From the NCBI GenBank assembly GCA_903820285.1, contig CAIJGS010000188.1:1-47239 (forward strand): a stretch of 47,239 bases of DNA. The letters are read 5' to 3'. Below are positions 1 through 47,239 of the stretch, piece by piece. How positions within the stretch are numbered: position 1 is the first letter of the stretch; the number at the start of each line of letters is the position of its first letter. The notes under the pieces were generated by a model that made no database searches, had not been told where the DNA came from, and was given only the letters and a program-made list of their open reading frames with translations. Both the position numbers and the translations under genes were made by a program. Source of the DNA: an uncultured Verrucomicrobia subdivision 3 bacterium (GTDB lineage: Bacteria; Verrucomicrobiota; Verrucomicrobiia; Limisphaerales; UBA11358).

Positions 1-59
1 GGGGGTGCCCTGCCACCGTTTCACACTCATCACAATTATATGTCGATTTGGAGTTTATT

Positions 60-776
60 TCATGACGCGACCCTGCCTGCGCCCCGTTCGGCCTTTTGCG
101 CTCGCACTAAATACCGCTGCTCTATTGGTGACAACGATTGACCGTCGTGCGTGGCATACCAGATCATATTCTCCAGCCCGAAGCGGCATATAAACTCGCC
201 AAAGGACTCGGCGCAGATACAGGAATCTTTTAGCACCTCCCCATATTCAAGCAGCCGATCTTCTTCTGTCATATACTCCATCGCCTTAAAAATATCTCTC
301 TCGATAAAACAGGCTGTGGCAAGGATGCGAACCGGAAGCAATGGTTGAAAGAGGAGGTACCACAGAATGCAGCATTGGGAGTCGTTCATGAACCGCACAA
401 CATAGCTTCCCGGAAAGCCCGGCAGTTCCGTGACCGCATTAGACAAGTCCAGAACACAGGCCGTACAAGATGGGATGCGGCGTTGGAGGTTACGATCGCG
501 AATGAACGTCGAAAATTCTTCTGGGAGTTGAAAGCCTAGTTTTTTCAGCTCTGCTTCGATGGCAAACAAGCTGCCAAGTTTGTTGTCGTCGCTGTCCAAA
601 GTGCATCCGTAGTTGCGATCCGGCACGCTCTCCATCCACGCGAAAGACGGAGCAACCGGCGGCAGTGATGGCAATTGTTCATATGCCACGGACGAATAAG
701 TGCCTTTTGTACCCCATAATTTTCCTTGCCCAGCAGTAATCCAAGCCCTTTTGATTTTACTCTCTGGAATGCTCAT
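60..776 (-). CDS. hypothetical protein (238 aa)
   Basis: Long ORF with coding-like composition (…GFQLPEEFSTFIRDRNLQRRIPSCTACVLDLS…PGSYVVRFMNDSQCC…); vaguely like SMI1/KNR4-type proteins, but not assignable by eye. Confidence 0.6.
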   Translation of the reverse strand: MSIPESKIKRAWITAGQGKLWGTKGTYSSVAYEQLPSLPPVAPSFAWMESVPDRNYGCTLDSDDNKLGSLFAIEAELKKLGFQLPEEFSTFIRDRNLQRRIPSCTACVLDLSNAVTELPGFPGSYVVRFMNDSQCCILWYLLFQPLLPVRILATACFIERDIFKAMEYMTEEDRLLEYGEVLKDSCICAESFGEFICRFGLENMIWYATHDGQSLSPIEQRYLVRAQKAERGAGRVAS

Positions 777-840
777 TGGTGGCTTTCTCTAGGAAAATTT
801 GATTTGAGCCTCCTCACGTCGGCTCCTACCCAATCATCTC

Positions 841-3432
841 CTACCCCGCCATCTGCCCGCGCGTCACCCCGAGCTGATTAAACAATTTCAACTCCCGCCA
901 TAACTGCGTACCCGTGATTTCCCCGCGCAAAAGCTGCCGGTATTTGGTGATGATCCGTTCCACTTCCTCCGGCGATTCGTTGAGAAATTCCACGCGGAAA
1001 TTCCGCACGCCCAGCGCCATCAGCCCGGCCACATATTCCGCGCCCGTCTGCGCCTGGGAATTGAAGACCGTGTTGCGGCAGCCGGCGTCGGCCTTCAGCG
1101 GATGCTCCGCGCCCACGCGATCGCGCAGTTTTACCTCGTGCTTGTCGCAGGGACGGCCGCAATCGTGATAATCCTTGCCGCTGGAAAGAAACGCGCAGAA
1201 CACGCAATGCTCCATGTGAAACATCGGCATGTGCTGGTGGATGGTGATCTCAAACCACTCCGGCGGCGCGGCCGACATCAGCGCGGCGAGCTGCAGGTTG
1301 TTCAGGTCGTAACTCGCGGTGACGCGTTCCAGCCCGAACTGCTGCTTGAAATATTCCGCCGTGACCCGGTTGGCCACGTTCAGGGAAAAATCACCGGTGC
1401 GTCGCGCATCGGAAAAAAACTTCAGGTGCTCATAATTGCGGACCAGATAACCATCGGCATTCGCAGACTTGACCTGGTTGAGAATCCATTCCTCGCCCGT
1501 TTTGAAAATGCGCGGCGGCGCCACCCAGATGGACGGCTGGCGACCAGCCCCATCGCCCTGATGCACCCGGCAGCCCATCGCCTCGTGAAAGAGCGTGACC
1601 GCCTCGCGATATTTTTTGGGATCTTCAAATTCGCAATACAGCGTGGTCACCCCGCAGCGCAGCGCCGTCTCCAGCTGCGGAAGATTGCGCACCAGCACGA
1701 TGAGGTGCGGCTCGGTATCGGAACTCGCGGTGCTGTTAGCCGGCGTGACTGACGCGGTTTCACCCGCGTCCGAGGCAAACGTCCAGCGTTTGGGCAGGCG
1801 ACGCAACTGGTCCAACTCCGTCACGATCTCGCGGCGCAGGCGGTTCAATTCGCTCACCGGCAGCATGACTTCGCCCTCAATGAAACTCTTCAGCTCGCCC
1901 AGCTTGTAGGGCGTGCCGCCGAGCCGGCCGAGTTGTTCGCGGAGTTTCTCCGGCGTCAACGGCAGCTTCTCCGCCTGGGCCAGCGGCATGGTGGAGACCG
2001 CCTTGACCGTGTGACCCAATTCATCCTGCACGATCAACGTCAACGGCTTTCCGGTCAGCCCGTGCACTTCCATGCTGATGGGCCGGAAAAATTTCGGCGC
2101 TTCGCCTTCGTACGTCTGGCGGATCCGCTTGTCCAGCTCGGGATCATTCGTCTTCCACAGTTTGTCGCCTATGTGAATCCGGGAGAAATTGATGTCGCCG
2201 TGGCCGAACCGCAGTTCCACCAGCGGCTGACCCTGGGCATTCGGCTTGGGACCAAGAATCTGATACACTCGACCGCCTTCCTCGCGATCCTCCGGTTTGC
2301 CCGCATCGAACACAATGCCATCGCCCGGCTTAAGCGGCGCTTCGAGCTTCAGGATCACCGAATCACGGGTCACCCGCGTGAGCGCGCCGAGGTAAACACC
2401 GCGCTTCTTGCCAAAGCGCGCATGCACCAGCTTTTGATTATCATTGCCGCCAAACCAGCCCGTGAACAAGCCGCGCGAAAAGGACATCTCCACCGCGTAC
2501 TTGCGATCGCTCAGTTCCGTCGCGCGCGCGGGATTCGGCGTCTGCGGCCGGCCCGCAGACGGCACCGCCAGTTCATCCAAAGCCTTGCGGTAGGCGCGCG
2601 TGATGCTGGCGACGTATTCCGGCGCCTTGAGCCGACCCTCGATTTTCAGCGAGGCCACGCCGGCGCGAACCAGTTCCGGCAGCACTTCTAGCCCGGCCAG
2701 ATCCTGCGGGCTGAGCAGATATTTGCGGTCCCCGAGCGGCACGTTTTTGCCATCGGAAACCAATTCATACGGCATTCGACAGGCCTGGGCACATTCGCCG
2801 CGATTCGCCGAGCGACCGCCCAGCGATTCGCTGGTGAGACACTGCCCGGAATAAGCCACACAAAGCGCCCCATGCACGAACACTTCCAGCGGCATGTCAT
2901 GCTGCACCCCATGGAGCGCAGCATTCATCTTCTCGATCTCGGCAATGGAACATTCCCGCGCCAGCACCACCAGATTGCAGCCCAATTCCCGGGCAAACTC
3001 CACCCCGGCCGCGCTGCTCACTGTCATCTGCGTGGAAGCGTGAATGGGAAAATCCGGGGAAATCTTGCGGATCAGCCGGCAAATGCCCACATCCTGCACA
3101 ATCGCCGCATCCACCCCGGCGGCGATGATGGTGCGCAGATACCGTTCCGCCTCGGCCAGTTCATCCTGGAAGACAAGCGTATTGAAGGTCACATAACCGC
3201 GCACGCCCCGCTGATGGAGAAACTCCATGAGTTTGGGCAGATCCGCCGCCGTAAAATTATTCGCGCGCATCCGCGCATTAAACTTCTCCAGCCCAAAGTA
3301 AATGGCATCCGCCCCATTTTCAACAGCCGCCCGGGCGCATTCCCAATCACCCGCCGGCGCCAACAACTCCGGCAACGGCGGCAGGGCGGCAGGCGTGCCG
3401 GTGGCGGACTGAATGTTGGGCGCTTCGATCAT
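841..3432 (-). CDS. U32 family peptidase / collagenase-like protease (863 aa)
   Basis: N-terminus LPELLAPAGDWECARAAVENGADAIYFGLEKFNARMRANNF and GALCVAYSGQCLTSESLGGRSANRGECAQACRMPY are characteristic of peptidase U32. Confidence 0.93.
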   Translation of the reverse strand: MIEAPNIQSATGTPAALPPLPELLAPAGDWECARAAVENGADAIYFGLEKFNARMRANNFTAADLPKLMEFLHQRGVRGYVTFNTLVFQDELAEAERYLRTIIAAGVDAAIVQDVGICRLIRKISPDFPIHASTQMTVSSAAGVEFARELGCNLVVLARECSIAEIEKMNAALHGVQHDMPLEVFVHGALCVAYSGQCLTSESLGGRSANRGECAQACRMPYELVSDGKNVPLGDRKYLLSPQDLAGLEVLPELVRAGVASLKIEGRLKAPEYVASITRAYRKALDELAVPSAGRPQTPNPARATELSDRKYAVEMSFSRGLFTGWFGGNDNQKLVHARFGKKRGVYLGALTRVTRDSVILKLEAPLKPGDGIVFDAGKPEDREEGGRVYQILGPKPNAQGQPLVELRFGHGDINFSRIHIGDKLWKTNDPELDKRIRQTYEGEAPKFFRPISMEVHGLTGKPLTLIVQDELGHTVKAVSTMPLAQAEKLPLTPEKLREQLGRLGGTPYKLGELKSFIEGEVMLPVSELNRLRREIVTELDQLRRLPKRWTFASDAGETASVTPANSTASSDTEPHLIVLVRNLPQLETALRCGVTTLYCEFEDPKKYREAVTLFHEAMGCRVHQGDGAGRQPSIWVAPPRIFKTGEEWILNQVKSANADGYLVRNYEHLKFFSDARRTGDFSLNVANRVTAEYFKQQFGLERVTASYDLNNLQLAALMSAAPPEWFEITIHQHMPMFHMEHCVFCAFLSSGKDYHDCGRPCDKHEVKLRDRVGAEHPLKADAGCRNTVFNSQAQTGAEYVAGLMALGVRNFRVEFLNESPEEVERIITKYRQLLRGEITGTQLWRELKLFNQLGVTRGQMAG

Positions 3433-3495
3433 TATGCGCTCATTTTACCCTCTAAACGCCTTTCTGACAAAGCTTCTTCGCGGCGGCTATCCTCA

Positions 3496-3519
3496 GGAGC
3501 GCCGGTCTGAATCCGGCTT
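3496..3519 (+). repeat. REP-like hairpin unit GGAGCGCCGG-N7-CCGGCTT (copy 1)
   Basis: Inverted partner of 3582-3605; GCCGG/CCGGC stem inside each unit. Confidence 0.7.
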
Positions 3520-3581
3520 AACCCTCACGCGCGACAGCCTGCGTGCTTTTGTTCTCTCGTTTTGGAAAAATCGTCCGCCCA

Positions 3582-3605
3582 AAGCCGGCTGCAAGCCGGC
3601 GCTCC
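3582..3605 (-). repeat. REP-like hairpin unit (copy 2, inverted) AAGCCGGCTGCAAGCCGGCGCTCC
   Basis: Reverse complement GGAGCGCCGG-CTTGCAG-CCGGCTT matches copy 1 in all stem positions. Confidence 0.7.
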
Positions 3606-3919
3606 AGTCTGCAACCCCCCATGTCAAATTTCGCTCCTTCCCCCTTTCGCGTAATTCGCGTTTTTCTGCCCCTCCGAAATCCGAGACCCAAAATCCGTTC
3701 CCGCCCCGCAAAACCTCCCTTGCATTTTTAATTAGGTGCGGTATGGTTTTCCGGCGTCGTTTACCATGTAAACGATACCCCCGGTCATGCACTTCATCCC
3801 CCTGCTGACTTTACCCATCTCACTGCCGCCTTGCGCCCCGGACCATCAACCCGGCGTAAAGGCCAAAACCCCTTTTGCCCGGCCCCGGTCAAGTCCTGGT
3901 CACCAGTCTACAACCCGGT

Positions 3920-3990
3920 ATCAAGGCTCAATCAAGGCAAAACCCCCAGCAATCAAGGCTAATCGTGCCTCATCAAGGCATATCAAGGCA
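3920..3990 (+). repeat. Short repeat cluster with units of form NATCAAGGCN, about 10-bp period
   Basis: ATCAAGGC at 3920, 3931, 3952, 3972, 3982; aatcaaggct|aatcgtgcct|catcaaggca|tatcaaggca from 3951 in exact 10-bp register. Confidence 0.75.
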
Positions 3991-4032
3991 CGGCCTGAAA
4001 TGATTAATTGGGGCAGCCGGCAGCCGTCCACC

Positions 4033-4120
4033 ATGTGGAGTGCGGCGACCTGTCGCCGCTTTGGAACTGGGAGACATGTCTCCCAGTTCCAAAGCGCAGT
4101 CATGCCTGCGCACTCCACAT
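4033..4120. repeat. 88-bp nested palindrome: 12-bp outer arms and a 40-bp perfect inner palindrome
   Basis: ATGTGGAGTGCG (4033-4044) / CGCACTCCACAT (4109-4120); perfect CGCTTTGGAACTGGGAGACATGTCTCCCAGTTCCAAAGCG at 4057-4096. Confidence 0.92.
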
Positions 4121-4164
4121 TATTGCCACCAACGGCACAGAAAATTCCGGACCCGGGAAGGGTC

Positions 4165-4226
4165 AATCAAGCCTCCATCAAGGCAAAAAACCCTGTAATC
4201 GTGCCTAATCAAGCCTCATCAAGGCA
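4165..4226 (+). repeat. Second cluster of 10-bp NATCAAGSCN repeats
   Basis: aatcaagcct (4165), catcaaggca (4176), aatcgtgcct|aatcaagcct|catcaaggca (4197-4226) in 10-bp register. Confidence 0.72.
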
Positions 4227-4433
4227 TCCGCTAAAAAACCAGCAACGCCATCATGCCATCGGTCCTCCATCCCAGAACCGCGCCCCTCAACTCGGTAGGG
4301 CCCGCCCCATATAATTATACCGTGTGGCCAGGCTCAGCCTCCGGCGCTCTTTCCCAACCAATCGGGTATCCTCCCGAGCCCATGCCTCCCTTTGCAATTT
4401 CGCGCCTTGGCGCCTTTGCGTTAAAACCCCAGC

Positions 4434-4463
4434 AATCAAGGCTGATCAAGCCTCATCAAGGCA
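4434..4463 (+). repeat. Third cluster of 10-bp NATCAAGSCN repeats
   Basis: aatcaaggct|gatcaagcct|catcaaggca; preceded by AAAACCCCAGC as in the first cluster. Confidence 0.72.
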
Positions 4464-4684
4464 TACCCAAATTCTTCACACGATGCCGCAACACCCCATC
4501 GCCTCCTCGCGTCCCTGTTTATCCGGCCTCGGGTCGTGGGCGAGCTATCCGTCCGCCCAGACCATTGGAGCTTGGTTATTGGAGGTTCTCTGGAGCTTGG
4601 AGGTTGGCTGCTTGGAGCTTCCCCTTTCCGCTCCGCCCGGGAAATGACTTTTGACCGGCGACCGCTTCCGTTAGCCTGTCCCGC

Positions 4685-6052
4685 ATGGCCGCTGATTTGC
4701 GCAAGACGCCTTCGCATTTGCCGCGCATCCTGATTGTGGACGACGATCCGGGACAGCGCAGCCTGCTCGAATCCTTTTTGCGCAGCCAGCAGTTCGTCAC
4801 CGTCACCGCCGATTCCGGCACGCGCGCCCTCGAACTCCTGCCGGACGGCCGGTTCGACATGATGATTTCTGACGTCCGCATGCCCGGCTTGTCCGGCCTG
4901 GAAACCCTCCGCCGCGTGCGTTTGCAATGGCCCACCCTGCCCGTGCTGCTGGTAACGGCTTATGCCGACATCCGCGATGCCGTCATTGCCATGCGCGACG
5001 GGGCTTTGAACTATCTGGCCAAGCCGATTGATCTGGATGAACTGCTCGCCACCGTCCGGCAGGCCACCGGCATGGCCGCCTCCGAACCCGTGGCGTTGGG
5101 ATTGCCCAAAGAACTGCCCGCCCAGGTCATCGCGCACAGCCCGCTGACGCTGGCCCTGTTTCAGGACATCGCCCTGGTGGCGCCGTCCGAAACCCGCGTG
5201 CTGATCACCGGCGAAAGCGGTACCGGCAAGGAAGTCGTGGCCGATGTCATGCACGCCTGGAGCGCGCGGTCGGCCGGTCCGCTGGTGAAGGTCAATTGCG
5301 CCGCGATTCCCGAGACCCTGCTGGAGAGCGAGTTGTTCGGTCACGAAAAAGGTTCCTTCACCGGCGCCACGGCCCAGCGCATCGGCCGGTTTGAGGAAGC
5401 CAATGGCGGCACCATTTTTCTGGATGAAATCGCCGAAATGTCCCCGCCCTTGCAGGCGAAGCTGCTGCGCGTGATTCAGGACGGCCGGTTTCAGCGCATC
5501 GGTTCCAATCGCGAAGTCCACACGGACGCCCGCATCCTCGCCGCCAGCAACCGCAATCTGGAGGACGAGGTGAAGACCGGCCGCTTCCGCGAAGATCTGT
5601 TTTACCGGCTGAACGTCGTGGAGCTGAACCTGCCGCCGCTGCGGGAACGGCGCGAGGACATCCTGCCGCTGGCCAACCTGTTTACCAGCCAGTTCTCCCG
5701 CAACCGGGTGCGCCTGGCGGAAGGCACCGTCGTGTGCCTCCAGAATTTTGGCTGGCCGGGCAATGTCCGTGAATTGCGCAACGTCATCGAACGCGCCGTG
5801 CTGCTCTCGCAAAGCGAACTGATTTTGCCCGAACATCTGCCGGCCAAGGTGCGGGATTCGGTCAGGCAGCCGGTGGCCACCGGAGCCATTGACGCGCAAC
5901 AGCTCGACGACATCGAGCGGCAGGCCATTCTGGCCGCCCTGGCGCAGCACAAGTTTAACCGCACCGAAACAGCCAAGGCCCTGGGTATCAGCCGGCGGGC
6001 CCTGCTGTACAAGCTCCAGCGATTCCGCCAGCAGGGTGTGCCGGTGGATTGA
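4685..6052 (+). CDS. sigma-54-dependent response regulator, NtrC family (REC-AAA+-Fis)
   Basis: REC (ILIVDDDPGQRSLLE…MISDVRMPG), Walker A GESGTGKE, GSFTGA loop, GGTIFLDEIAEM, C-terminal Fis-type HTH (NRTETAKALGISRRALLYKLQRF). Confidence 0.95.
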   Translation: MAADLRKTPSHLPRILIVDDDPGQRSLLESFLRSQQFVTVTADSGTRALELLPDGRFDMMISDVRMPGLSGLETLRRVRLQWPTLPVLLVTAYADIRDAVIAMRDGALNYLAKPIDLDELLATVRQATGMAASEPVALGLPKELPAQVIAHSPLTLALFQDIALVAPSETRVLITGESGTGKEVVADVMHAWSARSAGPLVKVNCAAIPETLLESELFGHEKGSFTGATAQRIGRFEEANGGTIFLDEIAEMSPPLQAKLLRVIQDGRFQRIGSNREVHTDARILAASNRNLEDEVKTGRFREDLFYRLNVVELNLPPLRERREDILPLANLFTSQFSRNRVRLAEGTVVCLQNFGWPGNVRELRNVIERAVLLSQSELILPEHLPAKVRDSVRQPVATGAIDAQQLDDIERQAILAALAQHKFNRTETAKALGISRRALLYKLQRFRQQGVPVD

Positions 6053-6076
6053 GCCGGTTCGCACCGGGGAAGGGTA

Positions 6077-6847
6077 TCAGCCGCCAAAAAACTTTAGGCG
6101 GGCCGCCGCCGGGAGGGATTCCAAGTCCAGCAGAGTCAGAAAATCAATTGTTTTAAAGTGCCGGTCCAGCGCCGGCGGACCGCAGATTCTGGCCCCCACG
6201 GTCAAATACGCGCGCAAGAGCTTCGGGACTGACACCGGTTCGGGAGACAACTGATCCAGCGGACAGTCAAATTCAGGCAACGGCCGGGTGCGTAAAGCAA
6301 TTTCTACGAGATGCTGCCGGCCCAGCGTGGCATAGGCGGATGCGCCCACGGCCGGATCCTGGCTGGTCAGGGAACTGCAGCCCACCAGATAGCGTCCGCC
6401 GTGCCGGCGGGCATAATCGGCGATGCCTTTCCAGAGGAGGCCCAGCACTACCAGATTGCGGTGCTGCGCGTGGACACAGGCGCGGCCCAGTTCGATGATT
6501 TCCCGCCGGTATTGGTCGAACCCGGCAAACTCAAATTCCTGCGCGCAATAATAACCGAGATTTTGGGCGGCGGTGGCACCGGTCTGCAAACGATAGGTAC
6601 CCACAATTTGTCCGGATGGAACATGCTCGACCAGCAGGTGGTCGCACACCTCATCGAACGGATCGGCATCCAAGCCGCAGTGATGGGAAGCCTCCAAGCC
6701 TTCTTGTAATTCCAGGTTGAAGACCTGATAACGCAAGGCCTGGGCGGCTTGGACCTCTTGAGCCGTCTCGGCGAGCCGAAGGTGGTAGGCGGAGGCCGAA
6801 CGGACCAGCAGGCGGACGGATCCCAAGGTTATAGGGAGCAGATTCAT
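6077..6847 (-). CDS. GNAT-type acyltransferase, OlsB / ornithine-acyltransferase-like
   Basis: YHLRLAETAQEVQAAQALRYQVFNLELQEG…DHLLVEHVPSGQIVGTYRL; start placed at internal Met (6847) because the ORF extension overlaps the anti-sigma ORF. Confidence 0.82.
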   Translation of the reverse strand: MNLLPITLGSVRLLVRSASAYHLRLAETAQEVQAAQALRYQVFNLELQEGLEASHHCGLDADPFDEVCDHLLVEHVPSGQIVGTYRLQTGATAAQNLGYYCAQEFEFAGFDQYRREIIELGRACVHAQHRNLVVLGLLWKGIADYARRHGGRYLVGCSSLTSQDPAVGASAYATLGRQHLVEIALRTRPLPEFDCPLDQLSPEPVSVPKLLRAYLTVGARICGPPALDRHFKTIDFLTLLDLESLPAAARLKFFGG

Positions 6848-6918
6848 GGCATGGATTTTCCATCGGGGCACAACGATTCCAGGGGAAACCGCGCCCAAAG
6901 TGGAACGGATGATGGTTG

Positions 6919-7209
6919 TTATTGTTTTTGTTGAAGCCGCTGCCGGATGCGTTCGCGCGCCGCCGCCGAGAGTTTGGGAGCCGGGGCGGATGCCGGGGCC
7001 TCGCCTTGCCACTGCGCGACGGACCGTAAATACCGGAGTTGCCGGCCATATCGGCGGCACCACCGGCAGATCAGCACATGCAACCACAAGCCCAACCGCC
7101 GGGACCATGTCAGCGGATGGTCCAGCATTTCAGACTGGGTGCGCGCCGCCGCCCGACAGTTCGGGGAAAGGTCGGCGCAGACCGTCTTTATATTTTTCCA
7201 ATAGCTCAT
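6919..7209 (-). CDS. small zf-HC2/ZAS-type anti-sigma factor (96 aa)
   Basis: H-x3-C-x2-C motif (HVLICRWC) in …SEMLDHPLTWSRRLGLWLHVLICRWCRRY; directly downstream of an ECF sigma gene. Confidence 0.8.
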   Translation of the reverse strand: MSYWKNIKTVCADLSPNCRAAARTQSEMLDHPLTWSRRLGLWLHVLICRWCRRYGRQLRYLRSVAQWQGEAPASAPAPKLSAAARERIRQRLQQKQ

Positions 7210-7242
7210 TTCAGAACACAGCCGGCTCTGGCTTCAAGAGTT

Positions 7243-7269
7243 GGTCGGCGATCTCGGCGTAACCTTACA
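7243..7269 (-). promoter_or_regulatory. putative ECF promoter TGTAAGG-N14-CCGACC
   Basis: Plus strand ggtcgg cgatctcggcgtaa ccttaca; lies between sigma stop (7286) and anti-sigma start (7209). Confidence 0.75.
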
Positions 7270-7285
7270 GTGAAACGGAGAATTT

Positions 7286-7918
7286 TCATGCCTGTTTTTG
7301 GAACCAGTTGGTTTCGAGGCAGCGGCGCAGGGCCATGCGGGCGCGATGCAGCATCACCCAGAGGTTGCTCTCCGAAATGGCCAGCAGCGCGCAGATTTCT
7401 TTGCTTTCAACGCCATCTACTTCGCGTAGTGTGAAGACAACGGCGACTTTTTTTGGCAATTTGCCGGCGCAATCGCGATAGGTCTGCCAGAACAGCTCAT
7501 TATCCAGACTCTCCCCCTGGTTATGCCATTCTTGGGGACCCAGCTCATGAATCCAGCCGCCCTGTCCCAAGCCATCCGCCACAAAACGATCACTTTCCTC
7601 GTCGCGATAGAATTCGAGATCGGTGAAGGATGTTTCGCGGCCGGCCTTGCGAAAATAATCGAAAATTTTGTTCTTCAGGATGCCCACCAGCCAGCTTTTC
7701 TCAGCGCTGCGGCCCTGGAATTTCTGCCCGCCCTTTAAGGCGGCCAGGAAAGTCTCTTGCACGGCATCCTCCGCTTTGGCCGGGTCGCGCAGGCGAATCA
7801 TGGCGTATTTGAAAAGATAGTCGCCATGCTCGTCCACCCACCGTTCCGGGTCGGAAAGCCCCGGGTGGGTGGCGTCCGGTTTGTCCGGTTCGCGCGGGGA
7901 TGGCAGCTCGCCTTGCAT
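7286..7918 (-). CDS. ECF-type RNA polymerase sigma-70 factor
   Basis: Region 2 (YLFKYAMIRLRDPAKAEDAVQETFLAAL…WLVGILKNKIFDYFRK) and region 4 (LPKKVAVVFTLREVDGVESKEICALLAISESNLWVMLHRARMALRRCLE). Confidence 0.95.
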   Translation of the reverse strand: MQGELPSPREPDKPDATHPGLSDPERWVDEHGDYLFKYAMIRLRDPAKAEDAVQETFLAALKGGQKFQGRSAEKSWLVGILKNKIFDYFRKAGRETSFTDLEFYRDEESDRFVADGLGQGGWIHELGPQEWHNQGESLDNELFWQTYRDCAGKLPKKVAVVFTLREVDGVESKEICALLAISESNLWVMLHRARMALRRCLETNWFQKQA

Positions 7919-7950
7919 ATTTGTGCATCATATTCCCCAAATCCGCCGGG

Positions 7951-8004
7951 GTGGCAAGCAAACGTGGCAATAATTTGTGGCATTCCCTGTAAGGAATTGC
8001 CACC
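7951..8004 (+). promoter_or_regulatory. candidate operator: three GTGGCA half-sites at 13-bp spacing plus one inverted TTGCCAC
   Basis: GTGGCAA 7951, GTGGCAA 7964, GTGGCAT 7977, TTGCCACC 7997-8004; overlaps the ECF promoter. Confidence 0.4.
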
Positions 8005-8014
8005 GCAGGCGACC
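7988..8014 (+). promoter_or_regulatory. putative ECF promoter TGTAAGG-N14-GCGACC
   Basis: tgtaagg aattgccaccgcag gcgacc, 46 nt before ATG 8061. Confidence 0.75.
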
Positions 8015-8060
8015 AATGCCTTAGCATGCGGTCAGTTGATCGCCCTGGAACATAAATACC

Positions 8061-8357
8061 ATGACACTTCCATCCATGAAGGCGCCGACGGAAATCCTGT
8101 TGTGCCTGGCCGGTTTATATCTGGGCCTCGGCCTGGCGTTCGCCATCCCCTTCGTGCTGGTGGGAGTGCAACGGATTGATCCCCACGCCCGGCACGCCTC
8201 GTGGGGATTCCGGTTGCTGATCCTGCCTGGAACCATGGCGCTGTGGCCGCTGTTAATGTGGCGCTGGGTCAAAGGCATGTCCACGCCCCCCGAGGAAAGC
8301 AACGCACACCGTCCACCGGCCCGGCCCGGAGCCGCGAAAACATCTTTGCACCCATGA
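8061..8357 (+). CDS. small membrane protein (98 aa)
   Basis: Two hydrophobic segments; ATGA overlap with the next gene at 8354. Confidence 0.7.
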   Translation: MTLPSMKAPTEILLCLAGLYLGLGLAFAIPFVLVGVQRIDPHARHASWGFRLLILPGTMALWPLLMWRWVKGMSTPPEESNAHRPPARPGAAKTSLHP

Positions 8358-8845
8358 TCCAGCCACTGCGCCAACGTCATCGGCAGGTTTTTATGCTGCT
8401 CGGCATTACGCTGCCGGCGGTATTGATCGTCGGATTCGCCACTCACCCGACGGTGCCGGTGGCCACCCCCTTGCCGCCCGCTCTGGCGGAGGCCGCCCCG
8501 GCCTTGGCCACCGTGGTGTGGCAGCGGGACGGACTGTTCGCCAAAGCACCTGTGCAAGTCCGCTTGCTGCGTAACCCGGGTGAACCCGGGGGATTCGCGC
8601 TGAATCTGACGGGTACCAGGGATTTCCTAAAACCAGACTTGTTGGTGTACTGGGTTTCCGGCCAACCGGAAATCACCGATACGCTGCCCGGCGACGCGCG
8701 GTTGCTGGGAGCTTTCAGCACTGGTGCCCTACCGTTGCCAGACGAGGCGGTGCGCGGCACCGGCGTGCTGGTGCTTTATAGTCTGGCGGATAATGAGATG
8801 GTGGCTGTTTCCCGGCCGGTTCAACTCAACGATTCCACCCGCTAA
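8354..8845 (+). CDS. membrane-anchored / periplasmic hypothetical protein
   Basis: Start at internal Met MIQPLRQRHRQVFMLLGITLPAVLIVGF; overlaps the upstream stop (ATGA). Confidence 0.72.
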   Translation: MIQPLRQRHRQVFMLLGITLPAVLIVGFATHPTVPVATPLPPALAEAAPALATVVWQRDGLFAKAPVQVRLLRNPGEPGGFALNLTGTRDFLKPDLLVYWVSGQPEITDTLPGDARLLGAFSTGALPLPDEAVRGTGVLVLYSLADNEMVAVSRPVQLNDSTR

Positions 8846-8850
8846 ACTGC

Positions 8851-9891
8851 ATGAGCATCCAATTCCAGGCAGTACAATGGAACCGGCAAAAACGCATCTA
8901 TGATAGCGTGCTCGTAGGCAGCGTGGCCACGTACCTGCTGGTTTTCGGGCTGGTGACTGAATGGCTCTTTCCGTACGTCACCGAAGAAATCTTGCTGATG
9001 CGGGCCTTTGGCACGTGCGCGTTTCTGCTGTTGCACGTCATTCTTTGTCTGGGGCCGCTGTGCCGGTTGAATCCCCAATTTCTGCCGCTCCTTTATAACC
9101 GCCGCCATGCCGGCGTTACCCTGTTCCTGCTGGCACTGATTCATGCCGCGCTCGTGGTAACCACTTATCATGCCGGGGGGAATGCAAATCCGATTCTGAG
9201 CATATTTACCGCCGGCAAGTTTGGCGGCACGGCGGGGTCGGTGCCGTTTCAGACATTTGGTTTCATGGCGTTGGTCATTTTATTTCTGATGGCCGCCACG
9301 AGCCATGATTTCTGGCTGACGAATTTGACGGCGCCGGTGTGGAAGGCCCTGCACATGCTCGTCTATGCCGCCTACGCGCTGCTAATCCTGCATGTGGCTT
9401 TTGGTGTGCTCCAGGCGGAAACCAGCCTGGTTTACGCGGCCGCTGTGTCGGTTGGGTTGGTGACGGTGCTGGGTTTGCATCTCGTCGCCGCCCGCCGGGA
9501 GCATAAGTTGGATGCGGCGGCTATACCGGCGAACGAAGCCGACGGTTACGTGGACGCCGGCCCGGTGGCGGATATTCCTGAAAACCGGGCGCGGATCGTC
9601 TCCCTTGCCGGGGAACGGGTGGCGATTTTCAAGTATGATGGAAAAATCTCCGCCATCTCAAATGTGTGCCAGCATCAAAATGGGCCGCTCGGCGAGGGGA
9701 AAATCGTCGACGGCTGTATCACCTGCCCCTGGCACGGCTATCAGTACCGGCCGGAAACGGGTGCCTCGCCGCCGCCATTTGTTGAACGGGTGCCAACCTT
9801 TAATGTGCGCATCAAAAATGGCCGGGTTTGGGTGCATTCCCGGCCCAACCCGCCGGGAACGAAAACGGAACCCGCCCTCATTGAACCATGA
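8851..9891 (+). CDS. ferric-reductase-like transmembrane domain fused to Rieske [2Fe-2S] domain
   Basis: Multiple TM helices with conserved His; Rieske motifs CQHQNGPL and CPWHGYQY. Confidence 0.9.
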   Translation: MSIQFQAVQWNRQKRIYDSVLVGSVATYLLVFGLVTEWLFPYVTEEILLMRAFGTCAFLLLHVILCLGPLCRLNPQFLPLLYNRRHAGVTLFLLALIHAALVVTTYHAGGNANPILSIFTAGKFGGTAGSVPFQTFGFMALVILFLMAATSHDFWLTNLTAPVWKALHMLVYAAYALLILHVAFGVLQAETSLVYAAAVSVGLVTVLGLHLVAARREHKLDAAAIPANEADGYVDAGPVADIPENRARIVSLAGERVAIFKYDGKISAISNVCQHQNGPLGEGKIVDGCITCPWHGYQYRPETGASPPPFVERVPTFNVRIKNGRVWVHSRPNPPGTKTEPALIEP

Positions 9892-10658
9892 AGGATGACT
9901 TCTACATCGGCTGGCAACCCAAGGCCCAACCCGGCATCGGCCGGATAATACGGCGCGCGGTGGCGATTCTGCTGCTGGCGGCGATGCTGGTGCCGGCGGT
10001 GCTGGCGGTTTCGCAACGGCTCATCGGCGCCGGGGTTTTTGAATGGGGCACGTTGAAAACGTTCACCGGCATTTTGCAGGCCAAGCCCTATCCCTGCCTG
10101 CTGGTGCCCCGGCCGGGGCAGTCCGGTCCCCTCCCGGCCTATTCGGCATATTACCTGGTCGCCCCCTGGAAGTTCGGTTTACGGCCGGATCAAGTTGCCG
10201 CGTTTGACGGCCGGCCGGTTACCCTCAAAGGCACGCTGATCTTTCGCGAAAATCAGACCATGATTGAAGCGTTGCCGGACTCCATCCACGCCGGTAAATC
10301 GGCGACCAATCGCATGGCAGAGCTACCGGCGGCCATCTCGCTGGGGCGGCAAACCTTGACCGGCGAGATTGTGGACAGCAAATGTTTTCTGGGTGTCATG
10401 AATCCGGGGCAACTCGCACCGCATCGCGCCTGCGCCATCCGTTGCATCAGTGGCGGTATTCCGCCGGTGCTGCTGGTGCGGCCAGCCCAGGGAACACCGT
10501 TGTATTTCTTGCTGGTTTCAGCGGAGGGCAAACCGGTGAATTCCCAAGTGCTGGATCTCGTGGCCGAACCGGTGCAAGTGACCGGTGAAGTGGAGCGGCA
10601 AGGTGAGTTGCTGATCCTGCACGCCGACCCGGCAACCTATCGCCGGGTGCCATTATGA
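9888..10658 (+). CDS. membrane-anchored hypothetical protein of the Rieske operon
   Basis: ATGA overlap with the Rieske gene; N-terminal TM; GEIVDSKCFLGVMNPGQLAPHRACAIRCISGGIPPVLLV. Confidence 0.8.
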   Translation: MKDDFYIGWQPKAQPGIGRIIRRAVAILLLAAMLVPAVLAVSQRLIGAGVFEWGTLKTFTGILQAKPYPCLLVPRPGQSGPLPAYSAYYLVAPWKFGLRPDQVAAFDGRPVTLKGTLIFRENQTMIEALPDSIHAGKSATNRMAELPAAISLGRQTLTGEIVDSKCFLGVMNPGQLAPHRACAIRCISGGIPPVLLVRPAQGTPLYFLLVSAEGKPVNSQVLDLVAEPVQVTGEVERQGELLILHADPATYRRVPL

Positions 10659-10674
10659 TAATCTGAAATTCCGC

Positions 10675-11598
10675 CTACGATTTGCGGCAGCAGGTACCGT
10701 CCGCCTTATGAACGTGTCCCGGGGCGGCGGGTGAAACCGGTGATGGCGTTTTGAGCGCGTGCAGGGATACAAAGATCACGCCCACCGGAAGGAATAGTGG
10801 TGTCAATACGACCGTCAGCACGCCAAATGCGATCCGCCCCAAGATGCCGGTCCCGGTTTCAACGTTCTGAAACGGCCCGGCCCGGCGCGTCAAAGGGGCA
10901 AACCATAGCTTGGTGTATAGCCACCAGGACTGGCCAAACCGCTGGCCAAAACCATCCCGTTCTGGCTGCTGAGGTTTGGTGGCCTCGCCGCCGGGCAGAT
11001 ACACCAGCGTGTTGACACGGCCAATGTCGGCGTAGGTCTCGGCACTTTCGACAAGTGAGATGGCTTCGGAAAATATCAAGTCGGCCCGCGCCGCCTCGGT
11101 GAGCAGCAGATATTGGCCGGCCTTGACGGAATTCTTCAGCAGGCGATGGACAATGATGACATCCACTCCGGCAAGTTCCACAAAGTTTAGCACCCGGTGA
11201 AACAGAGCCTCGCCGCTGTGCACAATCACCTTGAGTTGAAGGGTCTCGATGTGGGTGCAGGCCTGGCAGTTGCAGGTGGTGGAACGGCCCAACTCGCCCA
11301 ACTTCTGACGAAACTGGTAAAAGAAGGCGAGCAACTGTTCCCCAATGAGGCCGCGGCTTTCCGCCCAGTCTCGCGGGCCATTTTGCTTCCGGCAATACAG
11401 AAAAATAGCGTCCCCCTCCAGCTTGGCCACTTCCAGTGGCAGCTCAATCTGCCGGACAATGGCGTGGATCAATTCCGTGATAATCGTCTGGCTGTGGGCG
11501 AGGGTTTTGACGTTGGCTGTCATGTAGCGCGTATAGCCGCTGATGTCAGCAATAATCAGCAACACGGGTTCGGGGGCGTCGGCGGGACGAGGGTTCAT
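10675..11598 (-). CDS. DUF2652 (adenylate-cyclase-like) protein
   Basis: LLIIADISGYTRYMTANVKTLAHSQTIITELIHAIVRQIELPLEVAKLEGDAIFLY. Confidence 0.85.
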   Translation of the reverse strand: MNPRPADAPEPVLLIIADISGYTRYMTANVKTLAHSQTIITELIHAIVRQIELPLEVAKLEGDAIFLYCRKQNGPRDWAESRGLIGEQLLAFFYQFRQKLGELGRSTTCNCQACTHIETLQLKVIVHSGEALFHRVLNFVELAGVDVIIVHRLLKNSVKAGQYLLLTEAARADLIFSEAISLVESAETYADIGRVNTLVYLPGGEATKPQQPERDGFGQRFGQSWWLYTKLWFAPLTRRAGPFQNVETGTGILGRIAFGVLTVVLTPLFLPVGVIFVSLHALKTPSPVSPAAPGHVHKADGTCCRKS

Positions 11599-11626
11599 GG
11601 TTTAATAAATTTGAAAGCCAACTGTA

Positions 11627-11653
11627 TGTCGAAGCGGATGGGCATTCCTTACA
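11627..11653 (-). promoter_or_regulatory. putative ECF promoter TGTAAGG-N14-TCGACA
   Basis: Plus strand tgtcga agcggatgggcatt ccttaca; 28 nt upstream of the DUF2652 start (11598). Confidence 0.68.
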
Positions 11654-11674
11654 ACGAGAAATTGCCGGTTCGGT

Positions 11675-11701
11675 TGTAAGTTTTTGCGCCGGCCTGCGAC
11701 C
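11675..11701 (+). promoter_or_regulatory. putative ECF promoter TGTAAGT-N14-GCGACC
   Basis: tgtaagt ttttgcgccggcct gcgacc; 7 nt before ATG 11709; divergent from the site at 11627-11653. Confidence 0.72.
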
Positions 11702-11708
11702 CACCGTT

Positions 11709-12500
11709 ATGAATACAAATTTTACCACCCGCTGGCACCAAATCGTCTCTTCCCTGGTCTTGACCGGAGCGCTGGTGGCAAACGCCCAAGCGACGGCCCG
11801 GCATTTTCAGAGCGGTATCAAGCCGGTGCCACTGCTGGAACTATACACATCGGAAGGCTGCAGCAGTTGTCCGTCGGCGGAGGAATGGCTGGGGCGACTG
11901 AAAGATTCGCCGGGCCTGTGGCGGGATTTTTCGCCGCTGGCGCTGCACGTCCATTATTGGGATTCGCCGGTCTGGCGGGATCATTGGTCGGCGCCGGAAT
12001 ACACGGAGCGCCAGCGCAGTTACGCGGAGGCGTGGCACGCCGACAACATCTACACGCCCTGTTTCGTGTTGCAGGGCCAGGAATGGCGCGGCTGGTTTAT
12101 GCACCACGGCGTGCCGGCATCGGCCGGGGAAGACATCGGGGTGCTGGCGGTGAACTCCACCAACGCCCTGCTCTGGAAGGCGACCTTTGTGCCGGCCATG
12201 CCGGCCGACCGGCGGTATGAAATCCACGCCGCGCTGCTGGCCGGTGGATTGGACACCGATGTATTGGGCGGAGAAAATGACGGCCGCCGCTTGCATCATG
12301 AATTTGTGGTGCTGGACCTGATCCAGATCGGGCTGGGCGATTACCATGGCGTGGCGCAGGGCAAATTTATTTTGGATCCCCGGCGATTTCCGCCTGAAAA
12401 ATCGCTGGCCCTGACGGTTTGGGTGACCGTGGCAGGGGAAATGACGCCGCTCCAATCGACCGGCGGCTGGCTCACACCACCGGTCCCGCCGGTGAAATAA
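11709..12500 (+). CDS. DUF1223 secreted thioredoxin-fold-like protein
   Basis: Signal peptide then VPLLELYTSEGCSSCPSAEEWLGRL and VHYWDSPVWRDHWSAPEYTERQRSYA. Confidence 0.9.
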   Translation: MNTNFTTRWHQIVSSLVLTGALVANAQATARHFQSGIKPVPLLELYTSEGCSSCPSAEEWLGRLKDSPGLWRDFSPLALHVHYWDSPVWRDHWSAPEYTERQRSYAEAWHADNIYTPCFVLQGQEWRGWFMHHGVPASAGEDIGVLAVNSTNALLWKATFVPAMPADRRYEIHAALLAGGLDTDVLGGENDGRRLHHEFVVLDLIQIGLGDYHGVAQGKFILDPRRFPPEKSLALTVWVTVAGEMTPLQSTGGWLTPPVPPVK

Positions 12501-12507
12501 CAAACGC

Positions 12508-12534
12508 TGTAAGGTTCCCGCAACCCAACCGACT
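12508..12534 (+). promoter_or_regulatory. putative ECF promoter TGTAAGG-N14-CCGACT
   Basis: tgtaagg ttcccgcaacccaa ccgact; 8 nt before ATG 12543. Confidence 0.7.
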
Positions 12535-12542
12535 CAATCATC

Positions 12543-12995
12543 ATGAAGAAATTAATTCTTTCCCTCGTGCTGGCCGGACTGGCGCTGCCCGCGTTCGCGC
12601 AAAGCAAAACCCTGCTCAACCTCGACAAGTCAGGCGTGGCCATCCAAGGCTATGATCCCGTGGCCTTTTTCACCGACCACCAGCCGGTGAAGGGCAAGCC
12701 GGATTTCGTGGCGAAGCGGGATGGCGCGATTTATTACTTTGCGTCCAAGGAACATCGTTCACTATTTCTCAAGACGCCCGCGAACTATGAGCCTGCGTAT
12801 GGCGGCTATTGTGCGTACGGTGTTTCGCGCAATCGGCTGGTGGAGATAGACGTGGATGCCTTTCAGGTGGTGGATGGCCGGCTGTTGCTGCAATACAGCA
12901 AGGGCGTGCGTGCGGATTTCAATGAAGATATGAAAGGCAATCTCGCCAAGGCGGAAACCAACTGGCCGGGGCTAGTCATGAAAAAGGGTAAATAG
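12543..12995 (+). CDS. secreted YHS-domain protein
   Basis: Signal peptide; GVAIQGYDPVAFFTDHQPVKGKPDFVAKRDGAIYYFASKEHRSLFLKTPANYEPAYGGYCAYGV. Confidence 0.92.
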   Translation: MKKLILSLVLAGLALPAFAQSKTLLNLDKSGVAIQGYDPVAFFTDHQPVKGKPDFVAKRDGAIYYFASKEHRSLFLKTPANYEPAYGGYCAYGVSRNRLVEIDVDAFQVVDGRLLLQYSKGVRADFNEDMKGNLAKAETNWPGLVMKKGK

Positions 12996-12997
12996 TA

Positions 12998-13024
12998 TGT
13001 AAGGACTTCATCGTTCTCGCGACC
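12998..13024 (+). promoter_or_regulatory. putative ECF promoter TGTAAGG-N14-GCGACC
   Basis: tgtaagg acttcatcgttctc gcgacc; 15 nt before ATG 13040. Confidence 0.74.
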
Positions 13025-13039
13025 CATGAACATCGAAAT

Positions 13040-13576
13040 ATGAGTTCCCCCATCCACAATGAACTGCTGGTCTCGGTCTTGGAAACGCTCACCCAAGGCG
13101 AGCTGCTGCTGGCGGAAATCAGCGACACCGATTACACGCGCAAACTGCCGGTGGCGTTCAATGCCTCCATTGGAGGCCATTACCGTCACTGTCTGGACCA
13201 TTTCCGCAGCCTGCTGGACGCGGCGGGCGCCGGGAATCTGAATTATGATCACCGGGAACGCGGCACCCTGGTGGAGAGCGATCGGTTTGCGGCGCTCAAC
13301 GCGACGCGCGAATTGCGCGCGGGCTATGAACAACTCAACCCCGCCATCCTGATGCGTTTCCTCGATGTCACCTGCAAAACCAGCTATGCCAGCTGCGGCT
13401 CGCAAGTCTCGCCCTCAACGGTGGGGCGCGAAATCATGTATTCCGTGGCCCATGCTGTGCATCATTATGCGTTGATCGGAGTCATGGCCGGGATCATGGA
13501 GTTGAAATTGCCGGCTGGATTTGGCGTGGCCCCGTCCACCTTGAAACATCAGCAGACCGCCGGCCAGACCGCCTGA
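13040..13576 (+). CDS. DinB-like protein
   Basis: Four-helix DinB pattern: IGGHYRHCLDHFRSLLDA … REIMYSVAHAVHHYALIGVMA (conserved His residues). Confidence 0.75.
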   Translation: MSSPIHNELLVSVLETLTQGELLLAEISDTDYTRKLPVAFNASIGGHYRHCLDHFRSLLDAAGAGNLNYDHRERGTLVESDRFAALNATRELRAGYEQLNPAILMRFLDVTCKTSYASCGSQVSPSTVGREIMYSVAHAVHHYALIGVMAGIMELKLPAGFGVAPSTLKHQQTAGQTA

Positions 13577-13587
13577 TTTTTGGTGTT

Positions 13588-15246
13588 TTGTTTATGACCC
13601 ACCTCATCTCATGGCCTATTCCGGCGATGGCCGAATGGATGCCGGTTTGGAAAATCACTGGTATTTTCCTGGCCACGTTTGTGCTGGAAGATGTGGCCAC
13701 GGTGGGCGCGGGGCTGTTGCTCACGGCGGGAGCCATTTCGTGGCCGACGGCGTTTGCGACCTGTTTTTTTGGCATATGGCTGGGCGATGCCGGTCTGTAT
13801 GGCCTGGCCCGCATGGGCGGGCGCACTTGGTTTGAACGCTCATCCTTCCGGAAACATGCCGCCCGGGTGGCCCGGTGTGAACAGTGGTTTGCGGAACGCG
13901 GGACGCTCATTTTGATTTTCAGCCGGTGCTTTCCCGGCACGCGGCTGCCCACCTATCTGGCGGCCGGATTTTTGCGGCTGGCATTGCCGCGCTTTCTGCT
14001 GGTAACGGGGCTGGCGGCGGCGGTATGGACCGGGTTGATTCTTGGATTGGCCCAGATTTTTGGCGCCCGGCTGGTTCCCTGGCTGGCCGCCGGCCAGCAC
14101 GGCGGATGGTGCCTGCTCGGCTTGAGCGGGGCGCTGTTGGCTTTGTTCCAGTTGAGCCGCAGGGTGTTTGGCGGGGTTGATTTTCAGCGGTTGGGCGCCC
14201 GGTTGGAACGGTGGCGGCATTGGGAATTCTGGCCGGCGTGGCTATTTTATCCGCCCGTGGCGCTGTATTGCCTTTGGCTGGCGATCAAGCACCGGAGTGT
14301 ATCCGTGCCCATGGCGGCGAACCCGGGAATTTTTTCCGGCGGCATGGTGGGTGAATCCAAAATCACCATGCTGGAGGAATTGTACGCAACCAGTCCGGGG
14401 TTTACGGCGGAAGCCGTCTTGATTCCAGCCGGGGAGCTGGCCACCCGCCGGCAAGCACTGGCAACGCTGCTGTCCCGGCCGGGATTTACGTATCCGTTTA
14501 TTCTTAAGCCGGATGTGGGCCAGCGCGGGGCCGGGGTAAAACTGATCCGCACGCCGGCGCAAGCCGATGACTATTTGCGCCAGACAAACACCCCGCTGGT
14601 GATGCAACGCTATGTGCCGGGACCTTGTGAAGCCGGGATTTTTTATTACCGTTTTCCAGGCGAAACGCGCGGCACGATCTTCTCCATCACGGAAAAAATC
14701 TTCCCGGTGGTTACGGGTGACGGCCAAAGCACCATCGGAGAACTGATTGTCCGCGATCCGCGCGCCCGGCTGATTGCCAGCGTCTATCTCAAACGGATGG
14801 CGGCGCGGCAAGATGAGGTGCTGCCCATGGGCGAGACATGCAAACTGGTGGAGGCGGGCAATCACGCCCAAGGCTGCATCTTTCGTGACGGCGGGCGGTT
14901 GCACACGCCGGAGTTGGCGGCGAGAATTGATGAGATTTCACAGAAGCTGGGCGGGTTTTTTATCGGGCGGTATGACCTCCGGTTTGCCACGGAGGCGGAT
15001 TTGCGCGCCGGGAAAAACTTTCAGATCATTGAATTGAACGGGGCGGCGGCGGAAGCGGCGAGCATTTATGACTCCCGTAATTCTCTCCGTTCGGCGTACC
15101 GGACGCTGTTCCAGCAATGGAGCCTGGTCTTTGCCATTGGCGCGGAAAACCGGCGGCGGGGTCATTCGCCGCTGCCCTTATTGGCGGTTTGGAAAGCCTG
15201 GCGCGCCTATAATCAAACCGCCGCGTCGTATCCGGACGCGGATTGA
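13588..15246 (+). CDS. DedA-family membrane domain fused to C-terminal ATP-grasp domain
   Basis: N-terminal DedA (FLATFVLEDVATVGAGLLL…FSRCFPGTRLPTYLAAGFL…); C-terminal FILKPDVGQRGAGVKLI…MQRYVPGPCEAGIFYYR…IELNGAAAEAASIYD. Confidence 0.85.
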   Translation: MFMTHLISWPIPAMAEWMPVWKITGIFLATFVLEDVATVGAGLLLTAGAISWPTAFATCFFGIWLGDAGLYGLARMGGRTWFERSSFRKHAARVARCEQWFAERGTLILIFSRCFPGTRLPTYLAAGFLRLALPRFLLVTGLAAAVWTGLILGLAQIFGARLVPWLAAGQHGGWCLLGLSGALLALFQLSRRVFGGVDFQRLGARLERWRHWEFWPAWLFYPPVALYCLWLAIKHRSVSVPMAANPGIFSGGMVGESKITMLEELYATSPGFTAEAVLIPAGELATRRQALATLLSRPGFTYPFILKPDVGQRGAGVKLIRTPAQADDYLRQTNTPLVMQRYVPGPCEAGIFYYRFPGETRGTIFSITEKIFPVVTGDGQSTIGELIVRDPRARLIASVYLKRMAARQDEVLPMGETCKLVEAGNHAQGCIFRDGGRLHTPELAARIDEISQKLGGFFIGRYDLRFATEADLRAGKNFQIIELNGAAAEAASIYDSRNSLRSAYRTLFQQWSLVFAIGAENRRRGHSPLPLLAVWKAWRAYNQTAASYPDAD

Positions 15247-15249
15247 ATC

Positions 15250-16008
15250 ATGTGTACGGTCAGTTTCGTTCCCCGCAGGCGCGGCTATCTGCTCGCCATG
15301 AATCGCGACGAAAAACGGACGCGTCCCGCCGGTCTGCCGCCCCGCTTGCATGTTAAGAACGGGCGCGCGGTGCTGGGCCCGACCGAACCCGGCGGGGGCG
15401 CGTGGATCACGGTGAATGATGTTGGCGTGGCATTTGCCCTGATCAACTGGTATTCCGTGCCGACAACGGTGTCTTCCGGCCCGGTCAGTCGGGGCGTAGT
15501 GGTCAACGCCGTCATTGGCGCAATCGGATCTGGCGCGGCGGCGGAGAAGCTGGGGATCCTGCCGCTGAAACAAATCAATCCATTCCGCCTTATTGGTGTT
15601 TTTCCCGGCACCCGGGAAGTGGTGGAATGGCGTTGGAATCTGATCGAAATGGTTCAGCACGATCACCAGTGGCAGGCGCAACAATTCATCTCCTCCGGCC
15701 TGGATGAACCCATGGCGCAACGCGTGCGCAGTGAGACTTTTCAACGTGCGCAGCGGCAGGCCTCGGCCGGCACGTTGGCCTGGCTCCGGCGGCTGCATCG
15801 GTCGCATTCCCCGGCCTGCGGTCCATTCTCCACCTGCATGCATCGGCCGGATGCTGCCACGGTGAGCTACACTGAACTGGCTGTTTCCGGCAGCGAAGCC
15901 GGAATGCGGCACCGAAATGCCGCGCCCTGCGAATTGGCGATCCCGGCAGCCTTTCACACTTTGGCACTTCGGCATATGACGGCCGCCCCCGAGCCGGTTA
16001 TCACCTGA
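15250..16008 (+). CDS. NRDE-family (TANGO2-like) protein
   Basis: MCTVSFVPRRRGYLLAMNRDEKRTRPAGLPP N-terminus with the NRDE motif. Confidence 0.9.
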   Translation: MCTVSFVPRRRGYLLAMNRDEKRTRPAGLPPRLHVKNGRAVLGPTEPGGGAWITVNDVGVAFALINWYSVPTTVSSGPVSRGVVVNAVIGAIGSGAAAEKLGILPLKQINPFRLIGVFPGTREVVEWRWNLIEMVQHDHQWQAQQFISSGLDEPMAQRVRSETFQRAQRQASAGTLAWLRRLHRSHSPACGPFSTCMHRPDAATVSYTELAVSGSEAGMRHRNAAPCELAIPAAFHTLALRHMTAAPEPVIT

Positions 16009-16020
16009 CCTCGCAACGCC

Positions 16021-19000
16021 TCAAGGCGATGGCACCGGCACCTGCTGCAACCAAACTTCAATTTGCAGGAACAGATTGTTGGTCGCCGAATAAGGTGCCA
16101 AGGTCCGGGCATGGACGGTTTCCGTGAAACCGTTGGCATCCGGGGTGGCGGACAGTTCGTTGATGTAATTGGTGCCGGTGTACCAGTTCAGCAGGTCGCT
16201 GGAAATGAATACCCCATAGGCCACATCCGTGGGCGGGAGTCGGCGGGTGTACGTCACGCCAAAGTACTTCTGGCCGGTATTGGTATCCGTCTCAAAGGCG
16301 TACTGGAAGGCGGGATTCGGATTCACCGCCTTCGGATCCAGGTTGAAGGCATACTTGGTGAAATTGGGGATGCTGTCATGACTGAAATCCGCCGCCGGAC
16401 CCGACAGTTCCGGATGCGTCAATTGTTCCAGGCTGAAATATTGGATGCTCCACAATCCGTACGGCGAATCATGGATGGTCACCGTGGCGGGGCCGCCGGT
16501 GACCGAGTAGGCAATGTTCGTGAGAATGGTAAGGTTGACGCTTTCATCACCTTCAATGGCATAATCCAAATAAGGCGTCACCGGCAGGGTCATGGTATTG
16601 GAACCGGCCGGGAACACCACCACGTTGGTCAGTTCCACATAATCCACCCCGTTGCTGGCGGTGCCCGAGAAACTGATATTCACCGCAATTTCATTGGTGT
16701 CGCCCACGCGCGTCAGGGTGAAATCACCCGCGACCGGACCGAGTTCATAGGCATCGGAGATGTCGGCGCTGACGCTGAAGGTGGTCGGTTCCAGCACGGT
16801 CACAGTGACTTCATCGTAGGCAGAAACCGCCCCATCATTGGCCGTGAGGCGGAAGGTATAATCGCCGGGCGTGGAGAACACGAACGTGTTCGTGAGGCTG
16901 GCCGGGTTGGTGATCACTACATCCGTGTTGGTGCCGAGATAAGTCCAGACAAACGTCACGGCCGCCGGAGGATTCGGCAGGCCGTCATCGGTGACCGTGC
17001 CAATGAGCGTGACCGGCACACCGATCTGCACCGAGACATCCGGGCCGGCGTTAACAACGGGGGCCTTGTTGGTGTCGGAAGAAGCGGCCAGCGCCAGAAT
17101 TTCGCCCGCATCCAGCGCCCGGGCATACACGCGCACATCATCCAGGCCGCCGTTCCAGGAAGCCGGAGTTTCGATCCCGCCCAATCCGGCGATGAATTGC
17201 GGACAGTTCGTCACCATGCCAAAAGCGGCGGCAAAGCCGGCGAGCGGCTGATCCAACTGCCCGTTGATGTATAGCTTCGGCGCCTCGCCATTGGTCCAGG
17301 TCACCGCCACATGCTGCCAGGCACCGGGCTGCAGCACATTGCTCGCACTGATGCGATGGATCACCCCCGTGGTGGTGGGCAGCGTCACCTCCACCACGTT
17401 GGTGTTATTGCCGCACGAGGCCGAGAGATGCGTGGCGATGGCAAACGTCAGGTTGGTGTCCACGTTGTCCGCCGTCAAAATGCCGCGGTCATCGCCCGGG
17501 TTCACCGGCTGGACCCAGAGCGCGACGGTGAAGGAGGTTAATCCGTTCAGCACATTCGAGCCGGCGGACTGGATGACATTGTCACCGGTCCCGGGGAAAG
17601 TTAGCGCCCCGGCGAGTGCGCCATTGGTAATCCAGGCGGGGCTGCCCACGAGCAGGCCGTCGCACCCGGAGCCGGAGGTGTCCACGGCATTGGTGCCGAC
17701 GCCGTCATCAAAGGCCCAGTGCAACAGCATGTTGGTATCGGCCAGCTCCGAACTGACAAAGACCAGCACATCCGCGTGGCCCTGCAAGAGGCCGGTGTCC
17801 GCCGTGAGCCGCAGGAGATACGCCCCCGGATTGGTGAACGTGACCGAGGTGGAGGCGGTGTTGGTGCTGCTGAAAGTGTAATCCGGAGGCCCGGTCACTT
17901 CGCTCCAGGTCAGGATGTTGTTGGTACTGTTGCCGGTGACGGTGGCATCTAGCTCAAGACCGGCATTGGTGCCGCTTAAAAAGACCACATAGCTTGTCGG
18001 ATTGGTAATCGTTACCAGCGGTGTCAGGTTTGTGCCCGCATCGGCAATGGTGAGGATCGCATTGCTGGGCGAGAGAATGGTGTAGGCGGGATCCGGCAGG
18101 ATCACGGCGGTGACACTTTCATCCCCTTCCACCGCACCTTCGTTTGTCGGTGAGATCAACAGGTCAATCGTAGTGATGCCGCAGGAAAAATAGATATTTG
18201 TGGCGATCGGCGGATAATCCACCCCATAGGTGGCCATGCCACCGAGCGCCACATGCGCGGTGAAATCATATTTCGGATCGCCCAGACGGGTGAGCCGGAA
18301 AATACCATTGGTGCTGCTGCCCTCCAACACATTGGTCACAATCGAGGTGATATACAACATCGGCTGATCATCCATGATGGTCACGGTGCCGTTGGTCGGC
18401 GTGCCCAGTTGATACACCACGTTCGTTTGCAAGGTCAGGGTGACCGTCCGCGGCCCCTCGACCACGCCATCCTCCAGCGGCAAAATGGTCAGGGTATTGG
18501 TGAGGCTGCCGGCGGGGATGACGATGAAATTGGTAAGGAAGGCATAGTCCACCCCGTTGGTGGCCGTGCCGCTGATGGTGTAATAGACCGTGACCGCCGT
18601 GTTGGTGGTGCCAAACCGCGTAAAGGTAAACTGTCCGGGGTCGGTGCCAGGCTTGGCGGCGGTGAAGTCGCTGGCGTCAATCCATACGCGCTGGTCGTTG
18701 TCTTGAATGGTTACAGTGGCGGAGGACGGGAAAACCGTCTGGAAGGTATTGCCTTCGGTCAGAGAGATGATCACCGTCCGGTCACCTTCCACCACCTTGT
18801 CATCCACGGCCGTGATGGTGATGCTGGCATTGGATTGCCCCACCGGAATCGTCACGCCATTGGTGATGGCTGAATAGTCAGTGCCGTTGCGGGCGGTGCC
18901 AGAAACGGTGAAAGGAATCAGCAGTGCGTTCGTAACCGGACCGGTGCGGGTAAAGACAAATTGCCCGGTCCCGCCGCCTTCCACGGCATAGGGCTGATTC

Positions 19001-22000
19001 GTGGAGGTAACCGTGACCACCGGCAGGTTATTGGTATAGTTCGGGACGATGGTCACCGCGGCCACGCTGGGCGAGAGAATATTACCGTTCGTCGCGCTGA
19101 TGAGTGTCAGCACCACCGTTCCGGGCAGCTTCATGGTGCGATTGGTATTCGGCAAAACGGGCAGATCCACGGAGAGGGTGCCGGCGGGAATAACCACACT
19201 GTTGCCCAGCGGGGAATAATCCGTCGGGGCGCTGGCGGAGCCGGTGATTTGGAACAGCACCGCCTGGCTGGCATTGGTGGAGCCCGTGCGCGAGATGACG
19301 AAGTGGCCCGGGCTGCTGCTGGTGGCATTCGTCACGGTGGCGCTCACGCTGACCTGCGCGGCGTCATCATCCAGAATGGTATAGGTATGTATCTTGATGG
19401 CGCCGAGCGAGGCGTTGACGGGATTGACCAGCACCACCCGGACGGTTTGGGCCGGCTCGACGGTGGAATCATTAACAATGCGCAACGGGATGACGCCCGT
19501 CCAGCCGTTGGAAATGGTGAGGGTGCCCGGCGCCAACGAGTAACGGTTGGATGCCGCCGTACCGCCAATCACGCGATAGTCCACCGAAACCGGCACCGAG
19601 GACGTGGTGCTGAGCGTGACCGTGATGCCCGGCGACAGGCCTTCCGGGTAGGCGGAAGTGGCAAAGGAAAAGCCCACCGCCACGCCGGTGTTGCTGGTAT
19701 CGCCAGTGATGGTGACATCCGCCGTGGCGGGATTGGCCACATTGTAATTGGTGGTGCCCAGCACGGTAAGCTCCACATCTTCGCTGGAATCCAGGATCAG
19801 ATTTTGGAAGGGAATCACTTCCACCGTGGTGGAGGAAGCGCCGTTGGGGATCACCACCGGCGTATCAATCGGTGCATAATCAAAACCGCTTACCGCCGTA
19901 CCGCTCACGGCCAGATAAACCGTCAGGTCACCGCTCGTGCCATTTCGCGAAATGGTGAACTCCCCGGTGGTATCGCCCTGTTGCGAGACGGTGGGCGTGC
20001 TGGCGGTGATGCTCACGAGCGGCAGCTTGTCATCCTGGATGGACATCGTAGCGCTACCGGGGGTGCCAACTTCATAGTTGAGCGTATTGGTCAGAATCAG
20101 GGTCACGGTTTGATTGCCATAAACCGTCGGGTCTTCGATGGGATTCAGGGTGACGCTGGTGGAGGCCTGGCCGGCGGGAATGGTCACCGTGCCGCTCAAG
20201 GCGGTATAATCCGTACCAGGAATGGCGCTGCCGCTGACATTATAATTAACGACCAGGGCTTGGGTCAGGTCCCCTTCCCGTTCCACCGTAAAGGTGCCGC
20301 TGGTGGCGGGATCGGCCGCATTTCTGGTGGTTGAAACTGTTACCGTCATGAAATCATCGTCCTGAATGGTGATGGTGGCCTTGCTGGCGCTGGAGGCCAC
20401 ACTGTAACCGGCATCGGCCGTCAGGGCGACTTGGATGGTCGAGGTGGTATCCACCTTTTTATCATCAATGGTCACCACGGGAATCACGACGCTGCCCTCG
20501 CCGGCCGGAATCACCGCCACGCCGGGCAGGTAAACATAATCCACTCCGTTAGTCGCCGTGCCGCTGGTGGTATAATAGACCGTCAGATCGCTGTTCAGAC
20601 TGCCGCTGCGCGAGAAAATGAGCTGGCCATTATCAATGCCGCTTTCGGAAATCTCCGGCGTGGTGGTGATCAGAGAAACCTGGGGAGGATTCGGCTGGGT
20701 GTCGCTGACCATCGTGATGCTGGCCTCCGCCAGGGACGCCAGAACATAGGCCGGGCTGTCGCCATTCGTGTCATCCACCACAGTCAGAGTGGCGGTTTCG
20801 CTCCCGCCGCTGAATGCGCCATTGTTGGCCTGAAAAGCGAGCGTGATGCTGTTGGTGCCAGCCGGAATGATCAGCACGTTATTCGTATCCGGCGCCGGGT
20901 TCAGGGTGTAGGCCGATCCCAGCAACGCACTGCCGGAGACATAGACCTGCACGGCGAGATCATTGTTGGTGTCACCGGTGCGGGTAAGCGTGAAATAATG
21001 GATCGAAGTATCGCTTTCCGGAATGCTGTTGGTATCCGCCGTCAGGTTGACCGCGCTCATCGGCATGGCCGAGAAATCCAGTCCGGCCATGTCATTCGTC
21101 GGTGCCAGGGGATTGGACCAGTTGGTTGCGGCGGTAAACGTATAGCCAAACAAAGTCGCCTGCAGGGTAATATTGCTGGCAATGCCGGTGATGAGGTAGC
21201 GGCCGTTGCTGTCCGTGTAGCCGCCGGCAAAATTGGTAGTGGAAAGCGAACCGTTGCCGACCAATACGCCTTCGATCGGCACGCCATTGCTGTCGGTGAT
21301 CTGACCGGTGAGATTAAAGCCGTTGGCAGCGCCGACCGTTACCAGCATGTTGGCGCTGGCCTCGCCGCCTTTCATGTCGCTCACCACGCAGCGCACCACA
21401 TGGTCGCCGCTATTCGTCCAACTGTACGAGGTCCAGGGCAGATTGTTGGTGGCAAACGCCACGCCGTCAAAGGTCCAGGCATAGGCCAGGGTGTCGCCAT
21501 CCGGATCCGTCGCGGTGGCATGGAAATGCACCAAAGCTCCGGTGGTCACATTGGTCTGATCCACCTCCACTCCCAGCACCGGCGGCTGGTTGCTCGGAAA
21601 GGCGCCCATATTCACCTGCACATCCAGCCAGGGATCGGTGCCGGTGGCGCCGCGCTGGAGCGTGGTGATATGTACCCCCGCTGCCATGTCATTAAAAGTG
21701 CGGCCCACCACCACGGCGGCGTCTTCCCGGCTGGAATCATCGTTCGGGTTCGGTGAACCCGGTGTGGTATCAACCATCTGGGCGCCGCCATTGCTGAAGG
21801 GCCACGGGGACCATTCCAAAAGCACGCCGTTTTCCAGCCACGGATTGGCGGTATATTGCTGGCGGAATTCCATCCAGTAGTAGCGCAGACCGTCTTTCCG
21901 GATCACCCCGGCATAAGTGCGGCCGTCCACCCGTTTGGACGCCGGCACGTCAAACGGGTAAATGCGATAGACCCCGTTCGTTGTGATGCTCTGAACGGCA

Positions 22001-23484
22001 TCTGCTTTCAGCCAGTCGAGCGCCTTTTTATGGCACGAATTGAACTGTGCCACACCGCCCGAGCCCATCGTGTCGTAAATGTTGCCATATTCCAGATTCG
22101 CCCCCGGCCCGATGCCGCTGGCGTTGGTGATGGTGTTCCAGAAATTGGCATGCCAGAGACCGAAGTTATGCCCCAACTCATGCGCGGTCACCCCCACGCC
22201 GAAGCTCTGCACCCATACCCCCTTGCCACCAACGTAGCCCAGTCCACCCCAGGTGAAGCCCGGCACACTGGTCAATGCCACCACGTCGCGATCATAATTG
22301 GCCGTATCATATCCGGCGGCCTTGGCCGCGGTACGGGCATCGGCCAGCAGGTAATAGGGATCGTTGCTCGCGTAATAAGCTTTGGTTTGCGGCAAGGTCA
22401 CCAGCGGCGTGACCGTGGTCGTAAAACTGGCCAGATTGTAGGAATTCGCGGTGTAGTACGTATTGACCCCATCCATCACGGCATAGGCATCACTCATGGA
22501 TATGGGCTCCGTCAGGTCATCGGGAAAATTGACCCGCATATAGAGCAGCGACTTGTTGCCATGGGTCCAGGCATCATCAGTCACAATGGGCACGCCGTTC
22601 GTGCTGGTGTCGCCGCCACTCTCTGCCAGTGCCAGATGCCGGCCAACGAGGTCATAGTGGTCGGTCCCGCAAAAGCAGATGACTCCCCCGCCATTTTCGG
22701 CATAAACCGGCTGATTGCGCACATTGACCGACAGGCCGGACACCGAACATACGGCGTCCACCGGTTTCACCGCACTTTTGTCCAATGCGGTGGCCTCGGC
22801 CAGTGTCAAAACCCGCAATGGGTCACTCGAGACCGCCATCTTTCCATCCAATGCCACCCCGTGCAGGGGAATACCCTGCTGCGACATCTGGGTCAGGCGC
22901 CGGCCATAGGCATACGCCTGATACACTTGAGCGCCAAACTGCGCATAACGGTAGGTGGCGGAATTGCCATTGGCAAAATCGGTCGCCACCGCCACGTTAA
23001 AATCACCCCGACCATCCACCTGAGCTTCGAAATAGCGGGTGATTTCTGGCGGCAATTCCTGCCGCCAGGCATAGGGCACTGACAATTGGATGGCTTGGGC
23101 CGGGTCCGTTTGAATCAAGGATCGCATGGCGGCCTGCCGTTCCTTCGCCAGCCGTTCGCCATCGGCGAGACTGGCGGTACCATTGGTAAACCGGCTGACC
23201 CAACCAGAAAAGTCGGTGAAGCTGACCAGACCGCTGGGCTTCGCCGGGGATGTGGACACGGTTTTGCTGGTCGATCCGATTATCAGATTAGTCGCCGCCA
23301 AGCTCGGCAGATGTGCGGGAATGATCGGTGGTGGCGTGGCAGTGGACCGTGCAGTAGCTGCGGTGGTTGCTGGCGGGGAGGTCGATCCGGGTGGTACATG
23401 GGGCCATAACCATACGCCCAGCGTGAGAACAACCACGGCCAGTGCCACCGTACCCAATCCCAATAAAATATGACGATTTTTCAA
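16021..23484 (-). CDS. giant secreted Calx-beta repeat protein with metzincin (M11/gametolysin-like) protease, PKD and LamG-like domains (2487 aa)
   Basis: N-terminal TM/signal; HELGHNFGLWH zinc motif with downstream YDTMGS Met-turn; about ten Calx-beta units (…SGTATNGVDY…IPAG…); PKD-like and LamG-like regions. Confidence 0.93.
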   Translation of the reverse strand: MKNRHILLGLGTVALAVVVLTLGVWLWPHVPPGSTSPPATTAATARSTATPPPIIPAHLPSLAATNLIIGSTSKTVSTSPAKPSGLVSFTDFSGWVSRFTNGTASLADGERLAKERQAAMRSLIQTDPAQAIQLSVPYAWRQELPPEITRYFEAQVDGRGDFNVAVATDFANGNSATYRYAQFGAQVYQAYAYGRRLTQMSQQGIPLHGVALDGKMAVSSDPLRVLTLAEATALDKSAVKPVDAVCSVSGLSVNVRNQPVYAENGGGVICFCGTDHYDLVGRHLALAESGGDTSTNGVPIVTDDAWTHGNKSLLYMRVNFPDDLTEPISMSDAYAVMDGVNTYYTANSYNLASFTTTVTPLVTLPQTKAYYASNDPYYLLADARTAAKAAGYDTANYDRDVVALTSVPGFTWGGLGYVGGKGVWVQSFGVGVTAHELGHNFGLWHANFWNTITNASGIGPGANLEYGNIYDTMGSGGVAQFNSCHKKALDWLKADAVQSITTNGVYRIYPFDVPASKRVDGRTYAGVIRKDGLRYYWMEFRQQYTANPWLENGVLLEWSPWPFSNGGAQMVDTTPGSPNPNDDSSREDAAVVVGRTFNDMAAGVHITTLQRGATGTDPWLDVQVNMGAFPSNQPPVLGVEVDQTNVTTGALVHFHATATDPDGDTLAYAWTFDGVAFATNNLPWTSYSWTNSGDHVVRCVVSDMKGGEASANMLVTVGAANGFNLTGQITDSNGVPIEGVLVGNGSLSTTNFAGGYTDSNGRYLITGIASNITLQATLFGYTFTAATNWSNPLAPTNDMAGLDFSAMPMSAVNLTADTNSIPESDTSIHYFTLTRTGDTNNDLAVQVYVSGSALLGSAYTLNPAPDTNNVLIIPAGTNSITLAFQANNGAFSGGSETATLTVVDDTNGDSPAYVLASLAEASITMVSDTQPNPPQVSLITTTPEISESGIDNGQLIFSRSGSLNSDLTVYYTTSGTATNGVDYVYLPGVAVIPAGEGSVVIPVVTIDDKKVDTTSTIQVALTADAGYSVASSASKATITIQDDDFMTVTVSTTRNAADPATSGTFTVEREGDLTQALVVNYNVSGSAIPGTDYTALSGTVTIPAGQASTSVTLNPIEDPTVYGNQTVTLILTNTLNYEVGTPGSATMSIQDDKLPLVSITASTPTVSQQGDTTGEFTISRNGTSGDLTVYLAVSGTAVSGFDYAPIDTPVVIPNGASSTTVEVIPFQNLILDSSEDVELTVLGTTNYNVANPATADVTITGDTSNTGVAVGFSFATSAYPEGLSPGITVTLSTTSSVPVSVDYRVIGGTAASNRYSLAPGTLTISNGWTGVIPLRIVNDSTVEPAQTVRVVLVNPVNASLGAIKIHTYTILDDDAAQVSVSATVTNATSSSPGHFVISRTGSTNASQAVLFQITGSASAPTDYSPLGNSVVIPAGTLSVDLPVLPNTNRTMKLPGTVVLTLISATNGNILSPSVAAVTIVPNYTNNLPVVTVTSTNQPYAVEGGGTGQFVFTRTGPVTNALLIPFTVSGTARNGTDYSAITNGVTIPVGQSNASITITAVDDKVVEGDRTVIISLTEGNTFQTVFPSSATVTIQDNDQRVWIDASDFTAAKPGTDPGQFTFTRFGTTNTAVTVYYTISGTATNGVDYAFLTNFIVIPAGSLTNTLTILPLEDGVVEGPRTVTLTLQTNVVYQLGTPTNGTVTIMDDQPMLYITSIVTNVLEGSSTNGIFRLTRLGDPKYDFTAHVALGGMATYGVDYPPIATNIYFSCGITTIDLLISPTNEGAVEGDESVTAVILPDPAYTILSPSNAILTIADAGTNLTPLVTITNPTSYVVFLSGTNAGLELDATVTGNSTNNILTWSEVTGPPDYTFSSTNTASTSVTFTNPGAYLLRLTADTGLLQGHADVLVFVSSELADTNMLLHWAFDDGVGTNAVDTSGSGCDGLLVGSPAWITNGALAGALTFPGTGDNVIQSAGSNVLNGLTSFTVALWVQPVNPGDDRGILTADNVDTNLTFAIATHLSASCGNNTNVVEVTLPTTTGVIHRISASNVLQPGAWQHVAVTWTNGEAPKLYINGQLDQPLAGFAAAFGMVTNCPQFIAGLGGIETPASWNGGLDDVRVYARALDAGEILALAASSDTNKAPVVNAGPDVSVQIGVPVTLIGTVTDDGLPNPPAAVTFVWTYLGTNTDVVITNPASLTNTFVFSTPGDYTFRLTANDGAVSAYDEVTVTVLEPTTFSVSADISDAYELGPVAGDFTLTRVGDTNEIAVNISFSGTASNGVDYVELTNVVVFPAGSNTMTLPVTPYLDYAIEGDESVNLTILTNIAYSVTGGPATVTIHDSPYGLWSIQYFSLEQLTHPELSGPAADFSHDSIPNFTKYAFNLDPKAVNPNPAFQYAFETDTNTGQKYFGVTYTRRLPPTDVAYGVFISSDLLNWYTGTNYINELSATPDANGFTETVHARTLAPYSATNNLFLQIEVWLQQVPVPSP

Positions 23485-23606
23485 GTATCCTCCCGCGATG
23501 ATATGGACTCAGGGTTAACGGCTTGACCCTACTGCCATCCGTTCCTGAATTCAATGGTTAAGGTTGAGATCTCTCAAGAAATGGCAGCAGCATTAGTGCC
23601 AGCCAT

Positions 23607-23622
23607 GTTTATCATGATAAAC
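23607..23622. promoter_or_regulatory. perfect 16-bp palindrome GTTTATCATGATAAAC upstream of the giant protein gene
   Basis: Self-reverse-complementary; about 122 bp upstream of the start at 23484. Confidence 0.5.
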
Positions 23623-23682
23623 GGCAGAAGTTTGCAAAAAACGGTCACTTTTCTTCGATAAAGCAGTTGCCAGCGGGAAAAA

Positions 23683-23701
23683 TTCACGCAAGTTGCGTGA
23701 A
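23683..23701 (-). terminator. putative Rho-independent terminator after kdpE
   Basis: On the minus strand TTCACGCAACTTGCGTGAA followed by TTTTT, just downstream of the kdpE stop. Confidence 0.6.
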
Positions 23702-23735
23702 ATTCACGCATCCGGATGGGTTTTCGACATGCCAA

Positions 23736-24422
23736 TTATCCCGCGACCAGTCGGTAGCCGATACTCGCTTCCGTCTGCAACAACTTGGGCCGGGCAGGAT
23801 CTGCCTCGAGTTTTTCGCGCAGTCGCGCCACATAAACCCGGAGGTAATGCGTCTGCTCAGCATGGTTCTTCCCCCAGACCGATTCCAGAATGTGATGGTG
23901 CGTCAAAACTTTCCCGGCGTGCTGGATGAACAGCCGCAGCAAGGCGTATTCCGTAGCTGTAAGCTTTACCGGCTGACCTTTGCGGGTGACGCGACGCGAT
24001 GCCAGGTCCACCACCAGATCGCCGGCGGTGAAGACGGGTTCCTCGGTTTTACCCCGGGAGGCATGACGCAGTGCGGTGCGTAGGCGGGCCAGAAGTTCGT
24101 CTGTGTTGAAAGGCTTGGTAATGTAATCATCCGCTCCGGCATCGAGAGCGGCGACCTTTCCCTTTTCATCATCCTGCACGGACAGTACCACGACGGGTGT
24201 CTGGGTCCATTCCCGGAGCCGCCGCAGGACTTCCTGACCAGTCAGATCGGGGAGCCCCAGATCGAGGATGACCAGTTCCGGCCGATGCTGGGCGGCTAGC
24301 ACCAGACCTTCCTGCCCGGTGACGGCCACCATGACCTGATAGCCGACCGCCTCCAAGGTAATGGTCAGCAGCCGGCGGATCTGCGGTTCGTCATCCACGA
24401 TCAGGACAAATGGCGGGCTCAT
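23736..24422 (-). CDS. kdpE: KdpE-type response regulator
   Basis: REC + OmpR winged helix; overlaps kdpD; downstream of kdpABCD. Confidence 0.95.
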   Translation of the reverse strand: MSPPFVLIVDDEPQIRRLLTITLEAVGYQVMVAVTGQEGLVLAAQHRPELVILDLGLPDLTGQEVLRRLREWTQTPVVVLSVQDDEKGKVAALDAGADDYITKPFNTDELLARLRTALRHASRGKTEEPVFTAGDLVVDLASRRVTRKGQPVKLTATEYALLRLFIQHAGKVLTHHHILESVWGKNHAEQTHYLRVYVARLREKLEADPARPKLLQTEASIGYRLVAG

Positions 24423-27109
24423 TCGGTTTCCTCCGGAACGGGCGGCATTTTGGCGGCCGGTAGTCTGACCGTAAAGCAGGCCCCGCCGGTGGAACGGTTT
24501 GCGGCGGAGACGTTGCCGCCCTGTGCCTCGGCAAAGCCTTTGACCAGTGACAGACCGAGTCCGGTTCCGCCCGCGGCGGCATCCGGGCCGCGTTGAAATT
24601 TTTCAAACCACCGCTTGGCCTCGCCGGTGGGCAGGCCGGGTCCATTATCCGTAACTTCCAATACCAGCTTGCCGCCATCCAGCCGGGCGCGCACGTCCAC
24701 GCGAGTGCCGGGCGGCGTGTGCATGGCAGCGTTACCCAGCAGGTTTACCAGAATTTGTTCGGTCAGCACGGCATCCAGTTTTACCGGTGGCAGGTCCGCC
24801 GGCAAGTCGAGGGTGACGGTATGGTTGGCGAGAACCCGGCCAAGGCTTTGCCGGGCGGCCGCAATGACATCGCGCAAATCGTGCCAGTCCGGATTGGATT
24901 TCAGGTGACCGGCCTCCAGCCGGGAAAGGTCGAGCAGGTTTTGCACGAGCCGGTTTAGCCGGCCGGCCGCTTCCTCGAGTTCATCCGTGAGGGCTTGCTG
25001 GGCGGGGTTTAATGGCCCGGCATTGTGCAGACCGCTCGCGGCGGTGTTGATGGCCGCGAGCGGAGTCCTTAATTCATGAGACACCGAGTTGAGCAGGGTT
25101 TTGCCCAGGCGCTCGGATTCGGCGATCAACTGTGCCTCCACCTCCGCATCACGCAGGCGTTGCCGGTCCAGCACGAGCGCGATCTGGCGGATGAAGGCAT
25201 CCAGCAAATCCCGTTGTGGTGGTGCCAGGGGTGTGGCATCCGGAAATTTTAGACTCAACACGCCGGTGGCCCGCTCGCCGGCCACCAATGGGAGGTGCAA
25301 ACCTTCGGCGGAGGACAGGGTATCGGTGCCGCGCCCGGCGGACTGGCGATGCTGGAAAGCCCACACGGCAACGGTCTGCTCCTTCTCGGGCAATTGCCAC
25401 GTGCTGGCAAAATAAGGAGCCGGCAGGGTCGCCTCCGGTGTTTCCGGCAAAGACAGGGCGACCGTGGCATGAAAGGTTTCACCCACCTGGCGGATGACCA
25501 CGGCGAGAAGTTGGGCGAGATCAGCGGATTCGGCGAGTTCCCGCGTGAGCAGGTAGAGTGCGGTGGCGCGGTGTTCACGCTGACGTTCGGCGTTTTGCTG
25601 CGACCGGATGCGCGCGGTCAACTGACCCATCGCCACGGCCACAATGAAATAGGTGGCGAACATCATGGCGTCGCCAGCGTTGGTGATACGGAAACTCTGG
25701 CGTGGCTCGGTGAAATAATAATCCCAAAGCAGGGCCGTGGCAGTGGCGGCCGCTAAGGTGGCACCGCGACCAACAAACAGGGCAAGCACCACCACGCTTA
25801 ACAAATAAATCAGCGCCAGCGATTGGTTTGCCAGCAAATGTCCGCCAAACCAATGCTCCAGCAGGGCGTTAAACAGCGTCACTGCGACTACCACCCCCAA
25901 GGCGGCCAGGTAGCTGCGGGGATTGAAAGCTTCACCCGCCAGCGGTCGCGCCGGACGGGTGGAAATCTTTTCTTCTTCGGCGCGGACGATATGGACATCA
26001 ATCTGTCCGCTCTCTCGTATTAACCGGCTCAGCATGGAGCCGCTCCGAAACCAGTCGAGGCCGCGCCAGCCCGCCGGTTTGCCGACAATGATCTGCGAAA
26101 CGTTTTGTTCGCGGGCGGCGCGCAGCAGGCCGCGCACCACGTCATCGTCCGTGGTGGTGACAATTTCCGCACCGAGTTCATGCGCCAGGGCCAGGTGCCG
26201 GGCGAGCCGGGTTTGGTCATCGGCCGAGAGCGGGCCGGGCCGCTCGACATACACGGCCACCCAGGGCGCGTGCAATTCACCCGCCAACCGTCGGGTCCAG
26301 CGCACCAGTGAAGCCGAGCTTGGGCTCGGACTGACCGCCACCAGCAGGCGCTGGCCGGATTTCCACGGCACGGCAATACCATGCGCATGGCGGTAGATCA
26401 GCACGTCCTGGCCGACGCGGTCAGCGGCGAAACGCAAGGCCAGTTCGCGCAGGGCGGAGAGATTGCCGGCGCGAAAGAAGGAATCCTGGGCGGTGGCGGC
26501 GCGTTCGGGCAGATAGACTTTTCCCTTCGCGAGCCGGGCGCGCAGTTCATCGGGCGGCAAATCCACCAGCTCGAACTCCGCGCCGGCGAAGGCGGTGTCC
26601 GGCACCGTTTCGTGAATGGTGGCGCCGGTGATCTGGCGGACCGCTTCGGCGCGGCTTTCGATGTGCTGGATGTTCAGCGTGGTGAACACATCCAGCCCGG
26701 CATCGAGCAACTCCATCACGTCCTGCCAGCGCTTGGGATGGCGGGATTCCGGGGCGTTGGTGTGGGCGAATTCATCCACCAGCACCAGTTGCGGGCGCCG
26801 GGCGAGGGTGGCATCAAGATCGAATTCCGAGAGCTGCACGCCCCGGTATTCGCCGGTGCGGCGTGGCAGCAGCGGCAGGCCTTCGGCGAGCGCGTCGGTT
26901 TCCTTGCGGCCATGGGTTTCAAGGTAACCGATGACCACATCCCGGCCGGCGGCAAGTTCCCGCCGGGCGGCGGTGAGCATGGCGTAGGTCTTGCCCACGC
27001 CCGCACACATGCCGAGAAAGACCTTTAGCCGGCCACGCTGCGAACGCGCGGCTTCGCTCTGGATCGCTGCCAGCAACGCATCAGGATTGGGGCGGTCGCG
27101 TTCGGTCAC
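24419..27109 (-). CDS. kdpD: sensor histidine kinase KdpD
   Basis: KdpD N-terminal domain (RGRLKVFLGMCAGVGKTYAMLTAARRE), USP-like domain, DUF4118 TMs, HisKA (NSVSHELRTPLAAI) and HATPase. Confidence 0.97.
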   Translation of the reverse strand: MTERDRPNPDALLAAIQSEAARSQRGRLKVFLGMCAGVGKTYAMLTAARRELAAGRDVVIGYLETHGRKETDALAEGLPLLPRRTGEYRGVQLSEFDLDATLARRPQLVLVDEFAHTNAPESRHPKRWQDVMELLDAGLDVFTTLNIQHIESRAEAVRQITGATIHETVPDTAFAGAEFELVDLPPDELRARLAKGKVYLPERAATAQDSFFRAGNLSALRELALRFAADRVGQDVLIYRHAHGIAVPWKSGQRLLVAVSPSPSSASLVRWTRRLAGELHAPWVAVYVERPGPLSADDQTRLARHLALAHELGAEIVTTTDDDVVRGLLRAAREQNVSQIIVGKPAGWRGLDWFRSGSMLSRLIRESGQIDVHIVRAEEEKISTRPARPLAGEAFNPRSYLAALGVVVAVTLFNALLEHWFGGHLLANQSLALIYLLSVVVLALFVGRGATLAAATATALLWDYYFTEPRQSFRITNAGDAMMFATYFIVAVAMGQLTARIRSQQNAERQREHRATALYLLTRELAESADLAQLLAVVIRQVGETFHATVALSLPETPEATLPAPYFASTWQLPEKEQTVAVWAFQHRQSAGRGTDTLSSAEGLHLPLVAGERATGVLSLKFPDATPLAPPQRDLLDAFIRQIALVLDRQRLRDAEVEAQLIAESERLGKTLLNSVSHELRTPLAAINTAASGLHNAGPLNPAQQALTDELEEAAGRLNRLVQNLLDLSRLEAGHLKSNPDWHDLRDVIAAARQSLGRVLANHTVTLDLPADLPPVKLDAVLTEQILVNLLGNAAMHTPPGTRVDVRARLDGGKLVLEVTDNGPGLPTGEAKRWFEKFQRGPDAAAGGTGLGLSLVKGFAEAQGGNVSAANRSTGGACFTVRLPAAKMPPVPEETE

Positions 27110-27113
27110 ACCG

Positions 27114-27680
27114 TTACTTTACCCCATCCAACGCCAGATTCAGCTTCAAAACGTTCACCCGCGCCTCGCCCAGAAAACCAAACTGCGGGGGTTCTACAAA
27201 CTGGTCCACCAAGGCGGTGATGCGTTCCACGGGCAATCCGCGGGATGCGGCCACGCGGGCGATCTGAAACCGGGCGGCTTCGGGGCTGATCTGCGGGTCC
27301 AGGCCGCTGCCGGAGGCGAATAGCAAGTCCGCCGGCACCGGGGCGTTGGTGCCGAGGTTATGCGCCGCCCGGAGCGCGGCCAGGTTGTTCAGCACATTGG
27401 TCTGCAACTGGCCGCTGGTCGGCCCAAGGTTGCTGGCGCCAGACGGGACGGTGGCATAACTGCCCGACGAGGGCCGGGGCCAGAAATAATTCGTGCCCGT
27501 AAACTGCTGCGCGAGCAATTCGGAACCGGCGATGGCATCGCCTTTGACAATCAGGCTGCCATTGGCGCGATCCCGGAAGGCGAGCTGGGCGATGACCGTG
27601 ACGACCACCGGATACACCAGGCCGGTGATGACCGTCCAGATGATGATCTGGCGGACGGATTGAATGATTAATTTGAACAT
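27114..27680 (-). CDS. kdpC: potassium-transporting ATPase subunit C
   Basis: YFWPRPSSGSYATVPSGASNLGPTS; ITALVDQFVEPPQFGFLGEARVNVLKLNLAL. Confidence 0.97.
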   Translation of the reverse strand: MFKLIIQSVRQIIIWTVITGLVYPVVVTVIAQLAFRDRANGSLIVKGDAIAGSELLAQQFTGTNYFWPRPSSGSYATVPSGASNLGPTSGQLQTNVLNNLAALRAAHNLGTNAPVPADLLFASGSGLDPQISPEAARFQIARVAASRGLPVERITALVDQFVEPPQFGFLGEARVNVLKLNLALDGVK

Positions 27681-27708
27681 AGATATCCTTACTCAATGGC
27701 TAACAAAA

Positions 27709-29793
27709 TCAGGGAGCGAGATGCGTGGCCACCAGCAACACATCAATCAGTTTGATAAAGACGAACGGCACAATGATGCCGCCGAGTCCGTAGATCAGCA
27801 TGTTATTCCGCAAGATCACCGCCGCGCCCAGGGGACGGTATTTCACGCCGCGCAACGCGAGCGGGATCAGCGCCACAATGATAAGCGCATTGAAAATGAC
27901 CGCGCTCAGGATGGCGCTCTGCGGCGAATGCAGAAACATGATGTTCAGCTTGTCGAGCGGCCCATGTTGTCCCGCCGACAGCGCATACAGCAGGCCGAAC
28001 ATGGCCGGGAGAATGGCGAAATATTTCGACACGTCATTGGCGATGCTGAACGTGGTCAGCGCGCCGCGGGTCATGAGCAACTGTTTGCCAATCTCGACCA
28101 CTTCGATGAGTTTGGTGGGGTTGGAATCCAAGTCCACCATGTTGCCGGCCTCGCGGGCGGCCTGCGTGCCGGTGTTCATGGCCACGCCAACATCCGCCTG
28201 GGCAAGCGCGGGGGCGTCGTTGGTGCCGTCGCCAATCATGGCCACGAGCCGGCCACCTTCCTGTTCCTGGCGGATGCGCGCGAGCTTGTCTTCAGGCTTG
28301 GCTTGGGCGATGAAATCATCTACGCCCGCCTCGGCCGCGATGGCGGCAGCGGTCAATGAATTATCCCCGGTAATCATCACCGTGCGCACACCCATTTTGC
28401 GGAGCTGGGCAAAACGTTCCTTGATGCCACCCTTCACTATGTCCTTGAGATGGATAACGCCAAGAATCTTCGCGCCATCAGCCACTACCAGGGGCGTGCC
28501 ACCTTGGCGAGCAATGCCATCCACTTTTTCAAAAACGGCTTTATCCACAGTTCCACCTTGCTCGACCGCCCAGGTTTTCACCGCCTCGGCGGCGCCTTTG
28601 CGAATGCGGCGCAGGGCGGAGGTTTTGGCATCGGTCAGGTCCAGTCCGCTCATGCGGGTTTGGGCGGTGAACGGAATGAATTGCGCATGCGGTCCGGAGA
28701 CGTCGCGGCCGCGCAGACCGTATTTTTCTTTGGCCAGCACCGCGATGGAACGGCCCTCTGGCGTTTCATCGGCCAGCGAGGCGAGTTGCGCGGCATCGGC
28801 CAGTTCTTCGAGCGTGACACCGGGAGCGGGAATGAATTCCGTGGCTTGACGGTTGCCAAGCGTGATGGTACCCGTCTTGTCCAGCAGGAGCACATCCACG
28901 TCACCGGCGGCTTCCACAGCGCGACCGGAAGTCGCCAGCACATTGCGGCGCATCAGGCGGTCAATGCCCGCGATGCCGATGGCGCTGAGCAGGCCACCGA
29001 TGGTAGTGGGGATTAGACACACGATCAACGCAAGCAAGACCGGAATGGAAGTCATCACCACGCCCTTCTGGCCGGCGGCGTTTTCGTTGTAATGGGCAAA
29101 TGGCGGTAGCACCACCACCACGACAATAAACAGCGCCGTGAGGCTGATCAGCACAATGTTCAAGGCGATTTCGTTCGGCGTCTTCTGCCGGCGCGCGCCT
29201 TCGATCATGGAGATCATGCGGTCGAGGAACGAGTTGCCGGCCTCGGCGGTGACGCGGATGACAATACGGTCACTCAGCACGCGGGTGCCGCCCGTGACAG
29301 CGCTGCGGTCGCCGCCGCTTTCGCGGACGACGGGGGCGGATTCGCCAGTGATGGCGGATTCATCCACCGTGGCGATGCCTTCAATGATTTCACCGTCGGC
29401 GGCAATGATTTCACCAGCCTCACACACAATGAGTTCGCCGATTTTTAGGTCGTTGCCATTCACGGAAATTTCCTGACCGTTGACGATTTTGCGCGCGCTG
29501 GTTTTGGTGCGCATGCGGCGCAGTTCGTCGGCATGTGCCTTGCCGCGGCCCTCGGCCATGGCTTCCGCGAAATTCGCGAACAGGCACGTGAACCAGAGCC
29601 AGAAACAGATCTGCGCATTGAACAGGTTGAACTGGTGCGGCAGGGCCAGGAAGACCGTGGTAACGATCGAGCCCAGATAGACCACAAACATGACCGGGTT
29701 TTTAATCTGGTCGCCGGGATGCAGTTTCTTGAACGACTCGACGACGGCCTGCCGGACGAGGACCGCGTAATTCACTTCAGCTTTCGCACTCAT
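27709..29793 (-). CDS. kdpB: potassium-transporting ATPase subunit B
   Basis: [69 protein letters not shown]. Confidence 0.98.
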
Positions 29794-29820
29794 AAAATAA
29801 TTTGGAAATATGTACCGGGA

Positions 29821-31599
29821 TTAAAAGGTGCGGCCGGACATCATCAGGCCATGCTCGACAATAGGGCCGAGACAGAGGGCCGGGAAAAAGGTCAGCGCGG
29901 CAATGATCAGGATGGCGCCGAGCAGAACCACGGCAAACGTTACCCCGTTGGTCGGCAGTGTGCCCGGCGAGGGGGCGGCGGTTTTCTTCGCCGCCAGCCG
30001 GCCGGCAATGGCCAGCACGGCAAGGATGACCGAGAACCGGCCGATGAACATCGCCGTGGCCAAGGTGAGGTTGTAAAAATTCGTGTTCACGCTCAATCCG
30101 GCGAACGCGCTGCCGTTATTGTTCGCACACGAAGCATAGGCATAGAGAATTTCACTCAAGCCATGCGGTCCCTGGTTATTCAAACCTGCGAGACCAACCG
30201 GCAGCGAACAGGCAATGGCCGCGCCACCCAACACGAGAACACTGGGGACCAATATGCCAACCACCGCCCAGGTGGCCTCCCACGCCTGGATTTTCTTGCC
30301 GAGATATTCAGGTGTACGACCCACCATCAGGCCGGCGAGAAAAACGGTGATCAAGACATGCAACAGGATGCCATAGAGACCCGCGCCGACACCGCCGAAG
30401 GCGATGCAGCCAACCATCATGTTCCACATCGGTACCAAGCCGGCGAGCGGGGTGAAGCTGTCGTGCATGGCATTCACCGCGCCGCAGGAAGTGCCGGTGG
30501 TAGCGGTGGCGAAGAGCACGCTGTTCATCACGCCAAAGCGGGTTTCCTTGCCCTCCATCAACTGGCTGGTGCCGAGCACGGGGTTGGTCTGGGTTTCCGA
30601 CCACCAGGCCAGCGAGAATCCGCCCACGAGCAGGGCAAGCATCACGGCAAAAATGCACCAGGCATGCCGGCGGTCACCAATCATGATGCCAAAGGCATAA
30701 ACCAAACCAGCGGGAATGATGAGCAAACCCAGCATTTCCAGAAAGTTTGAGAAAGGCGTGGGATTCTCAAATGGATGCGCACTGTTCTGGCCAAAGAACC
30801 CGCCGCCGTTCGTGCCGAGATGCTTGATGGCAATCTGCGAAGCGGCCGGCCCCAGCGGCACATCCTGGGTTTCCACCTTCTGGTCCACCATCACGGGTTT
30901 GCCATCGGTGCCATTGACCACGTTGCCCTTGTCATCCGTCTTTTGCACCTGGGTGGTGTAGGGCTCTAGGAGTTTGGCGGACGCATAGGGCTTGAAGGTT
31001 TGCACCACTCCCTGCCCCACCAGGAATATCGCCAGCACTACCGAGAGCGGTAAGAGGATGTAGAGCGTGGTGCGGGTGAGATCCACCCAGAAATTACCCA
31101 ACGTCTTGGAAGACGCGCGGGTTAATCCGCGAATAACGGCAAGCATCACGGCAATCCCGGTGGCTGCGCTCACAAAATTATGCACCGCCAGCCCCGCCAT
31201 TTGGGTGAGATAGCTCATGGTGGATTCACCGGCATACGCCTGCCAGTTGGTGTTCGTAATGAAGCTGATGGCGGTATTCAGCGCCAGTGCCCAGCCGACA
31301 TTGGTGAACTTCTGCGGATTCAGCGGCAGCGCGGCTTGGGCCATCTGCAAGCCCCACAACGAAAGCACACAAATGATGTTGAATATGATGACCGCCCAAA
31401 AATAGCGCTGCCAGGTCATTTCCTCCGCCGAATCGACGCCACTGGCGCGATACACGAGCTTTTCGATGGGGGATAGAATCGGGTGCAGCCACGTTTTCTG
31501 GCCCTGAAATACCCGGGCCATAAAGCGCCCCAGCAAGGGCGTGAGGCCGATCAGCAGTCCAAAATAGACCGCCAGTTGAATGACTTCGTTAGTTCTCAT
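29821..31599 (-). CDS. kdpA: potassium-transporting ATPase subunit A
   Basis: WQAYAGESTMSYLTQMAGLAVHNFVSAATG; NNNGSAFAGL; start chosen at MRTNEVIQ (31599). Confidence 0.97.
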   Translation of the reverse strand: MRTNEVIQLAVYFGLLIGLTPLLGRFMARVFQGQKTWLHPILSPIEKLVYRASGVDSAEEMTWQRYFWAVIIFNIICVLSLWGLQMAQAALPLNPQKFTNVGWALALNTAISFITNTNWQAYAGESTMSYLTQMAGLAVHNFVSAATGIAVMLAVIRGLTRASSKTLGNFWVDLTRTTLYILLPLSVVLAIFLVGQGVVQTFKPYASAKLLEPYTTQVQKTDDKGNVVNGTDGKPVMVDQKVETQDVPLGPAASQIAIKHLGTNGGGFFGQNSAHPFENPTPFSNFLEMLGLLIIPAGLVYAFGIMIGDRRHAWCIFAVMLALLVGGFSLAWWSETQTNPVLGTSQLMEGKETRFGVMNSVLFATATTGTSCGAVNAMHDSFTPLAGLVPMWNMMVGCIAFGGVGAGLYGILLHVLITVFLAGLMVGRTPEYLGKKIQAWEATWAVVGILVPSVLVLGGAAIACSLPVGLAGLNNQGPHGLSEILYAYASCANNNGSAFAGLSVNTNFYNLTLATAMFIGRFSVILAVLAIAGRLAAKKTAAPSPGTLPTNGVTFAVVLLGAILIIAALTFFPALCLGPIVEHGLMMSGRTF

Positions 31600-31787
31600 A
31601 CGCGACCGGCAGATTAGCACCGGCAGCCTTGGAGAGGTCAGTCAATAGCGGGGGCAAAAGTATCAATAAAATATCAACAGCTGTTTGGCCGGCTCGGCCG
31701 CGCCAACTGGCGTGTAAAATTTTTTTTACGGCCCCTGCAATCCTGTATTGATTGTTTTTCCGGGCCAGTGTATGCCATGGTCAGACC

Positions 31788-32210
31788 ATGGGCCGGACTT
31801 TCCATTTTGAATGTCCACTATGCCAGTACCGCACCCGCGTTTCCGGCGGGGCGGATGCCGGCATCAACTGCTCCATTCAAACCATCATCTGCCATGACTG
31901 CCGCGAGCTCTATGATGTTTTCACCAAGGTTCGCCGCCTGACAGAAACCACCGGCGTGGTTAGGAAGCAATTGGGTTTTATGCCGGATCGGCTGATTCCG
32001 CCCCCGTTCCTGCGCGATGGTTCCATGAAGACCCTCGCCATTCCACTGAAGAACTCGGGACCGGCACGGGCTTTTTTCTGGGAGCAATTAAAACTGGTGT
32101 GTCCGTCATCTGCTCATCACCGGGTGGAAGTCTGGAAAGACCCCGGCCGGTGCCCGCGGTGTGGCTGTTATCTGGAAAAGACGGTTTTCCCCTTCCGGCT
32201 TTGGGAATAA
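31788..32210 (+). CDS. zinc-ribbon hypothetical protein
   Basis: Two Cys pairs at each end (FECPLCQY…ICHDC; CPRCGCY); start at MGRTFHFECPLC. Confidence 0.65.
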   Translation: MGRTFHFECPLCQYRTRVSGGADAGINCSIQTIICHDCRELYDVFTKVRRLTETTGVVRKQLGFMPDRLIPPPFLRDGSMKTLAIPLKNSGPARAFFWEQLKLVCPSSAHHRVEVWKDPGRCPRCGCYLEKTVFPFRLWE

Positions 32211-32228
32211 TGCGCCGACCAGATCCGG

Positions 32229-33320
32229 CTACGACAGTTTGATTTTCCAGCCCAGCCGCTCGGCTTGCAGCCGGTTTTCCACTCCCAATTTACGGAAAAT
32301 CCGTTCCACATGCTTGTGCACCGTGCGCGGTTTCATGCCTAGGATGATGGCGGTTTCCGGATAGGTTTTGCCTTCGCACATCCAGTGGTAAACCTCCCGC
32401 TCACGCCGGGTCAGTGAAGCGCCCCGGGCAATGCTGGCGGTGTGGTCATGCAACGTTTCCACCAGCAGCAGATCCGCCGAGCCGTCGGGATGAGAGCGAC
32501 AGGTGACTTCCAGCCGGCCGATTTGATTTTTTACCAGCATCGTTTGCGGCGGGAGCAAGTGTTCCTCGTCCGAGGTCTGATCCCACGACTGGCAGCGCAT
32601 CCATCTCGCCAGGGTTTCGGGCAGGGCGGCACCGTTACAATCGCCGGGAAAATAATTTTGCAGCCAGCTGATGGCGCGCGCTGAAATCTGACAGACTTTC
32701 AGATCGGCTCCCACCTCGATCAGCTCCGGCTCGGAACCGGCAAACCCGGACTCCGGTCCCTGCTGCCGGTGCCGGATGCTCGCCTGTGCCCAAGCATGGT
32801 TATGGGCCTGGCGAAAATGCGGCACCAGCACGGAGAGCACTCGCCGGTCGCGCTCCGAAAAATCGCTGCCACGCCGGTTGAGCATCAGCACCACCCGGGC
32901 ATCGGGCAATTTGGGCAGCACACAGATCATCTGGTGTTGAATGCCGACCCGGCGGTAGAATTCATTATAAACACCGGTCCGGAAAAACTTCCGGGGTGCT
33001 ACCAGATCGGAGATTTTGAGCGGCCGGTCCACCTGTTGCAACATTGGTTCAAACAACGGATGCTCATGAATGTGGGCCAGCAGGGCGGGAACATGGTTCC
33101 GGAACTGTTCACTAGCTGGCCGCTGTAAAAATCGGAATCTCCAGGGCCGGTCGTTGTCCCCCTTCAACCACTTGCCATAGGTGACCATTTCACAGGGCAC
33201 CAGGTCGCCCGTGATTTTTAACATGCGTTGGACCAGATTGGTGCCCGCGTCAAATACCTGCAATTCCCGCAAACCTGCTACGACCGCAGCAAGATCCTTC
33301 TGTTTCAACCGTGTTTCCAT
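32229..33320 (-). CDS. LuxR-family transcriptional regulator
   Basis: C-terminal HTH: LTRREREVYHWMCEGKTYPETAIILGMKPRTVHKHVERIFRKLGVENRLQA. Confidence 0.92.
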   Translation of the reverse strand: METRLKQKDLAAVVAGLRELQVFDAGTNLVQRMLKITGDLVPCEMVTYGKWLKGDNDRPWRFRFLQRPASEQFRNHVPALLAHIHEHPLFEPMLQQVDRPLKISDLVAPRKFFRTGVYNEFYRRVGIQHQMICVLPKLPDARVVLMLNRRGSDFSERDRRVLSVLVPHFRQAHNHAWAQASIRHRQQGPESGFAGSEPELIEVGADLKVCQISARAISWLQNYFPGDCNGAALPETLARWMRCQSWDQTSDEEHLLPPQTMLVKNQIGRLEVTCRSHPDGSADLLLVETLHDHTASIARGASLTRREREVYHWMCEGKTYPETAIILGMKPRTVHKHVERIFRKLGVENRLQAERLGWKIKLS

Positions 33321-33522
33321 GCCAAATTCCGTGTTTCCTCCCTTGTTATCAAGGAGTGTTGTTCTTGGTTCCGATCCCGACTGATTGGCCTAAGGATATA
33401 TTCAGTGTCTACTGGGACGCAATGCTGGCTGAACATTTTTTGCCACGTGAACGGCTGATTTTGGGTAGGAAAAGCAGCCGGACGGAAGACCGGCGCGAGA
33501 TTAATCATTCCGAAGCAGCAGC

Positions 33523-34008
33523 TTAATCGCGGAAATTGACAAACTGCACGGCCACGGGGAATTCTTTGCCGCGAATGGCGGTTATGACCGTCTGCAATTC
33601 GTCCCGGCTTTTGCCGTTCACACGCACCTCGTCGCCCTGAATCTGGGTGGTCACCTTGAACTTGCCGTCGCGGATGAAGGTGGTGATCTGCTTGGCCACG
33701 GTGCTTTCGATGCCCTGCTTGATCTTGATGCTTTGGCGCGCGTGGCCCAGCGGGGAAATATCCGGGTCCACCTGTTCCACGCTCTTGAGGCTGATACCGC
33801 GTTTGGCGAGTTTGCCGATGACCATCTCATTGAGGGTGCGCACCTTGTAGGCGTCCTCGGCGGTCAGTTTGATTTCGGTGGCTTCGAGGATAATCTCCGC
33901 CTTGCTGCCCTTGAAATCAAAGCGGTTGGCCAGTTCTTTTTTGGCCTGGTTGACGGCGTTTTCGATTTCCATCGAATTGACCTGCGAAACAATGTCGAAT
34001 GAAGGCAT
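33523..34008 (-). CDS. yajQ: YajQ-family nucleotide-binding protein
   Basis: MPSFDIVSQVNSMEIENAVNQAKKELANRFDFKGSKAEI … VRVNGKSRDELQTVI. Confidence 0.96.
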   Translation of the reverse strand: MPSFDIVSQVNSMEIENAVNQAKKELANRFDFKGSKAEIILEATEIKLTAEDAYKVRTLNEMVIGKLAKRGISLKSVEQVDPDISPLGHARQSIKIKQGIESTVAKQITTFIRDGKFKVTTQIQGDEVRVNGKSRDELQTVITAIRGKEFPVAVQFVNFRD

Positions 34009-34109
34009 GGACGCAGGTTAGACGATTTGGCGCCATTTGTCATCAGTGCTCCCACCGACCCGCAAATTATTCCCGTTCATTCCGCCGGTTTATAGATTAG
34101 GATCACGGT

Positions 34110-35039
34110 ATGCAGGAATCCGGCTCAGTCCGTCCGGTGCCGCCCAAGCGCAAGCTTCCGCGGTCGTTCAAGGATTTGACGCCCGCCAAACACTTCAATC
34201 CGCGCACCTTTTTCCAGGAGCTGATCTGGAAAGGCTGGTTTACGCCCCGGCGAGGCGTTCAGCGGCAGCCGGTATTTCCCAAACTCAAACGCCGGCAGGT
34301 GGCCATCACCTGGATTGGGCACGCGTCGTTTCTCATCCAGTTCAACGACTTGAACGTGCTGATCGATCCGAATTTTGCCAACTGGCTGTTTCTGATGAAA
34401 CGCATCAAACGGGCGGGCCTGAAGCTCAAGGACCTGCCGCCGATTGATCTGGTTTTGCTTTCCCACGCGCACTTTGATCATTTTCATAAGCCCACCCTGC
34501 GGCGGCTGCCGGCGACCAAAATCGGGGTTATGCCGTGGGGCGTCGGTGATCTGGCGCGCAACCTGGGTTTCGCCCGCGTCATCGAACTGGACTGGTGGGA
34601 ATCGTTTTCCCAGCGCGATTGGAAAGTGACATTTACGCCCAGCGCACATTGGGGCGCGCGAACGCTGCATGATCATCATCGTGGTTACGGTGGGTTTGTG
34701 CTGGAATATCAGGGCCGTAAAATTTATCACGCCGGCGACAGCGCCTATTTTGACGGTTTCGCGGAAATTGGCAAACGGCTCGCTCCGGAAATCGCCCTGC
34801 TGCCCATTGGCGCGTACCACCCGGAGTCATTCCGCCGGGTGCACATGGGACCGGATGAAGCAGTACAAGCCTTCAAAGATCTGCGGGCGAAAACATTTGT
34901 CCCGATGCACTACGGCACCTTCAAGTTGTCCTTCGAATCCATGGATGAGCCACCCCGGTGGCTGCGGGAAATCGTGGCGGAACAAAAATTAACTTCCCGG
35001 TTGAAAATTCTGGAAGAAGGCGTGCCGCGCGTTTTTTAA
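34110..35039 (+). CDS. MBL-fold metallo-hydrolase (UlaG / NAPE-PLD-like)
   Basis: TWIGHASFLIQFNDLNVLIDPNF; LLSHAHFDHFHKPTLRRL; YHAGDSAYFDGFAEIG; MHYGTF. Confidence 0.93.
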   Translation: MQESGSVRPVPPKRKLPRSFKDLTPAKHFNPRTFFQELIWKGWFTPRRGVQRQPVFPKLKRRQVAITWIGHASFLIQFNDLNVLIDPNFANWLFLMKRIKRAGLKLKDLPPIDLVLLSHAHFDHFHKPTLRRLPATKIGVMPWGVGDLARNLGFARVIELDWWESFSQRDWKVTFTPSAHWGARTLHDHHRGYGGFVLEYQGRKIYHAGDSAYFDGFAEIGKRLAPEIALLPIGAYHPESFRRVHMGPDEAVQAFKDLRAKTFVPMHYGTFKLSFESMDEPPRWLREIVAEQKLTSRLKILEEGVPRVF

Positions 35040-35062
35040 GGCGGAGTCATTGCAACGTCGCT

Positions 35063-37738
35063 TCACGGTGAACCCGTCCGGTAAAAACGCGGGCGCGGGC
35101 CGGCGACCGCCGGATCATTCAATTGCCATAGCAAATTTGTCCCCACCGTATTAGTGGCCACCGGTTGCCATACCACCGGGGCCATCAGATTGGTCGCCGA
35201 CCAGAGCACTACCGTGCTGCCAGGAATCCCCGTAACACACAGACTGGCCCCCCCATTCAGGCCCATCGTAATGTTGGTGATGGCCGGCGCAACGAATTGG
35301 TTGAGCCACGCATTGGTGTAAACGGCAATCTCCCCGATATTTCCACCCTCATCATTACGCGTCAGTCGCAGATAACGGGTGCGCAGATTGATCGCGTGCT
35401 GGTTCCAGGAATCATAACTGGTCAAGCCATCCTGAAAAACCGGCTGCCAGTTGTCAGGATATCCCGTAGAAATGGTGACGAGCCCGATGCTGTTGGCATC
35501 GTACAAATATACCTTGGAAATTGGCAGCACCTGGCCGAAATCAAGATAGGCGCTGACGGGGTAATCGGCGCTGTGCCAGCTCGGGAACCAGATGTTAGTG
35601 GGATTGCCGCCAAGTCCGTCCAGCGGGTCGCCTACATTCATGGCTTCATCCGTCAGCATCCAGGCATCGCCCAATTGGGATTCGTTGATGACCATGTTCG
35701 TGGTGAGCGGAAAGACGGCGTCCGGCAAATGCGGAGCGGGCAACGAACCAGTCACCACCAGCACCGGTTTTTCGGATACGTCCACGTGGACCATGTTATT
35801 GGTCGGCGTCTGCGATGTGGTCTCACCTAAAGGACGGCCATTGGTGAGCGTCACGAGCATGGCGGCGGCGGGGTTGCCCACCAGGGACAGTGCGTAACCG
35901 GTCACGGTGACATTGTTCGTAGTGGGACACCAAAGGGCATACGCTTTGATCGCGCCCCCAGCATCGGCGAATTGATAAATGGTTACGTTGGTGTTGCCAG
36001 AGTTCTGATCGGCCACGTAGTGCAGGCCGCGCAGCCGCTCCTTCAGTGTATGGCAATAATACCAGCCGGGGCGGACCGCGAATTGATGCGAGTAATCCTC
36101 AATCAATCCGCTGGAGGCAAACATGGTGGCATTGGTGGTGTCAAAGTCGCGCAGCATGAATAGAAATGCGCGGTCCACGCCGGCACCCGCCAGCGCGAGA
36201 AAGGAACGGATGATCCAGCGCCCCTGTACCTCCTCCGCCGGAGTGGCGCCAATGGCGGGCGCATGTTGTGGCGAAAGCGGATTCACATCGTACCCGAATT
36301 CACTCACCCAGACTTCCTTGCCGGGCAAAAACCGGTTGCGGTAATCCACAATTGCCGCCACCTGCTGGCGGAAGCCCGCCGCTTCGGGACTGATGCCGGT
36401 GGTGGGCGTTGCCCCGTCCTGCCCGCCAGCATCATTGCAATAATAGTGAAGGTTGAGCACATCCCACGGCACGTTGCCGCCACGATTTTGATCGCACCAG
36501 TATTTCATCGCTTTGAGGTACTCCAGGTTGAGCCCGGCGAGGCCGGCCATCACCAGCTTGGCGGTGGGATCCGCTTTGCGAATACCAACGTTGCCAGCCA
36601 TCGTCCCCAGATGGCCATCCGCATCGGCACTGGACAGGGCGGCGTATTCATAGGGGAGAAAATACGCATCGCGACCGAGCCAGTTTTTATCCGGCTCATT
36701 CCAGTTTTCAATGTAATGCACGTAGCCGAGGCCGGACAGGCGCGGTTCGGAAGCGGCGAGTTTTAATTTACCGTCCGCCACGGGCGTGGTGCCATAGCGT
36801 GCGGCAAACTGGTAAAGGTGATCGGCATGCTCCACATACGAAGCCGGTTGGAGTGGATCCCGATTGCTGCCGGCCGGAATCGGTTTGTCATTCAAATCCG
36901 CCAGCCCAAGCCAAGAAGCGGACAGCTGTTTACACGGCACCAGCAGTAGACCCGCCAACATGAGGTCATGGTAATATTGATCAAAATTCCAGCCGGCAAG
37001 ATAGGAGCTGAACCACTGGTTGGTGTCGTTCGGGTAAGCCGAGCTGCCGCCTTCATCCCAATCCCAATCGTGATATTCCCGAGCACAGCCAAAGGCTTCC
37101 ACGCGACCCTGTGGATCGGAGATGACGGTATTCACGCCCAAAAACTGATCCATGCTTGGAGGCACCGGCGGCGTGGCGGCGGGCCAGGGTTGCACCGGTT
37201 CCCGGCGCCAGCCATACAGTACCAGCTCCGGGGAAACCACATTCACCGAATCAAAGATGATCCGCAGATAACGGGTTTGCGCCGAAACCGGATAAGTGAC
37301 CCAGACCAGATACCGGTTCTGGCTGTCGGCAAAAAGATTCACCCAGCCATTCGTGCCCAGCGCTTGTACGGTGATCTGCCCAATACTGTTGGCATCGAAG
37401 AAACTGATGTCCGTGAGTTGGCAGTTGCCGCCGAGATCCACCACTGCCGTCAGCGGGTAGTACCAACTGGACCAAGCGGTGCTCCAGACGTTGGTTGGCC
37501 GGTGACCGGTCCCGGCGCGGGGATCGCCCACCGCCGCCTGCTCATCAAACAGCAGGGTGGCATCGCCCTCGGCGGCGACGTTAATGATGCGGCGCAGATC
37601 CACGTCCAGTTTGGCAGATACTTGCGCATAAACACTTCCACCCAAGCACAAACCCGCCACGAGCAACAACAGCCAGCGGATGGCCGGGCAGCAAAAGGGC
37701 TTACTGGGCGGCGGCTTGTTGGCGGAGGTAAAGCGCAT
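35063..37738 (-). CDS. secreted glycosidase-like protein flanked by two discoidin-like domains
   Basis: Signal peptide; TIM-barrel-like core with IENWNEPD and VWVSEFGYD; homologous …DANSIG… domains at both ends. Confidence 0.78.
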   Translation of the reverse strand: MRFTSANKPPPSKPFCCPAIRWLLLLVAGLCLGGSVYAQVSAKLDVDLRRIINVAAEGDATLLFDEQAAVGDPRAGTGHRPTNVWSTAWSSWYYPLTAVVDLGGNCQLTDISFFDANSIGQITVQALGTNGWVNLFADSQNRYLVWVTYPVSAQTRYLRIIFDSVNVVSPELVLYGWRREPVQPWPAATPPVPPSMDQFLGVNTVISDPQGRVEAFGCAREYHDWDWDEGGSSAYPNDTNQWFSSYLAGWNFDQYYHDLMLAGLLLVPCKQLSASWLGLADLNDKPIPAGSNRDPLQPASYVEHADHLYQFAARYGTTPVADGKLKLAASEPRLSGLGYVHYIENWNEPDKNWLGRDAYFLPYEYAALSSADADGHLGTMAGNVGIRKADPTAKLVMAGLAGLNLEYLKAMKYWCDQNRGGNVPWDVLNLHYYCNDAGGQDGATPTTGISPEAAGFRQQVAAIVDYRNRFLPGKEVWVSEFGYDVNPLSPQHAPAIGATPAEEVQGRWIIRSFLALAGAGVDRAFLFMLRDFDTTNATMFASSGLIEDYSHQFAVRPGWYYCHTLKERLRGLHYVADQNSGNTNVTIYQFADAGGAIKAYALWCPTTNNVTVTGYALSLVGNPAAAMLVTLTNGRPLGETTSQTPTNNMVHVDVSEKPVLVVTGSLPAPHLPDAVFPLTTNMVINESQLGDAWMLTDEAMNVGDPLDGLGGNPTNIWFPSWHSADYPVSAYLDFGQVLPISKVYLYDANSIGLVTISTGYPDNWQPVFQDGLTSYDSWNQHAINLRTRYLRLTRNDEGGNIGEIAVYTNAWLNQFVAPAITNITMGLNGGASLCVTGIPGSTVVLWSATNLMAPVVWQPVATNTVGTNLLWQLNDPAVAGPRPRFYRTGSP

Positions 37739-38324
37739 CGCAGGCCAGGGCGAGGGTATAATCCTTGTCGGTCAGGCCACCGGCGTCATGGGTGGTGAGG
37801 GCAAGAGTGACTTTATTCCAGCGGATATCAATGTCCGGATGATGTTGGGCCTGCTCAGCCAGTTGGGCGACATCATTGACGAAGTTCATGGCTTCGGGAA
37901 ACCCGCCAAACTCAAACCGCCGGGAAATGACTTCACCGGTTTTCTGCCAGGAAGTATTGGTAGCAAGTACCGGCGGCGGGGCGGCCGGATTATTTTTTTT
38001 TGCCTCCCGCAGAATTTGCAGGCTGGTGCCGAGCGCCCAGAGCCAGGCCAGCGCCGCGAGGGAGAACCCGAGCACACCCGGATGCCCGTTGCCGGGAGGG
38101 GCGGGATCTGCGCCGTTCCACATGGCCAGCGCCAGACTGAATTGCTGAAAGGCCCAGACCAGGAAAATGCAAAACCCCGCCAGAAAAACGGCGAGCTGGC
38201 CAATTCCCGCCAGCCAGTGGCGGGCCGCGATGGAACCCAGGCCGGGGGTCGCCAGCTGGTTCAGAAGCAGGGCGTTGCGGGCGGCGGTGCGACTAAGCTT
38301 TTTTGCGGGTGAAAATGACTTCAT
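37701..38324 (-). CDS. membrane segment fused to pterin-4a-carbinolamine dehydratase-like domain
   Basis: C-terminus WQKTGEVISRRFEFGGFPEAMNFVNDVAQLAEQAQHHPDIDIRWNKVTLALTTHDAGGLTDKDYTLA; start placed at MKSFSPAKKL. Confidence 0.85.
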   Translation of the reverse strand: MKSFSPAKKLSRTAARNALLLNQLATPGLGSIAARHWLAGIGQLAVFLAGFCIFLVWAFQQFSLALAMWNGADPAPPGNGHPGVLGFSLAALAWLWALGTSLQILREAKKNNPAAPPPVLATNTSWQKTGEVISRRFEFGGFPEAMNFVNDVAQLAEQAQHHPDIDIRWNKVTLALTTHDAGGLTDKDYTLALACDALYLRQQAAAQ

Positions 38325-39324
38325 AAGCCACCATCGTTGCGGCCATTCCCAGCGGAATGGTAAAGAGCAGTCCAACGCAACACAGCAGGAGCCCGGCGAC
38401 ATTCAGCAGGCCTACCAGCACCACCAACCCGAAAATTTGCCACCAGTGGCGAAGCACCTGCTTCCAGCTGGTCTTCAGTGCGGCCCCGGCATCCATCTGC
38501 CGGTCGGCAACCAACGGCAGGGCAAATATCCAGTTCACCGCAAAAAATATCGCCGGCAGACAGCAGAGGAAGAAAACCGGGGAACTGTTCAGGAAAATTT
38601 CAAACATCTGCCGGAACAGATCCTTCATTTGATCCGGCTGGGTATGCTGCATCTGCTCCAGTACCGGGGCGAGCTTGGAATTGCAAAACCAATTGAAGGG
38701 CAGAAAGCAAAGGGAGGTCACCAGGGTGGTCAGCATCATGACCAGGTAAGCCGGGGCAAAGCAGCTCTGGAACCCGGCAAACAGATCGCCGACGCCAACG
38801 GTCTGTTCCCGGATGACTTTCAAAATGAGAAAATAAAACCCCGCTGTCAGCGGCCCCTGCACCAGGGGAACCAAAAAAATCTGGAGCAGCATGTTCACCG
38901 ACTGATGCGACCAGCTCATCATCTGGGCCGGGTCCGAACTGCCCGGCATCAGCTTGGTAATCACGGAAACCGCGAAATAAATGGCAATCAGCATCGCCAG
39001 ATAAACCACCCCGGCCCCAACCAGCGTACCGAGGTTGTTTTTAAAAATTTCCCAGCCGCGGGAGATGCTGCCAAAGACATCCAGTTCACAGTCGCCCTCA
39101 TTCAAGACCCCCGGGTCTTCCGCGACAGCGGGAGCAGCGGGGGCGATTGAAAAGGCCGCGGCGAACTCGGGAAATATCCCCAGCGAACGCCATTCGCTGT
39201 CGCTCTCGGACTTGGCCTGGGTCGCGGCATTAAGCCGGCCTTCGGCAATCCATTGCCGGATTTCGATCTCGGTTACCGGACCGTATTCCTTCCCGTCTCC
39301 GCCGATAATGGTATAATTAGCCAT
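38293..39324 (-). CDS. GYF_2 (DUF4339) domain multi-pass membrane protein
   Basis: NYTIIGGDGKEYGPVTEIEIRQWIAEGRLNAATQAKSESDSEWRSL followed by several TM helices. Confidence 0.85.
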   Translation of the reverse strand: MANYTIIGGDGKEYGPVTEIEIRQWIAEGRLNAATQAKSESDSEWRSLGIFPEFAAAFSIAPAAPAVAEDPGVLNEGDCELDVFGSISRGWEIFKNNLGTLVGAGVVYLAMLIAIYFAVSVITKLMPGSSDPAQMMSWSHQSVNMLLQIFLVPLVQGPLTAGFYFLILKVIREQTVGVGDLFAGFQSCFAPAYLVMMLTTLVTSLCFLPFNWFCNSKLAPVLEQMQHTQPDQMKDLFRQMFEIFLNSSPVFFLCCLPAIFFAVNWIFALPLVADRQMDAGAALKTSWKQVLRHWWQIFGLVVLVGLLNVAGLLLCCVGLLFTIPLGMAATMVAYEVIFTRKKA

Positions 39325-39611
39325 AAGCTTCATGGGGTTCTAACGCTTTGGCCAAGGGAGTCAAGCGATTAACGGTTGGGAAGCGGGATATTGTGAAAAT
39401 TTAATCCGTAACATGGCGTGGCGAAAGCTGTATGCGCGGGACGAACTCGGTGATCCGATTGCCGGGGCAACCTGTTGGCCCGATCTTTCCAGGTTGTTCG
39501 ATAGTTATGATCTGAAGCTGGTGCCCTCGAAAAAGATACCCGATGCAATTAGCGGGCAAGCGCGCGGCTCGATTCCGTTCCGGCCCACTATGCTGTGTAG
39601 CCAAATACGGC

Positions 39612-39650
39612 TTGACACGTTTTTAAAAGTGTACTAGTGTATTCATACAC
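39612..39650 (+). promoter_or_regulatory. promoter TTGACA-N17-TAGTGT overlapping a GTGTAC/GTGTAT/ATACAC operator-like site
   Basis: TTGACA 39612-39617; GTGTAC 39629, GTGTAT 39637, ATACAC 39645 (8-nt register); precedes the GntR ATG at 39652. Confidence 0.6.
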
Positions 39651-39651
39651 A

Positions 39652-40041
39652 ATGCAACTGCACATCACCACCGACGGCTTGCCCATTTATTTGCAGATTG
39701 CCAACCAGGTGAAGTATCTGGTTGCTTCCGGCCGGCTTGCGCCCGGCGAGGAGGTCCCACCCATTCGCGTGCTGGCTCATCAGCTCCTTGTCAATCCCAA
39801 TACCGTTGCCCGCGCCTATCTGGAGCTCGAACGCGCCGGCATCGTGGTGAAACGGCACGGTTCGGGCACTTACATTTCCGACCAGGGCTCTCCGCTCGCC
39901 CGGAAGGAACGGCTGAAAATCCTATACCAGCGCGTTGATGCCCTGCTGGCGGAAGCCGCCCACCTGCAGGTTGCCCCCGAAGATTTATTCAAGCTCATTC
40001 AGGAACGCCAACAATCCATGCAACCGGAGGAAAACAAATGA
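39652..40041 (+). CDS. GntR-family (YtrA-like) transcriptional regulator
   Basis: GLPIYLQIANQVKYLVASGRLAPGEEVPPIRVLAHQLLVNPNTVARAYLELERAGIVVKRHGSGTYIS. Confidence 0.94.
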   Translation: MQLHITTDGLPIYLQIANQVKYLVASGRLAPGEEVPPIRVLAHQLLVNPNTVARAYLELERAGIVVKRHGSGTYISDQGSPLARKERLKILYQRVDALLAEAAHLQVAPEDLFKLIQERQQSMQPEENK

Positions 40042-40949
40042 ATGTATCCGATCAGGCTCCCGTCATCGAAATTTCCGGCCTAAGCCGGAAGTTTGGCCAG
40101 AAACTGGCGCTCAACCAGGTCTCACTGAAAATTCCACGCGGTCGTGTTTTCGGCCTGGTCGGCGGAAATGGCGCCGGCAAAACCACGCTCATCAAACATA
40201 TCCTGGGCTTGCTGAAAGCTGAGAGCGGGTCGGTCCGCGTTTTTGGTTTTGACCCCGTGACCGACCCGGTCGCCGTACTCAGCCGCATCGGCTATCTGTC
40301 GGAAAACCGGGATCTGCCGCCTTGGATGCGCGTGGATGAACTGCTCCGCTATACTCAGGCGTTTTATCCCAAGTGGGACCCGGCTTACGCCGAAGAGTTG
40401 CGCGCTCAATTCGGTCTGGATCCCGCTGCCAAAATAAAAAATCTGTCCCGCGGCGAAAATGCCAAGGCTGGCCTGTTGCTCGCTCTGGCTTTCCGCCCCG
40501 AACTGCTGCTCCTCGATGAACCCAGCTCCGGACTCGACCCGCTGGTCCGTCGTGACATATTGGAAGCCATCATCCGGACCGTCGCCGATGAAGGGCGCAC
40601 CGTTTTGTTCTCATCGCATCTGCTGGAAGAGGTGGAACGGGTGGCCGACGACCTCGCGATGGTTTTTGCCGGCGAGGTGGTCCTGACCGGAACGCTGGAT
40701 GATATCAAGGATGCGCACCACCGGTTGATTCTCCACTTTGAGTCGCCGCCGTCCATTGCGCCCAAAGTTCCGGGCGTCTTGAGCCTCACCGGTTCCGGAC
40801 GGGAGTGGACAGCCATCTGCAATGGCCGCCGTCCGGAGGTGCTGGCAGGCGTCGTGCGTGCCGGCGGGCGGATCGTGGCGGAAGCGCCGGCCTCGCTGGA
40901 AGAAATTTTCGTCGCGCGCGCCGGCACAAAGGCCACCGGAAAGGAATAA
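40038..40949 (+). CDS. ABC transporter ATP-binding protein
   Basis: GGNGAGKTTLIKHILG, LSRGENAKAGLLLALAFRPELLLLDEPSSGLDP. Confidence 0.95.
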   Translation: MNVSDQAPVIEISGLSRKFGQKLALNQVSLKIPRGRVFGLVGGNGAGKTTLIKHILGLLKAESGSVRVFGFDPVTDPVAVLSRIGYLSENRDLPPWMRVDELLRYTQAFYPKWDPAYAEELRAQFGLDPAAKIKNLSRGENAKAGLLLALAFRPELLLLDEPSSGLDPLVRRDILEAIIRTVADEGRTVLFSSHLLEEVERVADDLAMVFAGEVVLTGTLDDIKDAHHRLILHFESPPSIAPKVPGVLSLTGSGREWTAICNGRRPEVLAGVVRAGGRIVAEAPASLEEIFVARAGTKATGKE

Positions 40950-40950
40950 C

Positions 40951-42636
40951 ATGAACTCGCCATCCACCGCCCTGACGTGGGAAATCTGGAGCCGGCACCG
41001 CAATCGTTTGCTCACCGTTTTCTTCGTTATCCTAAGCTTCGCTTTATTCTATTCAAAACTATGCGTGTCCATCGGGTTGGACTTGGACAGTCCCAATGCG
41101 CTCGATTTTATCGTGCAGAAATCAGCGGTTATGCATGGCACCCTGCCGGAAATATTCCAGGTGCTGGCCTGGCTGGCACTCGTCTGCGCACCGCTGGCTT
41201 GCATGGTCATCACCCTGTTATATGTGGTGTGGGTATTTACGTTTACCGATCTGAATCCCCGGGAGCCGTTTTCGTTTCCGAAACGCTTCTTTACGCTGCC
41301 GGTCTCGACCAGGTTTCTGGCCTCACGATTGATCGGCAGCGGCACGGTGGCGGTCGGTTTGGCTTATCTGGGATGGACGCGGCTCGTTCACCTTCCGCAC
41401 TTGAGTGTATTCGATGGCTTCAATGACGGCCTCGCGTGGATTAATTTGCTGATCCTGTCGCAAGCCATCGTGTGGTCGCTGGATGCCTTCCCATTCCCGC
41501 GCGTGTTGCTGCTGGTTGCGGTCTCATTTTTCCTGCTCACCCATCCGGATTTTCACTGGTATCGCGCACTTGAGGCCCACCAAACGCCAGTCCATTTGCT
41601 GCTCATTTTTATTGGCTGCGGGCTGGCCTTCATTGGCTTGGACAAAATCCGGCACGGCCGCTGGCAGCGCTGGTTTTGGGAAGGCTGGATCCCTTTGACC
41701 GGCGCGCGAACGGAGTTGCGGGGGCCAAAATCCTTTCGCTCCGCGGCGCACGCCCAGTTTTGGTTTGAGTGGCGGCGGCAAGGCCGCAAAGTGTTTTATA
41801 CGGTCTGTGCGCTCACGGTCGTTCCCGTTCTGGTTATGATTCCCGAGCTGCTGCTGCACCCGGGGGCTGAGAGCGGCGATCCCACCTGCGGCCTCTGTGT
41901 CTATCTCCTGGGCGTCCCCCTCTTCATACATTTTTTCCAGGGAGTTTCCCATGAACGGACTGTTGCGCAATTCACCGCGAATCGCCCACTCAACAACGGC
42001 GGGATTATTGTGGCGCAGTGGCGGGTCATGGCCTTGACCACGGTTCTTTCCTGGTTGGTGACCTTATTGTTGGTCGGGGTCGTCCTCCTGGCAGGTGATC
42101 TGAGTGTCATCAACGACACGTTACTCTCCATGCCGGGTTATCAGCACTTCATCAGACCCTTGATTCCGATCATTTTGCCAGGCATGGTTATCTGCACTTG
42201 GGCATCCGGCATGGACCGGGTGTGGGTAGGAGTGACGATTGGAACCTGGATTTTCCGGGTTTATCAAGCGACCATTCTGGCCGTGCTGGGTTTTGGCTTC
42301 GCCTGGCTGTTCGCGGTCACGCATCCGGACACGTTTTTTCGGGAATCTCTTTTCCTGATTCTTCCCGGCCTGCTCGCCGGCTTGGTGGTATTGAAGTTAT
42401 TTCTGGCCCAATGGGCATTCCACACGGCGATCAGGAAACAACTGATCACGCGCCGCACGCTGATCCAATACCTGCTCGTTTGGGCGTCGCTCACCGCTAT
42501 CGTTCTGGGATCGGTCTTCGCCGTATGCCATCAGGAAAGCGGCGTGGTTCCGCTTTGCCTTGGCATTATCCTGCTACTGCCGCTGGCGAGAATCGGCTTT
42601 GCGCCGCTCGCACTGGACCGCGGCCGTCATCGTTGA
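40951..42636 (+). CDS. ABC transporter permease-type membrane protein
   Basis: Multi-TM ORF directly after the ATPase; start MNSPSTALTWEIW. Confidence 0.82.
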   Translation: MNSPSTALTWEIWSRHRNRLLTVFFVILSFALFYSKLCVSIGLDLDSPNALDFIVQKSAVMHGTLPEIFQVLAWLALVCAPLACMVITLLYVVWVFTFTDLNPREPFSFPKRFFTLPVSTRFLASRLIGSGTVAVGLAYLGWTRLVHLPHLSVFDGFNDGLAWINLLILSQAIVWSLDAFPFPRVLLLVAVSFFLLTHPDFHWYRALEAHQTPVHLLLIFIGCGLAFIGLDKIRHGRWQRWFWEGWIPLTGARTELRGPKSFRSAAHAQFWFEWRRQGRKVFYTVCALTVVPVLVMIPELLLHPGAESGDPTCGLCVYLLGVPLFIHFFQGVSHERTVAQFTANRPLNNGGIIVAQWRVMALTTVLSWLVTLLLVGVVLLAGDLSVINDTLLSMPGYQHFIRPLIPIILPGMVICTWASGMDRVWVGVTIGTWIFRVYQATILAVLGFGFAWLFAVTHPDTFFRESLFLILPGLLAGLVVLKLFLAQWAFHTAIRKQLITRRTLIQYLLVWASLTAIVLGSVFAVCHQESGVVPLCLGIILLLPLARIGFAPLALDRGRHR

Positions 42637-42691
42637 GGAGGTTCACCAGCAACAAACAGCTGGGGCGATCCGGGTTCAGAACTTGACGAAC

Positions 42692-43801
42692 CTATCGGTT
42701 CCTTACGAACAACTTCCCGGGCAATTGTTTTACCAACCGTTTCATTTCCAGTCCCAGCAAGGCCACACTGACCGTTGAACTGGGCAGCCCCGCCGCGCGG
42801 ATCACCTCATCAATGGTGCTCTCTTCGCCGGCGGTCACTGCGTCATATACCTTCTGTTCATTGCCTGATAGTTCGAGCGCTGGCAGGACCCCGGTCTCCC
42901 CGGCGGACGGCGGCTTGTTGCTGGCCGGAAACAGGTATTCGAATTCGCTGAGCACATCCTCGGCCCCTTCACACAGCTTGGCGCCTTTCTTGATGAGTTC
43001 GTGGCACCCTTTGCTCCGAGGCGAATCAATTCGCCCCGGCACGGCAAACACCTGCCGACCGTATTCGATGGCAAAATTAGCGGTGATGAGCGCGCCGCTG
43101 GATAAATTGGCCTCCACCACCAGCGTGCCGAGGGTCATGCCGGCGACAATGCGATTGCGGATGGGAAACGTCTGCTTGTCCGCCGGCCGGTTGAAGGGAA
43201 ATTGGGTGATGACCGCCCCGTTCGCCGCGATGCGCGCATACAGGTCGGCATTCTCCGGCGGCCAGACCAGATTGATGCCCGTCCCGAGTACGGCGATCGT
43301 CCTGCCCTTGGCGCTCAAGGCCCCCTGATGCGCCGCCGTGTCTATGCCTCGCGCCCCGCCGCTGACCACGGTGACGCCGAGATACGCCAGTTGATAGGCC
43401 AGCTTCCTCGCCGTTTCGATACCGTAGGGTGTGGTTAGCCGGGAACCGACCATCGCAATGCCATTCTTGTCGCGGCCGGTCAGTTCGCCTTTGACGTAGA
43501 GCACCAGCGGCGGATCATAAATTTCGCGGAGAGAGGCGGGATAATTTTCATCCGCAGAAATCACAACGTGGCAGCCGTAATCCGCGACGCGTTTGAGTTC
43601 GCCGGCAAGGTCCACGGATTTTTCCCAGTTCGCGATGTTTTCAGCCGTGTCCTCGCCGATGTTGCGGACGCGGAGAAGGTCGGATTTGGAGGCCGAAAGG
43701 ATTTTGGGCGCGTCGCCAAAAAAATCGATCAGTGAACGGGCGCGCACCGGCCCGACCCCTTCGATCATGTTCAATGCCACTAGTGCTTCCCGCGAATCCA
43801 T
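42692..43801 (-). CDS. dprA: DNA-processing protein DprA
   Basis: NYPASLREIYDPPLVLYVKGEL; GSRLTTPYG; VVSGGARGIDTAAHQGALSAKGRTIAVLGTGIN; start at MDSREALVAL. Confidence 0.95.
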   Translation of the reverse strand: MDSREALVALNMIEGVGPVRARSLIDFFGDAPKILSASKSDLLRVRNIGEDTAENIANWEKSVDLAGELKRVADYGCHVVISADENYPASLREIYDPPLVLYVKGELTGRDKNGIAMVGSRLTTPYGIETARKLAYQLAYLGVTVVSGGARGIDTAAHQGALSAKGRTIAVLGTGINLVWPPENADLYARIAANGAVITQFPFNRPADKQTFPIRNRIVAGMTLGTLVVEANLSSGALITANFAIEYGRQVFAVPGRIDSPRSKGCHELIKKGAKLCEGAEDVLSEFEYLFPASNKPPSAGETGVLPALELSGNEQKVYDAVTAGEESTIDEVIRAAGLPSSTVSVALLGLEMKRLVKQLPGKLFVRNR

Positions 43802-44052
43802 GACGTTTGATAACCCCTTGAACGCGAGGGGGCAAGGAAAATTTAACCAGAAATGAACACGGATAAACACGAAAAGGGGAACGGGCAGATTTGTGATTCC
43901 GGGCTCAAGCCATGGGTATCGATTCGATGCTGAAAATTAAGTTGTCAGTTTTCAATGTCCCCTTCACGGAAAAACGCGGCAGGATACGGAGCGTAAGCGT
44001 CACCCGTAGCACCACTAGATAAAATCTCACGATTATCATAGTTCTGATAGCT

Positions 44053-44460
44053 ATGATAAATGCGAGTGGTTCTGATCATGCGCTGGTTTCCCCGGCGGCG
44101 GGGTTGCCGAAGCTGCCGGTCATGGCGGACACTCAAGGCCGGCTGCGGGTAACCAAGGCGCAGCGGCGGGAGATTCTGGCCACCCTGGCCCGCAGCGGCG
44201 AGTCGCTGCCCCAGTTTGCCCGGCGAACCGGTCTCAAGTATTCCACCCTGGCCCGCTGGGTTCAGCGCCAGCGCCCGAAACGCGCCGGGCGAGCGCCCCG
44301 GCTCAGGCTGTTGGAAGCCGTGGTTGAGCCGGCGCAAGTCACCGGCGCTGGCTCCGGGCTGGTCTTGCAACTGCCCGGCGGGGTGCGCGCGGAAGTGGGC
44401 GATGCGAAACAGGCGACGCTGGCGGCGGCGTTGGTACGGGAGCTGGCCCGGCCATGTTAA
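44053..44460 (+). CDS. tnpA: IS66 accessory protein TnpA
   Basis: RLRVTKAQRREILATLARSGESLPQFARRTGLKYSTLARWVQRQR; first ORF of an IS66 operon. Confidence 0.88.
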   Translation: MINASGSDHALVSPAAGLPKLPVMADTQGRLRVTKAQRREILATLARSGESLPQFARRTGLKYSTLARWVQRQRPKRAGRAPRLRLLEAVVEPAQVTGAGSGLVLQLPGGVRAEVGDAKQATLAAALVRELARPC

Positions 44461-44810
44461 GTTTTTCCGGCAGCTTGAAAGTATTCGTCGCGGTGGAGGC
44501 TTGCGACCTGCGCAAAGGCTTCAACGGTCTGCACGCGCTGGTGGCCGAACGTTTGGGCGAAGACCTGAAGCAAGGGGCCTTGTTCGTGTTCAGCAACCGG
44601 CGGCACACGCGGATCAAGATTCTCTGCTGGGACGGCACCGGGATCTGGGTGCTGACCAAGCGCCTCGAAGAGGGCACCTTCGCCTGGCCCCGGGATTTGG
44701 AGCCGGGCAAAACCAAGCTGAACCTGACGCCGCAAGCGCTGGCGATGCTGACCGATGGCGTGGATTTGCGCGGCGGAAAACTGCGTCCGTGGTATGAACG
44801 CGCGACCTGA
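44454..44810 (+). CDS. tnpB: IS66 accessory protein TnpB
   Basis: VFVAVEACDLRKGFNGLHALVAERLGEDLKQGALFVFSNRRHTRIKILCWDGTGIWVLTKRLEEGTF. Confidence 0.96.
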   Translation: MLSFSGSLKVFVAVEACDLRKGFNGLHALVAERLGEDLKQGALFVFSNRRHTRIKILCWDGTGIWVLTKRLEEGTFAWPRDLEPGKTKLNLTPQALAMLTDGVDLRGGKLRPWYERAT

Positions 44811-44867
44811 AAAATCCCCGCAAATAGATTGAACTTTTTGGTGGCGGGCACGTCTGAAATAGCGACG

Positions 44868-46403
44868 ATGAACACCGCCACTCCGACAGCCGAACTGACC
44901 GCCTTGCGCGAGCTTGTCGGCACGCTTCAGGAGGCCTTGGCGCTGACCCGGCAGGAGAACACGTTGCTGCGCCAGAAGATTGATGCGCTGGTGCGCCGGG
45001 TGTTTGGCTCCAGCAGCGAAACGGTGGACCGCGCCCAACTGGAACTGCTCTTGCAACTGGCCGGCCCGGCCCCCGCCGCCCCGGTGGCTCCGGTGGTGCC
45101 GGCGGCCAAAGCGCCGGCTCCGCGTCCCCGGAAGGAAGCCGCTCCCCGGCTGCCGGAACATCTGCCCGTGGTGGAAGAAGTGATCGAACCCGAACCGGTA
45201 AAAGCCCGGCCCGAACAATGGCGGTGCATCGGACAGGAAGTCAGCGAACAGCTTGACTACGAACCCGCCCGCTTTCTCCGCCGCCGCCTCATCCGCAAGA
45301 AGTATGTCCACCGGACGGAAGTGGACGCGGTGCCGGTGATCGCCCCCTTGCCGGAACGGCTGTTGGATCGCAGCCTGCCCGCGCCGGGTTTGCTGGCGCA
45401 GATTTTGGTTGGCAAATATTGCGACCATCTGCCGCTGTACCGGCAGGAACAGATTTACGCGCAACGGCACCAAGTGCCCTTGCCCCGGCAAACGCTGGCG
45501 CGCTGGGTGGAGCTGGCGGCAGATTGGTTGCGGCCGATTTACGAGCAAATTAAAACGGGGGTGATGGCGGACGGGTATGTGCAGGTGGATGAGACGCCGA
45601 TCCATTATTTGGCACCGGGGCAGGGCCAGACCAAACAGGGTTATCTATGGACGGGCAGCCAGCCCGGCGGGGATGTCTTTTTCCATTGGGCCGTCAGCCG
45701 CGCCACCGCGTGTCTGGATGACGTCATTCCCGCCACGTTCACCGGCACGATCCAGTGCGACGGGTATGCCGCGTACCGGGCGTTTGCCAACGAGCGCGGC
45801 CCCGGTATCACCCTGGCGGGTTGCTGGGCGCACGTCCGGCGGAAGTTTTACGAGGCCCGGGAAAGTTCGCCCCGGCTGGCAGGCTGGCTGCTCGGTCAAA
45901 TCCAACACCTTTACCGCATCGAAGCGCACTTGCGGGCCCAGCGGGCCGGACCGAAGTTGCGGGCGGCCGTGCGCGCCAGCGAAAGCCGGCCGATTATCAA
46001 ACGGATCGAGCGCGTCTTGCTCAAACTCAAGGCCGGCGGCCGGCAACTGCCGCAGAGTCCGTTGGGCACGGCCATTGACTACGCGCTGGGCCAGCGGCGC
46101 ACGCTGGAAACCTATCTGACCGACGGCCGGGTGGAACTGGACAACAACCTGGTCGAAAATGCCATTCGCCCCACAGCCATCGGAAAGAAGAACTGGCTGT
46201 TCATCGGGGACGCCGAGGCCGGCGAACGCAGCGCCATCATTTACACGATCATTGAATGTTGCCGGCGGCGGGGCGTGGATCCCTTTGCTTACCTGCGGGA
46301 CGTGCTTACGCGCCTGCCTCAAATGACCAACCGCCAAATCCCGGAAGTGCTCCCCGCCGCTTGGGCCAAAAAACAACGGTCGCAGGAACGGCAAACAGCG
46401 TAG
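44868..46403 (+). CDS. tnpC: IS66 transposase TnpC
   Basis: VQVDETPIHYLAPGQGQTKQGYLW; IQCDGYAAYRAF; GCWAHVRRKFYEA; NNLVENAIRPTAIGKKNWLF. Confidence 0.96.
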   Translation: MNTATPTAELTALRELVGTLQEALALTRQENTLLRQKIDALVRRVFGSSSETVDRAQLELLLQLAGPAPAAPVAPVVPAAKAPAPRPRKEAAPRLPEHLPVVEEVIEPEPVKARPEQWRCIGQEVSEQLDYEPARFLRRRLIRKKYVHRTEVDAVPVIAPLPERLLDRSLPAPGLLAQILVGKYCDHLPLYRQEQIYAQRHQVPLPRQTLARWVELAADWLRPIYEQIKTGVMADGYVQVDETPIHYLAPGQGQTKQGYLWTGSQPGGDVFFHWAVSRATACLDDVIPATFTGTIQCDGYAAYRAFANERGPGITLAGCWAHVRRKFYEARESSPRLAGWLLGQIQHLYRIEAHLRAQRAGPKLRAAVRASESRPIIKRIERVLLKLKAGGRQLPQSPLGTAIDYALGQRRTLETYLTDGRVELDNNLVENAIRPTAIGKKNWLFIGDAEAGERSAIIYTIIECCRRRGVDPFAYLRDVLTRLPQMTNRQIPEVLPAAWAKKQRSQERQTA

Positions 46404-46585
46404 CGTGTTTCCGGCAGCAACCGCCCAGCCGTTGTTTTTACTCCGGTCAAGCGGTGCTACGGGTGACGCTTACGATGGATCATTACCCAGGTTATTGTTT
46501 GGTACAGGTAGTACATTCATGTCCATGAAGAATGCATCACCTTGCAGCGCTCGTCGCGAGCGGGAAACCGCGAGATAGCGCGCGA

Positions 46586-46978
46586 TTAGCGCGGATTGGT
46601 CTTACTTGGCGGAGGGCAGAGTTTTAGAGATTTCTCCTTACCAACACCCTCTAGAATCAGGAGAATTCTGGATTCCAGCAAAAGTTTTCCTATTTGCTCT
46701 GTCTTAATATCACGAATACGAGAAGGTCCGGATGTGGCCGCCTTATCTTTTTTTCCAGCTGCTAGGTCCAGTTCTCGAGTGAGGATGCCGAGTTTGGATT
46801 CGATTTCCGCAAATTGCACAGTTTTGCCGGGTCGCTCGGCAAGTAGCCGGAACAAGGCTCGATACTTATTGTTGAGGCTATGCTCGATGAGCTTACCGCA
46901 TTTATCATGCCATCGTATAGTCCGAAAGTCAGGGGTGTGCCACGACTGTTCTATATTTTGATCTTTGGGCTGGTTCAC
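46586..46978 (-). CDS. hypothetical protein, likely 5'-truncated or mis-started
   Basis: 130-aa ORF from a GTG start; the frame stays open without ATG up to a TGA at 47216-47218. Confidence 0.45.
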   Translation of the reverse strand: MNQPKDQNIEQSWHTPDFRTIRWHDKCGKLIEHSLNNKYRALFRLLAERPGKTVQFAEIESKLGILTRELDLAAGKKDKAATSGPSRIRDIKTEQIGKLLLESRILLILEGVGKEKSLKLCPPPSKTNPR

Positions 46979-47239
46979 GCTGGCTAATTTCTGGAATTCG
47001 TCAACTTCAGTTGCTATCCTGAGGTTGCGAATTTTGACACTCGTTAGATAAAAAGTTGCCTTTTCCGTGAATTGGATGCCGAAACAAACTTTATTCTGAG
47101 CATCATGAGCAATGTTCTCACCTAGCAGCCTGTCGGACTTAAAAGCTGGGTTGGTGCAATGGCTCTGATGATGGATAATGTGAAGTGAACCATTTGGACC
47201 GGTCTGCCTGATGTGTCAGCGAACATTCGGGCGCTAAAC

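What the first reader, a model, noticed from the sequence alone, without database searches (positions are those of the whole stretch)
7243..13024. Six copies of TGTAAG(G/T)-N14-NCGAC(C/T/A): a locally encoded ECF sigma regulon
Sites: 7243-7269(-), 7988-8014(+), 11627-11653(-), 11675-11701(+), 12508-12534(+), 12998-13024(+). In every copy the two blocks are exactly 14 nt apart, and every copy is intergenic and points at the adjacent start codon. Written as TGTAAG-N16-CGAC this has the normal geometry of ECF sigma promoters. It sits next to an ECF sigma gene (7286-7918), so that sigma is the obvious reader. I saw no other copy elsewhere in the window.
Basis: partly seen in the sequence, partly recalled or inferred. 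Interest (0 to 1): 0.85.

Follow-up and report, generated by a model that had tools for sequence, protein, structure and literature searches.

The report
Local ECF sigma/anti-sigma stress regulon
Six identical-spacing promoters around one alternative sigma gene form a small, self-contained stress switch in a Verrucomicrobia-group bacterium: the sigma factor is predicted to turn on redox and envelope genes together with its own zinc-binding inhibitor, much as a known oxidative-stress system of Neisseria and Haemophilus does.

Summary
All six TGTAAG-N16-CGAC sites are at the stated places; 0.06 are expected by chance in the window, and the 5.2-Mb genome holds only two more, both inside genes. 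The same motif recurs around orthologues of the sigma gene: 65 distinct sites, almost only with a 16-nt spacer, with TGTAAGGWWT and CGACNAA as the extended boxes. Genomes with the sigma gene have many sites; genomes without it have few. The 7244-7269(-) site drives a 96-aa gene (6919-7209) that overlaps a longer ORF and encodes a ZAS anti-sigma factor (C-x25-H-x3-C-x2-C, invariant in 33 sequences; NCBIfam antisigmaE above cut-off). No site precedes sigma itself, so the predicted loop is negative feedback through the inhibitor. Predicted start sites fall on or next to the ATG of the DUF1223 and YHS genes, so these mRNAs are probably leaderless. Relatives put MsrAB, peroxiredoxin-like and DoxX genes behind the same promoter. 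That matches neisserial sigma-E/MseR and Haemophilus RpoE2/HrsE in kind, with a different -10 box and wiring. The likely role is a thiol/oxidative envelope-stress response; the inducer is untested.

The parts
7286..7918 (-). ECF sigma factor (210 aa, regions 2 and 4; TIGR02943 family), predicted reader of the six promoters
   Evidence: Pfam Sigma70_r2 and Sigma70_r4_2; TIGR02943 189 bits, cut-off 162; only member over the cut-off in the genome
6919..7209 (-). ZAS-type zinc anti-sigma factor (96 aa, no membrane segment expected), predicted inhibitor of the sigma
   Evidence: C18, H44, C48, C51 invariant in 33 aligned sequences; NCBIfam NF052368 antisigmaE 58 bits, cut-off 50; only one in the genome
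7244..7269 (-). ECF promoter of the anti-sigma gene, TGTAAGGTTACGCCGAGATCGCCGAC
   Evidence: predicted start site 7235
7988..8013 (+). ECF promoter of the membrane/Rieske operon, divergent from sigma
11628..11653 (-). ECF promoter of the DUF2652 gene
   Evidence: half of a divergent pair, an arrangement also seen in L023, L029 and L036
11675..11700 (+). ECF promoter of the DUF1223 gene; predicted start site is the A of the ATG (leaderless)
12508..12533 (+). ECF promoter of the YHS gene; ATG 9 nt after CGAC (leaderless or nearly)
12998..13023 (+). ECF promoter of the DinB-like gene and probably the two genes after it
6077..6846 (-). ornithine-lipid acyltransferase-like (OlsB/GNAT) gene, probably transcribed with the anti-sigma gene; start codon uncertain
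   Evidence: Pfam Acetyltransf_5; NCBIfam L-ornithine N-acyltransferase 151 bits, below its cut-off; follows the anti-sigma gene in L028, with its own site, and in L030
8061..8357 (+). small 98-aa protein, hydrophobic, conserved in 7 loci
   Evidence: no family match
8354..8845 (+). uncharacterised 163-aa protein, no family match
8851..9891 (+). ferric-reductase-like membrane domain (MsrQ-like) fused to a Rieske [2Fe-2S] domain
9888..10658 (+). uncharacterised 256-aa protein with a Cys/His-containing stretch
   Evidence: no family match; homologues next to the Rieske gene in several loci
10675..11598 (-). DUF2652 protein
11709..12500 (+). DUF1223 protein
12543..12995 (+). YHS-domain protein
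   Evidence: NCBIfam NF041384, 135 bits, cut-off 70
13040..13576 (+). DinB-like protein (weak match)
   Evidence: below the Pfam cut-off
13588..15246 (+). VTT/DedA membrane protein with a C-terminal ATP-grasp-like part (weak match); likely operon member
   Evidence: same order in L023 and L029
15250..16008 (+). TANGO2-family protein; likely operon member

Best explanation
This is a small ECF sigma regulon encoded in one locus. Shown from sequence: one ECF sigma gene, one ZAS anti-sigma gene, and six promoter-like sites of one class (TGTAAGGWWT-N12-CGACNNA) in front of the anti-sigma gene and five effector units. Inferred: in unstressed cells the zinc-loaded anti-sigma holds the sigma inactive. 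Oxidation of its invariant cysteines (by HOCl, peroxide or an electrophile) releases the sigma, which turns on redox and envelope genes and more of the anti-sigma. Since sigma has no site of its own, the loop is negative feedback only. The mRNAs for DUF1223 and YHS probably start at their ATG.
For: Six sites against 0.06 expected; 6 of the 8 strict sites in the genome. Across related loci there are 81 sites (65 distinct) at spacer 16, at most 3 at any other spacer from 12 to 20, and 1 for the reversed motif at spacer 16. Spacer bases vary while both boxes are fixed, and A is the third base after CGAC in 62 of 65. Sites track the sigma gene in the genus and the class. In L025 the anti-sigma gene lies 7 kb from sigma and still carries the site. 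ZAS residues are invariant in 33 proteins; antisigmaE match above cut-off. YR step at offset 8 after CGAC in 20 of 37 leadered sites, 3 to 14 at the other offsets tested; ATG at offset 8-10 in 20 of 60 sites against a mean of 2.6 per bin, maximum 6. Relatives place MsrAB, peroxiredoxin-like, DoxX and FMN-reductase genes behind the site. The neisserial sigma-E promoter is GTMAGBWTT / CGTCTAAH with a 12-13 nt spacer, giving the same -35 box and geometry (PMC2893595).
Against: No transcription data of any kind. The genome's own msrA gene shows no site. Some relatives with a diverged sigma (L034, L035, L045, L047) lack strict sites, as do six of the 13 sigma-positive genomes in the class sample. 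The anti-sigma model is only moderately confident (pLDDT 76) and its fold search gave no match. A profile of the family matched no solved structure. Most effector proteins have no known function, so the inducer is inferred from distant relatives.
Confidence: 0.9

Rival explanations
1. The sites are promoters, but of another ECF sigma factor of the genome.
For: The genome holds 13 other places that match an ECF sigma model weakly.
Against: Sites follow this sigma orthologue across genomes and cluster beside it; none of the other places lies on this contig.
Confidence: 0.06
2. The two boxes are an operator for a DNA-binding repressor or activator, not a promoter.
For: No start site has been mapped, and a fixed two-box site could bind a regulator.
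Against: The site is not a palindrome, points at the start codon, has a 16-nt spacer, an ECF-like CGAC box and a YR step at the expected start site; no other regulator gene recurs at the sigma loci.
Confidence: 0.03
3. The repeat is chance or a dispersed DNA repeat.
For: None found for the window; two sites in distant loci (L043, L044) do lie in coding DNA and may be coding coincidences.
Against: 0.06 expected; 6 of 8 genome copies are here; spacer sequences differ between sites while the boxes are fixed.
Confidence: 0.01

Closest known systems
Neisseria meningitidis/gonorrhoeae sigma-E (Ecf) with anti-sigma MseR (PMC2893595, PMC3240639)
   Same: ZAS anti-sigma next to the sigma; -35 box GTAAGGWTT; same distance to the -10 box; small regulon; MsrAB and DoxX targets (also found in relatives of this locus)
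   Different: -10 box is CGTCTAA there, CGACNNA here; sigma is autoregulated there, no site before sigma here; the anti-sigma has its own site here; DUF1223, YHS, Rieske and OlsB-like targets here
Haemophilus influenzae RpoE2/HrsE (PMC7907618)
   Same: ZAS anti-sigma (67 aa); local target genes; MsrAB and DoxX; induced by HOCl and H2O2
   Different: sigma and anti-sigma are co-transcribed there; no promoter consensus was found in the passages read; other targets
ECF16 sigma factors such as Bradyrhizobium EcfF/OsrA (PMC3420878)
   Same: Promoter tGTAACc-N16-CGAA is near in sequence and equal in spacing; methionine sulfoxide reductase targets
   Different: Anti-sigma is a DUF1109-type membrane protein there; the sixth -35 base and the last -10 base differ

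Membership tests
ECF (group 4) sigma factor | sigma-70 regions 2 and 4 only | tested here: met
   Pfam, both above cut-off, no other domain found
TIGR02943 sigma family | score over the curated cut-off | tested here: met
   189.1 bits, cut-off 162.2
ZAS anti-sigma factor | C/H-x23-26-H-x3-C-x2-C motif | tested here: met
   C18-x25-H44-x3-C48-x2-C51; four residues invariant in 33 sequences
ZAS anti-sigma factor | match to the anti-sigma family model | tested here: met
   NF052368, 58 bits, cut-off 50; all 33 sequences match at E <= 0.1; Pfam zf-HC2 matches 21 of 33 but not the window protein
ZAS anti-sigma factor | anti-sigma fold seen in solved structures | tested here: inconclusive
   model pLDDT 76, no fold match with E below 3
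ZAS anti-sigma factor | binds sigma and releases it on oxidation | not testable with these tools
   needs protein work
Neisserial sigma-E/MseR regulon | -35 GTAAGGWTT and equal spacing | tested here: met
Neisserial sigma-E/MseR regulon | -10 CGTCTAA | tested here: not met
   CGACNNA at all six sites
Neisserial sigma-E/MseR regulon | sigma gene under its own promoter | tested here: not met
   best match upstream of sigma is 7 of 10 bases; a site does precede sigma in L024 and L031
Neisserial sigma-E/MseR regulon | msrAB in the regulon | tested here: not met
   no site at the genome's msrA; met in relative L029
ECF16 (NrsF/OsrA type) | DUF1109 membrane anti-sigma | tested here: not met
   none among the neighbours; ZAS protein instead

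The most novel reading that the evidence does not exclude
A redox ECF switch in which sigma is outside its own regulon and only the inhibitor is induced, while key effectors are made from leaderless mRNAs. In related lineages the sigma gene carries two different ZAS inhibitors, one abutting sigma and one under the sigma-dependent promoter, so basal and feedback inhibition would be split between two proteins.
Probability: 0.45. Interest if true: 0.65.

Novelty: new variant of a known kind. Interest (0 to 1): 0.55.

Why it matters
It gives a complete, testable sigma/anti-sigma/promoter set for a phylum whose ECF factors are, to my knowledge, little studied, and assigns a shared stress context to several families of unknown function (DUF1223, YHS, DUF2652, a Rieske/ferric-reductase fusion). 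The promoter is so specific that it could serve as an orthogonal switch. The two-inhibitor arrangement and leaderless effector mRNAs raise a question of circuit design that can be tested directly.

Tried and rejected
Structure search of the anti-sigma model gave nothing, nor did a profile search of solved structures. No paper held names DUF1223 or TIGR02943 together with ECF factors, and none of the ECF papers listed contains the string TGTAAGGA. The main ECF classification paper is not in the library, so the ECF group number was not assigned. Sites inside the sigma genes of L043 and L044 were set aside because they encode conserved residues. Sigma-70 promoter-like sites and terminators in the region are no more frequent than in shuffles. 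The chance and other-sigma readings were rejected on the counts above.

Full report
Observation. The six sites are real and exactly placed. They number 6 against 0.06 expected, and the whole genome has only two more strict copies, both inside genes. When the A that follows CGAC at the third position is added, only these six match without mismatch, and 13 of 14 one-mismatch sites lie in ORFs. The finding's own refutation test, scatter through coding DNA, is therefore not met.

The reader of the sites. The gene at 7286-7918(-) is an ECF sigma with regions 2 and 4, in NCBIfam TIGR02943 above its cut-off, and the only such gene in the genome. Orthologues occur in 14 of 49 genomes of the genus set, the window's own included, and in 13 of 116 genomes of the class sample. 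Strict sites are frequent where the sigma is present and rare where it is not. Named relatives come mostly from Verrucomicrobia subdivision 3/Limisphaerales, and more distantly from Acidobacteria, Zixibacteria and Proteobacteria.

The motif. In the related loci there are 81 sites with a 16-nt spacer (65 distinct), at most 3 with any other spacer from 12 to 20, and 1 of the reversed motif at spacer 16 (some loci are the same genome fetched twice, hence the 65). The boxes extend to TGTAAGGWWT and CGAC-N-A-A, and the bases between are nearly free. A pyrimidine-purine step is enriched at the ninth base after CGAC (20 of 37 sites whose ATG is not close by), the expected start site. ATG codons pile up at offset 8-10 (20 of 60 sites; mean of other bins 2.6, maximum 6). 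Many mRNAs of the regulon are thus likely leaderless; in the window this applies to DUF1223 (predicted start on the A of the ATG) and YHS (one base before it).

The missed inhibitor. The site at 7244-7269(-) does not serve the 343-aa ORF first listed there but a 96-aa ORF at 6919-7209(-), 34 nt downstream. It has the ZAS motif of zinc anti-sigma factors; its C18, H44, C48 and C51 are invariant in 33 sequences. It exceeds the cut-off of NCBIfam antisigmaE, and it is the only one in the genome. In several relatives (L028, L029, L032, L034) a second ZAS gene abuts or overlaps the end of sigma and the gene of the window's type follows; in L028, L029 and L032 that following gene has its own site. 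In L036-L038 and L040, ZAS genes flank the sigma on both sides. No site precedes sigma in the window (best 7 of 10 bases), while L024 and L031 do have one.

The targets. Behind the six sites are the anti-sigma gene with an OlsB-like acyltransferase; an operon of a small hydrophobic protein, a 163-aa protein, a Rieske/ferric-reductase fusion and a 256-aa protein; DUF2652; DUF1223; a YHS protein; and a DinB-like gene with a DedA/ATP-grasp and a TANGO2-type gene. Relatives place MsrAB, peroxiredoxin-like, DoxX and FMN-reductase genes behind the same site. This points to oxidative or thiol stress at the envelope; that step is inference.

Comparison. Neisserial sigma-E has -35 GTMAGBWTT and -10 CGTCTAAH with a 12-13 nt spacer, a ZAS anti-sigma (MseR) and MsrAB among its targets (PMC2893595). 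Haemophilus RpoE2/HrsE is HOCl- and H2O2-responsive with MsrAB and DoxX (PMC7907618). ECF16 promoters read tGTAACc-N16-CGAA, and that group's anti-sigma is a DUF1109 membrane protein (PMC3420878). The locus works like the first two. It is not filed as a member of the neisserial system, since that system's -10 box, sigma autoregulation and msrAB target were tested and not met in this genome.

Limits. All evidence is from sequence. The predicted anti-sigma structure found no match, the inducer is unknown, and the ECF group was not assigned.

Noticed in passing
L042:5507-6138: In an Acidobacteriota locus the same promoter motif lies upstream of a second ECF sigma gene, a possible sigma cascade.
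   Followed up: no
L036, L037, L038, L040 around the sigma gene: The sigma gene is flanked on both sides by ZAS anti-sigma genes; in L036, L037 and L040 a promoter site precedes the upstream one.
   Followed up: partly
L031:7908-8639: The sigma orthologue is split into two ORFs, a frameshift in the assembly or a broken gene.
   Followed up: no
window 9888-10658: A 256-aa protein without family match has a striking Cys/His stretch GEIVDSKCFLGVMNPGQLAPHRACAIRCISGG.
   Followed up: no
L030: The record is titled Akkermansia muciniphila, but its sigma is 75% identical to the Limisphaerales one; the MAG may be mislabelled or mixed.
   Followed up: no
L043:2338-2363, L044:8490-8515: The promoter motif occurs inside the sigma gene just before the anti-sigma gene, where it also encodes the conserved ICK(D/E)L...TN residues.
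   Followed up: partly
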